From positions 1-64,000 of the forward strand of contig VUYT01000032.1 of assembly GCA_008802785.1 (NCBI GenBank): a DNA stretch of 64,000 nt, in the 5' to 3' direction. Of this stretch, positions 1 to 64,000 are shown in pieces (position 1 is the stretch's first letter; each line of letters opens with the position of its first letter). A model generated the notes under the pieces. The model ran no database searches and was not told where the DNA came from. It was given only the letters and a program-made list of their open reading frames with translations. Position numbers and translations under genes: made by a program. This stretch comes from Symmetrospora coprosmae (taxonomy: Eukaryota; Basidiomycota; Cystobasidiomycetes; Symmetrosporaceae).

Positions 1-446
1 CTCCCTCAAGACTTGGAAGAAGATCAAGCCCGTCGCCGGCAAAGGTGAGCGGCGTGTACCTGAGCTGGTTCCGGCGCAAAGAGGACTGCGCAAAGGCTGA
101 CCAAGCTGCAATGATGTCACCAGGTAAACTTGTCGCAGCTTTCCACAACGACCCCATCCTCTCCGCACTGCTGCCCACCACCATCTCCAGCTCGACGATC
201 CTATGCTGGGTGGAGGCTCGTCAGCCCGGCCAGCCCGCACCTGCCCCTGCCCCCATACCCGCTTCCGCACCCGCTGTCGCACCTGCTCCAACTACCTATC
301 AGACTGCCGGTGGCTTGTCAGCCGATGGTCCCGCCCCCATGGTCGGTGGCAGCGCTTCTGCCGATGACCCTCCGGCGCTTTATCCACATCAGATGCCAGT
401 CCCTCGAAGGCCTTTTAGTACCGCTTCTATGCCAGGGGTGTTGTAG
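1..446 (+). CDS. 3' end of an unrecognised gene (partial)
   Basis: Only the C-terminal end is in the window. A first exon runs from the left edge to base 44 and encodes a basic stretch (SLKTWKKIKPVAGK). A GTGAGC donor follows at 45, with acceptors at 123 or 138 that both keep the frame. The last exon reads on to a TAG at 444-446. Its product is rich in Ala, Pro and Ser and ends in PRRPFSTASMPGVL, so the tail is probably disordered. I do not recognise a family and the missing 5' part prevents assignment. The exon choice is inferred from frame and splice signals only. Confidence 0.4.
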   Translation, partial: PSRLGRRSSPSPAKVSGVYLSWFRRKEDCAKADQAAMMSPGKLVAAFHNDPILSALLPTTISSSTILCWVEARQPGQPAPAPAPIPASAPAVAPAPTTYQTAGGLSADGPAPMVGGSASADDPPALYPHQMPVPRRPFSTASMPGVL

Positions 447-727
447 ACAGTTGTTGACGCTCGCTGACCGACCAGCTTGTCTTCCCGTTGTCCTTACTGC
501 GCGAATTCAAAGACTTGGTGCTTCTACTAGAAGGAGGGACATGAGATTCCATCACTAAAAAGTCCGCGAGCGGACTTTCTGCTGGCTGAGGCGCCGACGG
601 CATGAGGTGCATGAGCTGTACCGCTGAGCGAGATACAGTTGTGGCTGACGCATCTTTTCAAAGCATGGCAGAACGCAAAGCTCCGGAAGCTTCATTGCGT
701 GGCTCCATCGTCCCTATATCTTTCTTT

Positions 728-1213
728 TCATTGTCTCCCGATATGCGGTAGTAACCTAGGAGGCCTCACCCATTCACATTGCAGCCTGTCGTACTTCTGA
801 ATTGCATATACAGTCATTACGCAGACTGAGTCACTTTGCGACACTGCTTCCACTCCTATGGGTTCTGGACTTCCCAAAAGGCGAGCACTTGCTCGGACCA
901 CTCCTTGCGGGCGACATTCTCTTAGAGTGCGGGCTTGCTTCCACTCCTCTGAAGCCTCACTCAAATCAAACTCCATTTCCTGCTCCCAGAGGTGGAAGCT
1001 GTAGATGAAGCGCTGCGTAGCTTCCTTGTGGTAAATGAAGTCAGAACGAGTAGTATCCGGCATGGTTGTGGGGCTGCTGCATGCCGTCTTGTTGTCGTTT
1101 CCAATGCTTGAACCCGTTTTGGCGTGCAGCCCTCTCGCACAGACAGCGGCTCGGGCTGACGCAAAGACGGAGAGACGCGCAAAGGAGGAGAGCAGGCACC
1201 CTTTCAAGCGCAC
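728..1213 (-). CDS. possible hypothetical gene, divergent from the NIPA gene
   Basis: An open frame of 161 codons on the minus strand begins 14 bp from the NIPA start codon. Its first 32 residues are rich in Arg, Ser and Ala with no acidic residue (ending ARGLHAK), as in a mitochondrial presequence. A protein-like stretch follows, with FHLWEQEMEFDLSEASEEW about 70-95 residues in. An internal Met at 1063 is a second start candidate. A weak GTGAAT donor near 775 could join to a downstream exon ending at 427. Another reading uses a very short intron near 960. No family is recognised. It may be a real small gene sharing a bidirectional promoter, or a chance open frame in 5' leader DNA. Confidence 0.28.
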   Translation of the reverse strand: MRLKGCLLSSFARLSVFASARAAVCARGLHAKTGSSIGNDNKTACSSPTTMPDTTRSDFIYHKEATQRFIYSFHLWEQEMEFDLSEASEEWKQARTLRECRPQGVVRASARLLGSPEPIGVEAVSQSDSVCVMTVYAIQKYDRLQCEWVRPPRLLPHIGRQ

Positions 1214-1227
1214 TGAACTGGGCAGAG

Positions 1228-3632
1228 ATGGCAGAGGTTGGGGTAGGAGGAGGAGTGGAGCCGACGTACAGCGTCAGCACGCTGGTGTGAGTGCACTGCT
1301 TGCTTGTCTGCCTTGTCTGTGCCCACTCCGTCGGGGTGACGCTCTGAACTCGCATCTCGCTCGTGGCTGGCTGGCTCTCTGGGCGCGTCCATCCCGGTCC
1401 TTCAGGCAAGACAAGTAAGCGAAAGGCAGCAGCAGCGACGAGAGCACAGCCGAGCGTGCTGACTGGCTGCACACACAGATATATCGGACTCGGCCTGGCC
1501 ATTGCCTCGTCGGTCGCCATCGGGACGAGCTTCATCATCACAAAGAAAGGCCTGCAAGATGCCGCGAGCAGGAGCAAGAACAGCGACAGGACCGGGCCCG
1601 TAGACAGCACAGAGTACCTCAAGAACCCGATATGGTGGGCAGGCATGCTGACAAGTGAGTGGGAACTGGCGACGAGATGGCGAAAGAGGCCTCGGGACGG
1701 CCAGCGTCGACGGCTGCCCAAGCAGAGGGCCTGCCGGTCGCAGAAGTACTGGAGCTGCGATTTGGAGATCAATGCGAGCCAGAGTCGCAGCGAGCGACGC
1801 AGCAACCGCTGCGATCGGCCTGCTCCGGGTTCACCTCACAGTGCTGTCATCGCGCTTGCTGGGTCCAGACTTCATCCGCTTCACGGCGCGACGCGCCAAG
1901 GCTCACATCCTGCGCGCGGAGCCCGCTACCTATAACAGGGGTCATGTGGAGCATAGCTGAAGGTCTGAATCCCTTTCTGCACATCTCCCTCCATCGCTGC
2001 TCGACCATCGTGCTCAGTGGCCGTCGGAGAAAGTAAGTGAAACCCTGCTATCGCAAAGGCAGCCTTCCATGGCTGACGCGATGCTGTGTGATCTGCAGTC
2101 GCCAACTTTACTGCATAGTGAGCAGACGAGCGCTCGCAGCTGTCCATGCTAGTCAGGCTGGCCTCTCTGACGCTGTCCACTCCGCCTTGGTCACGCAGCG
2201 CTTTCGCACCACCCGTATGTCTTCAACGGGCGGCGCATAGCCGAAGAGACATTCCATTGAGCCGGATCTGCTTCTGTTCCTGTCCACAGGTCCTAGTTAC
2301 TCCCCTAGGCGCCCTGTCGGTCCTGATTGGCGCGGTGCTTGCGGCGATATTCCTCAATGAAGAGCTTGGGCGAATTGGCGGCATCGGGTGCGCCCTATGC
2401 TTGCTGGGAAGCTTGGTCATTGTGCTGCATGCGCCAGAGGACAAGGAGATCAAGACGGTCGACGAGATCCTCAACTACGCAACGCAACCGGGTGAGCGGC
2501 CTTTTCGTGTTTGCATCTACGCGCGCACAACCTCCGCTGACAGGGCGAGCGAGCGATTTCGATATACCAGGCTTCATGTTCTACTCCCTGTCTTGCCTCG
2601 TCTTCTGCGTTTACATGATCTACAAGGTTGCTCCGCGGCATGGCACGACGAACCCGCTCGTCTACCTCTCGATCTGCTCGCTCGCCGGCAGCATTTCCGT
2701 CATGGCCATCAAGGGCCTCGGCGTCGCACTCAAGCTCACGTTTGCCGGCAACAACCAGTTGACGCACTTCCCGACCTACGTTTTTGGCATCACGGTCGCG
2801 GTATGCATCGCCACTCAGATGAATTACTTCAACAAGGCGCTTGATACCTTCTCCACCAATGTGTGCGTGTGCTCGCCGCGATGAGCCAGAGTATGCTTTC
2901 CGGTCATGACTGACTCTCCCCCTCCACCTTCTTGCCCGTCCCAGAGTCAACCCCATCTACTACGTCTTCTTCTCGACAGCCACTATCCTGGCGTCGATGA
3001 TCCTCTTCCGCGGGCTCAACACGTCCGGCGCCGTCAACTCGGTCTCGCTGATCTGCGGATTCCTCACGACGTTCAGCGGAGTGTACCTGCTCAACCTGTC
3101 GCGGTCCATCCCGTCCGGAGCGTCTGTGGATGAGGACCCGCAGTCGCGGCATCGGCGGCGCGTCTCGCACGGCCTGCTCGAGACAGGCATGCTCAACCCG
3201 CGGATATCCATCTCGTCCGAAGGAGCGCGCGGACACGGGCACGGGCAGGGAAATAGGCACGGCCGCGGGGACAGCTTTGACAGCTTGCCGACGGACGAAG
3301 ACGAGGCATACCCGCTGCGGAACAAGCGGCGGACGAGCCGCGAGCATTATGCAGCGCACGCGCACGCGCACAGCAGTGGCAGCGTGGGCAGCCCGGGCCT
3401 GCGGCAGGGCTCCATCTCGAGCTACAACCACCAGGCCGCGGGATTGAGTAACAGCAGCAGCAGCAATGGTGGCTATGCGGCGGTCGGCGGGACCGATACG
3501 GACAGAGACGATGCTGGTGGAAGGAGAGGGCCGTCCAAGAACGAGGTCGTATTCGACATTGGCAACGACGACGATGACGGGGACCTCATCGGTAGAGAGG
3601 TCTCGCCGACTTCTGGGGGACGGGGGCGGTGA
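1228..3632 (+). CDS. NIPA-family magnesium transporter
   Basis: This is a DUF803/NIPA polytopic transporter, a family that moves Mg2+ across plasma or endosomal membranes. The start MAEVGVGGG at 1228 is chosen because it splices in phase (intron 1287-1478) to YIGLGLAIASSVAIGTSFII, the conserved first membrane helix. Exon 2 is 1479-1654. Three consecutive tiny exons follow at 2018-2032 (15 nt), 2099-2117 (19 nt) and 2199-2214 (16 nt), then 2290-2491, 2544-2862 and 2945-3632. Joined, they restore the family core GMLTMAVGEIANFTAYAFAP then PVLVTPLGALSV. Later helices include PGFMFYSLSC and NPIYYVFF. The last 150 or so residues form a hydrophilic Ser/His/Gly-rich tail (many SSS and HAHAH runs) that is probably cytosolic. 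Family is certain; the micro-exons are inferred from homology and splice signals. Confidence 0.9.
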
Positions 3633-3966
3633 GGACGCCAGCAGCATTCTCGGAGAGGGCGCCGCTTTAAGCAGTCCTCCTCGCGCAATTCAAGCGCTGC
3701 AGTGCGGCGGTTCCGTGCGCTGAGCGAATCGCTCGGTCGTTCCTGTGCAAAGATCTGGCGACGCACCAAGTCGTCCTGGCCCCCTGTACCGAGCTCACTG
3801 TTCCTGTACAAGCATATCCGGACTCACGCCGTCGTTATCACGTCTGTAGTGTTGCTGTTGCAAAGAGACCGTCCGTCACACCGCTGCCTCCGTTGGAAGT
3901 CGCTGGTCACGTTTGCCCTTGAATCCGTCTTGCTCCCTCCTACCTCCGCATCCAGTCTTTGCAGGA
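3633..3966. other. intergenic, NIPA 3' to MMS19 5'
   Basis: Space between two tandem plus-strand genes. It holds the NIPA 3' end and the MMS19 leader. The leader turns pyrimidine-rich just before the start codon (3920-3965). I see no further coding sequence. Confidence 0.5.
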
Positions 3967-6900
3967 ATGAGCGCTTCCGCTTCCACTTCCGAGTCGGCGC
4001 AGGAGCTCGCTGTGCGCTTCCTCGACGCCGGATCCAGCAGCGATGCAGACGCCGCGCCATCGAGCTCGCCCATCGCGAAGCAGCTGGCGGCCATGATCGC
4101 GTCGCGGCAAGCGCACCTCCTCGAGGTCGTGAAGGCGTCAGCGGGGCATTTGACGAGCGAGGACGACAAGAAGCGAGGACGAGGTGTGTGTGTACCTATG
4201 ATCGCGGACTCGTGCATCAACCGCAAGCTGGTGCTGCCGTCCGGCTGTGCCTTCGAACTCCGGTGCACGAAAGAGAGAAAGCTCATGCGTGACTTCATCA
4301 TCCACCTTCACCGCGCAGGTATCGGCCTCCTCGCGCACGTCGTCATCCGATGCCCGAAGGAAGCAGTAAAGCGTCAGGAAGGTGAGGCTAACGCACCGTC
4401 AGGCCCCGGCACCGTTGCGCTGTGCCGGTGCAGCCGCAAAGACCAAAAAAAGCTGAGGAGACATATGACGATGCGCTTCTGTCGCCATCCCTCCATCGCA
4501 TCGGTGCAGGCAAGACGCTTTCCGAGTTCTTTATCTCGTCACTCAGCTCGCCCGTCAGCGAAGATGTCCTGGTTCCAGCACTTGAAGGCCTCGCCGCTCT
4601 GGCGAAGCTGCCGAGCTTTGGAGCTACAGAGGCTCAGACAGTTGCCAAGACGTGCGTACACCGGATGGTCGGCTTGCGATACCGCTTCGGCAGGCAGGCT
4701 GACAATGTCGAGCGAATTGTGCCGCTCTCAGCATCTTTGCGAATGTCGACCTGCACGGCCGGCCGCAAACGACCAGATATTTTTGCTACTGCCTTTTCGA
4801 CGTGCTCCTTGCGTATCAGCGTGCCGGTCAGTGACGCTCCGCTTCCGTCTAAAGGCCGATGCTCTCGCGTGCTGACTCTATGCCTCATCACTCTCACCAG
4901 CCCTCAAGAAGATGGGCAAGCCCTTCCTGACCGGGTACTGCGCGCTCGTCACTGGCGAGAAAGACCCGCGCAACCTCCGCCTCGCCTTCTCCATTGCCAA
5001 GATTCTAATTCTGGAATTCGACATCGCCGACAATGTTCAGGTGAGAGCCGCTCGTAAGCTAACCGCTTATCTCGCGTACGTTCACTGACTTTATCGCCAC
5101 CTGAACCCACAGGAGCTCTTCGACATCACCTTCTGCTACTTTCCCATCACCTTCACGCCGCCACCGAACGATCCTTACGGTATCACCAGCGAGCAACTGC
5201 AAGGTTCTCTGCGGTAAGCACCCGGACCGGGCCACGTAGACCATCTCAGGCTGCTCAGGCTGACCGAAAGCGGTGCTTTACAGCGATTGCCTGAGCGCGA
5301 CACCGCGCTTCGGTCCTTTAGCCCTGCCCCTCTTCCTCGAGAAGCTGCAAGCGACAAGCAATACCGCCAAGAAGCAGACGCTACAAGCCTTTGTTGCTGC
5401 TTTCCCGGTGTACGGGAAGGCCGTCGTCACGCCGGACGCTGTGACGATTTGGGAAGCAATCAGCATGGAGGTGAGCACGGGACGTCGAGCTTATCTACCA
5501 GCGAGCAGATCTGCTGATCCGGGACCACAATGCCACTGCCGCTGCTCCCTTCAGATTTATCATGCATCTGATAGCGAGATGGAAGAGCATGCGCTTAAAG
5601 CGCTCAAGGCTCTCCTCGAGACGCTATACCCGGACGGCACAGAAGAAGCAGTGTCGCATGATGCAACGAAGAGTGTTGCCCGCCGATTGAGCGATGCATG
5701 CTTGCTGGAGCTCAAGGACTCCAACAAGAGCAATGCGAAGCCCGCGTCGCGCATACTTGCACGAGCCATCTCAGCTTCCGGTGCGTGAACTTCGTTTCGC
5801 CGCGAGAAGATGCTGTCGCGCTGATAGCATCGCACAACCACCCTGCTTGAGCAGGCATGTTGGCGCGATACCTCGTGCCGAAGGCGTTCGGGCAGCTCTT
5901 GCATATCTACAAAGTCCCCGATGAGATTCAGCAACGGCCGGCACTCTTCATCGTTATGGCACGCTTGCTCGAACAGCTGCGCGAGTGTCCCGTGGCGAAC
6001 ACTGCCGAACCCTTCCTCGACTTCCGCGAAGAGGTCCTCAGTCTTTGCACTTCCAGCCTCGCCTTGTCTACGACAGGATCGCAGGCGCTCGACTGTCTGG
6101 TCCAGCTGGTCCAATTACCGGGCTGCTTGGACGGTGACGAGCTTGTATTTGCGCTCCAAAGCATCACGAGCTTGCTTGTGAGTGTCGGCTCGCCGGACGT
6201 GGGCGAGGATGCGAGTGCTGCGGCGCTCGATGGCCTTGCGTCCGTATCGCAGCTCTTTCCAAAGCGGATAGAGGAGACAGTCCTCCCGTCCCTCTTTGGG
6301 CGACTGCCAGATCGAGCGCCGTCGATCAACGACCACCCCGCCATTGCCAGCTATCGACTTGCCCTCGCATGCCTAGCGACGTTATGTGTTCTGCCAGAGC
6401 TGTTTGAGGTACTCCTCATCCGCCTCCTCTCCCGCCTCGAGTCCACATGCAACTTCAAGACAGAGGAACCTGCCCAACACGCCCAGAATACCCTCTACGC
6501 GCATCATCTCCTCACCACTCTGCGCGTCGTCCTCGAGAAGAAGATCGCTGCGGGCCACAAGGACGTGGCCATCCGGGCAACGAGCATCACCAGCAGGCTC
6601 TACGGCCTGTTCATCCCGCCGACATTGACAAATGAAGAAATCAGAACTGCCGCGACGGAGCCAAGAATCCTTGAAGACGCGGGGCGTATCCTGATGCTCC
6701 TCGTACAGCAACTGGACGAAAAGTGAGACACTTGCGATTGCTTCGCTCGGCCTGTAGACAGCCTCTGTTTCGTTTCTGCCAAGCTGACATGCCGCTGCGC
6801 CGCCTTCTAGAGCTCAGCGTGATCTAAATACCGCTCTGCGGCTTGCTTACTTCGAAAATAAACCGACCGGCTTGCTCGGTGGCAGCCCGAAGAAAGCGTC

Positions 6901-8349
6901 CGAACGCTCGTTGACGCCATTTGGCCCAGGCGCATCAACATCGCAGATCAATCTCGTTCTTCTGTATGCATTTCCGCTGTATGCCGTGCGAAAGGAGGTG
7001 GGCCTACATCGATGGGCAGACTGCTTCCCTCGCTCTGAACTGATCTCTAGCGTCCTTCCAGGTCTTCGATTCGCCACAAGACCTGTCACGGCTATGCGAG
7101 ACGCTCCTGGTCGAGGCGCTCCCGCGCTGGTCGGGGGCGCGACCGTTTGAGCCTTCGTGCAAGCTGCTAGCGTCTCTGCTGAACAAGAGGGCAGACAGTA
7201 CGTGCTTAGGCTGCTTATGCAGTAAATTGTATTTGCGCGCTGACCCTGGTCGCTCGTTCAGGCCTGCCGGACTTCGTCGATGTCACCTTGCCAGCGTTCT
7301 GGGACGAACGGATAGGCACCGTCATGGCCGATTCCAACTCACGGAAAGCAGCATTGACTGTCTGGGCCTGGGTAGGCTGAGAGCATCTCAAATATAGTGC
7401 TCCAGTAATAGTACTGACAGCCAGATGGTCTGCTGTTCCCAGAGTATGCGCGGTCTCATTGTCCGCAGTGACAATCGCGCATATGACGGTGTAGCGAAGC
7501 TGGTGTCGCTCTTTGCAGATGAGGGCCTGAGCAAGGCTGCAGCGCGCACAATGGCAATCTTAAGCAAAGATAACGATGCTGTTCTCACCAAGGAGAATGG
7601 AGCGGTCATTCGAGTGGGTCCGGGCCTTTACTGTCCTGACGCGCATGGTGGAGATAACTAATGTAATTCACGTATCAGCTTCTGTACAAGCAGCGCTTCT
7701 TCTCCTTCATTCTGCCTAAGCTTGTTCATGGATACCATGCGGCTTCCACAGGTGACTCTGCCGCTCCGTGGACTCGCCTTTCCACCTTGCTGATTGGTTT
7801 GCCTCCGTAGATGCGAGCAAAGCAACTCCGTACCTAGTTGGCCTCTCGTGCCTGCTACAGAGCATGCCCAAGCAGACCATCATCACCGAACTGCCAAAGC
7901 TCTTGCCGCTCCTGATGCGCGCCCTCGAGCTGCCGGAACTCGATCTCCGAGCCCACGTCATCGACACGCTCGCACTTCTCGTCAGAGACACGCCGGACGC
8001 AGTCAAGCACCAGGCGTCGACGCTCGTCGGCCTGCTGCTGAAGAACGCCACGTGTACCGACCCTGCAAGGGACAGCGAAGCTTTCGTGGTGAGCACAGCT
8101 ACCTCCTGTTGCTGAATCCTCCTCGCCCTGCCCATTGCTGACGTTAATCTGGCGCCTGCATAGCAACTCCGCGTGTCTGCCCTCGGATGCCTCACGGTCT
8201 TTCCGGACACGATCGACTGGCTCGCCCTGCACCAGCAGAAGGCTCCAGTCCTCAAAGCGCTCGGTGCGATTGTCGATGACAGGAAGAAGCGAGTCAGAAA
8301 GGAGGCGGTGGACTGTAGGACGCGGTGGTTCCTCTTCAAGGCACCGTAG
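3967..8349 (+). CDS. MMS19: MMS19/Met18, cytosolic Fe-S targeting factor
   Basis: MMS19 is a HEAT-repeat scaffold of the cytosolic iron-sulfur assembly targeting complex. It delivers Fe-S clusters to DNA repair and replication enzymes such as XPD. The start at 3967 ([20 protein letters not shown]) leads to [10 protein letters not shown], a conserved N-terminal motif. Further recognisable blocks are [20 protein letters not shown] near 4525, [20 protein letters not shown] near 4940, [18 protein letters not shown] near 5135, a long uninterrupted helical exon 5857-6726, and the C-terminal HEAT region from about 7800. The gene ends [18 protein letters not shown], matching the family end, with TAG at 8347-8349. 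At least ten short introns split it; some internal boundaries, especially at 4180-4500 and 6730-7700, I could not fix. It is convergent with the UBC7 gene. Confidence 0.88.
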
Positions 8350-8473
8350 GGCAGTCACGCATTCGTACAACGTCAACGGACAAAATGCGAATCGGCTAGC
8401 ATATATGTGCCCACTTGTGATAACATCGCAAGTCTCGTGCAGGAAAGACCAGTCATTTAGAGAAGCGCTGGGT

Positions 8474-9507
8474 TCAGGCAGAAGCGGGCAGCCCGAGCTG
8501 TTGCCGAACAAAATTCCGCACGGTCTTCTCGTACTGCTTGCGGTCGTCCCGGTAGATCTTCTGTGTAGCGTATGTGGACCATAGACGCATTCAGCGCGGT
8601 TGCATTTGAGCAGAAATGTATCAGCAACGGCGGCGAGATGCGCCAAACCCCGCATGTTCACGCACGCAAGCGTCGATGTTTGCGCCAGACTCGATATTGG
8701 GTTCTGCGTTGTCAAGTTGATCACGTCAGTCGGGCATGTCCGCTGTCGGAGACGGCTGGCTCTGTGTCGGCACATACCTGACAGCATGCTTAGCACGCTA
8801 AGCAGGATGGAATTGACGTTCTGAACCGGCGACCAGCGTTCGGACGCCAGCTCGTAGTGGTTCGGATCATCGCCCGGAGAGTGGAGAATCGAGATGCATA
8901 CATTGCCGTCCGCGTAGACTGTATTGGGACGTGCGGTCAGCGAGCATGGATGCGTGAGACACGCGGCAGGTACTGTACGCACTGTTCGGATGTAGCAGAG
9001 GCTAAGCGGATGGTGTATGTCAGTCGAGTAGCAGCGACAGCGCTACTGTGTCGGATCTAGCCCTCACTGGGTCAAAGCGCATCTGGGTACAAATCGAGGT
9101 AAGGGTGTCAGATTAAGACCGGAAGAGACTCGGCGCTTGAACTGACCTTGGGTGGGTTCAGGGGATAGTCCTTGGGAAACGAGAGCCTGGCTCTGAAGAC
9201 GCCTCCTTCGAAGGGGGTGTCGTCTGGGCCTTGAATGTAGGCTTCCCACTCGAAGAAGTTGTTCTCGTCGATGGGCCCTGGCGCGCAGCCGAACGGGACG
9301 TCAATGACACAGTGAAGGAGCGCAGGGCAATCAGCATTGAGCCCACCTGCTATGAACATGTCTTGCGAGTCTCCGTTGCGCGTCAATTGGCGGTACTAGC
9401 GACACGGCGGCGTCAGCGGAGCGTCTTGCGAAGGCCTTCCGCTGATCTAATGCTCTAACCTCATTTGCGAGTCGCTTCGTCGCTGTGGATGCCTGTGCTC
9501 GGTTCAT
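8474..9507 (-). CDS. UBC7: ubiquitin-conjugating enzyme E2, Ubc7/UBE2G2 type
   Basis: Ubc7 is the E2 of ER-associated degradation. The joined product starts [16 protein letters not shown], continues [20 protein letters not shown], then [20 protein letters not shown], and the catalytic stretch is [20 protein letters not shown] with active-site Cys in NVCIS. The insertion [16 protein letters not shown] is the acidic loop typical of Ubc7 and Cdc34 enzymes. The end is [11 protein letters not shown]. Two tiny exons carry the middle: 9068-9082 (15 nt, MRFDP) and 8983-9001 (19 nt, PLLHPN). The open stretch that reads through [11 protein letters not shown] is an intron. The start codon faces the phosphatase gene 141 bp away, implying a shared promoter. 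Confidence 0.92.
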
Positions 9508-9648
9508 GATGTCTGCGGTGTACCTTAGGTGCTCCAAGCGGAGCGGAGGCAACCCGAGAAACGTCCAACGCCTGTGCCTGAATCACAGGTCCCGTCGCTC
9601 ACCCTCTCTTGCTGATATGCCTACAGAAGCACGATTCGACTCCTCGTA

Positions 9649-11229
9649 ATGCCACGTACAAGGAACAGGATGCGGCCCATCTTGATTCTGTCCGCACTGG
9701 CCCTCCTGTATCACTGGGCATTTGGTCTTCCAAGCTTTGGGTCTGTGCAGCACCACCTCGCGAAGACTGGCATCCTCGTCACACCTGATCGGGATGGAGG
9801 TCTCGCTGCTGGCAGAGGCGGACTGAATGCGCCACACGGACACGACTTCTCCGTCCCCTGGGAGAAGCGCATCGTTGCCGTTGGTGGTTCGTGCGCGAGA
9901 TTCGGTGCGGCCTGCTTGAGCCGGCTCAGTACTGACTCGTCTGTCTATCGCTTGCTACGATGATCAGATCTGCACGGGGACCTTTCGCATGCTCTGAGAG
10001 TCCTCCGCGCCGCATCGCTCGTCGACCACCGAGGCTACTGGATCGGCGGGGCCGCAACGCTCGTGCAGACAGGCGATATCGTGGACAGAGGGCGCGATAC
10101 CATCGCGCTGTACAGGCTTTTTGACACGCTTCGAGTGCAAGCGCAAGATAGTGGCGGAGAAGTCATCTCGCTACTCGGTAATCACGAGGTGAGATTTTGG
10201 CACTGGCACGAGGTGCCGTCATCGCTATAATGGCCCCGGCTGACATCTGGTACCTTACAGCTCATGAACGCAATGGGCGACTGGCGATATGTCACAAAGG
10301 TACTCTCATTCCTGCTCGACCGAACGCCGGCCCCCGACCTGACAGCAAGCTGTCCATCTACCAGGACGACATCGCAACCTTTGGCGGCGAGGAGAGCCGC
10401 CGTAAGGCATTCTCGTCTGGCTGGATCGGCCAGGTGCGTTTCTTGAGCAGCTCTGCTGCACCTAATGGGCTTGTGTTCTGACTCGTGGCACGCACGCCAG
10501 TCCTTTCTTGCCAATTATTCTATAGCTGCTCGAGTGCCTTACTATCCGTCCGACGCGTCACCTCTACACTCGACGCCTCAGCACGAGCTGGAGTCGCCCT
10601 TTGTCGCCTCCTCTGTCGTGGCAGTGCACGGCGGGATACACCCATCCTGGGCGGATGTGTCGCGCATCAACGAGGTCGGCAGTCGTTTCGTAGACAGGCT
10701 CGTCAACCCGAAACTGCCCGGCCAGCTGTACCTGCCGCGAGACACCCCAGATGATGAGAAAGACCTATACTCTGCGACAGGTGCGGGTCCAGAAGCTACT
10801 GGACATTCTCGTTTGACCGAGCACTTCTCACGCATTCCAACCCATCCCCATGCCGCCGTGTCTTACCCTTCAGGCCCGCTGTGGTATCGAGGATACGCCC
10901 TCGACGACGAGGCTGATGGCATCTGCGCTCAGGCGGAACAAGTCCTGCGAAGCGTCAATGCGACACGCTTTATCATGGGCCACACGCCGCAGTTCAAGGG
11001 CATCCTGCCGCGGTGTCGGGGTAAGATCATCATTATTGACACTGGGATCAGTTCAGCGTATGGCGGAGTCCTGAGTGCGCTAGAGATCCTGTACTCGCTC
11101 ACGCCGGTCTTGGACGACGACGGGGAAGCAGTGCAGCCGGGCAAAGTCACCGAGAAGGAGACTGTCACCGCGCTTTACGAGGGAAGGAAGCAGGTCATCG
11201 CAAAGAAGGAGAGGGTCGTCCAGTTGTAA
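9649..11229 (+). CDS. membrane-anchored calcineurin-like metallophosphatase
   Basis: The PPP-like metal-dependent phosphatase motifs are all present in order: GDLHGDLSHA (formed across an intron near 9900-9967), GDIVDRG, LLGNHELMNAMGDW, VAVHGGIHPSW and IMGHTPQFKG. These supply the His, Asp and Asn ligands of the two-metal site. Residues about 8-28 (RPILILSALALLYHWAFGLP) form one hydrophobic segment after a basic N-terminus, so the enzyme is probably a type II membrane or secretory-pathway protein. The layout resembles Shewanella-like/bacterial-type phosphatases found in fungi and plants rather than PP1 or PP2A. The substrate is unknown. Its stop lies 77 bp from the stop of the convergent TFB5 gene. 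Confidence 0.85.
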
Positions 11230-11306
11230 TTGGCAGCAAGCTGGTCTTGCGTGACGCCGGTGATGTAGCAACAACAACGACAGATAGCCAGAATGGGAAT
11301 GTCCAG

Positions 11307-11755
11307 TCAGATGTCAACGACGAAGGTATTCTTTTCGAGCTAGACATCGCGCATAGAAGAAGGTCACGGTAAATGGCAGCGGTCAGCTGTGATACGTGTT
11401 TGTCCGGCCGGTTCGGGATATGGCACACCTCCTCCTCCAAATGTTGCTTGATCATGTCGAGCGAGTCGGCCGAGACGAGGAGGTGCGTCTCATCCAGATC
11501 CTGAATAATGAAGTGCTTGTCCTCGTCCATCTGCAGAATGAGCTGCTTGACGGGCGGGTCCCTGCGAAGAAACTGTAGCTCTTCAGCCCCGGCTTCTCTG
11601 AATAGATGTCTGTCTGTCCGAGCTCTCCAAGACCCGCTCGCTCACGTCGTTATGAGCACGCCTGGAATGCGATGGTATAGATCAGTATAGCCCATAATTC
11701 CCGCAGCGATGCACTCTTGCTAATTGCTCTGCGCACCCTTGATGGCTCTCACCAT
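11307..11755 (-). CDS. TFB5: TFIIH subunit Tfb5 (TTDA)
   Basis: Tfb5 is the smallest core TFIIH subunit. It stabilises Tfb2 and stimulates the XPB translocase in nucleotide excision repair. Four exons join to a 66-residue protein, close to human (71) and yeast (72): MVRAIKGVLITTDPPVKQLI, then LQMDEDKHFIIQDLDETHLL, then VSADSLDMIKQHLEEELEKN, then TFVVDI. The first exon ends at a GTGCGC donor after AIKG. The second is a short exon encoding VLITT. The third holds FIIQDLDETH, the family signature. The last begins LEKNTF. It is head-to-head with the PAC1-like gene 135 bp away. Confidence 0.93.
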
Positions 11756-11890
11756 GATTGCGGCCCTGGTCTTACTGTGTGCGGACCCGGTTGCCACGGA
11801 GGAGAGCCGCGACCTGTCGAACCGGCGGGGGTCAGCGTCATCATCGCTTCCGTATAAGCTACTGTCCCGTCAACACACCAAACACAAGCA

Positions 11891-13227
11891 ATGGACCTCT
11901 TCGAACCTTGTGAGCACCCTCTTCTACCTCAATTGGGCGCCCTCTCCGCTTGCTCATTTATCGTGCCTCCCCCTTGACTAGGGCGAAATGCCCCTCCGGC
12001 GCGATACACGCTTGAGTCGGACAGCGAGGACGAGGCAGATCCAGAGGATGGAGAATACAGGCGAGGCGGAGCAAGCACGTCTGCACGGGCTGTGGGGGCG
12101 CCAGCTGCGGAGCTGCGGCTGGCTCAGACGGCATCGGTACCACTCGAGCTCGAAGGGTGCAGGTGCATTGTCGCGCTCGAGGAAGCTGGACGGGCCTGGG
12201 CGGACGGCTTTGACTGCGAGGCAGGCGATGGCGATGCCTTACAGCAGGATGGAGAACTCTTGCTGAACGACAAGAAGGTGGGCAGATTGGTCTCGCTGGT
12301 ACTGGCACACCTCGCCTGGCATATGCGGCTGGCTGAGAGCTCGAGTCGAAATCCCCCAGGTGGCGAGCTTGAGCATTGTACCCACAGGGTCCACCAAGAC
12401 TGCCATCCTGTTCTTTGCCGGGGAGCTCACATATGAAGCGATGCATGCTGTCTCCGACGAGATCCTCTCGACCCTGAAGCCCTCATCGTGCGTCTACGAC
12501 TCTCCAAGGCCGATTCGTGTTGCGCGTCGTCCGTCCGGCACGTGCGTGCGCAGCCTCCGCACTGATGCACGCTCCCTGCGACTCCTATGCAGCCTCACGC
12601 TCATCGACGCTTACTCTGCTCCGTCTTACCTATCACACACGAGCTCTTCACCCTCTCTGCGCTACCTGGCAACGCCGAGTCTCTCACCGGGCTTCCCACC
12701 CGACGGAGCGACTTCGGCGCTGGAACCTTTCGAGCCGCCCAACCTTGTTCAGGGTCTCGCAGCTGCTCTCGCCGGTGGGGTAAGTCCTGTCCACCCGATT
12801 GGGATCGTAGAGCGTTGCTGACATCTTCGGATGCTCCCCTTCGACCTTCCAGGCCAATGACAAGTCCATCCCCACTTTCCTGCTTCTGTTCCTGTCGAGC
12901 CTGTCCGATAGCACGTCAGGCTCGCTCAGCTCGGTCGGCTCAGGACGACGACAGCCCGCCCCAGAGCAGATTTACGACTTCGGTGGGCCATCGGAGGCAG
13001 CATCGACATCGTCAATGCTTGGAGCGTCCGCTGTCCAGACTGGTCTGAGGGCCGTTGCCAATGCGCTCGAGTGGGGCGCGCTTGGGTGGAGCTTGCCAAA
13101 CTCCGGTAGTCCCAATGGCTCGCGCCCAGAAAAGCGAGCAGCCGGACGCCAGGCAGGTTTCGGCTGGTGGAAGGAGGAGCGGCGGTCGGGCCAGAGGGAG
13201 ATTGGCGAGGGTGGCATGTACATCTAG
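11891..13227 (+). CDS. possible proteasome assembly chaperone 1 (Pba1/PAC1-like)
   Basis: The first exon encodes only MDLFEP plus one base. It splices over about 70 bp to WRNAPPARYTLESDSEDE. After an acidic and variable region the core reads VASLSIVPTGSTKTAILFFA then GELTYEAMHAVSDEI. Near the C-terminus are a Leu-rich helix (LVQGLAAALAGG, joined to IPTFLLLFLSS) and a Ser/Gly-rich tail ending GEGGMYI. The N-terminal MD(L/F)FEPW..PPRY(E)LES pattern and the beta-rich core recall fungal PAC1-type chaperones, which pair with PAC2 to guide 20S alpha-ring assembly. I am not certain of this assignment. Its stop codon is only 5 bp from the stop of the convergent methyltransferase gene. Confidence 0.5.
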
Positions 13228-13232
13228 ACTTC

Positions 13233-14381
13233 TCACCGCCATTCGATGCGATAGTAGCGATGGCTTGTTGATCCATGCGATGTTTGTTTCCGTTGGCGTG
13301 GCAGCGATTGCGTAGGTGCATCGTCGTCGGACTCCAGGTCCTCCTGCTGGACGATGCAGAGGGCCGGCAATAGGTCTCCGGCCTCAAAAAGAGACTCTAG
13401 CATGTCCAACTCGGCCGTATGCGTATGTCTCCGAGGTACGAGGAGGTGAAAGACTCCTCGCGCGTGGAGGAGACGCTCGACGACTGCATGTATCAAAGCC
13501 GGGTGCTCCCGTTCATAGACAATATCGGCTCCCAGCAGAACATCGAACTCTCCCTCTTGCTGTACGAAGGTGTTCTGCCCGGCACGCTCCCACGCCAGCT
13601 TGCGTACCTCGTGCGTGACGCCAGTGGGCGTCCGATTGATGTCGAGATTCCGCCGAAGAGCGGCCAGCGTGGCATCGTCATAGTCGCTGAGGACGACGTG
13701 AGCTGGTATGCTGAGCGACCCCAGAGCCACGATGCTGGCGAGTCCGGCCAGACCCGTCCCGCTCCCTAGCTCAAGGATGCGCAATGGACTTCGTAAAGTA
13801 GCAGAGCCGGTGGACTGGCAGCTGGAAGGGAAGTACGCTGATGGTGCCGCCAGGAGACGCCGAGAGAAATGTACCGCGGAGGCCCAGGTCGTGAAGCCCG
13901 TCGCGTGTACATCGTCGCCTAGCTGCGATTCCGTAAGGAAGATCTCGGCCTGACTGCCGGGCAAGAGAGGCGCGGGGAAGCGAAAGACACGATTCGAGGA
14001 GTTGGCTTGATTCTCGAGAATGCTGAGGTCTAGCGTCACAAGCTAGTCAGCTTGGCTACGGCCTCTTAGCGTTGGGCTTAACGAACCGGATGCCGTGACG
14101 CTGTTGTCCGCGCCGCCCATTAGTCGACCCAGAAGAGCACCTGCCGTGTTGGATATCTCGGAAGACAGCTCCTCGTCTTCGTCCTTGAACGAAAGAGCGA
14201 GTAGCCTGGCCAACCAGTCTTGCGCGAGGGTGAGCTCCAGGGATTCCAGGTCAGCGGGCCCGTTCAGGCACGATTCGAGCCGTGCCAGCGTGTCTTGAAG
14301 CGACTTGACGTCTGGCCGGGCGCGAGTTATCGTGGGCAGGAAGGCGGACGGTAGCTCGCTCGCACTGTCCTGGGTTGACAT
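13233..14381 (-). CDS. Methyltransf_16 family protein lysine methyltransferase
   Basis: This is a seven-beta-strand S-adenosylmethionine-dependent methyltransferase of the FAM86/EFM group, which methylate lysines on translation factors. Motif I is ILELGSGTGLAGL. An acidic post-I turn (VVLSDYDDATLAALRRN) and the post-II signature LLGADIVYE follow. Upstream, GDDVHATGFTTWASA is the substrate-side motif before the fold. The N-terminal helical part (LQDTLARLESCLNGP) is a separate exon. The intron 14033-14088 or so joins VTAS to DLSILENQAN with a GCTGAC branch site. I chose the Met at 14381 (MSTQDSASE) over one 60 bases upstream because it lies nearer the conserved region. Whether it is EFM2-, EFM3- or EFM6-like cannot be told by eye. 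Confidence 0.8.
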
Positions 14382-14552
14382 CGTGCTAGGCGATACACAC
14401 GGGAAGGTGAGCTCGAGCTGGAGAGCGCTAAGCGCGTACACGTGCTTTTCTCGGAAAACGCCCGTTCAGGTCCATTCCTACGGGCGACAGGCTGAGAAAG
14501 TCCTCGTTTTCCGGCCCACCACATTGCTTCCTCCCGTAAACGCAGTCGCATC

Positions 14553-15800
14553 ATGTCTCGACACATTTCGAGCAGACTCCTACGAAGCGCTTTGCGCTCC
14601 CGGCCGGCCAGCTCCTCCGCAGCCCTGCGACCGAGCTCGAGAATCCTGGCTGCTCAGCCATCCCAATCTCTGCGAGCGACCTCTCGAAGCCTGTTCACCA
14701 CTTCAAGCCGTCTCGCTGAAGCCGTCGGTGGCGCAAGCTCAACGGGTGTGCCTGCTCCCAGACTGAAAGTTGCGAATGGCAGTTGCCTGAACAGCCTGCT
14801 CGCTCCTCGGATGCGCAGACCCTAGCGACGCGCAGGTGCAGCAGCTTCTCGCTGAGGGTATCCAGTGCATGGCCAATGCGGACCTCGAGGGCGCACAGTC
14901 GGCCTACCAGCGCAGCCTCGAGATCAAGGAGACGCCAGGTGGGCGTCATCTGGAAAGTCTAGCGCCACCTGCATGGGCGATATTGAGCAGACGCTACTGC
15001 GATTCCTTGTATTGGTGAACAGCCGCTCTTTACAACCTAGCTCTGGCGTGCGTGACTTGCGCCGCTCCACAAGCTCGCTACATCCGTCGAGGCCGGTCTG
15101 ACTCATTGTCCACAATTTCCTTCCAGTCGGTATCAGCTCGGCCAGCTTCCGCAGGCGATAGAGGCGTTCGAAAGATCTCTGGCTCTCCAGCCATCGGCCG
15201 ACGCGCACAGTGCGTGATGAGATCTTGCACTGGGCTGCATCATGCCTCAACCCGCTGACCGGCCGCATCCTCCTGTCCCCAGCCAACGTCGCCTCTGCCT
15301 ACATTCTCTCCACGCCTCCCAACGCCTACAAGGCTATCCAGCATCTACAAGTCAGTCGGCGGCGTTCCGTCAGGCCCGCTCCTCTGGTATAGCTGAGCCT
15401 CCGTTGCATCCGCAGCAAGCGCTCGCGCTATCGCCAAATGACGGCGAGATCTACTTCAACATGGGTGTAATCTTCGAAGCGAGTGCGTGAGGCAGCGGGG
15501 GCATGTGTAGCAGGAAGCCGCACAGTTGCTGACTCGACTGTATGTGCGATTCATAGGCCAGCGATACGAAGATGCGCTGCGGGAGTACACCAAGGCACAG
15601 GAACTGGGCATCGAGCGGGCTGCTCAGTGCATCAGGAATGTGAGTCGCTTCCGGCTCCCAGAGAGGCACGCGAGCCTTCGGACGTCGAGACATACTGAAA
15701 CTGTGGAGGCGTACAACAGGTCGGCGGTAAGCTAGTAGAGAAAGGTCGAGCTGCGACCGGCGAAGGAGCGTCTGGTACCCCTTCGTCCGGCTCGTCATGA
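14553..15800 (+). CDS. mitochondrial TPR-repeat protein
   Basis: The start MSRHISSRLLRSALRSRPAS is a strong mitochondrial presequence: Arg/Ser-rich, no acidic residues, ending near TTSSRLAEAV. The spliced body carries tetratricopeptide repeats: LLAEGIQCMANADLEGAQSA YQRSLEIK in the third exon, YQLGQLPQAIEAFERSLALQ near 15130, ALALSPNDGEIYFNMGVIFE near 15430, and GQRYEDALREYTKAQELGI near 15555. It ends GGKLVEKGRAATGEG. Six or more small exons are needed. TPR proteins of this size act as adaptors in mitochondrial import or assembly; no specific partner is evident. It shares a 171-bp divergent promoter with the methyltransferase gene. Confidence 0.75.
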
Positions 15801-16853
15801 GATGCTTGGCGTTGGCATCGTATCATGCAGAATAACAATCCGCAAGCAAGGCGAGGGAGATGGGCAAATATCAGCGGTTCTCCCCTTTGTCCTGCGACTG
15901 TTGCCCATTGAGTGCCGTGAGATCCCGACAAGCTCATGGAGCCGACGCGAATGCCCTGACGTGACGAGCAAGCCTGCGCATCTGTCACTGTCGCAAGTGT
16001 ACCAAATCACCCATATGTGCATCAAGGTTGCGGGTCGATGAACAGGCCTTCTCCGCTTTCATCATCGTTTCCAATCCCTTCGCAGTCTTTTTTGACACGC
16101 GAGATCGGAGCTGTCGACGTCGGCGGCGACATTTTGGCGCACGCGCTCTGCAGGCGAGGCACAGACCGACAGACGGCGACCTGCTCAAGGGAGACTCGAC
16201 GCCTTTTGGTTCTGCAATCTTCGCATACCGCAGATCAACGCAGCTTGGCATACGCCTGCTTGCACTGCAGCACGTAGGGACGTGTCAGACAGCCACAGTC
16301 AGTCGCGCTTTGTGTCAAGCTTGACACCCTCGAGCTCGCGCGCAGAAGACGTCACACAGGTTCAGTGAGAGGAGCACGCAGGAGCAGCAGCAGCAGCAGC
16401 AAGCGCAGCATCAAAGCAGGAAGAGTGGAAGCCTACACAGGGTATCAACGTCGCCGTCACAAATAAGAGGTGCTGGGCTAGGCAGGACTGCTAGCCGTAC
16501 AGAGCGATAGGAACAGGAGAAGCCTCGCTATCCGCCACCGGCCGGGTCTCGCAGCACGGCTCTCGAGAAAGGCATTCCGCAGCTTCAACGGCACCCGCCC
16601 GCGCCTGGAGTACCGTCGCGTGGAAGCCAGACAGGGCAGAGGCGACTATCGAGCTCAGTCGCAGCTTTATAGCTGCTCCCCCCGACTCATCCTGGGCCTT
16701 GCCCTTCTTCCTGCTCCGCCAAGCCGCTCGCCGCCCCTTTTTCTGCGCAGCCAGAGAGAGAGAGGAAGAGAGCAAGGACGCATAAAGAGCAGGGACGCGC
16801 AAAGAGAGCGATACAGGTCTTCTACGTCACGACACTGTGCAAAGTATAGCAGG
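15801..16853. other. intergenic, about 1.05 kb
   Basis: Between the TPR gene and the secreted hydrolase. Open frames here lack family resemblance, presequences or coherent splice chains. A short CAG run (about 16384-16400) and an A/G-rich leader (16750-16850) precede the hydrolase start. It is the longest gap on the left side and is best read as 3' and promoter DNA. Confidence 0.45.
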
Positions 16854-18485
16854 ATGGTCCATCCGGCACGCCCAGTCGCGCTATGGAGCACGCTCCTCCT
16901 CCTCCTCCCTAGCCTCGTTGCCGCTCTTCCTGCCAGCGACGAGAGCCAACGACTGCAACGCAGAGCGAACGATGGCTTCATCGAGACTTTGACAAACGAC
17001 CAGATCAACCTCGTCAAAGCGCGCCTGCAGGAGAGTGCCGTTGGAAGGTGCGTCCTTTGCTAGCGCCTCCGCCCCTTTGATGCACGATGGAAACCCTATC
17101 TGACATCTTCTCTCTTTGCCACCGTCTCCGATGCTGCGGGTCGAAAAGCTGGGAAAACGGAACGCGAGCACAGGCTCTGCTGGAGTATGACTACCCTATG
17201 CTTTCAGTCTTCTATAATCCCTCCATTCCCATCGTACCAGGACACGTCCCGACCGAGAGCAACACCATCGCCGAGATCACCATTGCGCAGAGGCCCGCCG
17301 ACACGCTCATGTTCTGCGAGGATGGCTCGGCGGCCGACCCAGCGAGCTTGGGCATATCGATCCTACTCGCAAACGCCACCATGCCAGGCGTCAACTACAT
17401 GAGTGCAGTGGATGACCAAAATCGATGGCTGTTCGAGGTGGCGCCGCGCACATCGGATGGTGCTGTCTCGCATCGCGTTAGTGAGGTCCAGCTGTGGTCA
17501 GACTTCATGGCAATGTGAGTGCACGAGCACGAGCGGCATGTGCGGAACCTGATAGAGCAAAAGCTGACGGTGTATACGCTCGTGTGCAGGGTCCCGCCGT
17601 ATCTCGCGTATTACGGTGCTCTGATGAGAAACGACTCGGTCACCCAAGCAGCCTGTAAGCTGCAAGGCCTTTTGTCGCCGACAGAGTACGGACTGACAGT
17701 CTCATCCACGCTATCACAGACGATCAGTGCCGTTTGTACCGCCAGTACATGACCAACGGGACTGGGCTATGGCGGCATATCCTCTTGGGCAACGAAGAGA
17801 TGCAAGATCCCGGGTATTGGGCAACAGGCAACGCGTGGGCGGCATGGGGAATGCTGCGGGTTCTGTCAACGTTCATGCATAGCCAGACGTACTCGGACCG
17901 GATGGAGGCGCAAAAGGCAGACCTGAAAGCGTGGATCCTCGAGATCCTGAACGCGAGTTATGCCCAGATTGACGTGAGTAGTCCGGTCGTGCACCGCAAT
18001 ATCCCCTAAATGACGCTTGCTGACGCACGCCACGGCCTTTTTACTGGCAGACGGCCACCGGTTTACTGCCAAACTACTTTTCGGCGTCGAGCACCTTCGG
18101 CGAGGCGTCGTCTACAGCACTCATGGCCAGCGTGTCGTACCGGCTCGCACAGCTCGATATCGATACATCGACATTGCCATTTGCGGATATGGCGCGCCAC
18201 GCTGTCTTTGACCGCATCGATGGCGAGACGGGCTGGCTCGCACCCGTGGTGAACCCGCTCGACTGGAGCAGGCAGGGCGAACACAGCTCGGAAGGACAGT
18301 CGTTCACCCTCCTCCTCGCGGCTAGCTACCGCGACTACAACAACGCAACGGGACAGACGGCCCCGCCCAATCGGACCGGAGACAATAGCGCCGCCGGCAG
18401 GACCACCGTGCCTGGCATGCTTGCCCTGCTCGCCACCACCGTGGCAGTCGCAATGGCGGGCGTGCTGGCAGGCAATATTTGGTGA
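16854..18485 (+). CDS. secreted GH105-type (YteR-like) hydrolase with probable GPI anchor
   Basis: The N-terminus MVHPARPVALWSTLLLLLPS followed by LVAALPAS is a signal peptide. The body resembles unsaturated rhamnogalacturonyl hydrolases of the six-hairpin fold: VGSWENGTRAQALLEYDYP across the first intron, LWSDFMAMVPPYLAYYGALM, YDQCRLYRQYMTNGTGLWRH, and NEEMQDPGYWATGNAWAAWG, where the Asp and Trp of DPGYWATGN sit at the expected active site. The C-terminal 30 residues are Asn/Gly/Ser and then a hydrophobic tail (MLALLATTVAVAMAGVLAG), which fits a GPI signal. The family cleaves the unsaturated uronic sugar left by lyases. Fungal wall-linked relatives have unknown substrates. Five short introns. 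Confidence 0.8.
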
Positions 18486-18822
18486 TATGGCCCAAACTTG
18501 ATCCTTCCACTCTTAGGCATTACATGTAGCATACGATCAATTCCGCTCCTGCTTCGTCCTACACTCGTACGCATCTTTCCCCCAGCAAAACACGTAGAAG
18601 GCTGCTCCGCAGCTCGGACTTCCCCGTAACGACCACGACGACCCCAGGTATCCATGTACATAGGCAAATACGACTATTCCGCGCCCTGTGACCGAGCAAT
18701 ACAGGCAACGACCTATCACTTGGAGCCGCAACCGTCTTCCGTCTTCTCCGCCGGCTTGGCAAAATGATCTGTTGAGGCTCTCCCGCTTTTGTTATACTAC
18801 AATCATGGATGAGGGAGATCTC
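18486..18822. other. convergent intergenic region
   Basis: It holds the 3' ends of the hydrolase and the thioesterase genes. No coding signal is seen on either strand. Confidence 0.5.
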
Positions 18823-19986
18823 CTACGGGACCACGAGCTTTTCCAGCTCCGCCCGCATCCGCGCAGCCATGTCCGTCGGCCGGCGGGTCTTTGGGTCCAC
18901 GAAAACATGCGTCATCTCGCCGTACGCTGCAGCAGCGGTCGAGCGCATCCGTAGCGTGTATGAGAAGTCGGCATGCTTGCCGTCACTGCCGGCTGTTGCA
19001 GCTTCTAGCGTCGATGTGCGCGTTATGGCCTCGGCTGAGAAGAGTGCGATCGCGTATCGGACTGAGCTGCGTCCCAGTCTGCTCGGTGGAGATAGGCAAA
19101 TATATGCAGCTTCTCAGCCACGTCTCGTGCCTGCTTCCGAGAGCGGCCGGCATTGGCCTTACTTTGTCACGCTCAGTCCCGCCAGCAGAGGTGCGGGAAA
19201 CTCGAGAGCCGCCGCGTAGCTGAAGCTCGACGACACCACCAGACCGATGGGCGAATCGGTCGATTGCGGAACTAGGCCGCCGACTCTGCAGAGGTACTCG
19301 TTGATGATGGCGTCAAAGTAGGTGATGTAGACGGCGCTGGAAACCGGCAAGGGGTGCGTGTAAGGAGGCGGTAGCCGAGCGCAAGACGCCAAGGAGCAAG
19401 TTCAACCTACTTGTTCAGGTGGTCGCTGGCAACATGGCCACCAAGCGGCGGATCAACTGTTAGCACAGCACCTGAGGCCACTGGAAGGGATCCCATCCAA
19501 GCAAGCACGCACTACATGTCGTTCTCGTGCCATTTTGTCTGAGTGGGAGTGGGTTGCGCGATGAAGGACGAGTCAGACCTGGAAGTGAGTCTCCTCCTTG
19601 GTGCAGATATAGCAGACCATCCTCTCCGTATCGGACTGACTTGGAAGGGCAGGAAGTACTTGTAGTAGCTGGCATGAGCTTCGGGCCTGGTCTTGTTCGG
19701 GCCAGCAGCAGGAGGAATTGGGGCAGGAGAACCAGAAGGCTGCGCCGCTGCACTTGCAGCAGCTGTTGTATAATCTTTACTGCTGCTCGCAACTGCAGTT
19801 GTGCGTGATGAACCTGGACCCGCTGCCGCCGCCGGCAATTGACGAGCCGGAGGTACTGCTGTCTGTTCTCGAGCTGTCAGCGGGCGCCAGATGATTTGCA
19901 GGCGTGCAACGCACGAGATGGTCTGTCAGTGCTGTAAGCCGCCTGAGAGATGATGGTCCCGCTGTAGCCCTCATTGCGTTGCGCAA
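18823..19986 (-). CDS. acyl-CoA thioesterase, 4HBT hotdog family
   Basis: The core reads WHENDMYGHV (ENDM exon near 19515, GHV exon near 19430), then ESAVYITYFDAIINEYL, the hotdog-fold signature of 4-hydroxybenzoyl-CoA-type thioesterases. It continues PIGLVVSSSFSYAAALEFPA, RLGRSSVRYAIALFSAEA, and ends MTHVFVDPKTRRPTDMAARM then RAELEKLVVP with the stop at 18823-18825. This F(V)D..(T/S)RRP end is typical of fungal family members. An Ala/Pro/Ser-rich region and YYKYFLPFQ precede the domain. The N-terminus is uncertain: MRNAMRATAGPSSLRRLTAL at 19986 looks like a mitochondrial presequence, but I could not find an intron that joins it in phase. The start given is therefore approximate. Confidence 0.75.
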
Positions 19987-20330
19987 GGGCGCGAGCGTGT
20001 TACAAAGCAGGTAGTCCGCGAGCCGGCAAGCTGCAGGAAGAACTTGGAAGCACGGCGTCGGCCGGGCTCAGCGCGCATGATGAAGAGGTTGCACATAATA
20101 GGAGATGCAGGGGCACAACAGAGAAAAAAAAGGGCCGCTCAGGCACACAATGGCAAGGAGAGGGAGACAACCTTAGCGAACGTTACCTTTGGCTCTGGTT
20201 CGTGCTTTGTGCGCTGTGCTCTTCTCGGCATCTCGTGCCCAGCTGCAAGGCCAGCCGCCACTCGCGAACCGTTGGGAGCCGACGCGGCCATCGGCTACGC
20301 CGGCTAGGGCCGGTGCATCTTTCGGGCGAG

Positions 20331-20362
20331 GGCAGGCAGGCAGGCAGGCAGGCAGGCAGGCA
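20331..20362. repeat. (GGCA)8 microsatellite
   Basis: Eight perfect GGCA units in the 5' leader of the aldolase gene, 128 bp before its start codon. Likely polymorphic in length. Confidence 0.95.
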
Positions 20363-20489
20363 CCAGCAGGCGACAGCTCTGCAGCACAGCTACGCATTTC
20401 TCCTCTACTCTGGCCCAACCACCCTATTCTACCGCAGGAGATTGCTATACTTGATCCGTACCCCACCTCATCGTCTCCCCCCATCAATC

Positions 20490-21837
20490 ATGCCAGGAGC
20501 CACCAACGGAGCCGCAAGGCGACCTTTCCCCAAGGGAGTGTGAGTACTGCTTGCCGCCGAAGGGGCATAGCAGGGAGCTGATGAGCTTTGAGGCGCTGAC
20601 TGTGACGTTGGCGTGCTTGCAGCCACTGCCCCATCGTGACGCCCTTCACCAAGGAACAGGAGATTGACTTCCCCGCTCTCAAGAAGCTCGTTACCCGCAC
20701 CGCACAGGCGGGGATGGGCATCACCCTGCTCGGCACCAACGGAGAGGGTGCGCGGACCAGACACTTTACCGCGAGCGTAGCGGGACAGTCTCTGACCTTT
20801 GCCCTCCCCTTCCATCACCCGCAGCCAACCACTTGGGCGACGATGAGCGAGTTGCCGCCATCAAGGCGACGCGAGAGGCGCTCGACGAGGCTGGGTTCAA
20901 GGACAATGCCATCCTCGTCGGAACGGGAACGGGCTCGGCGCGCGAGACCATCAAGCTCACGAACCAGGCGTACGACGCCGGAGCCGACTACAGCATCGTC
21001 ATCTTCCCCGGATACTTTGCCTTTGCCATGGGCAAGAACCGCGCGGCGCTCAAGGAATACTTTATCCAGGTGCTCGACAACTCCAAGCTCCCCATCATGA
21101 TCTACAACTTCCCGTGGGTCTCACATAGTGGCGCGCCCTTGCGCGGCGCAGATCCTCGTCGGTTGCGCCGGATGCTGACCAGCGATGCCTGCGCTCTGAC
21201 GATGCGTGATGCCCCACACACAGGGGCGCCGCGTCCGGCATTGACCTCGACTCGGACTTCATCATTGAGCTCTCGGAGCACCCGAACTGCTTCGGGACCA
21301 AGCTCACCTGCGCGGGGATTGGCAAGGGCACGCGTATCGCCGCACACGTCCAGACAAAGGAGTACCTCTCGCGCCACGGCGGGCCCTTTGCCGTCCTGCC
21401 TGGGTTCACAGACTACCTCCTCCCCGCCATTGTCTCGGGCCACACGGGCTGCATCACGGGTACCGGCAACGTCATCCCGAAGACCATTGTCAAGCTGTAC
21501 AACCTGTCGGCCAAGTTCGCAGAGACGGGCGACTTGGAGGCCTTCAAGGAGGCGCAGAAGCTGCAGCAGATTGGTGCGTGCGAGCCGCGATCTCATGACT
21601 CCATCCTTTCTCTGATTCAAGGTGCTGACGTGCGCTGGCTTACTGTGCAGTCTCCCGTGCCGACTGGTGCATCATCAAGGCCGGCATTGGCGGGACAAAG
21701 TATGCGCTCGACGCGCACGTCGAGAAAGGTCTCGGGGGCTACACGCGCTCGCCCGTTCCCGCAGCCGACGACGCCGTCAAGAAGATGGTCGATGAAGGCA
21801 TGCAGGAGTCGCTGGCGATTGAGCGGAGCCTGTAAGC
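20490..21837 (+). CDS. DHDPS/NAL-family class I aldolase
   Basis: A (beta/alpha)8 aldolase of the dihydrodipicolinate synthase family. Exons encode MPGATNGAARRPFPKGV, then HCPIVTPFTKEQEIDFPALK, GITLLGTNGE, NAILVGTGTGSARETIKLTN, and IMIYNFP with the conserved Tyr. The Schiff-base Lys lies in CFGTKLTCAG. The C-terminal half reads AVLPGFTDYLLPAIVSGHTG. Fungi make lysine through aminoadipate, so true DHDPS is not expected. Related fungal enzymes are 2-keto-3-deoxy-sugar acid aldolases (as in galacturonate or rhamnose breakdown) or 4-hydroxy-2-oxoglutarate aldolase. The substrate cannot be told here. It lies 2 kb beyond the pectin-type hydrolase, with one gene between, which is suggestive only. 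Confidence 0.87.
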
Positions 21838-22549
21838 GAGCTTGAGAGCGAGATTCCCCAGTGTGTGGAGAGCGGGCTTTGGAGTGGACGGTCTGTTCAG
21901 GATCCGCTGTGCGAAGTGGCCCTTTGTACTTGTATCTATGTCGTCGCGCGCGCAACAGACTATACCGTATGCGATATGATGGACTGCACTTGCGAAGCGA
22001 TTTGACTTTTGACGACACCCGCTTGCACAGTCCTGCATGGGATACATAGACGGTTGGCATTGGAGGGCACTACAACTAAAAGCACGCCCCTTGCCCGCCC
22101 AAAACGTATGACGTTCGCTGAGCGTCGCTCCCGCTTGGGAGATGCAGGCGGGATCTCGCGCAGACGAGCAGCGTCGGTTGGCGGTATGGAGCCGTCTGGA
22201 CAGACGCCATCCCGCCATACTGCACATGCAGTCAATGGAATTGCACGGTCGGGGCGGAAGGCTGTGTCGCAGAATCTAGAAGCCCCCGCACGTCAGGCCA
22301 AGGTACGCCGTAGGTAGCGTCCCTCGAGTTGGCCCGGCCCGCACGGTGAAAGCTCTTCCGCGACCGAGAGTAGGTAAAGCGCGTCGCAGCTGGTCTGACG
22401 ATCGGCTACAGGAAGGGGCACCTACGAGCGATGGCCCAAATGCACATGTTGACATGCCTACATCTTAGCCGATGGAAGCCGCTGCGCATGGAAATGAGAG
22501 GGGGGGAGGGCGCTCAGCCGAAGCGTACCACCGGACAAGGCCAATCTCT
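21838..22549. other. convergent intergenic region, about 0.7 kb
   Basis: Between the aldolase and APC13 stop codons. No convincing gene. Several short open frames run on both strands without splice chains or recognisable domains. Confidence 0.45.
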
Positions 22550-23379
22550 TCACGGTGATGACTGACGACTGTCTGTATCGTCCGAGCTTCCGTCTGACGC
22601 GACGCTGTCGTCTCTGTCTCCCTGGCTGACGGGGACGACAATGTTGCTGTGTGCGGTCCGGCGCTCGTTGGCGGCCTGCGTGGCCTGCTGCTGTGCGACA
22701 TCCTGCGCATCTGGCATGTACGCGTCTGGATCGGCGCCCTCGTGCCCGCTTGCGTCGCCTTGCTCGCCTCCTTCTCCGTTGACGGCGGTCGCGGCGAGGG
22801 CGGCTGCTGCAGCGGCGTGTGCAGCGGCGGCGGCTGTCGGGCAAATCGGGTAGACGGTGTCAGTCTTGTCTGTCTGGATATATATATAGAGCGAGAGTAG
22901 CGGAGGCTGCGAACCTTCAGCCTCGAGCCCTGCAAAGTAGTTTAGGTCGGGCTCCTCCTGCCAGGGCAGCAGGTCCTCGAGCGCGAGGTCGGTCCAGGTG
23001 TGTACGTGGCGCGTGTGCGGGTTCCCCCTGAGCCCGCGCTTTGTGGAGCGGGCAGAGGGGCGCAAGGGGAGCAGCGAGAGGGTGTAAGGGTTGCCGTAGG
23101 GGAAGGACGGGTGTGCCGCGCTGGGCAGGATGGACTCGTCCTCTTCGGCGTGCAAGGGCGGGACGAGGCCAGCGGGGACGTCGATGTCTGCGATGCGATG
23201 ATGCAGCGGGGTCGTGGTCAGTCGTGGTCAGCCTCGACACGCGATATCAATCATTGAAGAGACGCCGACGCACCCTCGTCCGGGATGGGCTCGCTCAGGA
23301 CGCGCTCGTCCTCGTCGTCATCGAGGAGGGCGAGCTCCCTGTCCGTCATGTGCTGGTAGGTGAAGCGGCTGTCGCTCAT
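22550..23379 (-). CDS. APC13: anaphase-promoting complex subunit Apc13/Swm1
   Basis: Apc13 is a small intrinsically extended subunit that stabilises the TPR lobe (Cdc27/Cdc16) of the APC/C ubiquitin ligase. The first exon starts MSDSRFTYQHMTDRELALLD and ends EPIPDE. The second opens DIDVPAGLVPPLHAEEDES, the conserved (D)E(D)I.VP..L.P signature, and later carries HTWTDLALEDLLPW, the second conserved block. A third exon, after an intron with an ATATATATA stretch, gives a poly-Ala run and an acidic Ser/Asp-rich tail ending DDTDSRQSSP. The protein is longer than the human one (74 residues) because of the linker and tail. Family call rests on the two motifs in correct order. Confidence 0.8.
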
Positions 23380-23670
23380 TATTGCGGACGGCTGTGTCTG
23401 TTGCGCATGTGTACTGCACTGTCTGACTTATCCACTTCAAGCGGGGTCAAATGTCGGTGCGACTCTGGCTGTCGCTGTCGCTGTCGCTGCCTGCTCCCTG
23501 CTGCCGCGTGCTTGCCCCTTTCTCCTCCATCGACGCCCTTCCCCTCCTCGCGGACCTTCCCGAGGATGGGCTCCCTCTCTCTCCCCGCTCAGGTATCAGC
23601 AAAGTTGCAGTCGCACACAGCACAGCACAGCATAACACAGGACAGCCCAGTCTAGAGTACCGCCCAAAGC

Positions 23671-25647
23671 ATGTCTTTCGCCGCTCCCAACCGCCGCCTC
23701 TACGTCGGCCGCATCCCCCAGGACGCAAGCCGCCTCGACGTCGTGCGTTGCGTTGCGCCGTTGGCCGCCCCCCTCCGATATGCGCAGCAGGCAGCCAAAG
23801 GGACTGACGACAGCATCCATGTCATTCTCTCTCTCTCCCTCTTTCGTTCCCCCTCCTTCGATGCCAATGACCCAATGTCGTCGCTCGCTCGTGTGCCCGA
23901 ATCCTGCATGTGCTCCGCTCGCCCTTCTGCTCACATGACCATCGTGCACGACTCTGCTTGGATCACTCGCTCTTGCGGGCTCGAATGACGAAATAAAAGG
24001 AGGACCACTTCGCCACTGCTGGACCCAGGCCTGCGGACGTCAAAGTCCTCAACGGCTATGGTTTCGTCGAGTACGAGACTCTCGAGGTAAGTCTACGGTT
24101 TCGGCTACAGGCTGCTTCCTGGGAAGGAAAGAAGGGGGATCTGGGTCAGGCAGGGGCCGCATGACTGACTCTCGTACCGGACTGCCGCTGACAGGACGCC
24201 GAAAAGGCCAAAGATTACCTCGACAACCGCGACTTTATGGGCGACCGGTGCGTCGATCCAGTCCCGCCTACAGCGCCTTCAGTCCAGCGGGTCGCCTGAC
24301 GCAAGTCCGTCTTTCTTCATGACCAACAGACTCCTCGTCCAGTTCGCAAAGGCTTCTGAGCGAAGGCGATACGACGACGGGCCCAGCCGAGGCGGAGACT
24401 CGTACCGCGGACCGGGAGGCGGTGGCGGTGGCCGCGGCGGCCGAGAGCAGGGCTGGAGGCTCTTGATCACGAATCTCCCCAACGGATGCAGCTGGCAGGT
24501 ACGGTGATCCTCTTCATACGTGTCTCTGGGTCATCCTGGGTCTTTCCACTACCGGCACTCAGGCCCATGGGCTCGAGCTCGGGCATGGCAGCGGACTTGG
24601 CTCGAACGGATCTCCCAAGGATGCCCCGACGATGCGCTTTCGCGGAGACGATCCGGTCTATTCCCCTCCTTACACTCCTGCCTGCTCTCCGTCCTTAAGG
24701 GGATGCCCGTTGGCTGGTACCGGTTTCCATTGGCTCCCGCTTCCCTGTTGCGCTTGAGGCGGATTCCGGACTGGCCAGGTCGCCCTGCTTCCAGCGGCCA
24801 TACGCTCGGATCTCGAATGTGGATGCGGTCATCGATTCCTCCCCTCCCGCTCACCTTCTGACGGAACCCACTGGAGTCCAGGACAACCCTTGTATTGGAG
24901 GAACCGCACGACTAACTGGCCCTGGCCCCGCTCCCTCCCTTGGTTTCCTTTCCTGCTGCCCCTCCCGGTCCGCTTCGGAAAAATGGGCCACACGGAACAA
25001 CAGGACCTGAAGGACTTTGCCAGAACCGCAGGCAACGTGCACTACACGGAGGTTTCCAGGAGCGACCCTTCCGAAGGGTGAGTCGTCCGGCCTCGTGATC
25101 CCGCTCGAAAAGTTTTGCGGATCTGACTCGGCATGGGATGCAGTGTCATCGAGTACCTGTCGCACGGCGACGCCGAGCACGCCATCAAGGCCCTCGACGG
25201 CGTCGACATGCGTGGCTCGGTCGTCCGCGTTACCGAGAACACGGCCCCGGCCGGACAGTCCTGGGCTGACCCTGTGCGTATCCTGCCTCCCATTGTCATG
25301 TCAGAGTGGGTCCTGCGTGTCGGCACATGCATTGCTGACTTTTCACTTGCGCTCGGAATGCAATACAGCGTGCCTCACCGCCCCGAAGGGAGCGCGACGA
25401 CGACCGCCGTGGCTATGGCGGTGACCGTGGCTACGGAGGCGACCGCGACCGCGGGGGAGACCGCGGCTACAGTGGCCGACGCGAGCGCTCGCGCAGCCCG
25501 CCGCGACGACGCGACGACCGGGACGACCGCGACAGGCGCGACTACGGCCGCGATGACGACAGGGACCGACGCGCCGGCTCGAGCAGGAGGGAGCGGTCCA
25601 GGTCGCCGCCCAAGTATGGCAGGGACCGCAGCCGCAGCCCTCGATGA
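23671..25647 (+). CDS. SR splicing factor, SRSF1-like, two RRMs plus RS/RGG tail
   Basis: RRM1 has RNP2 LYVGRI and RNP1 NGYGFVEYE. It continues LDNRDFMGDRLLVQFAKA. A Gly-rich linker (GPGGGGGGRGGRE) precedes a second, pseudo-RRM starting WRLLITNLPNGCSWQ|DLKDFAR; the SWQDLKD heptad is the hallmark of SRSF1-type SR proteins and contacts purine-rich RNA. The tail has DRGYGGDRD repeats and SRSPPRRR, GSSRRERSRSPPK blocks, the RS substrate of SR kinases. It ends DRSRSPR at TGA 25645-25647. Such proteins define exons and link to mRNA export. Two introns are unusually long for this locus: about 260 bp after LDV and 505 bp (24499-25003) inside SWQ|DLKD. Confidence 0.9.
24499..25003 (+). other. long intron splitting the SWQDLKD motif of the SR gene
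   Basis: The donor GTACGG follows SWQ and the acceptor AACAACAG precedes DLKD. At 505 bp it is several times longer than most introns here. It contains no recognised domain but has pyrimidine-rich tracts and internal GT/AG pairs that could flank a cassette exon. Confidence 0.7.
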
Positions 25648-26012
25648 GTGCTCTGGATGAGCATTATACTGAGGGCAGTGGCTTGCGCAGATAAAATGGG
25701 AAATAAGCGGGGCAGATCAGCCGAGCAGGGATGTATCGCTGCCAGCCCAGGGGTGGTGGATCTTGTTTACAGCGGCCTTTCCGCTGCGCATACTCTACAT
25801 AATCGGATCATGGCGCAAGCGCAATCTCATCAGTTGCCCAATCTGGACTGGCTGTATATTGCCCTGTCGGCGTTTGCTTGTCTTCAAGTTGTTACGATGC
25901 GTTGTCAAAAGCGCGATCCTCTCCGTCTGTGCCTGAACGCGGCTGCCAGTGGGTGGCCGTCTCCTCTACTCGACTAGCCTTCCGCCCACCCGTACCACAG
26001 GCGAGAGCAGCG
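25648..26012. other. intergenic, SR gene to DCP1
   Basis: Tandem gene spacer. No coding signal seen. Confidence 0.45.
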
Positions 26013-28590
26013 ATGGCCAGCAGCAGGAGCAGTAGCAAGACTGCCCTCACACCCTTGGAGGCCAAGAAGCGCGCGCTCAACCTCAAGATCCTCAAGCGCC
26101 ATGACGCCAACATTGTCGATATCGTCGAGAGCACGAGCTACGTCGTCCTGTACCGGTACGAGCCGGCCAAGGACGGCAGCGACGACATGGCCTGGGTGGG
26201 TGCTGGCACACACACAATATGAATGCGCAAGACAGGCTGAGCGGTGGTCTGCCGCTCTCCGTGCGGCTGCAGGTCAAGACTGGGATGGAAGGGAGCATGT
26301 TCCTGTTCAGGCGGTGCGTCCGTCGGAAGGCCGGGTGGCACGTCATGCGGAGGCGTCCGGACGCCCTCTTGAGCCTCAAGAGGGCGCCGCAGCTGCAGCT
26401 TCGAGCTGGCATCGAGCTGATGCGGATGCGGTTGCTCTCGTTACTGTCGACTCGTTCCTGCACGCAGCTCCGTCGCACCCCACTACGGCTTCTTTATCCT
26501 GAACAGGCACGGCGTCGACAGCTTCTGCGAGGACCTCGTCGACGAGAACAACCTCGAGCTCACGCCAGAGTACATCATCTTCCAGAGCCCTGACGGTCAG
26601 TCGCGTCCCTCCTCGCCTCTCAGTCGATGTGCGATGGGCTGCCAGGCTGACTCGCTGCTACTGCTGCTATCGCCGCCGCGCTTCTCCGCCACAGACCGCA
26701 TACACGGCATCTGGGTGTTCGAGGAGGAGCATCGTGACCTCATTGGGCTGCGGATGATGGAGTGCGTCTGACCCTTCTTCGCGCCTGAGATGCTCGTCGT
26801 ATCCTGAAGGAGCGATTGACGATTGTCCTATATCTAAATCCCCTCCTGCGCAGACTATGTCGGCTGGCCATGCAGCCATCAAACGCCCTGGCCGAGGCAG
26901 CAGCGAGCGTGAAGCCCAGCGACACGTCAGCTGCTGGAATCCGCGCCCAGCACGAATACTCTCGACCGACGGAGCAGCAAGCAGAGTCGCGGTCGGACGC
27001 GCAGACGCTTCCAGCTGCAGGCCAGAGCATCTCCCTCGACATGCTCTTTGGAAGTGCGGCAGGAATAAGCCAGCCGTCAGCGTCAGCGCAACCGCCTCCA
27101 CTGCCAGCGGAGCCGGAGCCGGAGCCGCAGCAGAGCGGTCTGTCCCTACTCGATACCTTGTTCGCCAGCATTCCTTCCACAGTGAGCCTTGGCTCTCGCG
27201 GCAGATCCAGTCTCTTGTGTGAGATAGCTTAACGAACCCGCCTCTCTAACCAACCCCTGCTCGCCATTCGCAGTCGACCAAGCAAACCTCGCCAACGCAC
27301 GGCGAGAGAATCGCCAACGCTACGGCTGACGCGCGTACGGCGGCTCAGACGGACGAAGACGCCTTGCGCACACTGCTGGGCCTCAATGCGCCATTGACCT
27401 CCGCCGCTACTCACCCGCCAGCGTCCCACCAATCCCCGCAGCAGGCGCAGCCCGCCGTACGGCAGATGCCGCCGGCCCCTTTCGGGCAAGCATCGTCTTC
27501 TGGCAACAGCAACGGCAGCGCTGGACCGTCGGGTGCGCATCAGCAGCATCTCTACAGTCAGCAGCAGAGACATCCGCACCAGCACCAGCAGCCAGCAGCG
27601 CATCAGCCGCCCTTTGCTCCGCAGCCACAGCGTGTTCCTCAGTACGCGGCTTTCGAATCGCCAGTGCTGCAAGCGCGCCAGCCGCAGCAACCGCAGCAAC
27701 AGTTTTTGCCGCCGCGGCAGCAGCCTCAAGCGGAGCAACCTCAACAGCAGCCACCTCCGCCCCAGCAGCAATCGCAGGACTATCAACGCGGACAGCAGTC
27801 TCAGCAGCAGTTGCAGTCCCAGCAGCAGCAGCAGCAGAGAGCCCAGCAGCCACCATTGCCATCTGCCCGCTTCATCTCCGCCCCGCTCATGCCTTCTGTT
27901 TTGCTCAACAAAGCGAAGCCGAAGCCCTCAACGACGAGTGCGGGCACAAATGCCACCTCGGCATTACCGCCCGTCTCGCCTTCTCAGTCCACAGCCGCCC
28001 AACAGCTCTCCGCCAGCGCGAGCGCGCCCCCACCCATCCCGCTGCCGTCGCCCAGTGCACCGCCCCTACCTGCCCTCGCCTCGCCGCCATTCCAGCATGC
28101 GCTTCCGCCTCACATGCAGCTGGGTCGCATTCCTAGCGATGATGGTAATGCCTCCCTAAACAGAAACGGAGCACAGAGCATCCCGCCGCCACCGGTGCCA
28201 CCGGTGGAGTCGCGTCCCCCTGGGTCGGCGGGTACCGCACTCGTCTCCCCCCCTGCTGCCGAGGCCGATCGGCCGGACTCACTCACTGCCGGCGGGACGG
28301 TCGATATGGTCAATGGCATGCTGAAGCGGAGCCACTTCTATGCGGCAGCGAGCAGCGGAGGCCCTGCGCTGGACCGACAGACGTTCCGCTCTCAGCTTGT
28401 CGGCTTACTGCAGGTGAGCTCGCCGTGTGCCTCGTCGACATGTACCGTACTAGTGCATGCTGATGCGATTTCTCGATACAATCAGGACGCAAGATTCACG
28501 GAGGCGCTCTACCAGGCCTACCTCGGCTCGCTGTCGGCTACCAGTTCTGGCACCAACACCGCTGCAGGCGAGAGTGACAGTCTCATCTGA
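26013..28590 (+). CDS. DCP1: mRNA decapping protein Dcp1
   Basis: Dcp1 activates the decapping hydrolase Dcp2 in 5'-to-3' mRNA decay and sits in P-bodies. The EVH1-like domain is built from LNLKILKRHDANIVDIVEST, SSYVVLYRYEP-like exon 1, KTGMEGSMFLFRR, YYGFFILNRHGVDSFCEDLV, LTPEYIIFQSPD, and IHGIWVFEEEHRDLIGLRMM, in family order. A long low-complexity linker follows: Ser/Ala/Pro-rich, then a Gln-rich block (about 27540-27860) and Pro-rich runs. The C-terminus MLKRSHFYAA with FRSQLVGLLQ, and DARFTEALYQAYLGSL in the last exon, matches the Dcp1 trimerisation helix. Few fungal Dcp1 proteins keep that helix; budding yeast lacks it. Exon joins near 26220-26500 are not fully fixed. Confidence 0.88.
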
Positions 28591-28826
28591 GCTTCAGCAG
28601 TCTCTACGCTCGAATGGCATCACCTTGGCAATGTCGTGTCCTATAATACCCGCGCATCAGCAGTCTCACGTCCCGATGTACAGACACTCCAACCTATATC
28701 TTTCATTTATCAAGTATACATGGAATACAGGCAGCAGTCGCAATGCATGCATAGTTTTACGACCCCATCCATGCTCCTGGCCTGATCGCTCATATGGACG
28801 GAACAGGCGCTGCGCACGCGCTGCCG

Positions 28827-29515
28827 CTACCGCTTTGCCTCCTGCTGGGATTGCACTTGGGCCTGGGTCTGAGCATGCGCTTTTGCCCGTGCTCGCTCGG
28901 CCGCTTCTGGTGCCATTGTCACATCCACACCCTGCAGCCCGAGATTCTCCCATTCGTCCTTTTCCATGAGACCACTGTGAGCACGATCCAGCGACGACGC
29001 GTGTCGAGATTGTGCATCAGGAACGAGGTGCTACGAGTTGCGAACTGTGGAGGCAGGGAGAGAGGTAGGACACTCACTTGTCCATGCGGCACTTGAGATA
29101 TTCTTTCGTCAGATGCCGGCACTTGCCATTCTCTCCCTTGTTTGACTTGAGGCACTTGAGGTATGCCGTCATGAACTGCTTGCACTCGCCTGTGGAAGCG
29201 ATGGATACGTATTTGGTCAGCTGATGTCTGTATGTGCTGAAGGAGGGCCAAAGAGAGAGTTGTTGGTGTCGTGATGAGGGGAAGACAGAGGGGGATGCGC
29301 AGGAGGGAGGTAAGGATACATTGAGGGTGGGAGTGGTGCGGAAACTCTGGACGAACCATCGTGATCCAAAGGAAATGACCCTCTGTCTGTGCGTATACAA
29401 GCACGACACGCTCGTTAGCCTTCACAAGCTGGACATCCCCATGCAAGAGAGCCGGACGCGCACCTGGCGCGGTGACTGCAAAATTGGAGAAGTTTGGCGG
29501 CTTTCCGAACGACAT
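28827..29515 (-). CDS. COX19: COX19, cytochrome oxidase assembly factor
   Basis: Cox19 is a twin CX9C protein of the intermembrane space that helps deliver copper to cytochrome c oxidase through Cox11. The start [20 protein letters not shown] is the family N-terminus. The two CX9C helices are [11 protein letters not shown] and [11 protein letters not shown], each with exactly nine residues between cysteines. The end is [18 protein letters not shown] and a Gln/Ala tail. A 24-nt exon (29357-29380) supplies GSFPLDHD between the N-terminal exon and GECKQF. The intact twin Cys pattern implies oxidation by the Mia40 pathway. It diverges from RBX1 by 375 bp. Confidence 0.95.
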
Positions 29516-29890
29516 GATGCGACGGAGAGTGCAATGTCAAGGCTCGACTGGCTTCGCGGAGAGTGAGGATGAGGTTCGAAGGGAGCGAAAGAGGGATCCC
29601 TCGAGCTTCGGGAGTGTGCCGCGTTCGATGGTGGCGAACTCGAGTGCATGAGCAGCTCTGGCGCAGACCCGTATCACAGCTGTTCAGACCGGCGCATCCT
29701 TATCCTTGTCGAGGTCGTCTACTCTTCCGTCAAGCCGAGCTTACCTCGCAGGCTGGCAACTGGGCAACGTCTCCGGGCGCCCGTCGGATCCGTCAGACCT
29801 GCGGCGTGCACGCGCTTTCGTCGTCGACACCCTCGACACGCCCGTCTCAGTCCTCACAACTCAAGCGCACGAAGGGCAGGACCAGCAGCG

Positions 29891-30655
29891 ATGGACGTGG
29901 ACAAGCCAGAGAAGAGCACGACGACCGCGTCAGGGGACAGCAAGGCGCCAAAGCGTTTCGAGGTCAAGAAGGTGGGCCCTCGTCATCTGCCCGGGCGGCA
30001 GAAGGGCGTCAGGCACAGCAGCTAGCTGATGCGGCGTCCTGCCCGCACACCAGTGGAATGCAGTGGCATTGTGGACATGGGGTCAGTATTACCACGACGA
30101 AGTGGGTGCCGCTCTACGTGGGCTGACGTCTGCCGCCCGAACAAATGCTCCGCAGACATGCAGGTCGACGTGAGTTGTATGGTCAAGCCGTCTCATCCCA
30201 GCGCTGTCTGACACGCGAACTGTGCACCACATACAGAACTGCGCCATCTGCAAGAATCATCTCATGGAGCTTTGTGAGTCCACTTGTCCGGCAGGTGTGC
30301 GATGCTGCTCCCCGCTGAACGCCGCTGGTGTCCGTCCCCGCCGTCAGGCATTGAATGCCAGGCAAACCAGGCATCAGCAACATCCGAGGAGTGCGCCCCG
30401 GCCTGGGGAACCTGCAATGTGAGTCTTCCGCTCTGCTCAGCTCTTCGTCAATGCCCAGCGCTCATGCGCGTCCTCTCCAGCACGCCTTCCACTTTCACTG
30501 CATCTCACGCTGGCTGAAGAGCAGGAACGTCTGCCCGCTGGACAACCGGGAGTGGGAACTGCAGAAGGTGGGTTTGCTCGTATTATACCTAGAAGTGCAC
30601 CAGGTCCGTCTGATGCCGTGTCTTTACCCCCTGCCTTTCATAGTACGGAAAGTAG
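29891..30655 (+). CDS. RBX1: RING-box protein RBX1/Hrt1
   Basis: Rbx1 is the RING subunit that binds cullins and recruits the E2 in cullin-RING ligases. The first exon gives [20 protein letters not shown] then KRFEVKK. A 28-nt exon (30054-30081) encodes WNAVALWTW and a 14-nt exon (30156-30169) encodes DMQVD. Then come [32 protein letters not shown] with GTCN, and [20 protein letters not shown], which supply the complete RING-H2 zinc ligands. The last tiny exon adds YGK before the TAG at 30653-30655, matching the usual KYG end. Seven exons cover only 765 bp. Confidence 0.95.
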
Positions 30656-30897
30656 ACCGACCTCCCGTCCCACAGAACTCGTCATCATCGTCAAAGGTCA
30701 GGCATACCATGCCGAAGCGCGCAGCGGCATCCCTTTACCCTCCTGCCCTCCATCAACTCTGTCGTAATCCTTAGCAGCAGCAGTTCCTCTCCCATGTATC
30801 CATCCTCCCTGTTTCCTGCCTGAAAAATCAGGGGCGCGAGTTGCGCCTCGACGTGCTTCCTGCGGTCTGCTGGTTGCCTTCAGCCCTTCTCCGAGTC

Positions 30898-31155
30898 ATG
30901 TACTATGATCTCAACATACCATGGCCAGCGCGACCCCTGCTGCCTGGCAGTAGCAGCAGTCACAGCGGTGGAAGGGTCCCGTCCTCGTCCACCTCGCAGC
31001 AGCCTCCCTCCAAAAAGCTAAAGGGAAAGCAGCAACCGGGTACCGCAGCGACGCCGTCGGACGCGCCGAAACGGGGTGCAGAGCTGCTGGCGCCGCATGA
31101 GAGGGCAGAGCTGGAGCAGAGCACCCGGATGGCCATCAAGCGTGGGTCGCATCTA

Positions 31156-31193
<38 letters not shown>

Positions 31194-32576
31194 GTGTGCT
31201 GCACAGGCATACTGAATCCGAGGGTCACGCCGCTTTCGCAGTCGGGTACTCGACTGTCGCATACAACGTCGTCCTGCCCATTGGCGCGTTCGATATCGGC
31301 ACTGTAGCAGACCTGAATCCATGCTATGGAGCGCAGCCCGTCTTTCCGGAGCTGGACACACGCAGAGCTCCGAGCTCTTCCTCCAGCGGACAGCGGCGAG
31401 CTCTACAGCTGAGCCGCCTGACGGTCCTCCTCGACGAGAACAGCGTCGGAGGCGCAAAAGGCAACGGGGCCATGTTCGTGCGTCTGGTTTTTCGCACTCA
31501 TGGCCGGCTATGGCTGTACGCTCGGCGGCGCACCTGGCTGATCTGGCCGCCACATCCGGAACATGCAAGACCTCGAGCNNNNNNNNNNNNNNNNNNNNNN
31601 NNNNNNNNNNNNNNNNNNNNNNNNNNNNNNNNNNNNNNNNNNNNNNNNNNNNNNNNNNNNNNNNNNNNNNNNNNNNNNCTGCACCTCGGGCGGGCACGAA
31701 CTCCTTCCTCCTTCGATGGCAACGACGATGGCACTGGTCGGGCTCGGGCGGCCGGCTATGGCTGTACGCTCGGCGGCGCACCTGGCTGATCTGGCCGCCA
31801 CATCCGGAACATGCAAGACCTCGAGCAATGCCAACCTTTTGGCCGGATACAACCTCATCTCGGCCCTGCCCCTCGACTCGACCGCCTTCTCGCAGGTCTG
31901 CCTGTCGTACTCCTCGCCCGGCCCATCGAGCATCGACATTATCGCTCTCGACCTGGCGACCTCTGCGCGGCTGCCGTTCCAGCTCAAGCGCAGCATGGTC
32001 CTCAAGGCCATTGCGGACGGGGCCGTCTTTGAGGTCTGCTACGGCGTAGCCATGCGCCTTGGAGATGGCTCTGGCTCCACCTCTGGTGCTGCTGCGACAG
32101 GCCAGATGAGCGGTGGCCCCGTCCCGCGTGACGCCAGGCGGAACGTCATCAGCGGGGCGAGGGAGCTCATCCGCATCACGAATGGCAAGGGCATCATCCT
32201 GAGCTCCGAGGTGCGGCGCTGCATGGAGCTCCGGGGTCCGTTGGACCTCTGCAACTTGTGAGTCGGCCACGCTTTGATCGTCATCGCCGGCCTGCCGGTC
32301 TCTAATGCCGTCTCCACCTCCTATTCGCACAGCGGCACCATCCTCGGCTTCAAGCCAGACCAGGCGAAGGCAGCCGTGTCTGCCAATGCGAGACTGGCTG
32401 TGCTTCGCGGGCATGCGCACAGGCAGACGTATCGCAGTGTCATAGGTAACCCGCAAGTCCTGATCACAACTGCGGCGGTCGGACCGTTGAACGCGACCCT
32501 TGATCAGGAGACGGAGACGGAGACGGATGAGGGTGTTTCAGTCGGAGAGAAGAGGAAGCGCACGGTTAGCACATAG
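30898..32576 (+). CDS. RPP1: RNase P/MRP subunit Rpp1 (RPP30), interrupted by an assembly gap in an intron
   Basis: Rpp1/Rpp30 is a TIM-barrel-like protein core subunit of RNase P and RNase MRP for tRNA and rRNA processing. The product begins MYYDLNIPWPARPLLPGSSS. A basic linker then leads across intron 31142-31241 to LGYSTVAYNVVLPIGAFDI, then LSRLTVLLDENSVGGAKGNG. After the gap intron it continues SSNANLLAGYNLISALPLDS, SIDIIALDLATSARLPFQLK, and KGIILSSEVRRCMELRGPLD. The last intron joins CNF to GTILGFKPDQAKAAVSANAR, and the tail is acidic. Taking the donor at 31478 and the acceptor at 31817 (or 31568 in the left copy) joins GAMF to TSSNANLL in phase, so the 100-N gap falls wholly within an intron. 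Confidence 0.9.
31158..31190. repeat. (GCT)11 microsatellite in RPP1 intron 1
   Basis: Eleven perfect GCT units just after the intron donor of RPP1. It reads as poly-Leu if not spliced, which explains a misleading open frame here. Confidence 0.95.
31502..31578 (+). repeat. 77-bp exact duplicate, left copy (repeated at 31750-31826)
   Basis: These 77 bases end exactly at the N gap and recur without mismatch at 31750-31826. The base before each copy differs (T against C). The sequence is part of an RPP1 intron and the first bases of the next exon. Confidence 0.9.
31579..31678. other. assembly gap, 100 N
   Basis: A run of exactly 100 N, the conventional placeholder for a scaffold join of unknown size. 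Confidence 0.99.
31679..31755 (+). repeat. 77-bp exact duplicate of 38304-38380
   Basis: The first 77 bases after the gap match 38304-38380 without mismatch and then diverge. The other copy lies in intron 1 of RPL24, 6.6 kb away. It overlaps the 31750-31826 repeat by six bases (GGCCGG). Confidence 0.9.
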
Positions 32577-32726
32577 ACGGTCGAATGCGTCCGTCATGCA
32601 TGTTGTTGTCGTCAGTAGAGTCGCGTTGAAACGTCTTTCTCGGTGGCGTGGACGCGGTCAAAGTCACGAGATTCGGGACGGACCTTGCCGGTTTTTCTCA
32701 CCTCACAGAGCAGCAAGCACAGAAGG

Positions 32727-35700
32727 ATGGCCACAGTGAGGACAACCCTGGCGATAGGTGCGTCCTCTCCATCTCGAGGAGTAGACCAAGCGGCTGCCGT
32801 ACAGTTGCAGCACTGCTACTGCTAGCTCTCGTCTTCCCTACCTTGCGCGCTCGAATTAGCATGACTAACCTACTCCCCGTTCATCGGCCTTGCCTCTCAC
32901 AGCCAACATTCACTGCCCATCCTGCATTTCCTCCATCGAATCCATCCTCTCATGCTACTCCCTCCCACCCCCATCCAGCCCGTCCACCCGCCGCAACAGC
33001 TTCGAGAAGGTCGTCGACGCCCTGAATGTCGGCGGCGTTGCCCCATCGCTGGTCCGCACGCGGTCGCCCGATGCCAGCTCGACGGCACCGCTACATATGC
33101 AAGATGTAGAGGCAGTTCACTGCCAACCCGCATTCACCGACGTCAACGTCTCGCTGCTCGCTGGAACGGTGACCTTCACCCATTCGCCACGCTACACCCT
33201 GGCTCCGGTCATAGCGGAGCTCGAAGAAGCCGGGTTCGAGGTCATTCACGCGCCAGAGACGCTTGATCGTGGCAGTCTGGCAGGGCGACAACTTCAGGCC
33301 CACCCGCACTCGTCCAAGTGGCGCTGGCTAAGCTTTGGCGAGCTTTTCACCTCGCCCAAAGCGGTCGAGCGCAAGGAGCAGGCGCACCGGGACAACTGCG
33401 CGGCTTGCAGGGAGCAGGAGGATGCCGAGGAGTGCTCTCGACAACGATATGCAGCCAAAGGCAAGGACAGGGAGGTCCAGGCAGACGCAGTTGCGGATGA
33501 CCAGAGGCCATCCGAGGCGCCGCTTACGGAGGTTGTGTTCTCGATTGACGGCATGACCTGCAGGTGCGTGGACTCCTGCATTGATGCGTGACTATGTGGC
33601 ATAAGCTGAGGAGGCCGGGCGCTCTTTGTGCGCTCCCGCAGCTCATGTACTTCTGGAATCGAAGCTGCTTTGAGTCCAGCTAGGAATCTCGGCATACACA
33701 ACATTACAGTCACTCTGGCCTACAATACTGCCACGGTTGTCTTCGACTCCACAGTCACCACTCTCGAGCAGATCAAAGAGGACATTGAGGATCTCGGCTA
33801 CGACGCCGCAGTCAGCAGTAGTCGGGCCGTGACTGCGAAGCATCCGCCTCCCATTCTCCCCACTCAGCCTGAGCACGATGCTACCGGCAAACTCCCAGAC
33901 GGCAATGATGGTATATTCCGCGCGACTCTAAGCATCGGCGGCATGACCTGTGCCTCCTGCGTTAGCGCTGTTGGCAATGCTCTCACGGGCATTGATGGCC
34001 TGCTAGACTACAGCGTAGACTTGTTGGGATCCTCGGCCAGCATCAATGTCACAGCAGTGACAGTTGTCGGACGCGTGCGCGACGAGATTGAAGATGCGGG
34101 GTATGACTGCGCTATTCTCGCAGTGGAGGAAGTCAAGCCGCCGCGGACGGTCGAGGCAGAACAGCCTTCACGAGGCGAAGAAAGCAAGCGAACGGTGGAT
34201 GTGACCATTTCGGGCTTTTTCTGCGAGCACTGCCCAGCAAAGGCCAATGCTGCGCTTCTCGACCTGTCGAAGCGCTTTGACATCTTCTACACGCCTTCAA
34301 CACTGGCCAACCCCGCCTCAAGCATCATGTACACGCCCTCTCCTCCCTCTCTGACATTGCGCACCATTAGGTCAGCCATGACGGAGCTCGGCTTTGCGCT
34401 TGACGTCGTCAAGAGGGAGACGCTGCAGGACCGTGCCCGTCAGGCCCAGAAGGAGGAGCGACGCCGCCTCCTCATCCGGCTCGTCATCTGCATCATCTTC
34501 TGCATACCGACCTTCATTATCGGCGTCGTAGCGGCCTCTCTACTTCCCATGCACAATCGCTTCCGCATGTACTGGGAGGAGCCGGTATGGGGCTCTGCAA
34601 CCCGAATGACTGTGGCCCTCTTCGCCTTAGCCACGCCGGTGCAGTTCGGCGTTGGCGAGTTCTTCTACATCCGGTCCTACAAGTCTCTGCGCGCAGTCTG
34701 GAGGAGAAGGCGCGGGGGGCGCGCAGGCGGCGTATCGCAACGGCGCATCTGGCTGGACCGCCTCTTCCGCTGGGGCTCGATGGACAGCCTGGTCGCACTT
34801 GGCACGAGCATTGCCTGGCTCAGCTCGTTCGCATACATGGTTCTCGACATCACGACGCCCGGCATGTCAGAGATGGCCTACTTCGACACGAGTGTCTTTC
34901 TCATTACGTTCATCCTGGCTGGACGCTACCTGGAGAGCCTGAGCAAGCAGAAGACCGGAGACGCCTTGCTAGAGCTGGGGAAGCTGCGGCCGAAGAAAGG
35001 GCTGCTATACGACGAGAAGGAAGGCAAGGTCGTCGAGGAGGTCGAGTCTGCCTTCATCGAGATCGGCGACTGCCTCCTGGTCCCCGTCGGAGCGTCGCCA
35101 CCTGTCGACTGCGCCCTCGCTGAGTCCAGCACAGTCACCTCATTCGACGAGGCTTCCTTGACTGGCGAGAGTCGGCCCGTCGCCAAGAGGCCCGGTGATC
35201 CGATTTATGCAGGGACGCATAATTCGGGTCCGAGCGCTGCGATCGTTATTGTCAAGCGGCGCGACGGCGAGACTGTGCTCGACAGCATTGTTACGGGCGT
35301 GCGAAATGCCATGTCGAAAAAGGCCAGCATCGAGCGGCTGGCCGATGCCATCACTGCCGTCTTTGTGCCTGCCATCGCAGGCGTAGCATGTCTCACCTTC
35401 GCCATATGGATCATCCGAGGCTACTCTGGCAATCTACCGTCGGAATGGCTTCGCGATCAGAAGGGCGGTGGATGGGTTCTGTTCTCCGTCCAGTTCTCTG
35501 TGGCTGTCCTGGTTGTTGCTTGCCCCTGTGGTATAGGGTAAGCCTGTTTGGCCTGTCGCTTGCCCGCGTCTCGCCTGCTGACCAGACCGTTGCCTAGTCT
35601 CGCTGCTCCTACAGGGCAGTTGGTCGGAGTCGGTCTTGCAGCTCAGCATGGCATCATGCCCAATGGAGGTGGCGAAGCCTTCCAGGCCTTTTCCACGGTC

Positions 35701-36896
35701 GACGCCATCTGCTTCGACAAGACCGGCACAATTACCAAGGGCAAGTTCCAGGTATCTGACCACCGCGTCATCGCGCCTTCGAGCACACGTTCAGAAGGAT
35801 CTGGACCAGGACTAGGACTCACCGAGAACGAGATCTGGCAGGTGCTAAGTTCGGTGGAGCAGGCGTCAACCCACCCGATTGCTCTGGCAGTCCAGGAATT
35901 CACCAAGCAACGATTGTCGCTGGTAGATGACGCACCTCAGTCCACTTTAAGATTGCACGACACCATCGAGATTCCTGGCAGGGGCATGTCGACGACCGTG
36001 CAGCGAGATGGCATGCCGGCCTCGTCTCGCATCCTCGTGGGGAATGTCAAACTGCTCGACGGCAACGGTATCGCCCTATCTGCCGAACATCAGAACATGG
36101 TCAACCACTGGTCCAATCAAGGGCAGAGCGTCGTGCTGATCGCGAACGATCAAGGTCTGCTGGCGGCGCTTGCGGTCTCGGACCCGCTACGGGACGAAGC
36201 GCGCTACGTTCTTGATGCGCTCCGCAACGATGGCGTGGAGGTGTACATTGTCTCTGGAGACAACTCCACGACCGTGAGCGCTGTCGCTCGGACTCTCAAC
36301 ATCACAGAAGATCACCTCGCTGGCGGAGCTCTGCCGGAGGACAAGCGGGATTTCGTCGAGCGGTTGCAAAGGCAGCAGAAACACGTCCGGACCTGGCGCG
36401 CATTTGGCCGGCGCACGACGCGCAGGAAAATCGTAGCATTCGTGGGCGATGGCATCAACGACAGCATCGCTCTGTCGCAGGCGGACGTGTCCATCGCCCA
36501 GGGCGGAGGATCAGCGGTCGCAACATCAACGGCTCACTTTGCGCTCCTCAATGACTCGCTCCTCAGCATCCTCACTCTGCAGAACATCTCGCGAGCTACG
36601 TACCGCCGCATCGTGAGCAACTTCTGCTGGGCGTCCGTCTACAACATCGTCCTCATTCCACTGGCTGCGGGCGCGTTTTACGATCTGGGCGAAACGAAAC
36701 TGCCGGCTGTCTGTGAGTTGTTCGACATGACCGACAACATTGCCGAAGGCGAAGTGGTTGACGTCGGGGGCACTTTCATGCAGGGGCATCGCTTGCGATG
36801 GCACTCTCGAGCGTGAGCGTTGTCGTCAATTCCCTGCTCTTACGGTGGACATTCAGGCAGCCAAGGGCGGTTAGGCAGTATTCCGATCAAGCTTGA
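32727..36896 (+). CDS. CCC2: copper-transporting P-type ATPase, Ccc2/ATP7 type
   Basis: A P1B ATPase that pumps Cu(I) into the Golgi for multicopper oxidases. Four N-terminal metal-binding domains carry CxxC: CPSC, CSSC (made across an intron near 33563-33640), CASC and CEHC. The membrane region starts RRLLIRLVICIIFCIPTFII. The actuator has SLTGESRPV. The ion-binding helix reads VLVVACPCGIG|LAAPTG across an intron, where many relatives have CPCALGLATP. The phosphorylation site is CFDKTGTITKGKF, the nucleotide-binding HP motif is STHPIALAV, and the hinge is VGDGINDSIALSQADVSIAQ. A final intron (36712-36780) joins LPAV to WASLAMALSSVSVVVNSLLL, so the true stop is TGA 36894-36896, not the in-frame stop at 36814. 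Confidence 0.95.
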
Positions 36897-37149
36897 TGCA
36901 GTCGGGAGGCGATAGTGAGGAAGGAAACGATGCAGTGCAGAATAGCAATGTCTTGCCAACATACCAGCGCGAGCTGCACACCGTCAGACAGAAGCGATTG
37001 CAAGGAAGCGGGCAGGCGCGACGAGCAGACTAGGCTTTGACACTTACAGATTGTGACGGAAAGCGGGAAATCCCGTCTTGCTCCACCCGCCCTGCATCTC
37101 GACCACTCCCGCTATCCCCGCGGGCAGAAAAAGGTGACAGACAGCGAGC

Positions 37150-38441
37150 TTATCGCTTGCCGCCGGCCTTCATCTGGTTCCGGCCGAGCTTGGGTGCCGA
37201 TGCGGACGGGCCCTTTGGCTGTGGAGTCGGGGTCATAATCTCAGTACGGCGCAGTGGCTGAATGTTCGCTGCGAGGTATTCCCCACCTTGTCGCTCTTCT
37301 TCTTCTCCTCAGCAGCCTTCTTCTTGTCCTTGCCAGCCTGGAGGGCAGCCTTGCGGGCAGCCTCACGGACCTCGGGCTTCTGAGCTGTGTGATGCAGGGG
37401 CACAGTGTGCAGGATGCGTCAGCATGCCGCCGAGATCTGCGGCTTGTATTGATGCTATGACTGACTTCGGCGAGCGGCAATCTGGTCGAGGCTCAGGCCA
37501 GCGATGCCTCGCTGAGCCTTGACGGACTTCTTGGAGCGCTTCTTTGCGACCTCCTCGCTGATTCCCTTGCGGTGAACGCGGCGGTAGACCTGCGTCCAGG
37601 AGATCTTCCTCGGGTTCTTCCTCTGGAGGAAGAGCGACTCCTCCTTGGAGGCACCGAATCGGAAGACCTTGGAGTCCATGCGGACGTAAAGGCGTCCCCG
37701 ACCGGGCTGTTACACGTGCAGCGAGGTGCAATGCATGTCAGCAGCTGGTCCCGCTGCAGTCTGAAGTGTTGAAGAAGCGCTCGTCGGTTGCTGCGCTCTA
37801 CCGCTCTGCCGCTCTGCCTTGCCCCCGCGCGATGTTGCGCATTCTGTGGCGCGGTCGAGGTGAGCGCCGGCCCCCAAAGAAGGACCGTTATGCGCTGGGC
37901 GATGCATGGCAGAGCAGAGAGCTGCTTATCCGACAAGCGCTGCAGCAGCGAGATCACGTACGTAGATCTTGTAACCGGAGAACACGTCCCTAAGCGCGCG
38001 GTGAAGAAGAGCGGGTCAGTCCGTGTACGCTTGCTACCTGATGCGCTGCAGCTGCTGCTGGACCCCGCCGCCTCCGGTGTCCGTCGTCCATCGTCGCTGC
38101 CATTGCCGCCCTCGCTGCTACAACCGCTGCAGCATCCGGGCCTCCTCTACTGCCTGGTCGATATGCGGTACACTGCCCAGCTGCAGCCGGCTATCCTCCG
38201 ACGTATGGCGTTGCTGGGCTGCCCAGCTACCTCTCGCAGCTCAGCTGTCCGTGCTGTCCTACGGGCCGCTACTGCGGCTGTTCATCCTGCACCCGCGGTC
38301 CCCCTGCACCTCGGGCGGGCACGAACTCCTTCCTCCTTCGATGGCAACGACGATGGCACTGGTCGGGCTCGGGCGGCCGGGCGGTACGGCACGCTAGCAG
38401 CAGCAGCATGTGCGCATGCAAACGCACTGCTCGACCTTCAT
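37150..38441 (-). CDS. RPL24: ribosomal protein eL24
   Basis: eL24 of the 60S subunit. Exon 1 is 14 nt (38428-38441) and encodes MKVE plus part of Q. A 438-bp intron (37990-38427) follows, then a 28-nt exon (37962-37989, DVFSGYKIY), a 255-bp intron, and PGRGRLYVRMDSKVFRFGAS. The body continues RKNPRKISWTQVYRRVHRKG, EEVAKKRSKKSVKAQRGIAG, and KPEVREAARKAALQAGKDKK, ending GRNQMKAGGKR with the stop at 37150-37152. Long first introns behind a start-proximal exon are common in fungal ribosomal protein genes. Intron 1 carries the 77-bp segment that recurs beside the gap in RPP1. I saw no C/D or H/ACA snoRNA signature in either intron. Confidence 0.93.
38304..38380 (+). repeat. 77-bp exact duplicate of 31679-31755
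   Basis: Lies inside RPL24 intron 1. It matches the contig start after the N gap over exactly 77 bp. Confidence 0.9.
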
Positions 38442-38697
38442 CTTGAGGGATTCTTGATGGTGTTGATGCTGTCTCGAACGCCGCCTCCAGCCCTGAGGTC
38501 GCCGCCTATCCCCTTCTGCGATCGCCTCTGGCCCCTGCGCTGCTCCTGCCCTCCCCTCCCTGCCCTCTGAAATTTCGGAAGGAAGGGGAGACTGGCGCGA
38601 CCCCTCACGCAGAGCAGGGAGACCGATAAATCGCGTTGCAAACAACAACAAAAGCAATCTACTAATGGATCGTTCCGAGCAATGGAGATGAGCAACA

Positions 38698-41600
38698 TCA
38701 CTCTGAGCTATCGCTGGTGCTCCCTGCCTCCGCCTCTGCTTGCGCCAGATCCTCCAGAGATGGCAGCCCCTTCTTGCCCTTGCCCTTGAGCAAGCTGTGA
38801 TTGAGGAACGTGTAAAGCTGCCTGCCTGCCTCGACACCGATGAGCCGGTTGATGTCCTCCAGCGACATCTTGCTTAGCTCTTCAAAGTTCTCTACGTTCT
38901 TCATCAGATAGGTATAGTTTTTGGACGTCTGCAGACAGGCCGCCGATACACATTCTTGTCAGACCGTGTGCAAGCATCTCGCAACGTGGCTCCGATAGGA
39001 GCCAACTCACAATGCCGGGCAAGCTTCTAAGGATCTCCTGCGGAATTTGGTTGATGATTGCCTCCGCCTCACCTGCAGCACCCTCACCGCTCTCCTCGGC
39101 ACCTATCGCTGCTGCTTTGGTTGCGTCCGGCTCGTCTCGATTCGCCTTCAGGTCGGCAAAGATGTCTGCTGTTGCGTATGGCGACGATGACCAGATGGTG
39201 CGGACGCGCGGGAATGTCAGCGTCAGCAAGACCAGCTTGGCATGCAGATCGGTGTCATTCCCGCTTGGATTGAACTGAGCCGATGCATTGCCTCTGGCGT
39301 CCGAGTAAGTCTATTGCATATGCGCGAGAGATCAGCCGCAGCACCACATCTGACCTGCAGACCGTAGCCAGGTGGACTGACCTCGAGAGAGAAGGACTTC
39401 TTCTGGTCGAACTCGATGAGAAGGATCGGGATCTTGTAGTGCGTGGACATGACTTCGCATTGCTGGTATCTGCAGGAGCGCTGGACCTGTCAGCTTCTGC
39501 CAATCGGTTTCCACTGCATCAGCACGCCTTACAATCGACCAGAGTTGAAGGATTGGATGAGATCGGGCAAGCTCTTCCTCTCGACAGCCATTTCCGGGGA
39601 AAGGACATAATCTCCGATGGTCAGGGTTAGAGGCTCGACGATGAAGCCTGCCGCATGTAGCAATGAAGGGAGTGAAGAGCGGAACTCTCGCACATCCACC
39701 ACGACCTGCAAGAGCGAAATGTCCCTCAGTGAATGCCTTTTCCAGGCTTTGCTTCGGGTGCCCTGGCCCACCTTTGGCGGGTCGGCTCTGGCATGCCGTC
39801 CTCCTCCTGCGACACGCGTGCTGACTGTCCGCAGATAGTCGTCGGCGCGATCTTCGTTCGGTCTGCGCTCGGCTTGCAGTGGGATGGCCATGCTCTGGAG
39901 CGTGTCCCACACGTGTCGCTTCGGTCAGCGAAGGCTTCCTAAATACCGCGCAGCGCCAGTCGAGAGCTCACCGAGCGTTCCCGGATTAGCCTTTCGAAGG
40001 ACTCGCGCTCTCGACGGATGCTGCTGAGATACTTTTGCTCTTCGGCTGAATTGGCGTAGATCATAAAGTACGCCATGATGCGGAGGCCAGGGTGGGCGGC
40101 ACGGTATGTCTGCAGCGGTGTCACCATCATCAGCACCTAGCGTTTTGCTATTCAGCAGCGACCGCGCTCGACGCTCACTCACCTCCAGCCGCCGGATGAA
40201 ACTCGGGTCTGGATCGAAGAGGATGATGTATCTCGGACGCAGCTCTTGCAAGACCTGGTCATCCTCGTCCCCTGCGTATGCGCGTATGACTACTGTCTCT
40301 TCAGGCGCCAGCAAGCCGAAGTACTCATCGAACGCGACCACGTCGAACGCGTCGTCTGCCACAGCAATGGAGCTGGCAAGGAGTCCGTCGGTCCCTTCTC
40401 CTATCGAGGCAGCCATACTTGATGCGATCTCCTCGGCTTCGATCTCGAGGTTGGTCAGGGCGGACCCGGGGCCGGTTTTCTCCTTCACAGCGCTGCTTCG
40501 GGTAGTACTGGAGCCGGCCTTGCCACCGCCTCGCACACGCCGCCGCTTGCCGACAGGCTGCCCATGCTTGTACTGCCCTTTGCGCTTCATCGCTGCAGAC
40601 TCGTAGTTGACGTCCTTGGTGTTGCCCTGATTGGCACCTGGCACAAGGCCGGGCTTGCTCAGTGCCGAAGCGCCGGTTTGCACCGAAGTCTTGATATTCC
40701 GGCTCATCTTGCCCAGACCTCCCTTCCACAGGAAATACTCATTGGCTCGTGCCAGGAGGAGATCTCTCGCACCCGTATCCCTACTTCCGACAGCTGTGGG
40801 ACCTGGCCCGTCTCCGTCGGCATCACGGTCCAGCTCTGGGATTGATGTCAGGTACTTCCGAAGTGTTGTCGCAGTGGATATGGACCCGCACATGACGAGG
40901 ATGGTATCGCTGGATGTCGTGTCGAAGTCCACAGGGGACCAATGGATCTTCTCCTCGATCTCTTCGAGTATCTCGCGAAGCAGGAACCACTTTGGCTGCT
41001 CTTCCAAAACTGGCTGTGTGCCAGGCGGACACCAGTACGCCCACGGGCTATTCTGTGGCTTCGAGTTGTAGAAGTCCGCAGGCAAGCCATTTCTGTCAAT
41101 GCCATTTGAGGGTCCGCCGGACTCCTTGCCCTTCCCCTTGTCGAGTGTAGAGTACGCGCGGAAGATGTCGGCCGCGTTATCGTTCGTCTCGTCATCCAGA
41201 GTGAGATCGTATGTGTTTGCGCGAGTGGCCCCGGCCGGCGCAGTCTCGCCCGCTCTGGCGGCTGTAGGGGATGACGAAATAGGGATGGGTGCCGACTGAC
41301 TAGCCGCGAGAAGTCCGGGATCTCGGAAAAGCGAGTCATCCCCATCTCCCCAGTACTCGTCGTCTTGCTCTAGATCTGCCTGTAGTGTGCCTGCCGCCGA
41401 GATCGGCCGACCCTGCTTATCGATCGTGCCGTTCGAGCTGGTCAGGCCTGACTGACTGATCGACCCACTTCCGGTGTTTGCGGTCGGAGCTGCGCTATCC
41501 TCCTTCTCCTTCTCTTTCTCCGGCTGTACGGCTACCTGCCTGTACACCCTATTTCGTGCAGTCTCGATGATGGTGTCCGCGGCAGGAAGGAAGAGCCACG

Positions 41601-42714
41601 GACTCTGATTTTGCACTGCTTTGCCCGTGGTAAAGTTGGTCGTGTTGCTAGCGACAATGGTCTCGAGGAACTGATTGAATGTTACCGCATCGAACGACAA
41701 CAGATAGGTCAGGAGCTTTCGTAGAGTCGCGAGATCGTAGACGAGACCGCGCGTCTTCGGTCCGATGCGATGCCAATGCGGATCCAGCTGTTTCTTGATG
41801 ACAGCGTCGAAAGAGCGGAAGAGTGCGTTCTGCACAGTGAGATCCTCCACTTCTATAACGGTATTGCTGCGCTTGAGCTCGGCGAGAGTTGCGTCCATGC
41901 ACTCGATGATGGCGGTCTGGATTGTGTCCATGCTGTCGCTGAGAGGCTGATGCAGATTGATGACATCGCCCGTCTGCTTCTCTAGATCCTTGTTGACGAG
42001 CTCGTGAAAGCGGGGATAGAGGAAGACGTGGCGGATGTGAAGCTGGGTGAGGACGGTCTGAAGAGGAGCCACGCCGAACGTGAAGGACTCTGGCTCGTCT
42101 GAGAAGGCTTTGATGAAGCCGGTCTGTAGCATCAGGGGCGGTAAGGCGCCGGGCAGTCAGCGCGACTATCGTACAGCCTGGACAGGGGGCCAAGAGCCCA
42201 CCTTGTTCTTCTCTCGGAAGACTCGCATGACGAAGGCCTCCATAGACGTAGGAGTGACATGCTCGGCGTGCAGAACGACAATGCCAGTGAGCTCCTTCAC
42301 CGGTATGCGCTCGAGAAGGAGGTCGACAATCAGAATGCGCGTCGTGATGGAGACGACGCCGCCTTTCTTGTAGGCGGCTTGCCTGCATCGGAGGCGGTAG
42401 CAGACCATGAGCATGGATGATGCACATAACGTTACAGCGAAGCGAGGTGCGCACCTGTCCTTGGCGGGCATCTCAAACGCCACGGTCGTCAGTTTCATGC
42501 CGAGCTCCTCCCCGAGTCCGATCTCCTCCTCAGGCGTGGCATTGACGACGACGACGAGGCTCTCCTCTTCTGCGTAAGTCTCGAGCAGGCTGCACAGGAC
42601 GGCGCGTAGCCCGAGCCCACGGGCAAGAAGGACGAGACCATCGGATTCAGGGCCAGGCGCCGTCAGCTGCTCGAGAATGTGTCGCTGGAAGGGGAGCAGC
42701 TGAGTGGACGCCAT
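38698..42714 (-). CDS. RAD1: XPF/Rad1 structure-specific endonuclease
   Basis: XPF (with ERCC1/Rad10) cuts 5' of lesions in nucleotide excision repair and at recombination and crosslink intermediates. The start [20 protein letters not shown] opens the degenerate SF2 helicase half: [53 protein letters not shown] 735-codon exon (39925-42132) carries [14 protein letters not shown] and a long acidic Ser-rich spacer. The nuclease domain reads [20 protein letters not shown], then [20 protein letters not shown] with the catalytic GDY and ERKxxxD motifs. The tandem HhH2 end is [35 protein letters not shown]. All catalytic residues seem present. Confidence 0.95.
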
Positions 42715-43075
42715 TGCGGCTGCCTGCGCATGGACGGCCTTGGTGCACTAACACAGATTAAGCGATGTTTCGTATGCAAGCAGGGGAAAGAAGCGGGCCG
42801 TTTGCAGCGGCGGGGGATGTGTCCAGAAAGCGCGGAGCTCATCCGATGCGACGACGTGCGCACTGGAAGACGTCAGACAGGTGCAGCCCTTGCTTCGCAC
42901 AACGCTCGCAATACTGATATACATACTGTCAGCAACGTCCCTCGTCAAGCTGTTTGTCAGGTTCACTCTACGTACTCTTCTGCTTCCCGCGCTCCTCTTC
43001 CTTCTGCTCCCACTCTACCTCTATCTCGCTCGCCGCCCGGGAACTGCAGTGCCGACTCATAAATACCCAGCAGCA
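42715..43075. other. divergent promoter, RAD1 / APT1
   Basis: The plus-strand frame of APT1 stays open upstream from 42881 and reads a strongly hydrophobic, Leu-rich stretch, but no in-frame ATG precedes the one at 43076. Confidence 0.5.
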
Positions 43076-44122
43076 ATGGCCCTCAAGTCGGTTGTGATCC
43101 CAGCCAAGCAGGCGCACACTGCGACCGTCATCTTCTCGCACGGACTCGGCGACACGGGCCATGGCTGGACTTTCCTGGCCGAGCAGCTTGGCTCGAGCTT
43201 CCCGTACGTCAAGTGGTGCTTTCCGCATGCCCCCATGCGGCCCATCACTCTGAACGGCGGACACAAGATGCCCGGCTGGTTCGACATCAGATGAGTGCCA
43301 TCTCCTTGGGAGAGGGAGTTGAAAGCGTCAAACTGACGTGCTAGTCTGCGCATATCCACGACCCTGCGAGCCCCGCTTCCAGGCGATCCACGAGGAGAAG
43401 AAGACGAAGAAGGGACTTGGGACTCTGTCAACAAGATCCATAGCCTGGTGGACGACGAGATCAAGAACGGAATCGATGAGAGCCGGATTGTCGTTGGCGG
43501 ATTCAGCCAAGGTGCTGCCATGAGTCTGCTCGTCGGCTTGACCTCGACCAAGAAGGTGGGATCCGATGGCGCTCTTGCGGTGCCAGGATCAGCTGACGCG
43601 TCCTCTCGATCCAGCTCGGAGGCGTGGTCGGCCTTTCCGGATGGCTGCCGATGGATCACAAAGCGCAAAGCGTGCGTGAGAGCGTCCTGGCAGATGCGCG
43701 TTGATTCGACTGGCTAACACAGTCCTCGTGCTTCCCAGTTCCGCAAAGAAGGTTCTCAAAACCGAAAGATCTTCATGGGCCACGGAAAGTCGGATCCCGT
43801 CGTGCAGTGCGTCTCAGTAATGCTCTGTCTCGATGTGCGAGGAATGATCAGCTAATTTGCGACGCTCACAGATTCCCGTGGGGCGAGATGTCGTACAACT
43901 TCCTCAAGGACAAGCTCGAGATGCCGAATGTGGAGTTCCACGCATACAAAGGTGGGGAAGCATCGCATAAGAGATTGCTCACGCCAGCTCGAACATGCGG
44001 CTGACATTCTTGGCCCTCTCCATCCGTCAGGACTTCCGCATTCTGCAAACGAGGAGGAGCTTATGGATCTGGCCACATGGTTGAAGCAGGTCCTGCCACC
44101 GGCGGACAAGGGCAGGATTTAG
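43076..44122 (+). CDS. acyl-protein thioesterase 1
   Basis: An alpha/beta hydrolase that removes palmitate from proteins and has lysophospholipase activity. The start MALKSVVIPAKQAHTATVIF leads to SHGLGDTGHGW, the oxyanion-hole region, and WCFPHAPMRPITLNGGHKMP with GWFDI. The nucleophile is in VVGGFSQGAAMSLLVGL. After LGGVVGLSGWLP-type sequence, the acid is GHGKSDPVVQ and the His is in GLPHSANEEELMDL, formed across the last intron. The triad is therefore complete. About six short introns interrupt the gene. The stop is TAG 44120-44122. Confidence 0.92.
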
Positions 44123-44467
44123 CTGGGTGTGGGATCAACTTCTGGCTGTCGTGCCCGGATTGCTCCTTATACGTGATGTGGCAAACCGCGCGCAGCATTA
44201 AAGTCGGGTGGTGCAGACGCGCGCAACAGAGCGGCCCCATATTGATACGTGACAGAGCGTCATTCTGTATATATGTCTATGCCGCTCTGATCTGTCCTCG
44301 CTGCTCTCACCTTTACGCGGCTGCGGTTCTCCGAGCTTGACGTGTCTGTGCCTGGCTGCAAGGGCCATTCGCCTTGAGCCAACCGACTCAGTACTAGCAA
44401 CGGCAACAAGCGTCCGTATCTGCGTTCGCTTCCAGCAGCACCACGATCGTACGAGCTCGTCCCTCAC
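44123..44467. other. intergenic, APT1 to YIF1
   Basis: Tandem spacer. No coding signal seen. Confidence 0.45.
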
Positions 44468-46040
44468 ATGAATCGCAGAGGAAATGCCAGCGGCTCACAA
44501 GGCCAGGGCGACGCGGTCCTGCTGCACCATCCAAAGCCGCAGGTGAGGCAGCGCAGCACGGTCACAGCTCGGCCGCACAGAGAGGCACAAGCGCTGCTGA
44601 CGAAGCCCTGCGGTCGCTCCAGCACGTCGTGAACCCGCGCAATCTGCACTCGTCCCCTCCTCCCGGCGCATTCGGCGGTGCGGTCGTGAACGGCGGTGCC
44701 AGCGCACCAGGTCCAGGTCCGGGCAGCAGTGCCGACTACCAGCGCTTCTCCTCGCCGCCAGTCACGTCACAGGCGCAACGGCAGCAGGGCATGATGGGCA
44801 CGGACGCCGGGTATCAGCGCTTCTCGAGCCCGCCCAACGCTGCCGCGCCGCACCTGCAGCACCAGGCCAATATGTACGCGCCGCAGCACCCGCAACAGCA
44901 GCACCAGGCATTCGGGAACATGCAGCAGCAGGGCGGGAGCGCTGGCTTTCAGGGACAAGGGCAAGGGCAGCAGCAGTGGGGCCAATTCCCAATGATGAAC
45001 GACGCGACGGCGCAGATGGGCATGCAGTTCGGCCGGTCGGCAGTCGTGGCGGGCCAGGAGTACGTCAACAAGAACGTGAGCACTCTTGCCACTCTCCGTC
45101 AGAGTCTCTTGAAGGCGTTGCGTAGAGCAGCCTAAGCTCATACCTCGCGCCTGCGGATCCTCCAGATCACGCGGCATCTCCCAGTCACGCACCTCCTTCA
45201 CTCCTTCAACGTGTCAAACAGCTACGTCATCAACAAGCTGCGTATCGTTCTCTTTCCCTGGCGGCATGTGAGCCGGCCTCCTCTGCCGACCGGATTGAGC
45301 CCTGACGCAGTAAGCTGATCATGCCATCGCGCCTCCTCGACAGCGGCCATGGGCTAGGCAAGTCGCGCGCAACGAGCAGACGGGCCAGGTGGAAGGGTAC
45401 AAGCCACCACGCGACGACCCCAACTCTCCCGACATGTACATCCCCGTCATGGCGCTCGTGACCTACATCTTGCTCGCAGGTGTGGTGACGGGGAGCCGGG
45501 GCGAGTTCCACCCCGACAACCTGGGCATGACGGCGTCAAAGTCGCTTGGGATTGTGTTCATCGAGTTCTGCATGATCAAGCTCGGCACATACCTCCTCAA
45601 CATTATTGGCAAGGGGACCGTCGTGGACCTGTTCAGCTACTCGGGCTACAAGTTCGTCGGCATCATCGTGGCGCTGATCCTCCAGCTCGTCAATGTGCGC
45701 GGATGGCTGTATTGGCTGGCGTTCACGTACGTCTTCTGCGCGAATGCCTTCTTCTTGGTGAGTTGCCACATATTGTCCTCGCACATGAAGCCGCGCGCAT
45801 CGCCCGCAGACTGACGAGCTGCCCGCTCTGCCGCCCTAAACTCAGCTCCGCTCACTGCGCGACACCGTCCTGGAGACGTCGCTGTCGAACGCGAGCTCCT
45901 TTGATTCGTCGACCGTCTCGCCTGCGACGGCAAACAATTCAGGGACAATCTCGCACGCGCAGCGGAGCAAGCGCATCAAGTTCCTCTTTTTCATCGCCGT
46001 CAGCCAGATAGGGAGCATGTGGTACCTGATACGCGTGTAG
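44468..46040 (+). CDS. YIF1: YIF1, Yip1-partner of ER-Golgi vesicles
   Basis: Yif1 is a multi-spanning Golgi/COPII membrane protein that pairs with Yip1 and binds Ypt/Rab GTPases. The first exon is MNRRGNASGSQGQGDAVLLH and ends HHPKPQ. An intron joins it to HVVNPRNLHSSPPP. A cytosolic Gly/Gln/Pro-rich region with two YQRFSSPP repeats precedes TAQMGMQFGRSAVVAGQEYV, the family signature. Then come SYVINKLRIVLFPWRH, PDMYIPVMALVTYILLAGVV, and further membrane segments (VGIIVALILQLVNVRGWLYW, KRIKFLFFIAVSQIGSMWYL). It ends YLIRV. The stop lies about 100 bp from, or directly against, that of the GST gene, depending on the last GST intron. Confidence 0.93.
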
Positions 46041-46143
46041 TCAGATGTTCCCGTTGGTACAATGAAGCGGGAGGGGCGAGAGTACATTGCGTGTGAGGCT
46101 TTTATCGGAACAAGTAGAGAGTGATCTGACAGCACTCGACAAG

Positions 46144-47361
46144 CTACAACTTCGGGCCTGCCACGGAGATTGCTCGTCATCAGCCAGCTTCTCGTGGCTC
46201 AAGGCAGGACATCCTCCGGTGCAAGTCTCACCATAGTTGTACTTTGGTCCCTTGTCCAAGGCACGCTTGTACGCGGGCCGCTCCTGGCACCTCTGGACAT
46301 ACTCACGTATGCGGGGCGTGGCTGTAGCGTCATCCGGCAGGCGCCCGCTGCCGATGCCTGCCTCGAGGGGGAAGAGGAGTAAGAAATCCGCAGCTGTGGG
46401 AGCGCCCTGTGCATCCCCGCCGGCGATAAACTGCCGCCCTCCGTCCTTGGCAAGGTAGCTGTCGATGAGGGCGAACATGCGCTTCATGTTTGGGTCGACA
46501 TACGATGCATTCACGCCGCCTGTGAGCATGGACGCGACTGGCTTGATGAAGAAGGGCGAGCGCGTGTACATGGTCGAAAACAGTAGCTTGATGACCATGA
46601 GGGGCATGAGAGTGCCTGGATGACGGGGGACATCAGGTACGTCAGCTCGGCCGCGCGGGAGTGGCGGTCAAGAGAGGCAGGTATCGAAGTGATTCCATGA
46701 CGCACCTTCGGCAAAGTGCGAGAAGTACAGATCATCGCGCGCCTTCTGCTCGTCGCCTTCGGGAGTTTGGAAGCGGCCCTTTCCGTACTTTTTGATGAGG
46801 TAGTCGACAATGGCTCCGCTGCGGAGTTGCAGTGAGAAACGCGTCTACGTCAGCGAGTCTTCAGGAAGGGAAGGCACTGCGATGCCAGCTCACCTCTCTG
46901 CTACCGTCACGTCGCCATCGGTAATGACGGGCGACTTGCCAAGCTGCCAGATGGATGGTTAAGAGAGGCGGGAGATAAGACGGTGGAGAAGTCAGTTGAG
47001 GAATCCGCAAGACAAGGCAAGGAGACGACACCGCACAGGGTGGACATCTCGGAGGCTCTTGGGTGCCAGTCCATTCTGTGCATGGGAGCGGGCGTCACGA
47101 GCCGAGTTAGCCGGAGGCAGCAGTCGGGAGCTTCATCGTCCGAACACTCGCTCTAGCAGCTGGCACGCACCTCCCTGAGATAGATCTTGACCTCGTACTC
47201 TACCTCGAGCTCCTCGAGGAGCCAGAGGAGGCGCTGCGAGCGGGATTGGTCGAGGTGCTGCGGGGTTCGTCCCGTCCGTACGGAGAGGTCTGAGGTGTCA
47301 GCTCAGCTTGGCCAGCGCCTGGAAAGGAGGAGAAGGGACCGACGTGAAGGGTGAGGACCAT
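46144..47361 (-). CDS. glutathione S-transferase (fungal GTT1-like)
   Basis: The N-terminal thioredoxin fold is spread over five short exons: MVLTLH, then HLDQSRSQRLLWLLEELEVE with YEVKIYLRE, NGLAPKSLRDVHP, KSPVITDGDVTVAESGAIVD with YLIKKYGKGRFQTPEGD, the last with the SPVI.D and ESGAI glutathione-binding motifs. The helical domain reads LMPLMVIKLLFSTMYTRSPF and APTAADFLLLFPLEAGIGSG. Ser within HLDQSRS sits where many fungal members have the catalytic Ser. The end is uncertain: reading through gives a stop at 46041, while splicing a GTGAGA intron with a GCTGAT branch gives YNYGPKL and a stop at 46144. I prefer the latter. It faces eIF1A head-to-head over 225 bp. Confidence 0.88.
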
Positions 47362-47586
47362 TGTTGATGCGCTGCGATATCCAGGAGCTCGTGAACCGAT
47401 TATTGCCGTTGCCTATTGGATGATGCTGCACTGGGAAAGACGACAGCCAGACTGTCGGTGGCGGATGCGCGTGCAGCCGTTGCCCGTGCCCGCCTGTGCC
47501 GCCGCCCTCAATTTAATTTTGCCCCATCACAGACAGGACAGAACTCAGACTGCCTGGCACCCACCCACCAGCGACAGTAGAGCAAG

Positions 47587-48578
47587 ATGCCAAAGGTGCG
47601 TGCATGCGCGCAGATGCTGCTGTTTCGCTGCTATGCCACAGACGGGCTGGTGCACGGCGGAAGCTGATACAGTATGGTGAACCCTCCTCGCCGTCACGGT
47701 CATCCTGGTCCAAACTCGCCTCACTGACTGCCTGCCCTGACGTACTGGCATCCGCCATCATCCTCGCACTGGCCTGCTGCACCTCGCAGAACAAGGGAAA
47801 GGTCAGTCAATGGCTGGGTGCATGGACCGGGGGAGCGGTCGCGGCTCCCAGCAGGCGTCAGCCAGCACTGACGCCAGTGGTCCTTGTCTCGACAGGGAGG
47901 AAAGAACCGCCGGAGAGGAAAGAACGAGAACGACGATGAGAAGCGAGAGCTCGTCTTCAAGGAGGAGGGACAGGGTGAGGCCTCGCTCAATATGGTAGCC
48001 GCCGTTCAGGCCACAGGCTGACCAACTGTCTACCCTCGCATTGTCCCCCTTGTGTCGCACACATCCGCCAACTCCTGTTGCCCTGCCGTCCAACAGAGTA
48101 CGCACAAGTAGTCAAGATGCTCGGCAACGGGCGGCTTGAGGCACTATGCTTTGACGGCGAAAAGCGGTTGGCGCACATCCGAGGAAAGCTCCGCAAGAAG
48201 GTGGGCTGCATACCCCTACACTGGGAAAGGGAAGTAGTCACTAGCTTACGCGAAACCACGCACACAGGTCTGGATCAACCAAGGAGACATCATCCTGCTC
48301 TCGCTGAGAGACTTCCAGGACGACAAGGCAGACGTCATCCAAAAGTATACGGCCGACGAGGCGAGGAACCTGAAGGCGTACGGCGAGCTGCCAGAGACGG
48401 CAAAGATCAACGAGACGGATACTTTCGGCCCTGGAGAGGACGACGACAATATCGAGTTCGACGACGAGGAGATCGAGTACGTTTGCTCCGGGCTCTTTCG
48501 CTTTCATTCACCAAACCTCGTCGCGGAGCCGAGCTGACTCTTCCATCATGCTCCTGCACAAACTGCAGCGATATCTAA
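47587..48578 (+). CDS. TIF11: translation initiation factor eIF1A
   Basis: eIF1A binds the 40S A site and promotes scanning. The coding region opens with a 9-nt coding part, MPK (47587-47595). A 12-nt exon follows, NKGK (47790-47801), then [20 protein letters not shown] with [61 protein letters not shown], and an acidic tail. The last intron joins FDDEEI to DDI with TAA at 48576-48578, restoring the DDI-type C-terminus that binds eIF5B. The OB fold and both tails are complete. The basic N-terminal tail is split by two introns. Confidence 0.95.
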
Positions 48579-49356
48579 GCGAGAGACATTGTATCCTTCG
48601 GAATGCGGACCCGTCGTATTGTTGCTGCCCCTTCTGTTCTCTGCCGTCAGGACATTCCGTGTATCGCATCTGGCAGTCACGCTTTCCACACCGCTGGGCG
48701 CCTCGCCATTGCTCACTGCCCGCGCATGCCCCGCTCTGTCCTCCCTGATCGATGACGACTTCTTGGTTCCTACCTGCAGGGCTGGTGCTGGGCTTCGGGA
48801 CCAGTCCGTGCCAATCAACTGGAAGCGAAATGTCGCGATTGGCCAATAGGCGCCTCGCACGCGCTTGATGAGATCTCAAGACCCTGGAAAACCACCTGTG
48901 GCTCGCATCGCATCCTGACACGAGACCTCGAGGTCACGCGAACCAACGAGCAAGCAAGCAAAGCGGCCGCGTCGATGTCGACCCTTTCAGCCAACCTTTC
49001 ACCGGAGATAAGTCGGGCAGCTTCCGCAACCTAGGCAGGCTCGCATCCAGCTCACCATGTGGTGTCTTGGCCGAGCTTTCACCGCCTACTGCTTTGCAAG
49101 CGCCGTGCAACTGACCCGCTGACCTTTGCCTCCCTGTTCCTCCACCTCCTTCAACTCGGTCGAACCCCTTTCTACACTCCCGAGCCCGCGCCAAGCAGTG
49201 CAGCTTTCAGCAGAGTCCACTCAAAGCTACATCCCCCAAAAGCCGGCTGCCCTCTGCTCTTCTCCACCGTCCGACTCCCCTTGCCCCCCCCCCCCCTTCG
49301 CTGAACATCCTACGTGCACATCTGCTGGTCAGACCCTGCATCCCAATTTGTCCATA
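48579..49356. other. intergenic and long pyrimidine-rich leader
   Basis: About 0.78 kb before the SP-rich gene. From about 49125 to 49356 the sequence is strongly C/T-rich and includes 13 consecutive C (49284-49296). This looks like a long 5' UTR or core promoter. No gene seen. Confidence 0.5.
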
Positions 49357-50392
49357 ATGTCATCACCTGTCCTCAACGTCAATAACAAGCGACCCGCTGG
49401 CGGGTCCCCTGCCGTCCGCTACAGCCCGCCCACGTCCTCGTACACCGTCTCTTCCATGGCCCGCTCGCCGCAGACTAGCGGGCGCCTCGAGCAGCCATCG
49501 GGCATCTACAACGCTGGCAACGACGACATTGAAAACATCAATCGGTTCTCCTTTCCCGCCATCTCGTTCAGTCCCAGCTTTCCCACGTTGAGCCCCAGCG
49601 AGGCAGACATCAAGAGCGGCGGAGCATACAGCAGCAACACCCTGTCGCCAATCTTCAGCCACGGCATGCTGTCGCCTCTCTCTCCTGGACTCGGCATCGG
49701 CGACGCATCATCTCTCTCGCCGCGCACTCTAAGCGGCCTCCTCTCGCCCAGTACGGGCTCCGGCTCTCGCCGCTCGTCGACGGGTCCAGAGTCGCCCCTG
49801 CCGCCCCTTAGCCCGCGAGGACTCAAGCTCGCCGACGCCGAGCGATTCCACAAGGTCAAATGCTTCAACCGGATCGTCGAGAAGCGCCGCAAGGCAAGCG
49901 ACGGCACACGCGATGTAGTCGTCATCGAGTGCATTTCATGCAAGTTGGAGAGATGCCTCAACGGCCACTACTGATGCACGACCTTTGGCAAGCAGGACCG
50001 TGCCGTACATCGAGGGCAATCTCGCACCCAGCAAAGCCGCGACGACCGCCTTTGTCGGCCCATTTCAGCACGCCCGCAAGGTCAGCTTCAAGCTGTCTGT
50101 GCACGACCCGCACCACGCGCTCGCCATCAGTCTCCCCTCCTCGCTGCACTCCGGTACGGGCGCGACGGTCAGCTCAACTTCGCCAGCTGCGTCCCTGGGC
50201 AGCCTTGGCGCAGCTTCGGTGCCCGGAGCTCAGTTCAGCTTCCCATCCTCGGTATCGCCCTCGTCGCCCTTTGGCGCTAGGACCGGCAGAGCCTGCAGTC
50301 CCGCTTCACCCTACGACGTCAGGTTGTCGATGCCGAGCAGCCCGTTCAGCAACGCGCTAGACTCTGCTCCTGTCAGCCCTCTCGTCCATTGA
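49357..50392 (+). CDS. Ser/Pro-rich protein of unknown function
   Basis: The start MSSPVLNVNNKRPAGGSPAV follows a long C/T-rich leader. The first 150 residues are disordered, with many SP sites (TLSPIFSHGMLSPLSPGLGI and similar), typical of proline-directed kinase substrates. A more ordered block follows: ADAERFHKVKCFNRIVEKRR, DGTRDVVVIECISC. A weak GTTGGA donor and an acceptor at 49999 or so join it to KTVPYIEGNLAPSKAATTAF, VGPFQHARKVSFKLSVHDPH and a second Ser/Pro tail ending SAPVSPLVH. Without that intron the product stops at LNGHY (49974). The intron restores a continuous basic/beta-like segment, so I favour it. I do not recognise the family; it may be a cell-cycle or signalling regulator by composition only. 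Confidence 0.6.
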
Positions 50393-50926
50393 TGCCGCTG
50401 TCGGCACTGCTTTGAGCCCGCCTGGTGCGTGTCCTCGCAGTGGTCGGGCAGCGCCAGCCATCAATCAACATGTACTGTGCCTACGCGTCGCCACTGTATA
50501 CCTCGTCACCCTTCTGTAAATGTGTCATGGCCTCATAGGTGACGTCCCTGCAACCCAGTCCTCGTCGCCCATTGTACCATTAGACCAGTTTTGATATCAA
50601 GTTCTTGCATCCCCTCAAGTACAGACGGGGGACCAGACCCGCGAGATGGATAGATGGACCATAAGGGTCATAAAATATTCTTGCCTAAAGGGAGGAGAGG
50701 GAGGGGCGGGAAGGGGACGTTCGATAGGTGATTCGGCGCAAAGCTAAAAGAAAGGCTCGAAAGCCAACGCTGACACACCAGCGAGGGCGAGGGAGGGCTA
50801 AAAGGGAGAGAGACTTGAGATTCTGGTAGTCTGGCTACACGCACTATGCGTCGCCTCCATAAAGGAGGCGGGAATCGAGCAGACTACTTGGTGGCCGGAC
50901 GTTTCGAGCAGGCGGAGCGGTCCAGC
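50393..50926. other. convergent intergenic region
   Basis: 3' flanks of the SP-rich and CPL1-like genes. A G/A-rich stretch (50690-50820) is the only compositional feature. Confidence 0.45.
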
Positions 50927-52401
50927 CTAGTTGGCGACGCACTCGCCCTTCTCGGCGTCGAGGTAGTAGCCGAACTCGCAGGTGCCGATGACGCACTTGC
51001 CGTGCACGCAGCCGACAGTGTCTGCGCCCTTGATGAGAGTGCAGTCCTGTCCCTCGCCGATGCTCATGCAGCCGCCGCACGACTCGCTGAGACGTCGACA
51101 AGCAAGAGAATCAGTCGATGACTGAGGTAGTGTAGCTTGCAGAAGGTATGACTCACAGAGTAGAGGCGAGGTTGAGGCAGTCCCATCCGGCGCCGGACTC
51201 GAGCGGGCAGGCCGTGATCTCTGCTCCGGCCATCTGCTCGTCCATGCCGCAGACATCGGCGGCAGCCTGGCCGTAGAGGGCGTACTTGCCCTCCTGGTGC
51301 TTCGTCTTCTCCGCGAGGCGGGCGCGGGCAGAGGCCGAAGGGCCCCAGTGAGGCTTCTCCTTGTGGCCGTCCTTGCCCTTGTCTCCGTCGATGGGGGCTG
51401 TGTGGTCGCCGGAAGAAGCGCCGCCGTGAGAGCCGTACTGGTGCTTGCCGCTGTCGGAACCCTTGTCACTGCCATCGGTGCCCTTGCCAGCGCCGGGAGC
51501 GACATGGTCACCGGACGAAGCGCCGCCGTGCGGGCCAAAGTGATAGCCGGTGGTCTCGTTGGTCTTAACGTAGGGGACAGAGACCATGGCATCGGAGCCG
51601 TGCTTCATCTTTGGGTTCTCTCGGCCAGCATCTTTGCCGTCCTTGCCATCGTCGCCGTTGTTGTAGTGGTGCTTGTCGGCCGGAGTGCCAGCGTGGCCGG
51701 GCTTGTGGTGGTGGTACTGCGAGGGACCAGGCGGGTGGTGGTGGTACTGGGACGGACCCGGGTGCTTCCAGGACTTGGATGGTCCCGGGTGCTGCTTGTT
51801 GTCCTCGTCGTCTCCGTGGGGCTCCTTGGCTGGGTGCGTAGCCTTGGGGTTCTGGCGCTCCAGGCTGAGGGATGGGGCAGAATTGCCTCGTTCCAGGCTG
51901 AGCGTGGGCGTGTAGCCCCGGTCGAGGCTGAGAGTGGGAGAGGTCTTGTCGCCCTTGTCACCTCGGTCGAGACTGAGCGTGGCGGTAGCGCTAGGGGTGA
52001 ACTCCATGTCGCCATTGCCTTTGGTGCTGGGCGTGAAGGCGGGGACAAAGTCAGTGGGCTTGGGGAAGTGAATCTTGCCGCTGCTGTGGTGGAACTGAGA
52101 TGGGCCAGGAGGGTGGTGATGGTACTGCGAGGGGCCGAGGTGCTTCTTGGGCGCGGTCGGGTCCCACTGGTGCAGCGCGACTGTGGCGAAGGATACATAT
52201 GCACGCGCAAGGTCAGCTGCTAGCTTATCGTGACTAGCGAGAACGCGTTGTGCTGGCCTTCATGAGCATCGTAAAAGCTTATGCGCACTCACCGGGCTCG
52301 ATGTTGGCCAAATCGACCTTGGAACCAAGGACGCGCAGGTCGCTGTGGGCCGTGGCAAAGGCGGCGCCGGAGGCCAGAAGGAGGAGAGCTTTGGAGATCA
52401 T
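50927..52401 (-). CDS. secreted CPL1-like protein with internal repeats
   Basis: MISKALLLLASGAAFATAHS is a signal peptide. The middle is low-complexity and repetitive: GPSQYHHHPPGPSQ units occur in two separate blocks, TLSLDRG/TLSLERG about four times, and HGGASSGDH twice. The C-terminal domain has about ten Cys: DVCGMDEQMAGAEITACPLE, GAGWDCLNLAST, ESCGGCMSIGEGQDCTLIKG, VGCVHGKCVIGTCEFGYYLD. This is the Cys pattern (SCGGC...DC....GC..G.C.V..C..GY) of CPL1-type proteins named after a Cryptococcus capsule/virulence protein and common in basidiomycete secretomes. The His-rich repeats could bind metals or interact with the wall; that is inference. Two introns, one after IEPG near the start and one before ESCGGC. 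Confidence 0.8.
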
Positions 52402-53619
52402 CTTGATGTGTTATTGATGTGGAAGACTGTTTGTGGCTGCTGCTTGGGGTGGGAAGAGCTCGTCTGTAGGGAGCTAGGCTATGTCGGGGTGAGGGGAGCT
52501 TGGAGGCAACTGGGTCGATGAATGAGCGTCGGTTGTGGTGTAATGAGCGTGTTCTCTTGTCGAAGAGTATGTGAGCGTTGTCCAACGATGTAGGGGAGTC
52601 GGTGTTGATGGGTTTAGTTAATGCAGCTTGTTTGTCGGGGGTGGGTCGGGTTGAATGAGTGTCGGGTGTCGTAGAGACTGTATTGGGGTGAGTGGGGGGA
52701 AAGGTCTTGAGGAGGAATACGGAGAGGGAGAGGGGAAGCTTGATGTTATATCGAATGTATGTCAGTTGGAAGGGAGAAGGGGAAGGAGGAAGCTCCGTCG
52801 AGTGTGTCAACGCGCAACTCCGTCCACTCATCCATCAATCAACACAAGCGGACCAGCGGGGTCTTCTTAGCGGCTTTCATGCCCATGCCCATGCCTCAAG
52901 CGCCCTCCCTCCCTCTGTTGTTGTACAAAGTGTCTTTCTTCCTCGCCCGCGCGTCGACGCGTACCTGAGTGCCTGACAGAGGCATGCACTGCAGGCGCCG
53001 TGCCGGGACCCTGGAGGGCGGGGGCGAACAACTCCGGCAGTCAGGGCAAGGCAGGTCAGAAGATACAGTTCGACCCTTGGAAGAGCTGATCATGTTGGGA
53101 ACACCATCGAAGCATCCTGCCTCTGACGTGCGCAAGTCTGCAAAACATGCCTCTTCAAACCTGTCCTGCTCGACCTCCCTAATCACGTGAAGGAGCGGGG
53201 GATCCGCTTGAGCAAAGCAAGAACAACCATCCCGTTGACACTGCGAGCCGTTTGACGGGTGTTGAGACCCCTAAACGGGCTCGCTTGGTCTGTGCAGAAC
53301 CTCTACAGTTTCCCTCGTCGAACAGCTTGATTGGCTGACGAACGCTGTGAGCTCAGGCACGCCACCAACAAGCTGGCATGTAGGCTACCGCACTGTCCAG
53401 GATGGGCCAAAAGCACCAACGCGCTGCATGATGACGTCGGGCGGACGTGCTGCCTGAGACCTGGACCGGGACTGCTTCACGAATACTTACCGGCCGCGAT
53501 GTTGACGTACGGCCGGCAGGACTTGCCTAGCTTGGCGTGAGCGCAGTGTCAGCGTCTAAACCGATTGCAGGGAAGCGCTCCCCTTGACTCTCGTACAGTA
53601 TGCTACATATTGCTCGTGA
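52402..53619. other. intergenic, about 1.2 kb upstream of the CPL1-like gene
   Basis: The largest gap in the window. It includes the likely regulatory region of the secreted-protein gene. Short open frames (such as 52289-52831 on the minus strand) lack recognisable features. Nothing else is supported. Confidence 0.45.
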
Positions 53620-54472
53620 TTACGCTGCCAGACCACGTTCCGTGCACGAATGTCAGTTGACCGGAGGTGCGACGCTGACCGAGCGCGCGACTTCCGCTCA
53701 CCTTCCAGGTAGTCTGCAGCCATCAATCTGTGGCATCGGGGATGGGCGAAACCTCGTCAGCAGCGGCTGCAGATAGGGCGGGAGGTACAGCATCGCTGTA
53801 TCCGCCGCTCACAGCTCCAGTGCGCACTCTGGCGGTATCCGCGACTGCTCGCCCGCAGTGTGTGAGGCGCATCAGCGCGGCTCTGGCCGGACAGTTTGGG
53901 AGCTGGTGGAGCTCACCTGAAAGTTAGGGACCTTCTCGCCTGTCGGTGCGTCTTCTCTCGTGTACCTGTCCTTGTAGATGAGGTATTCGGCCTGTAGTGA
54001 GGCCCTCGACCGGTGAGCTTGAGCTGTCAGACGCAGGGGCAGGCGACCTGCGCGACAGGGCTTCACAAGACGCACAACGAGCTCCAGGACGGTTGTAGAG
54101 ATGGTCGGAAGGCTGACGACGCCGCTGTTCGATTCGAGCCAGTCGGAATCGGCTGCGCAAGCCAGAGCAGAAGTCAGACGCCAGCGCATGAGCCATAGGA
54201 GGCGGTGTGAAAGAGCACGAACAGATCATAGAATTGATGGTCTTGGATCCGGCTGCTATCGCTCGTGGCAGCAGAACGCGGAAGCCTGAGGAGCAGCGAA
54301 GAACGCCACGTCAAAGTCTGCTCGGGATAGACTGTGTGTGGTCCCACCTTCTGCGGATACGAGAGTGATATACGCGGGCGCAGGACTTCCGTTCGACGTG
54401 CTAGCCTGGGGAGAGAAGACAGATGCGAATGAGCATCAGCGAGCCTGCATTCTGCGGTAGGGCGCGCACCAT
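53620..54472 (-). CDS. ELC1: Elongin C
   Basis: Elongin C is a Skp1-fold adaptor that links BC-box proteins to Cul2/Cul5/Cul3-type ligases. Seven coding segments join in phase: ATG alone (54470-54472); ASTSNGSPAPAYITLVSAE (54348-54405); GFRVLLPRAIAAGSKTINSM (54233-region exon ending 54285); SDSDWLESNSGVVSLPTIST with TVLELVV; AEYLIYKDRYTREDAPTGEK with VPNFQ; SRIPPECALEL; LMAADYLE and a last codon before TAA 53620-53622. The product is about 111 residues, matching the family (112), with the conserved IPPE.ALELLMAADYL end. No single open frame shows the gene, because every exon is under 100 nt. Confidence 0.9.
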
Positions 54473-54642
54473 GATAGCTGCGTAAACGTCCTTTCGAGAG
54501 GATTGTTGCGGTTGCTCGGAGACTGACACGCCTCGGATCCAGCCCGCAGCTTTCACTCGACGCATGCGCGCACGCTCTCGCTGACCTAACTTAGTCCGAC
54601 AAAGCGTTTGCGCATCTCAACTAACATACAAGAGTTCGCGCA

Positions 54643-56617
54643 TCATCCGAGCTTGCCAAAGCCAAAGCCAATTCTCTTGCCCTGCTGCTGCTGCGCCGCT
54701 AAACCGGCCCGGGGCCTGCCTGTCGGGAGCGGCATGCTCGATGCATTCCTTGCTGCCAGATCCTCCTCCTCCCCCTCATCCATATCCAACGCCTTCTTCC
54801 TGACTGTCTTGCCAAGCCCCAGGGACATACCTTGTGCGGTAGGCGCCTGCGCTCCCGAGCCCGTACCCGCCTGCTTCACCGATGATGAAGCGACAAAAGC
54901 CATCCCTTTCGGCGCTCTGTTCGTGTTATAAGAAGACGCGAACGTGGCGCGCGAAGAGGACGGCGCACCGAGCCTGTCTCGGCTCGGCAACATGCCAGTT
55001 TCGGGACGTTCACCTGGGGAGCGTCCGGCTTGCAAAGGGCTAGGCGGGACGGCCGGTCCACCGAGAAGGGGGTGCAAGCCTGCTGGCTGGCTGTCCGAAT
55101 CCCACCTACTCGCTCTTGCAGGCCCTTTCAACGTTGGCACTGGTGGAAGTTGGCCAGGCGCCGAGGAAGACTCTGGCTGCGGTGTGAGGGGTCCTCTGCT
55201 GGCAGCCCAAGTCGAGGCCAGCGACGACCCTGAGGTAAAGCGAGGCGCTGCCGAAGAGGCCGCTTCGGGTGGCGGAGGTGGTGGGGGTGGTAGGTCGCCT
55301 GCTGATGGAGGTGGTGGCGGAGGTGGGGCGTGATCCGCATCGACAGGCGGTGGCGGCGGCGGCGGGAGTTCTGATGTCTCAGGAGGAGGAGGTGGAGGCG
55401 CTGCTGTTTCCGGAGGCGGGGCACCAGCAACCTTGAAGAAGCCACCCCTTTTCTTCTCCGGCTGCGGCGTCACCGATCCAGGCTGCGCAGCAGCAGCCTG
55501 CGTCCCCTCCTTCGGCGCCAGCTTCGAGAAAGCCGTCGAAGCCATCCCTCCGGTTCCTGCACTCCCTCCAGCAGATTTTGCCATGCGCTCTAGCTCCTTC
55601 TGCTCCTGGCGCTTCTCGCGCTCGCGTCGCTTGTTTACCTCCTCGGCGCTGTTCTTGCTGCTCCGGCTCTGCATAGCCACCTCCTTTTTCCGCTTAGCGT
55701 GGTTGTGCCCGTACGAAAGGAGGTGCTCCTCCCATTGCGCGACATTCGCATAGCCCTTGGAGCAGATGTCGCAATAAAACTTGTCCAGAGTGGTCTGGAC
55801 GGCTGTGATCGTCTCGAGCTTGCTGGCGACCCTGGCCTGGAAGCGGAAGGCGGGCATCAGCGGCTGATAGCATGGCCGCGACGAGCAGGTTGTGCAAAGG
55901 GAGAAGGGGCGAGCGAAAGAGCGAGCGACTGACCTCGCGAGCCTGCCGCTGAGCCTCGGTTTCTTCGGCAATCTTCTGGCTGTCTAGCACTTTCGGCCGC
56001 TTCGTGATGGCGTCGTCCAGCATCCTAGTCTCGATGTTGGCCTTGCCGAGTCCTAGGCCGTCCATCTTGACGGGCAGCGGTATAGGATCTGTCCGGCCTG
56101 CGCGCGCATGGGTAGATCGCAGACCGGTTCAGCCGTAGCGAAACAAGACCCGCGAGGGAGAAGCTGCCCGATTCCCACCATTGCCTCTGGCTCCGAGCCC
56201 ACCGCCTGGCTGCCAGCCCATCAGGCGCAGCATCTTCATCCCGACATTGGTGTCATTCAGCGGCGTCAGAGACGTGATCTTCTCGGGCGTCACGTCCCTT
56301 TGGCGCCGTCCTGCTCCACCACCGCCGCCGCGAGCCCCGGCGCCGGGGTCCCTGGAAGGGTCATAGTCTGGCCTGCGCCCCCAGTCGTCATCTGCGAGGT
56401 CGTTCCAGCTACCTTCAGACGAGGAGGCGTCCGAGCTGTTGCCGCCGTCCGACGAGACGGAGCGTGATCGCGAGCGAGAGCGCTGAGCACGGAGGACGAG
56501 GGATGAGGGACGGAAAGTGCAGGCAGCCTTTGGACGGATGACGGTCTGCACACCAGCGTGCTGTGCTCAAGATACCTTCCTGGCTGCTCCCATCCGAGCG
56601 CGTGTGTCTACGTCCAT
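54643..56617 (-). CDS. G-patch plus C2H2 zinc-finger protein, GPATCH8-like
   Basis: An N-terminal exon MDVDTRARMGAARK splices to an RS-like stretch (RSRSRSRSVSSDGG). The G-patch reads NVGMKMLRLMGWQPGGGLGA, continuing after an intron into a PLPVKMDGLGLGKANIE-like end. After a helical linker (ITKRPKVLDSQKIAEETEAQ) an intron joins to ASKLETITAVQTTLDKFYCD, a C2H2 finger CDICSKGYANVAQWEEHLLS ending H. The Glu/Lys-rich helix RREREKRQEQKELERM and long Pro runs follow, then a C-terminal GFGFGKLG. The order G-patch, linker, single finger is that of GPATCH8-type proteins, which act with a DEAH helicase in splicing. Pro-rich segments suggest WW or profilin partners. Confidence 0.85.
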
Positions 56618-56809
56618 TGTGTGAGATGTGCGTGGCGAGAGGCGAAGGGCCACGACCAAAGCGACCTCGTCCAAGCATGCGAGATATACGGTCACAAATC
56701 CTCGTTTACACCGTACAGACTGCACTGTGAGTTTGCGCGCATGATCTACAGTACAGCACAGGCCAAGCCAGCATACGTCCGACCGAACGCCTACGGTCCG
56801 TAGGCACCA

Positions 56810-58684
56810 TCATACACCGACGGGTGCAATCATGCCGCTGCTCTGCTGGCCCTTCTTCTGGTTCGTCCTGAGCTGCACGTCGCCCGCTGTCGTGATGTAC
56901 CGCACCCATGGCAGGGCTTGGTAACCTGACTTTTCCTGGATCTTGAGGTACCGCACCTGAATTCCCGACACCGTGAAATAGGGAATCTCGAATTGCACCG
57001 TGATGGGCGCCCGCTTGTCGATCTCCTCGCCCTTGACACTCGGTAAACCAAACTGCGCGCGCATCAGGTAGTCGCGCCCACCGCCTAGTTGCTTGATCTT
57101 CCACACAAAGGCGGACTTTTCTGGAACGTAATGCACGGAACCGACCGCGGCCTGCGAATGTGGTCGGTACACAGGATGGAGGCAGCATGGTCAGCTCACG
57201 ACGTAAGTGCTGTCTCCTTGATCACAGGTCGAACCCACCCGGAAGCGCGGCGAATCTGCGTCCTCCGGAACTGGCACGTAGATCTCGACATTGTTTGCGG
57301 TCGACCGCCGCTTGAACTGCGCTTTCACCTTGACGACATACTCCATCCTGCTTCCGGAATGCGTCTCTATGCTCGCTTCCGCCCAGATGAGCGGCTTGAC
57401 TTGCGTGTTGAGGCGGTACGACATGAGCTCGAATTCGCCGTCTGGCGGGATGAAGCTGATTGTCCGGTCGTTCTCGAACCGCGACAGCCGCACACATTGG
57501 TGGAACTTGACGTCCTCCATCTCGATGGCCTTTCCGCGTGATGCTGCGGATAATTGGCGGCAGGCAGCGTGTCAGCCCGGCACGCGCGACGGCGACACGA
57601 GCGAGAAACTCACTCCGCCCTGTCGACTCGAACATGACCTTGTCATTCAAGCCCAGCCGCAGCTCGGGCATCCCGCTAAGGTAGCACTTCATCTTGACTG
57701 CTCCCAGAATCTCGCTCCGGACGACGCTGCCGTTCGAGTTGACGAGCAGGTTGACGCTCTCTACGACATCGAGGAAGACTTCATTCTTCCTGTACCGGAT
57801 CCCTTCTGAACGCCACGATACGGCATTGGTGACTGCCATCGGTGGGCGGGCCTGGCTCTCGAGCTTGTACGACTCCTGCGTGATGTACTCTTGCAGGATC
57901 TTCGACTCGGTCGTTTGCGGGTACCCGAAGTCCATCATCTCGTCCAGCAGCTCGTACACAATGACAAAGTTATCGCGTATTGACTCCTCCTCGAGCTCTT
58001 TGAAGTACTCTGTGAGGACCTGTTCGGAGGTAGCGCCAGTAGTGCAGTCGTCAACCCACACTGCAGGCGAGCAAGCGGGCGCGCGGCGTGTGATCCGCGA
58101 CCCACATCTGCTAGCTTGTGGAGGAAGGTGAGGATCTCGATGGCGTTCGTGTTCTTCTTGGAGAGTGCGAGGACTACGGGGATAAGCGCATGTATGCCAG
58201 GTACGGACGGAACGTGGTGCGAGGTGAGCTTGCGTCGTCTGGCAGCCGAAGCGCGAAGGAGGAATGCGCGGGTCACGGCTCGCTTACGGTATAGGTTGTT
58301 GTAGCGGATGTACATGTAGTTGATGCCGGCATTAGTGAAGCATGGTGTGATGGTCTGCCCTTCCTCCTCCTGCTCTAAGAGCAGCGGTAGGAACCGCTCG
58401 ACGGTGCTGCTGGGGATGTCGTCGCGGTCTGCAGAAGGGCAGCGCGCGGGCGTGTGAGAAAGCGGACCGCGTCATCGTTAGTACCATATCTAGCAGCGGC
58501 TGTAGTTGTGCGCTGTAGCTGGGTATGGTAGCGGCTCACAGCTCCGTTGAATGAGGGACTGGCCGGTGGATGCAAGCGTGCGCCCGAGCGAGATGCCTCA
58601 ATCAGCCCGACTGCAGCTACTTAGCTAGCTGCGATGGGCACACACCTTGCCCTTGAGGTCGAGGATGGCCACGAGCGAGGTCAT
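56810..58684 (-). CDS. APM1: AP-1 clathrin adaptor mu subunit
   Basis: Mu1 of the AP-1 complex sorts cargo between trans-Golgi and endosomes. The longin-like N-terminus is MTSLVAILDLKGK, then a 19-nt exon (58540-58558) SLIQRS, then YRDDIPSSTVERFLPLLLEQ. It continues EYFKELEEESIRDNFVIVYE, LLDEMMDFGYPQTTESKILQ, and the mu homology domain: RRKNEV-like RYRKNEVFLDVVESVNLLVN, DVKFHQCVRLSRFENDRTIS, QFKRRSTANNVEIYVPVPED, YFTVSGIQVRYLKIQEKSGY, with LPWVRYITTAGDVQLRTNQK near the end. The YxxPhi-binding WVRY and the cargo pocket residues are retained. Stop at 56810-56812. Confidence 0.96.
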
Positions 58685-59044
58685 GGCTGGGCTGGAGAGG
58701 GCTGTTCGAAGTGCGGATGGGCGACTGGGTGGGACGGAGCGAACAGTCAGTCGCGCGCTCGTCGCCCTTCTCGGCTGCAGCGGCCGCTCAGGCACATGTG
58801 TCCGGTGCAGCGTTTCGCCTCCTTCGCACAAGCACAACAGCATCGACAGAGCTGCATGAGGAACGAATGTCACGAGCGGCACGACTTGCATGGCTAGCCG
58901 AATACGGCTCGTCAAAAGTCGGTGGGTGCAGCTGCTCGGACGCCTGACGCTAAATTAACATGTCTTGCCTACTGAGACAACAACATCGGCTTACGCGAAG
59001 TCTACCCCTAGGGACAGGCCAACATTGGCTCTCTCAAAGCCCCG
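58685..59044. other. intergenic, PPR-like gene 3' to APM1 5'
   Basis: Tandem minus-strand spacer. No coding signal seen. Confidence 0.45.
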
Positions 59045-61882
59045 TCACCCTCGCGGCGTGGTCGACTCTTGCGTCTCGCCCGACTCCTGCTGCTGTAATA
59101 CTGTTACCCCAGCCCGCCTACCGCCAATGGCCTGCATGTTCTCCATGCTCTTGAGAATCGCAAGCGCGTTGTCCGTCTTCGCGTTCTCGCCCCAGCGGTA
59201 CAGGCGCGCCCCGGACGGCGTCCGCGCAGAGTACAGCTTCTGCCGGTACGCCAGCGCCGCATCGACACGTCTGCTGTTGCACAGCCCGCGAATGACCGTG
59301 GTATACGAGACAATGCCGGGAGGGGAGAATGCGAAGTCGTCAAAGATGCTGCTGCGTTGTCGAAGCGGAGCGGGCGGCGCTGAGCTCGGTGTGAAGAACG
59401 CCTCGAAGGGTTGCTCCGATTCTTCCACATCTCCGCGTTCCTGCACGCTCTTCGCCTCGCGCGCAGATTCACGCGCAGCGTCGTCCATCCTGCTCAGGAT
59501 GGCTTCAACCATCCTCTCGTTACCGACATTCGCAAATCCTCCCAGCACTGCGTCCCAGTTGTGCGCACTCGGCATGACGCCTCTGCTGCGCATGTCCGTC
59601 AAGACCTGGAACGCGCGCTCGGGCATGTCGAGCTTGGCGAAACGGTCGATGAAGATTTGGTACGAGACTTGGTCCGGAAGCATGGCAACCGGCCGCGTGA
59701 TGCCTGTGCTGCTCTCCAAAGCTTGGTAGTCGTAAGTGACGCGTAGGAATGAGTTGTATGTCGCTTGCAGGTTGGCCGAGGACGGATCGAGGAGGAGCCA
59801 CGCTCGGATCGCGAGGGTGAGCGTGTGCGAGGAGGCCCATGACTTGGGCCGCTGGAGATTCCGCAGATGTAGGGGCTTGTCGCTGTTCATCTCCTCGTCC
59901 ATGATCGCGGACCCAGCCAGAGACGACGGGAAGTTCGCCTGTAGATACGCCGTGATCGGCTCCGGGAGCCCGACAGTGCTGAATACGCTCGAAAAGAGGT
60001 GGAGCACCCTTCGTGCGTGCTTTCCGGGACCCACCGGCCCTAGCCGCAGCAGCGCGAGCATGCGCGCGGTTGCCCAGAGCGAGCGCAGCCGCTCGTTTGG
60101 CAGTCCTTCGAGCCACGCACCCAGCTGTTTCGCTGGCCGCAGATTCCTGCTCGTGCGGCAGTCATCGATGAACCGGGACAGCTCGCTCGCGTTTGGCATC
60201 TGCCCTTCGGCCACCTGGTGCTGGAGTCTGCGCGCGTGCAGCTCCACCTGGGAGAACGGCATCTGGCGCTCGAACATCCTGTACAGGTGCCCTGTCCGCT
60301 CTTTGTGGCAGAGCGTCCGGAAGTCGGCTAGCTGCCGCCTGGTGGGCCGCCTTCCCCGCTGCACGTTGGCGACGAGCGCGTTGTATCGGACTCGGCTACT
60401 GGCAGCGCTCGGTCCCAAGCGCAGCATCGGCCCGGAGGACAACGGGCCCGCTACACGTGAGCGCACGGACCGGCCTGCTGTCCGCATGCCAGGAGAAGCG
60501 TGGGACCTGTGGCGGCCAGCCAGTCTGGGCCGGCGGCCTGCGGTTGTCCGCCCACCTGCTTTGACGTTCTTTGATGCGCTCGCAGTGGCGTCCGGGTAGT
60601 CAAGCTTGGCCAAAGCGGCAATCTCGCGGGCAAGCTGGGGATGCGTGCTGTGCCGAGTGACCTCCTGCAGCAGGAGTTCATACGTGTACTCCTCGATGAC
60701 GGGTGGCAATGCAGAGCTCTCCCCCTCTGTCCCATCGACAGAACCGCTCTGTTCGGTATGCGGATCTTGCAGAATCCGCTGTGTCTGGCTTGCACGTACG
60801 TCACGCAGGAGGTTGAGCGAGTCGACGTAGCGCGACGCGAGGCATTGCGCACGTATGAGGATGTTTGCGGCCGTCCCGAGGAACTGTTCGAGATGCACGC
60901 GACGTCTCTCCGGCTCGTGGGCGTACGCTTCCCTTGCGCGGCTCGTGTATTCATCCCAGAAGACGCTGAGGCGCTCGTATGTCGAGTAGCGGGCGATGTG
61001 CGCAAGGGTGCGCCTGCGCCAGTCGCTGTGCGCAAAGCCTTTTGCCGCGCAGATCAGGGCAAAGGTGCAGAGCGTATTGATGTCGTGCGGGCGCGTCTGG
61101 AGCAGGGCGAGCTCGAGGACGCGCACCGTGCTCTTCCACCGCAGGCGGCGCGGCTGGTAGCTGAGCGGCGCAGTGTCGAGCGACGGAGCCTCGCGGAACC
61201 ATGCGAGCGCACTGTCGAGATCGCCGCCTTTGACGCACTGGTACATGTCGCTGTAGATGCCTGCTCGCCTGCCCTCGCTGCTCGTCGCCGTTGGCAGGAT
61301 GTCGGCGCGGGCATGGGTGGAGTCTGCTACTGCGAGAGCGGGTCCCGAGGATGAGGAGACCCCACTCCGTACTTCGTGTGAAGCTGTACTGCTTCTGCTG
61401 CTGCTGGGTCCGGCGTAGCTGTACTCGTCTGTGATTTCCTCCATGAAATCCGCCTGCCCTGCGGATGAGCATGCTGCGCCAGCCTGGCCAGTGATATTCA
61501 AGGAGGCAGTTCCTGCTGCACCGCCAGAATCGGCACTGGAAGACCCTTGCTGAGCCTCGTAGCTGTAGCCTGGCAAGGGTCTGTCGAAATCGCGAGCAGC
61601 TGCGCTGTCGACTCTTGGGTAGGTCGAGGCGAACCGCGCCGAGATGGCAAACAGGTTGAGCGACTTTTTGGCTGTTTTGGGTGCGTCGTGGTTCATGGAG
61701 GTGTGTGCATGGATGGCGCTGCTGCTGCTGCTGTTATTGCCATGGCGTGGTGGAGGTTGCGCTTGTGCCTGCCTGCTGATGCTGCTCCGGGCGGATGCAG
61801 CAGCGGCAGCAGCAGCAGCGAGTGCCAGCAGCTCGCGGGGCGGCAGAGGAGGGGCGAGGTGCTGGAGAGTGAGCGAGGCCAT
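59045..61882 (-). CDS. mitochondrial PPR-like protein, intronless
   Basis: One uninterrupted frame of 945 codons from MASLTLQHLAPPLPPREL at 61882; the frame stays open upstream but has no ATG there. The first 60 residues are Ala/Arg/Ser-rich with RSSISRQ, consistent with mitochondrial import. A Ser-rich low-complexity zone follows. Helical repeats are spread through the rest, e.g. QCVKGGDLDSALAWFREAPS and, most clearly, YQIFIDRFAKLDMPERAFQV with LTDMRSRGVMPSAHNWDAVL and SYTTVIRGLCNSRRVDAALA, which match the 35-residue pentatricopeptide pattern. Fungal PPR proteins bind mitochondrial transcripts. The absence of introns stands out, because almost every neighbour has many. No orthologue is recognised. 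Confidence 0.78.
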   Translation of the reverse strand: MASLTLQHLAPPLPPRELLALAAAAAAAASARSSISRQAQAQPPPRHGNNSSSSSAIHAHTSMNHDAPKTAKKSLNLFAISARFASTYPRVDSAAARDFDRPLPGYSYEAQQGSSSADSGGAAGTASLNITGQAGAACSSAGQADFMEEITDEYSYAGPSSSRSSTASHEVRSGVSSSSGPALAVADSTHARADILPTATSSEGRRAGIYSDMYQCVKGGDLDSALAWFREAPSLDTAPLSYQPRRLRWKSTVRVLELALLQTRPHDINTLCTFALICAAKGFAHSDWRRRTLAHIARYSTYERLSVFWDEYTSRAREAYAHEPERRRVHLEQFLGTAANILIRAQCLASRYVDSLNLLRDVRASQTQRILQDPHTEQSGSVDGTEGESSALPPVIEEYTYELLLQEVTRHSTHPQLAREIAALAKLDYPDATASASKNVKAGGRTTAGRRPRLAGRHRSHASPGMRTAGRSVRSRVAGPLSSGPMLRLGPSAASSRVRYNALVANVQRGRRPTRRQLADFRTLCHKERTGHLYRMFERQMPFSQVELHARRLQHQVAEGQMPNASELSRFIDDCRTSRNLRPAKQLGAWLEGLPNERLRSLWATARMLALLRLGPVGPGKHARRVLHLFSSVFSTVGLPEPITAYLQANFPSSLAGSAIMDEEMNSDKPLHLRNLQRPKSWASSHTLTLAIRAWLLLDPSSANLQATYNSFLRVTYDYQALESSTGITRPVAMLPDQVSYQIFIDRFAKLDMPERAFQVLTDMRSRGVMPSAHNWDAVLGGFANVGNERMVEAILSRMDDAARESAREAKSVQERGDVEESEQPFEAFFTPSSAPPAPLRQRSSIFDDFAFSPPGIVSYTTVIRGLCNSRRVDAALAYRQKLYSARTPSGARLYRWGENAKTDNALAILKSMENMQAIGGRRAGVTVLQQQESGETQESTTPRG

Positions 61883-62485
61883 GCATTGGGATGATCTGAG
61901 GATGTGTGCGTGCGTGCAAGTCACAGCTGCCTGTTCCGCAATGAGAGTGGTTGAAGCGAGTGAAGCGAGCCTCGGAGAAGAAGAAGACGCGCCCTCGCCC
62001 TTTTGCGGTTCCTGGCGGTGCCTGCCCGCCTGCTTCGCTGCTTGCTCCTCCTGCTGCTGCGGGTCTGTCTGTCTGTCTGTCGCGCTCGCCAAACTCACCG
62101 CATTGCATCAATTCAGCAGTTTGCGTACCCACCATTAAGCGGGAGCAGCATTGCGTGGCAGCAGCAGGAGCACAGACTTGCAGGAGAGAGATCCCACCTG
62201 GCCAGGCTCACCTCACAGAGGGGAAAAGCAACGGCAGCGCCACGCAGCAGGGCGCAAACAAGCACGGACACACAGACGCAGCGAACACCGCTCGACGACC
62301 AGCAGGCACAGACACAAGGATACCTAGTGCACGCGGTGTCGCTTCTTGCGTCAACGCTCAGTATCTCGTTCGCACCAGTCCCTGCCTGCCATTCAACTCC
62401 GAGCTTGCACAGCTTCGCCCGCAGGCACGAACGCGCAGATCCTCCAGCTCTCATCCCGTCGACCTAGAGCAACGACAACACCGCC
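61883..62485. other. divergent promoter with CTGT repeats
   Basis: Between the PPR-like and Q-rich genes. A CTGT run (about 62065-62080) is the main feature. Both flanking leaders are rich in short simple repeats. Confidence 0.5.
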
Positions 62486-63910
62486 ATGAGCGCGTCGTAC
62501 GTGCTGTACACGTCGCCCAACCACCCACCGGTGCCGGATCACCTCCCTGCTCTCGTGAGTCGGCCTTGTCGAGGCTCGAGCTGCGTGTTTACCTATCCTT
62601 GGCCCCTTTTCCCTTTTTGGGCCTCGAGGAGGGTTCCACGAAGGAAGGGCACAGAGCAGGAGATGCTGATGCTGATGCTGATGCTGATGCTGCTGATGTC
62701 CTTGCGCGCATGCTTGACAGATTGTCACTCCGTACGGCAAGCCCGAGCAGATCCTGTACACCTACCTGGTGAGTGTGTCACGGCTCGTGCACCCCAAGTT
62801 GCGGGCGCGCCCACTGCAAGCGACACAGAGCGGCATCTGACACGCATATATGCACCCCTGCTCTCCAGCACACCAACTACAACAGAGAGAACTACCTCCT
62901 CACCCCATCACCTCAGGGCGATCTCTGCGTGGCAAAGCTCTTTCCCCCACCTGCCGCGCCTCTCAGGCCAAGCGGAGGCAAGAGCGTCTCGGAGAGCGGC
63001 CATGGAGGACAGCCGGGGTCTTCGCTGCGCACAGTCAAGTGTGAAGCGTCAAGGAACTTCAAGTGGTCCATCACAAATTCGGGTGTCCTGACGTGAGCGA
63101 CTGCCAGATTCTCAGCTGGGCAGCGCCTTCAGTCCGCTTCGCTGACCCAGCCGCTCTTGTTCGCAACAGGCCGACATACAAGTGCACGCTACCATCAGAC
63201 GAAGATGGAGGGCTGGCAGACGAGCAGCCGCTTTTTCAAATCTCGAAAACGAACCCGTCCAGTCCATTCTGGACGCTGTGGTACTATGCCTACGCGGGAC
63301 GTAAGTGCCACGGCCTGGCTCGTCTCCTTGCTGCTGACGACACAGAGCTCACACTGTCGCACTGTTCATCAGACCTCATCCCGCCCCGCCGCATCCAGTT
63401 CGGACACATCAGCAAAAGCATCACGCCCGAGGGCAAGCCCATCACGGGCGGCGGGACGCGCGTGACCATCACGGGCAAGACGGACGAGGAGAAGGCGGTA
63501 TGGAAGACGCTGGGTGAAGGAAACGAGGATATGGTCGAGTGGGCGGTGATATGCGCGGCGCTGCACGCTCTTGACGATGAGATTGTGAAAGCGGCAGAGG
63601 CGGCTGGCATCAGGATCGGCGTCATGCCCGGCTCACAGCAAAAGGGCGGCCCGCTGAATGCATCAACCCCGCCCATGCCCCACAACATGCCTAGGCCGCA
63701 GCTGCACCCGACTGGACAGGCTGGCCCAAGCCACAACCAGCAGGTCCAGCCGGCGAGAGGACCGCCCGTCATTCCGAACTCGCGCGGCCCTCAGTCGCAG
63801 CAGCAGCAGCCAAGGGGACCACCTCCGCAGCAAGGTAGCGATCCTAGGATGCAGCGAGATCCTCGCATGATACAGCAGCAGCAGCAGCAGCAGCAGCAGC
63901 CGCCGCCCCC

Positions 63911-63942
<32 letters not shown>

Positions 63943-64000
63943 GTCCGCCTCAGCAACCGCCACAGCAATTCCAGCAGCCGCAGCCGATGCAGGGCGGAGG
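62486..64000 (+). CDS. conserved unknown protein with Gln/Pro-rich tail (truncated by window end)
   Basis: The start MSASYVLYTSPNHPPVPDHL splices to IVTPYGKPEQILYTYL, then HTNYNRENYLLTPSPQGDLC, FKWSITNSGVLT, PTYKCTLPSDEDGGLADEQP with LFQISKTNPSSPFWTLWYYA, and the last visible exon LIPPRRIQFGHISKSITPEG. That exon also holds a helical block (MVEWAVICAALHALDDEIVK) and a Gln/Pro-rich tail that runs off the window. The block FQISK.NP..PFWTLWYYAY.G..IPP.R..FG appears in many uncharacterised fungal proteins as far as I recall, but no function is known to me. The first intron contains a (GATGCT)n run at 62661-62690. The tail suggests a nuclear or RNA-granule scaffold, by composition only. Confidence 0.75.
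62661..62698. repeat. (GATGCT)n hexamer repeat in an intron
   Basis: Five or so tandem GATGCT units with a shorter imperfect end, within intron 1 of the last gene. Confidence 0.85.

What the first reader, a model, noticed from the sequence alone, without database searches (positions are those of the whole stretch)
31502..31826. The N gap is an assembly artefact: two exactly 77-bp duplications frame it
The last 77 bases before the gap recur at 31750-31826, and the first 77 bases after it recur at 38304-38380 in the RPL24 intron. Both repeats are exact and both are 77 bp, a common de Bruijn k-mer length. The two overlap by six bases (GGCCGG), as at a chimeric junction. The simplest reading is that 31579-31826 is spurious and that 31578 should continue at 31827.
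Basis: partly seen in the sequence, partly recalled or inferred. Interest (0 to 1): 0.72.

Follow-up and report, generated by a model that had tools for sequence, protein, structure and literature searches.

The report
Short-read assembly artefact at a gap
Two identical 77-base stretches around a run of Ns are footprints of the software that assembled this draft genome, not a feature of the organism, although the reads behind the odd join could come from a real duplicated or circular 6.6-kb piece of DNA.

Summary
The window has one gap (31579-31678, 100 N). Its left flank ends in a 77-mer (V1) that recurs at 31750-31826; its right flank starts with a 77-mer (V2) that recurs at 38304-38380; the two overlap by GGCCGG. 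The assembler's k was evidently 77: among 82 ends of 41 of the 77 contigs (one end unreadable), all 7 end pairs sharing 60 bases or more share exactly 77; one search adds one pair. A k=77 de Bruijn graph of the flanks joined at 31578/31827, plus model reads jumping from 38380 back to 31750, gives unitigs that lay out letter for letter as window 28001-42000. So 31579-31826 does not belong between 31578 and 31827.

A 6,625-bp tandem duplication gives the identical unitigs; the gap would then stand for the collapsed first copy. A circle could supply the same junction. That segment holds heavy-metal ATPase reading frames. Only reads can decide. As a genomic feature this is ordinary assembler behaviour.

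The parts
31502..31578 (+). V1, first copy: last 77 bases of the left contig (graph vertex, k=77)
31579..31678 (.). gap of exactly 100 N (probably a placeholder length)
   Evidence: only gap in the contig
31679..31755 (+). V2, displaced copy: first 77 bases of the right contig, identical to 38304-38380
31679..31826 (+). edge E: 148 bp = 2 x 77 - 6, the junction edge from V2 to V1; spurious or misplaced here
   Evidence: equals the junction unitig of the k=77 graph
31750..31755 (+). GGCCGG, 6-bp microhomology at the junction, shared by 31750-31755 and 38375-38380
   Evidence: random junctions in this contig reach 6 bp or more in 0.18% of 199,635 trials
31750..31826 (+). V1, second copy: start of graph edge B, the continuation of 31578
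31750..38380 (+). graph edge B (6,631 bp); loop body 31750-38374 (6,625 bp) if the junction is real DNA
   Evidence: unitig B
38304..38380 (+). V2 at its own place, inside the inferred first intron (about 38426-37990) of the RPL24-like gene on the minus strand
   Evidence: frames, exon borders inferred by eye; Ribosomal_L24e in the last exon
31478..31817 (+). inferred second intron of the RNase P p30 gene, which holds the gap: 340 nt as written, 92 nt when 31578 is joined to 31827
   Evidence: one of four GT-AG pairs that keep the frame, chosen by inference

Best explanation
The gap and both 77-bp repeats are footprints of a k=77 de Bruijn assembly (SPAdes-like). The graph held a loop: edge A ends in vertex V1, edge B runs from V1 to V2 (31750-38380), edge C leaves V2, and a 148-bp edge E leads from V2 back to V1 through a 6-bp microhomology. 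The assembler printed A, then 100 N, then E-B-C, so V1 and V2 each appear twice. 31579-31826 does not belong between 31578 and 31827; the true adjacency is 31578 to 31827. Shown: k, the repeats, the exact graph layout, and no other continuation of V1 in the genome search. Inferred: the assembler's name and its path choice. Undecided: whether edge E came from a library chimera (slightly favoured) or from DNA really present in the culture.
For: Exact 77-bp repeats whose ends coincide with both gap edges. Independent evidence of k: 7 of 7 contig-end pairs sharing 60 bp or more share exactly 77 bp, involving 14 of 82 ends examined, one of the 82 being unreadable N; C3/C44 likewise. E is 2k-6 = 148 bp. 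The k=77 graph reproduces window 28001-42000 exactly; k of 55, 99 or 127 would give junction edges of 104, 192 or 248 bp. V1 and V2 were found nowhere else. One Pfam RNase_P_p30 alignment crosses the spliced gap (110.7 bits, residues 75-325; 79.8 bits for the right part alone), so both flanks belong to one gene.
Against: No reads, no graph file and no second assembly of the species could be examined. No other 100-N gap was seen for comparison in the 248.6 kb read. The spliced p30 protein is the same with or without the join, so the gene does not test it; in solved structures its only strong match (residues 266-340) lies right of the gap, and the match that crosses it is weak (11.3 bits). Four of six contig ends searched singly had no 77-bp partner.
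Confidence: 0.95

Rival explanations
1. A library artefact supplied the junction reads: template switching or mis-annealing at GGCCGG, or circularisation of a 6.6-kb mate-pair fragment.
For: Microhomology-induced chimeric reads are described for end repair in formalin-fixed samples (PMC8674242, passages). A 148-bp edge could be covered by a single read of about 150 bp (read length here unknown).
Against: Both partners lie only 6.6 kb apart in a 20-Mb genome, unlikely for random joins, though perhaps only such loops leave a visible trace (inference). Random junctions share 6 bp or more in only 0.18% of trials, which speaks against a blunt mate-pair join. [quoted passage not shown]
Confidence: 0.55
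2. A real 6,625-bp tandem duplication (31750-38374) in the sequenced strain, formed through the 6-bp GGCCGG. The true order is A-B-E-B-C; the assembler collapsed the first copy of B, and the 100 N stand for it.
For: The tandem duplication gives the same unitig set as the chimeric reads. A ends at the start of B and E begins at the end of B, so the gap lies just where the first copy would be. Six bases of homology are rare at random junctions (0.18%). A false edge would more often have been removed for low coverage (PMC6736328, passages; applied here by inference).
Against: No coverage data. Recent, wholly identical tandem duplications are rarer than library chimeras (general knowledge, not tested). 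The assembler's path choice may be arbitrary.
Confidence: 0.25
3. A 6.6-kb extrachromosomal circle, or a duplication in part of the culture, supplied the junction reads; the main chromosome is A-B-C.
For: Direction and distance fit a circle of 31750-38374. Yeast alternative end joining needs about 2-25 bp of homology (PMC11879418, passages). The segment holds heavy-metal ATPase reading frames.
Against: No circle enrichment or read data; a rare circle would give a weak edge that should have been removed.
Confidence: 0.15
4. The 248 bases are a genuine templated insertion: a piece of the RPL24 intron copied into the p30 intron together with a 77-bp duplication.
For: None here beyond the fact that such insertions exist (general knowledge).
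Against: It would have to match the assembly's k exactly at two unrelated places and stop exactly at both gap edges.
Confidence: 0.02

Closest known systems
Contig-end overlaps of length k in de Bruijn graph assemblies (SPAdes type, k=77)
   Same: Exact repeat of length k at sequence ends, here and at other contig ends of the same assembly
   Different: Here one copy lies inside the neighbouring contig of the same scaffold, because the graph forms a loop
Chimeric (erroneous) connection in a de Bruijn graph
   Same: Edge of length 2k minus microhomology (148 = 154 - 6) joining two otherwise unconnected places
   Different: Coverage, the usual criterion, is not available; it forms a backward loop rather than a distant link
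Tandem-duplication or eccDNA breakpoint with microhomology
   Same: Backward direct junction 38380 to 31750 with 6 bp shared
   Different: No read depth, split reads or long reads to show that the DNA exists

Membership tests
k=77 de Bruijn assembly footprint | repeat length equals k, shown independently of this locus | tested here: met
   7 of 7 end pairs sharing 60 bp or more are exactly 77 bp, 14 of 82 ends; C3/C44 exactly 77; 4 of 6 ends searched singly had no partner
k=77 de Bruijn assembly footprint | repeat copies end exactly at the contig (gap) edges | tested here: met
   31578 and 31679 are the gap edges
k=77 de Bruijn assembly footprint | graph built at this k reproduces the printed sequence | tested here: met
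   A + 100 N + E + B + C equals window 28001-42000
Chimeric connection (false edge) | edge length 2k minus microhomology | tested here: met
   148 bp; also met by a tandem duplication, so not discriminating
Chimeric connection (false edge) | low coverage relative to flanks | not testable with these tools
   no reads or coverage available
Tandem duplication | backward direct junction in the graph | tested here: met
   38380 to 31750; same unitigs as the chimera model, so not discriminating
Tandem duplication | double coverage of 31750-38374, or reads spanning two copies | not testable with these tools
   no reads
Extrachromosomal circular DNA | resistance to linear-DNA digestion or circular read evidence | not testable with these tools
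   needs laboratory material or reads

The most novel reading that the evidence does not exclude
The junction is real DNA: the sequenced strain carries, in all or part of its cells, a 6.6-kb microhomology-born tandem duplication or circle that amplifies an apparently whole heavy-metal P-type ATPase gene, and the assembler's gap hides the first copy.
Probability: 0.38. Interest if true: 0.35.

Novelty: not a real feature. Interest (0 to 1): 0.12.

Why it matters
Mainly a warning. Gene models and repeat surveys that take 31579-31826 at face value would lengthen a p30 intron by 248 nt and report false segmental duplications. The signature (repeat length equal to k at a gap edge, plus a junction edge of 2k minus the microhomology) is a simple test for such places in other drafts. 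If the junction is real DNA, it would be a hidden copy-number change that includes a metal-transport gene.

Tried and rejected
Genuine templated insertion of RPL24-intron sequence: rejected, since both repeat lengths equal the assembly's k.

Using the p30 gene as a test of the join: one Pfam alignment spans both sides, but the spliced product is the same either way, and the match to solved structures that crosses the gap is weak. Splice sites were chosen among several that keep the frame: many for intron 1, four for intron 2, three for intron 3. Reading straight through the join without an intron leaves the p30 frame.

The first bases of C55 read N; whether that is a gap or a withheld stretch is not known.

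Searching contig ends one by one: of six, C3 5' has an exact 77-bp partner at the start of C44, and C25 5' starts like C57 (exactly 77). C25 3', C21 3' and C43 3' matched only themselves, and C21 5' has a 95% copy inside C74.

Literature: six searches, for exact k-length contig-end overlaps, listed no paper. Passages of three papers were read. Two original SPAdes papers are not held. That SPAdes writes 100 N when it crosses a loop is recalled, not checked. The organism was not identified (listing only).

Full report
Observation. The window has one run of N, 31579-31678, exactly 100 long. The 77 bases before it (31502-31578, called V1 here) recur exactly at 31750-31826, and the 77 bases after it (31679-31755, V2) recur exactly at 38304-38380. 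V2 ends and V1 begins with the same six bases, GGCCGG, at 31750-31755. The window is bases 1-64000 of contig C25 (213,397 bp) of a 20.05-Mb genome in 77 contigs. In all of C25 there is no other gap, and only one other exact repeat of 40 bp or more, a 367-bp direct repeat. In the genome, the stretch 31679-31900 matched only itself and the two 77-bp places (which scores only its best candidates).

What 77 is. If 77 were the assembler's k, other contig ends should share exactly 77 bases where the graph forks. I read 200 bases from both ends of 40 contigs and of C25: 82 ends of 41 of the 77 contigs, one of which (C55 5') begins with N. Longest exact matches between ends were computed. Seven pairs share 60 bases or more, and all seven share exactly 77: C1/C63, C5/C19, C5/C41, C9/C17, C27/C53, C41/C51 and C57/C25. 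Six of the seven begin at the very first base of both contigs; in C27/C53 one is shifted by one base. All other shared stretches reported were 59 bases or less, mostly runs of G or C. A later search added C3/C44, again exactly 77. Of the six ends searched one by one, four had no such partner. So k = 77 is supported without using the gap.

The layout as a graph. I built a de Bruijn graph with k = 77 from the flanks joined at 31578/31827, plus 150-base model reads that run up to 38380 and continue at 31756. Its unitigs are A (ending at 31578), E (148 bp, equal to 31679-31826), B (31750-38380, 6,631 bp) and C (from 38304). Writing A, 100 N, then E-B-C gives window 28001-42000 letter for letter. 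The length of E is 2 x 77 - 6, as expected for a junction with six bases of homology; with k = 55, 99 or 127 it would be 104, 192 or 248. Within the assembly, the only continuation found for V1 is that at 31827. Thus 31578 continues at 31827, and 31579-31826 does not belong between them.

What the graph cannot say. In the same script a 6,625-bp tandem duplication of 31750-38374 gave the identical set of unitigs. In that case E is a true junction, the order is A-B-E-B-C, and the gap stands where the first copy of B should be. A circle of 31750-38374 would supply the same edge (inference, not simulated). For a real junction: six bases of homology are rare at random junctions (0.18% of 199,635); both partners lie close together in the right direction; [quoted passage not shown] Against: microhomology also drives chimeric reads in library preparation, as described for formalin-fixed samples (PMC8674242, passages read), and a distant false edge would probably leave no visible trace, so closeness may be a selection effect (inference). 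Yeast alternative end joining needs about 2-25 bp of homology (PMC11879418, passages read). I give a library origin about 0.55 and real DNA (duplication or circle) about 0.4.

Genes. The gap lies in a gene whose right part matches RNase_P_p30 (79.8 bits). Exons spliced across the gap give a 387-residue protein with 110.7 bits over residues 75-325 and profile positions 18-214 of 214, in one alignment that crosses the gap. It matches human RNase P p30 (E 4.8e-17) and yeast RPP1 (E 1.2e-6) in solved structures, but the strong stretch lies right of the gap and the stretch that crosses it scores only 11.3 bits. The inferred intron is 340 nt as printed and 92 nt after the join; its splice sites are one of four GT-AG pairs that keep the frame, and the spliced product is the same either way. 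V2 lies in the inferred first intron of an RPL24-like gene on the minus strand (frames; Ribosomal_L24e 75.8 bits for the last exon). The loop body also holds reading frames between 32869 and 36816 with HMA, E1-E2_ATPase and Hydrolase domains, a heavy-metal P-type ATPase; the match in the first frame, 23.8 bits to HMA, is just under its cut-off of 24.8, and the gene's start was not determined.

Verdict. This is an ordinary short-read assembly artefact, tied to k = 77 by evidence from other contigs. The correction 31578 to 31827 is well supported; the origin of the junction reads is not decided and needs the reads.

Noticed in passing
L007:7365-7731 and L007:9732 to L008:98 (C25:101365-101731 and 103732-104098): Identical 367-bp direct repeats that start 2,367 bp apart; no CA end and no target-site duplication seen in the ten bases on either side, longest stop-free stretch between them 160 aa. 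A possible small repeat element or recent duplication.
   Followed up: partly
ends of contigs C23 5', C26 5', C29 5', C33 3', C63 3' (L030, L032, L034, L076, L091): Several contigs have long, nearly pure G or C runs within 200 bases of an end, whereas all of C25 holds only one such run of 12 or more. Either real G tracts that stop assembly or no-signal G artefacts.
   Followed up: no
L064 (C11 3' end): The end consists of CCCCAAA-like repeats (GGGGTTT on the other strand), which looks like a telomere of unusual type.
   Followed up: no
31158-31191 and 63873-63900: Trinucleotide runs (GCT)n and (CAG)n; the first lies in the inferred first intron of the p30 gene.
   Followed up: no
1-77: The window's own start is a k=77 fork: it is shared exactly with the start of contig C57, and a 97% copy of bases 1-200 lies inside C21.
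   Followed up: partly
39925-42156 (minus): A 743-aa open frame without a Pfam match at E 0.001; from memory it resembles part of an XPF/Rad1-type nuclease, untested.
   Followed up: no
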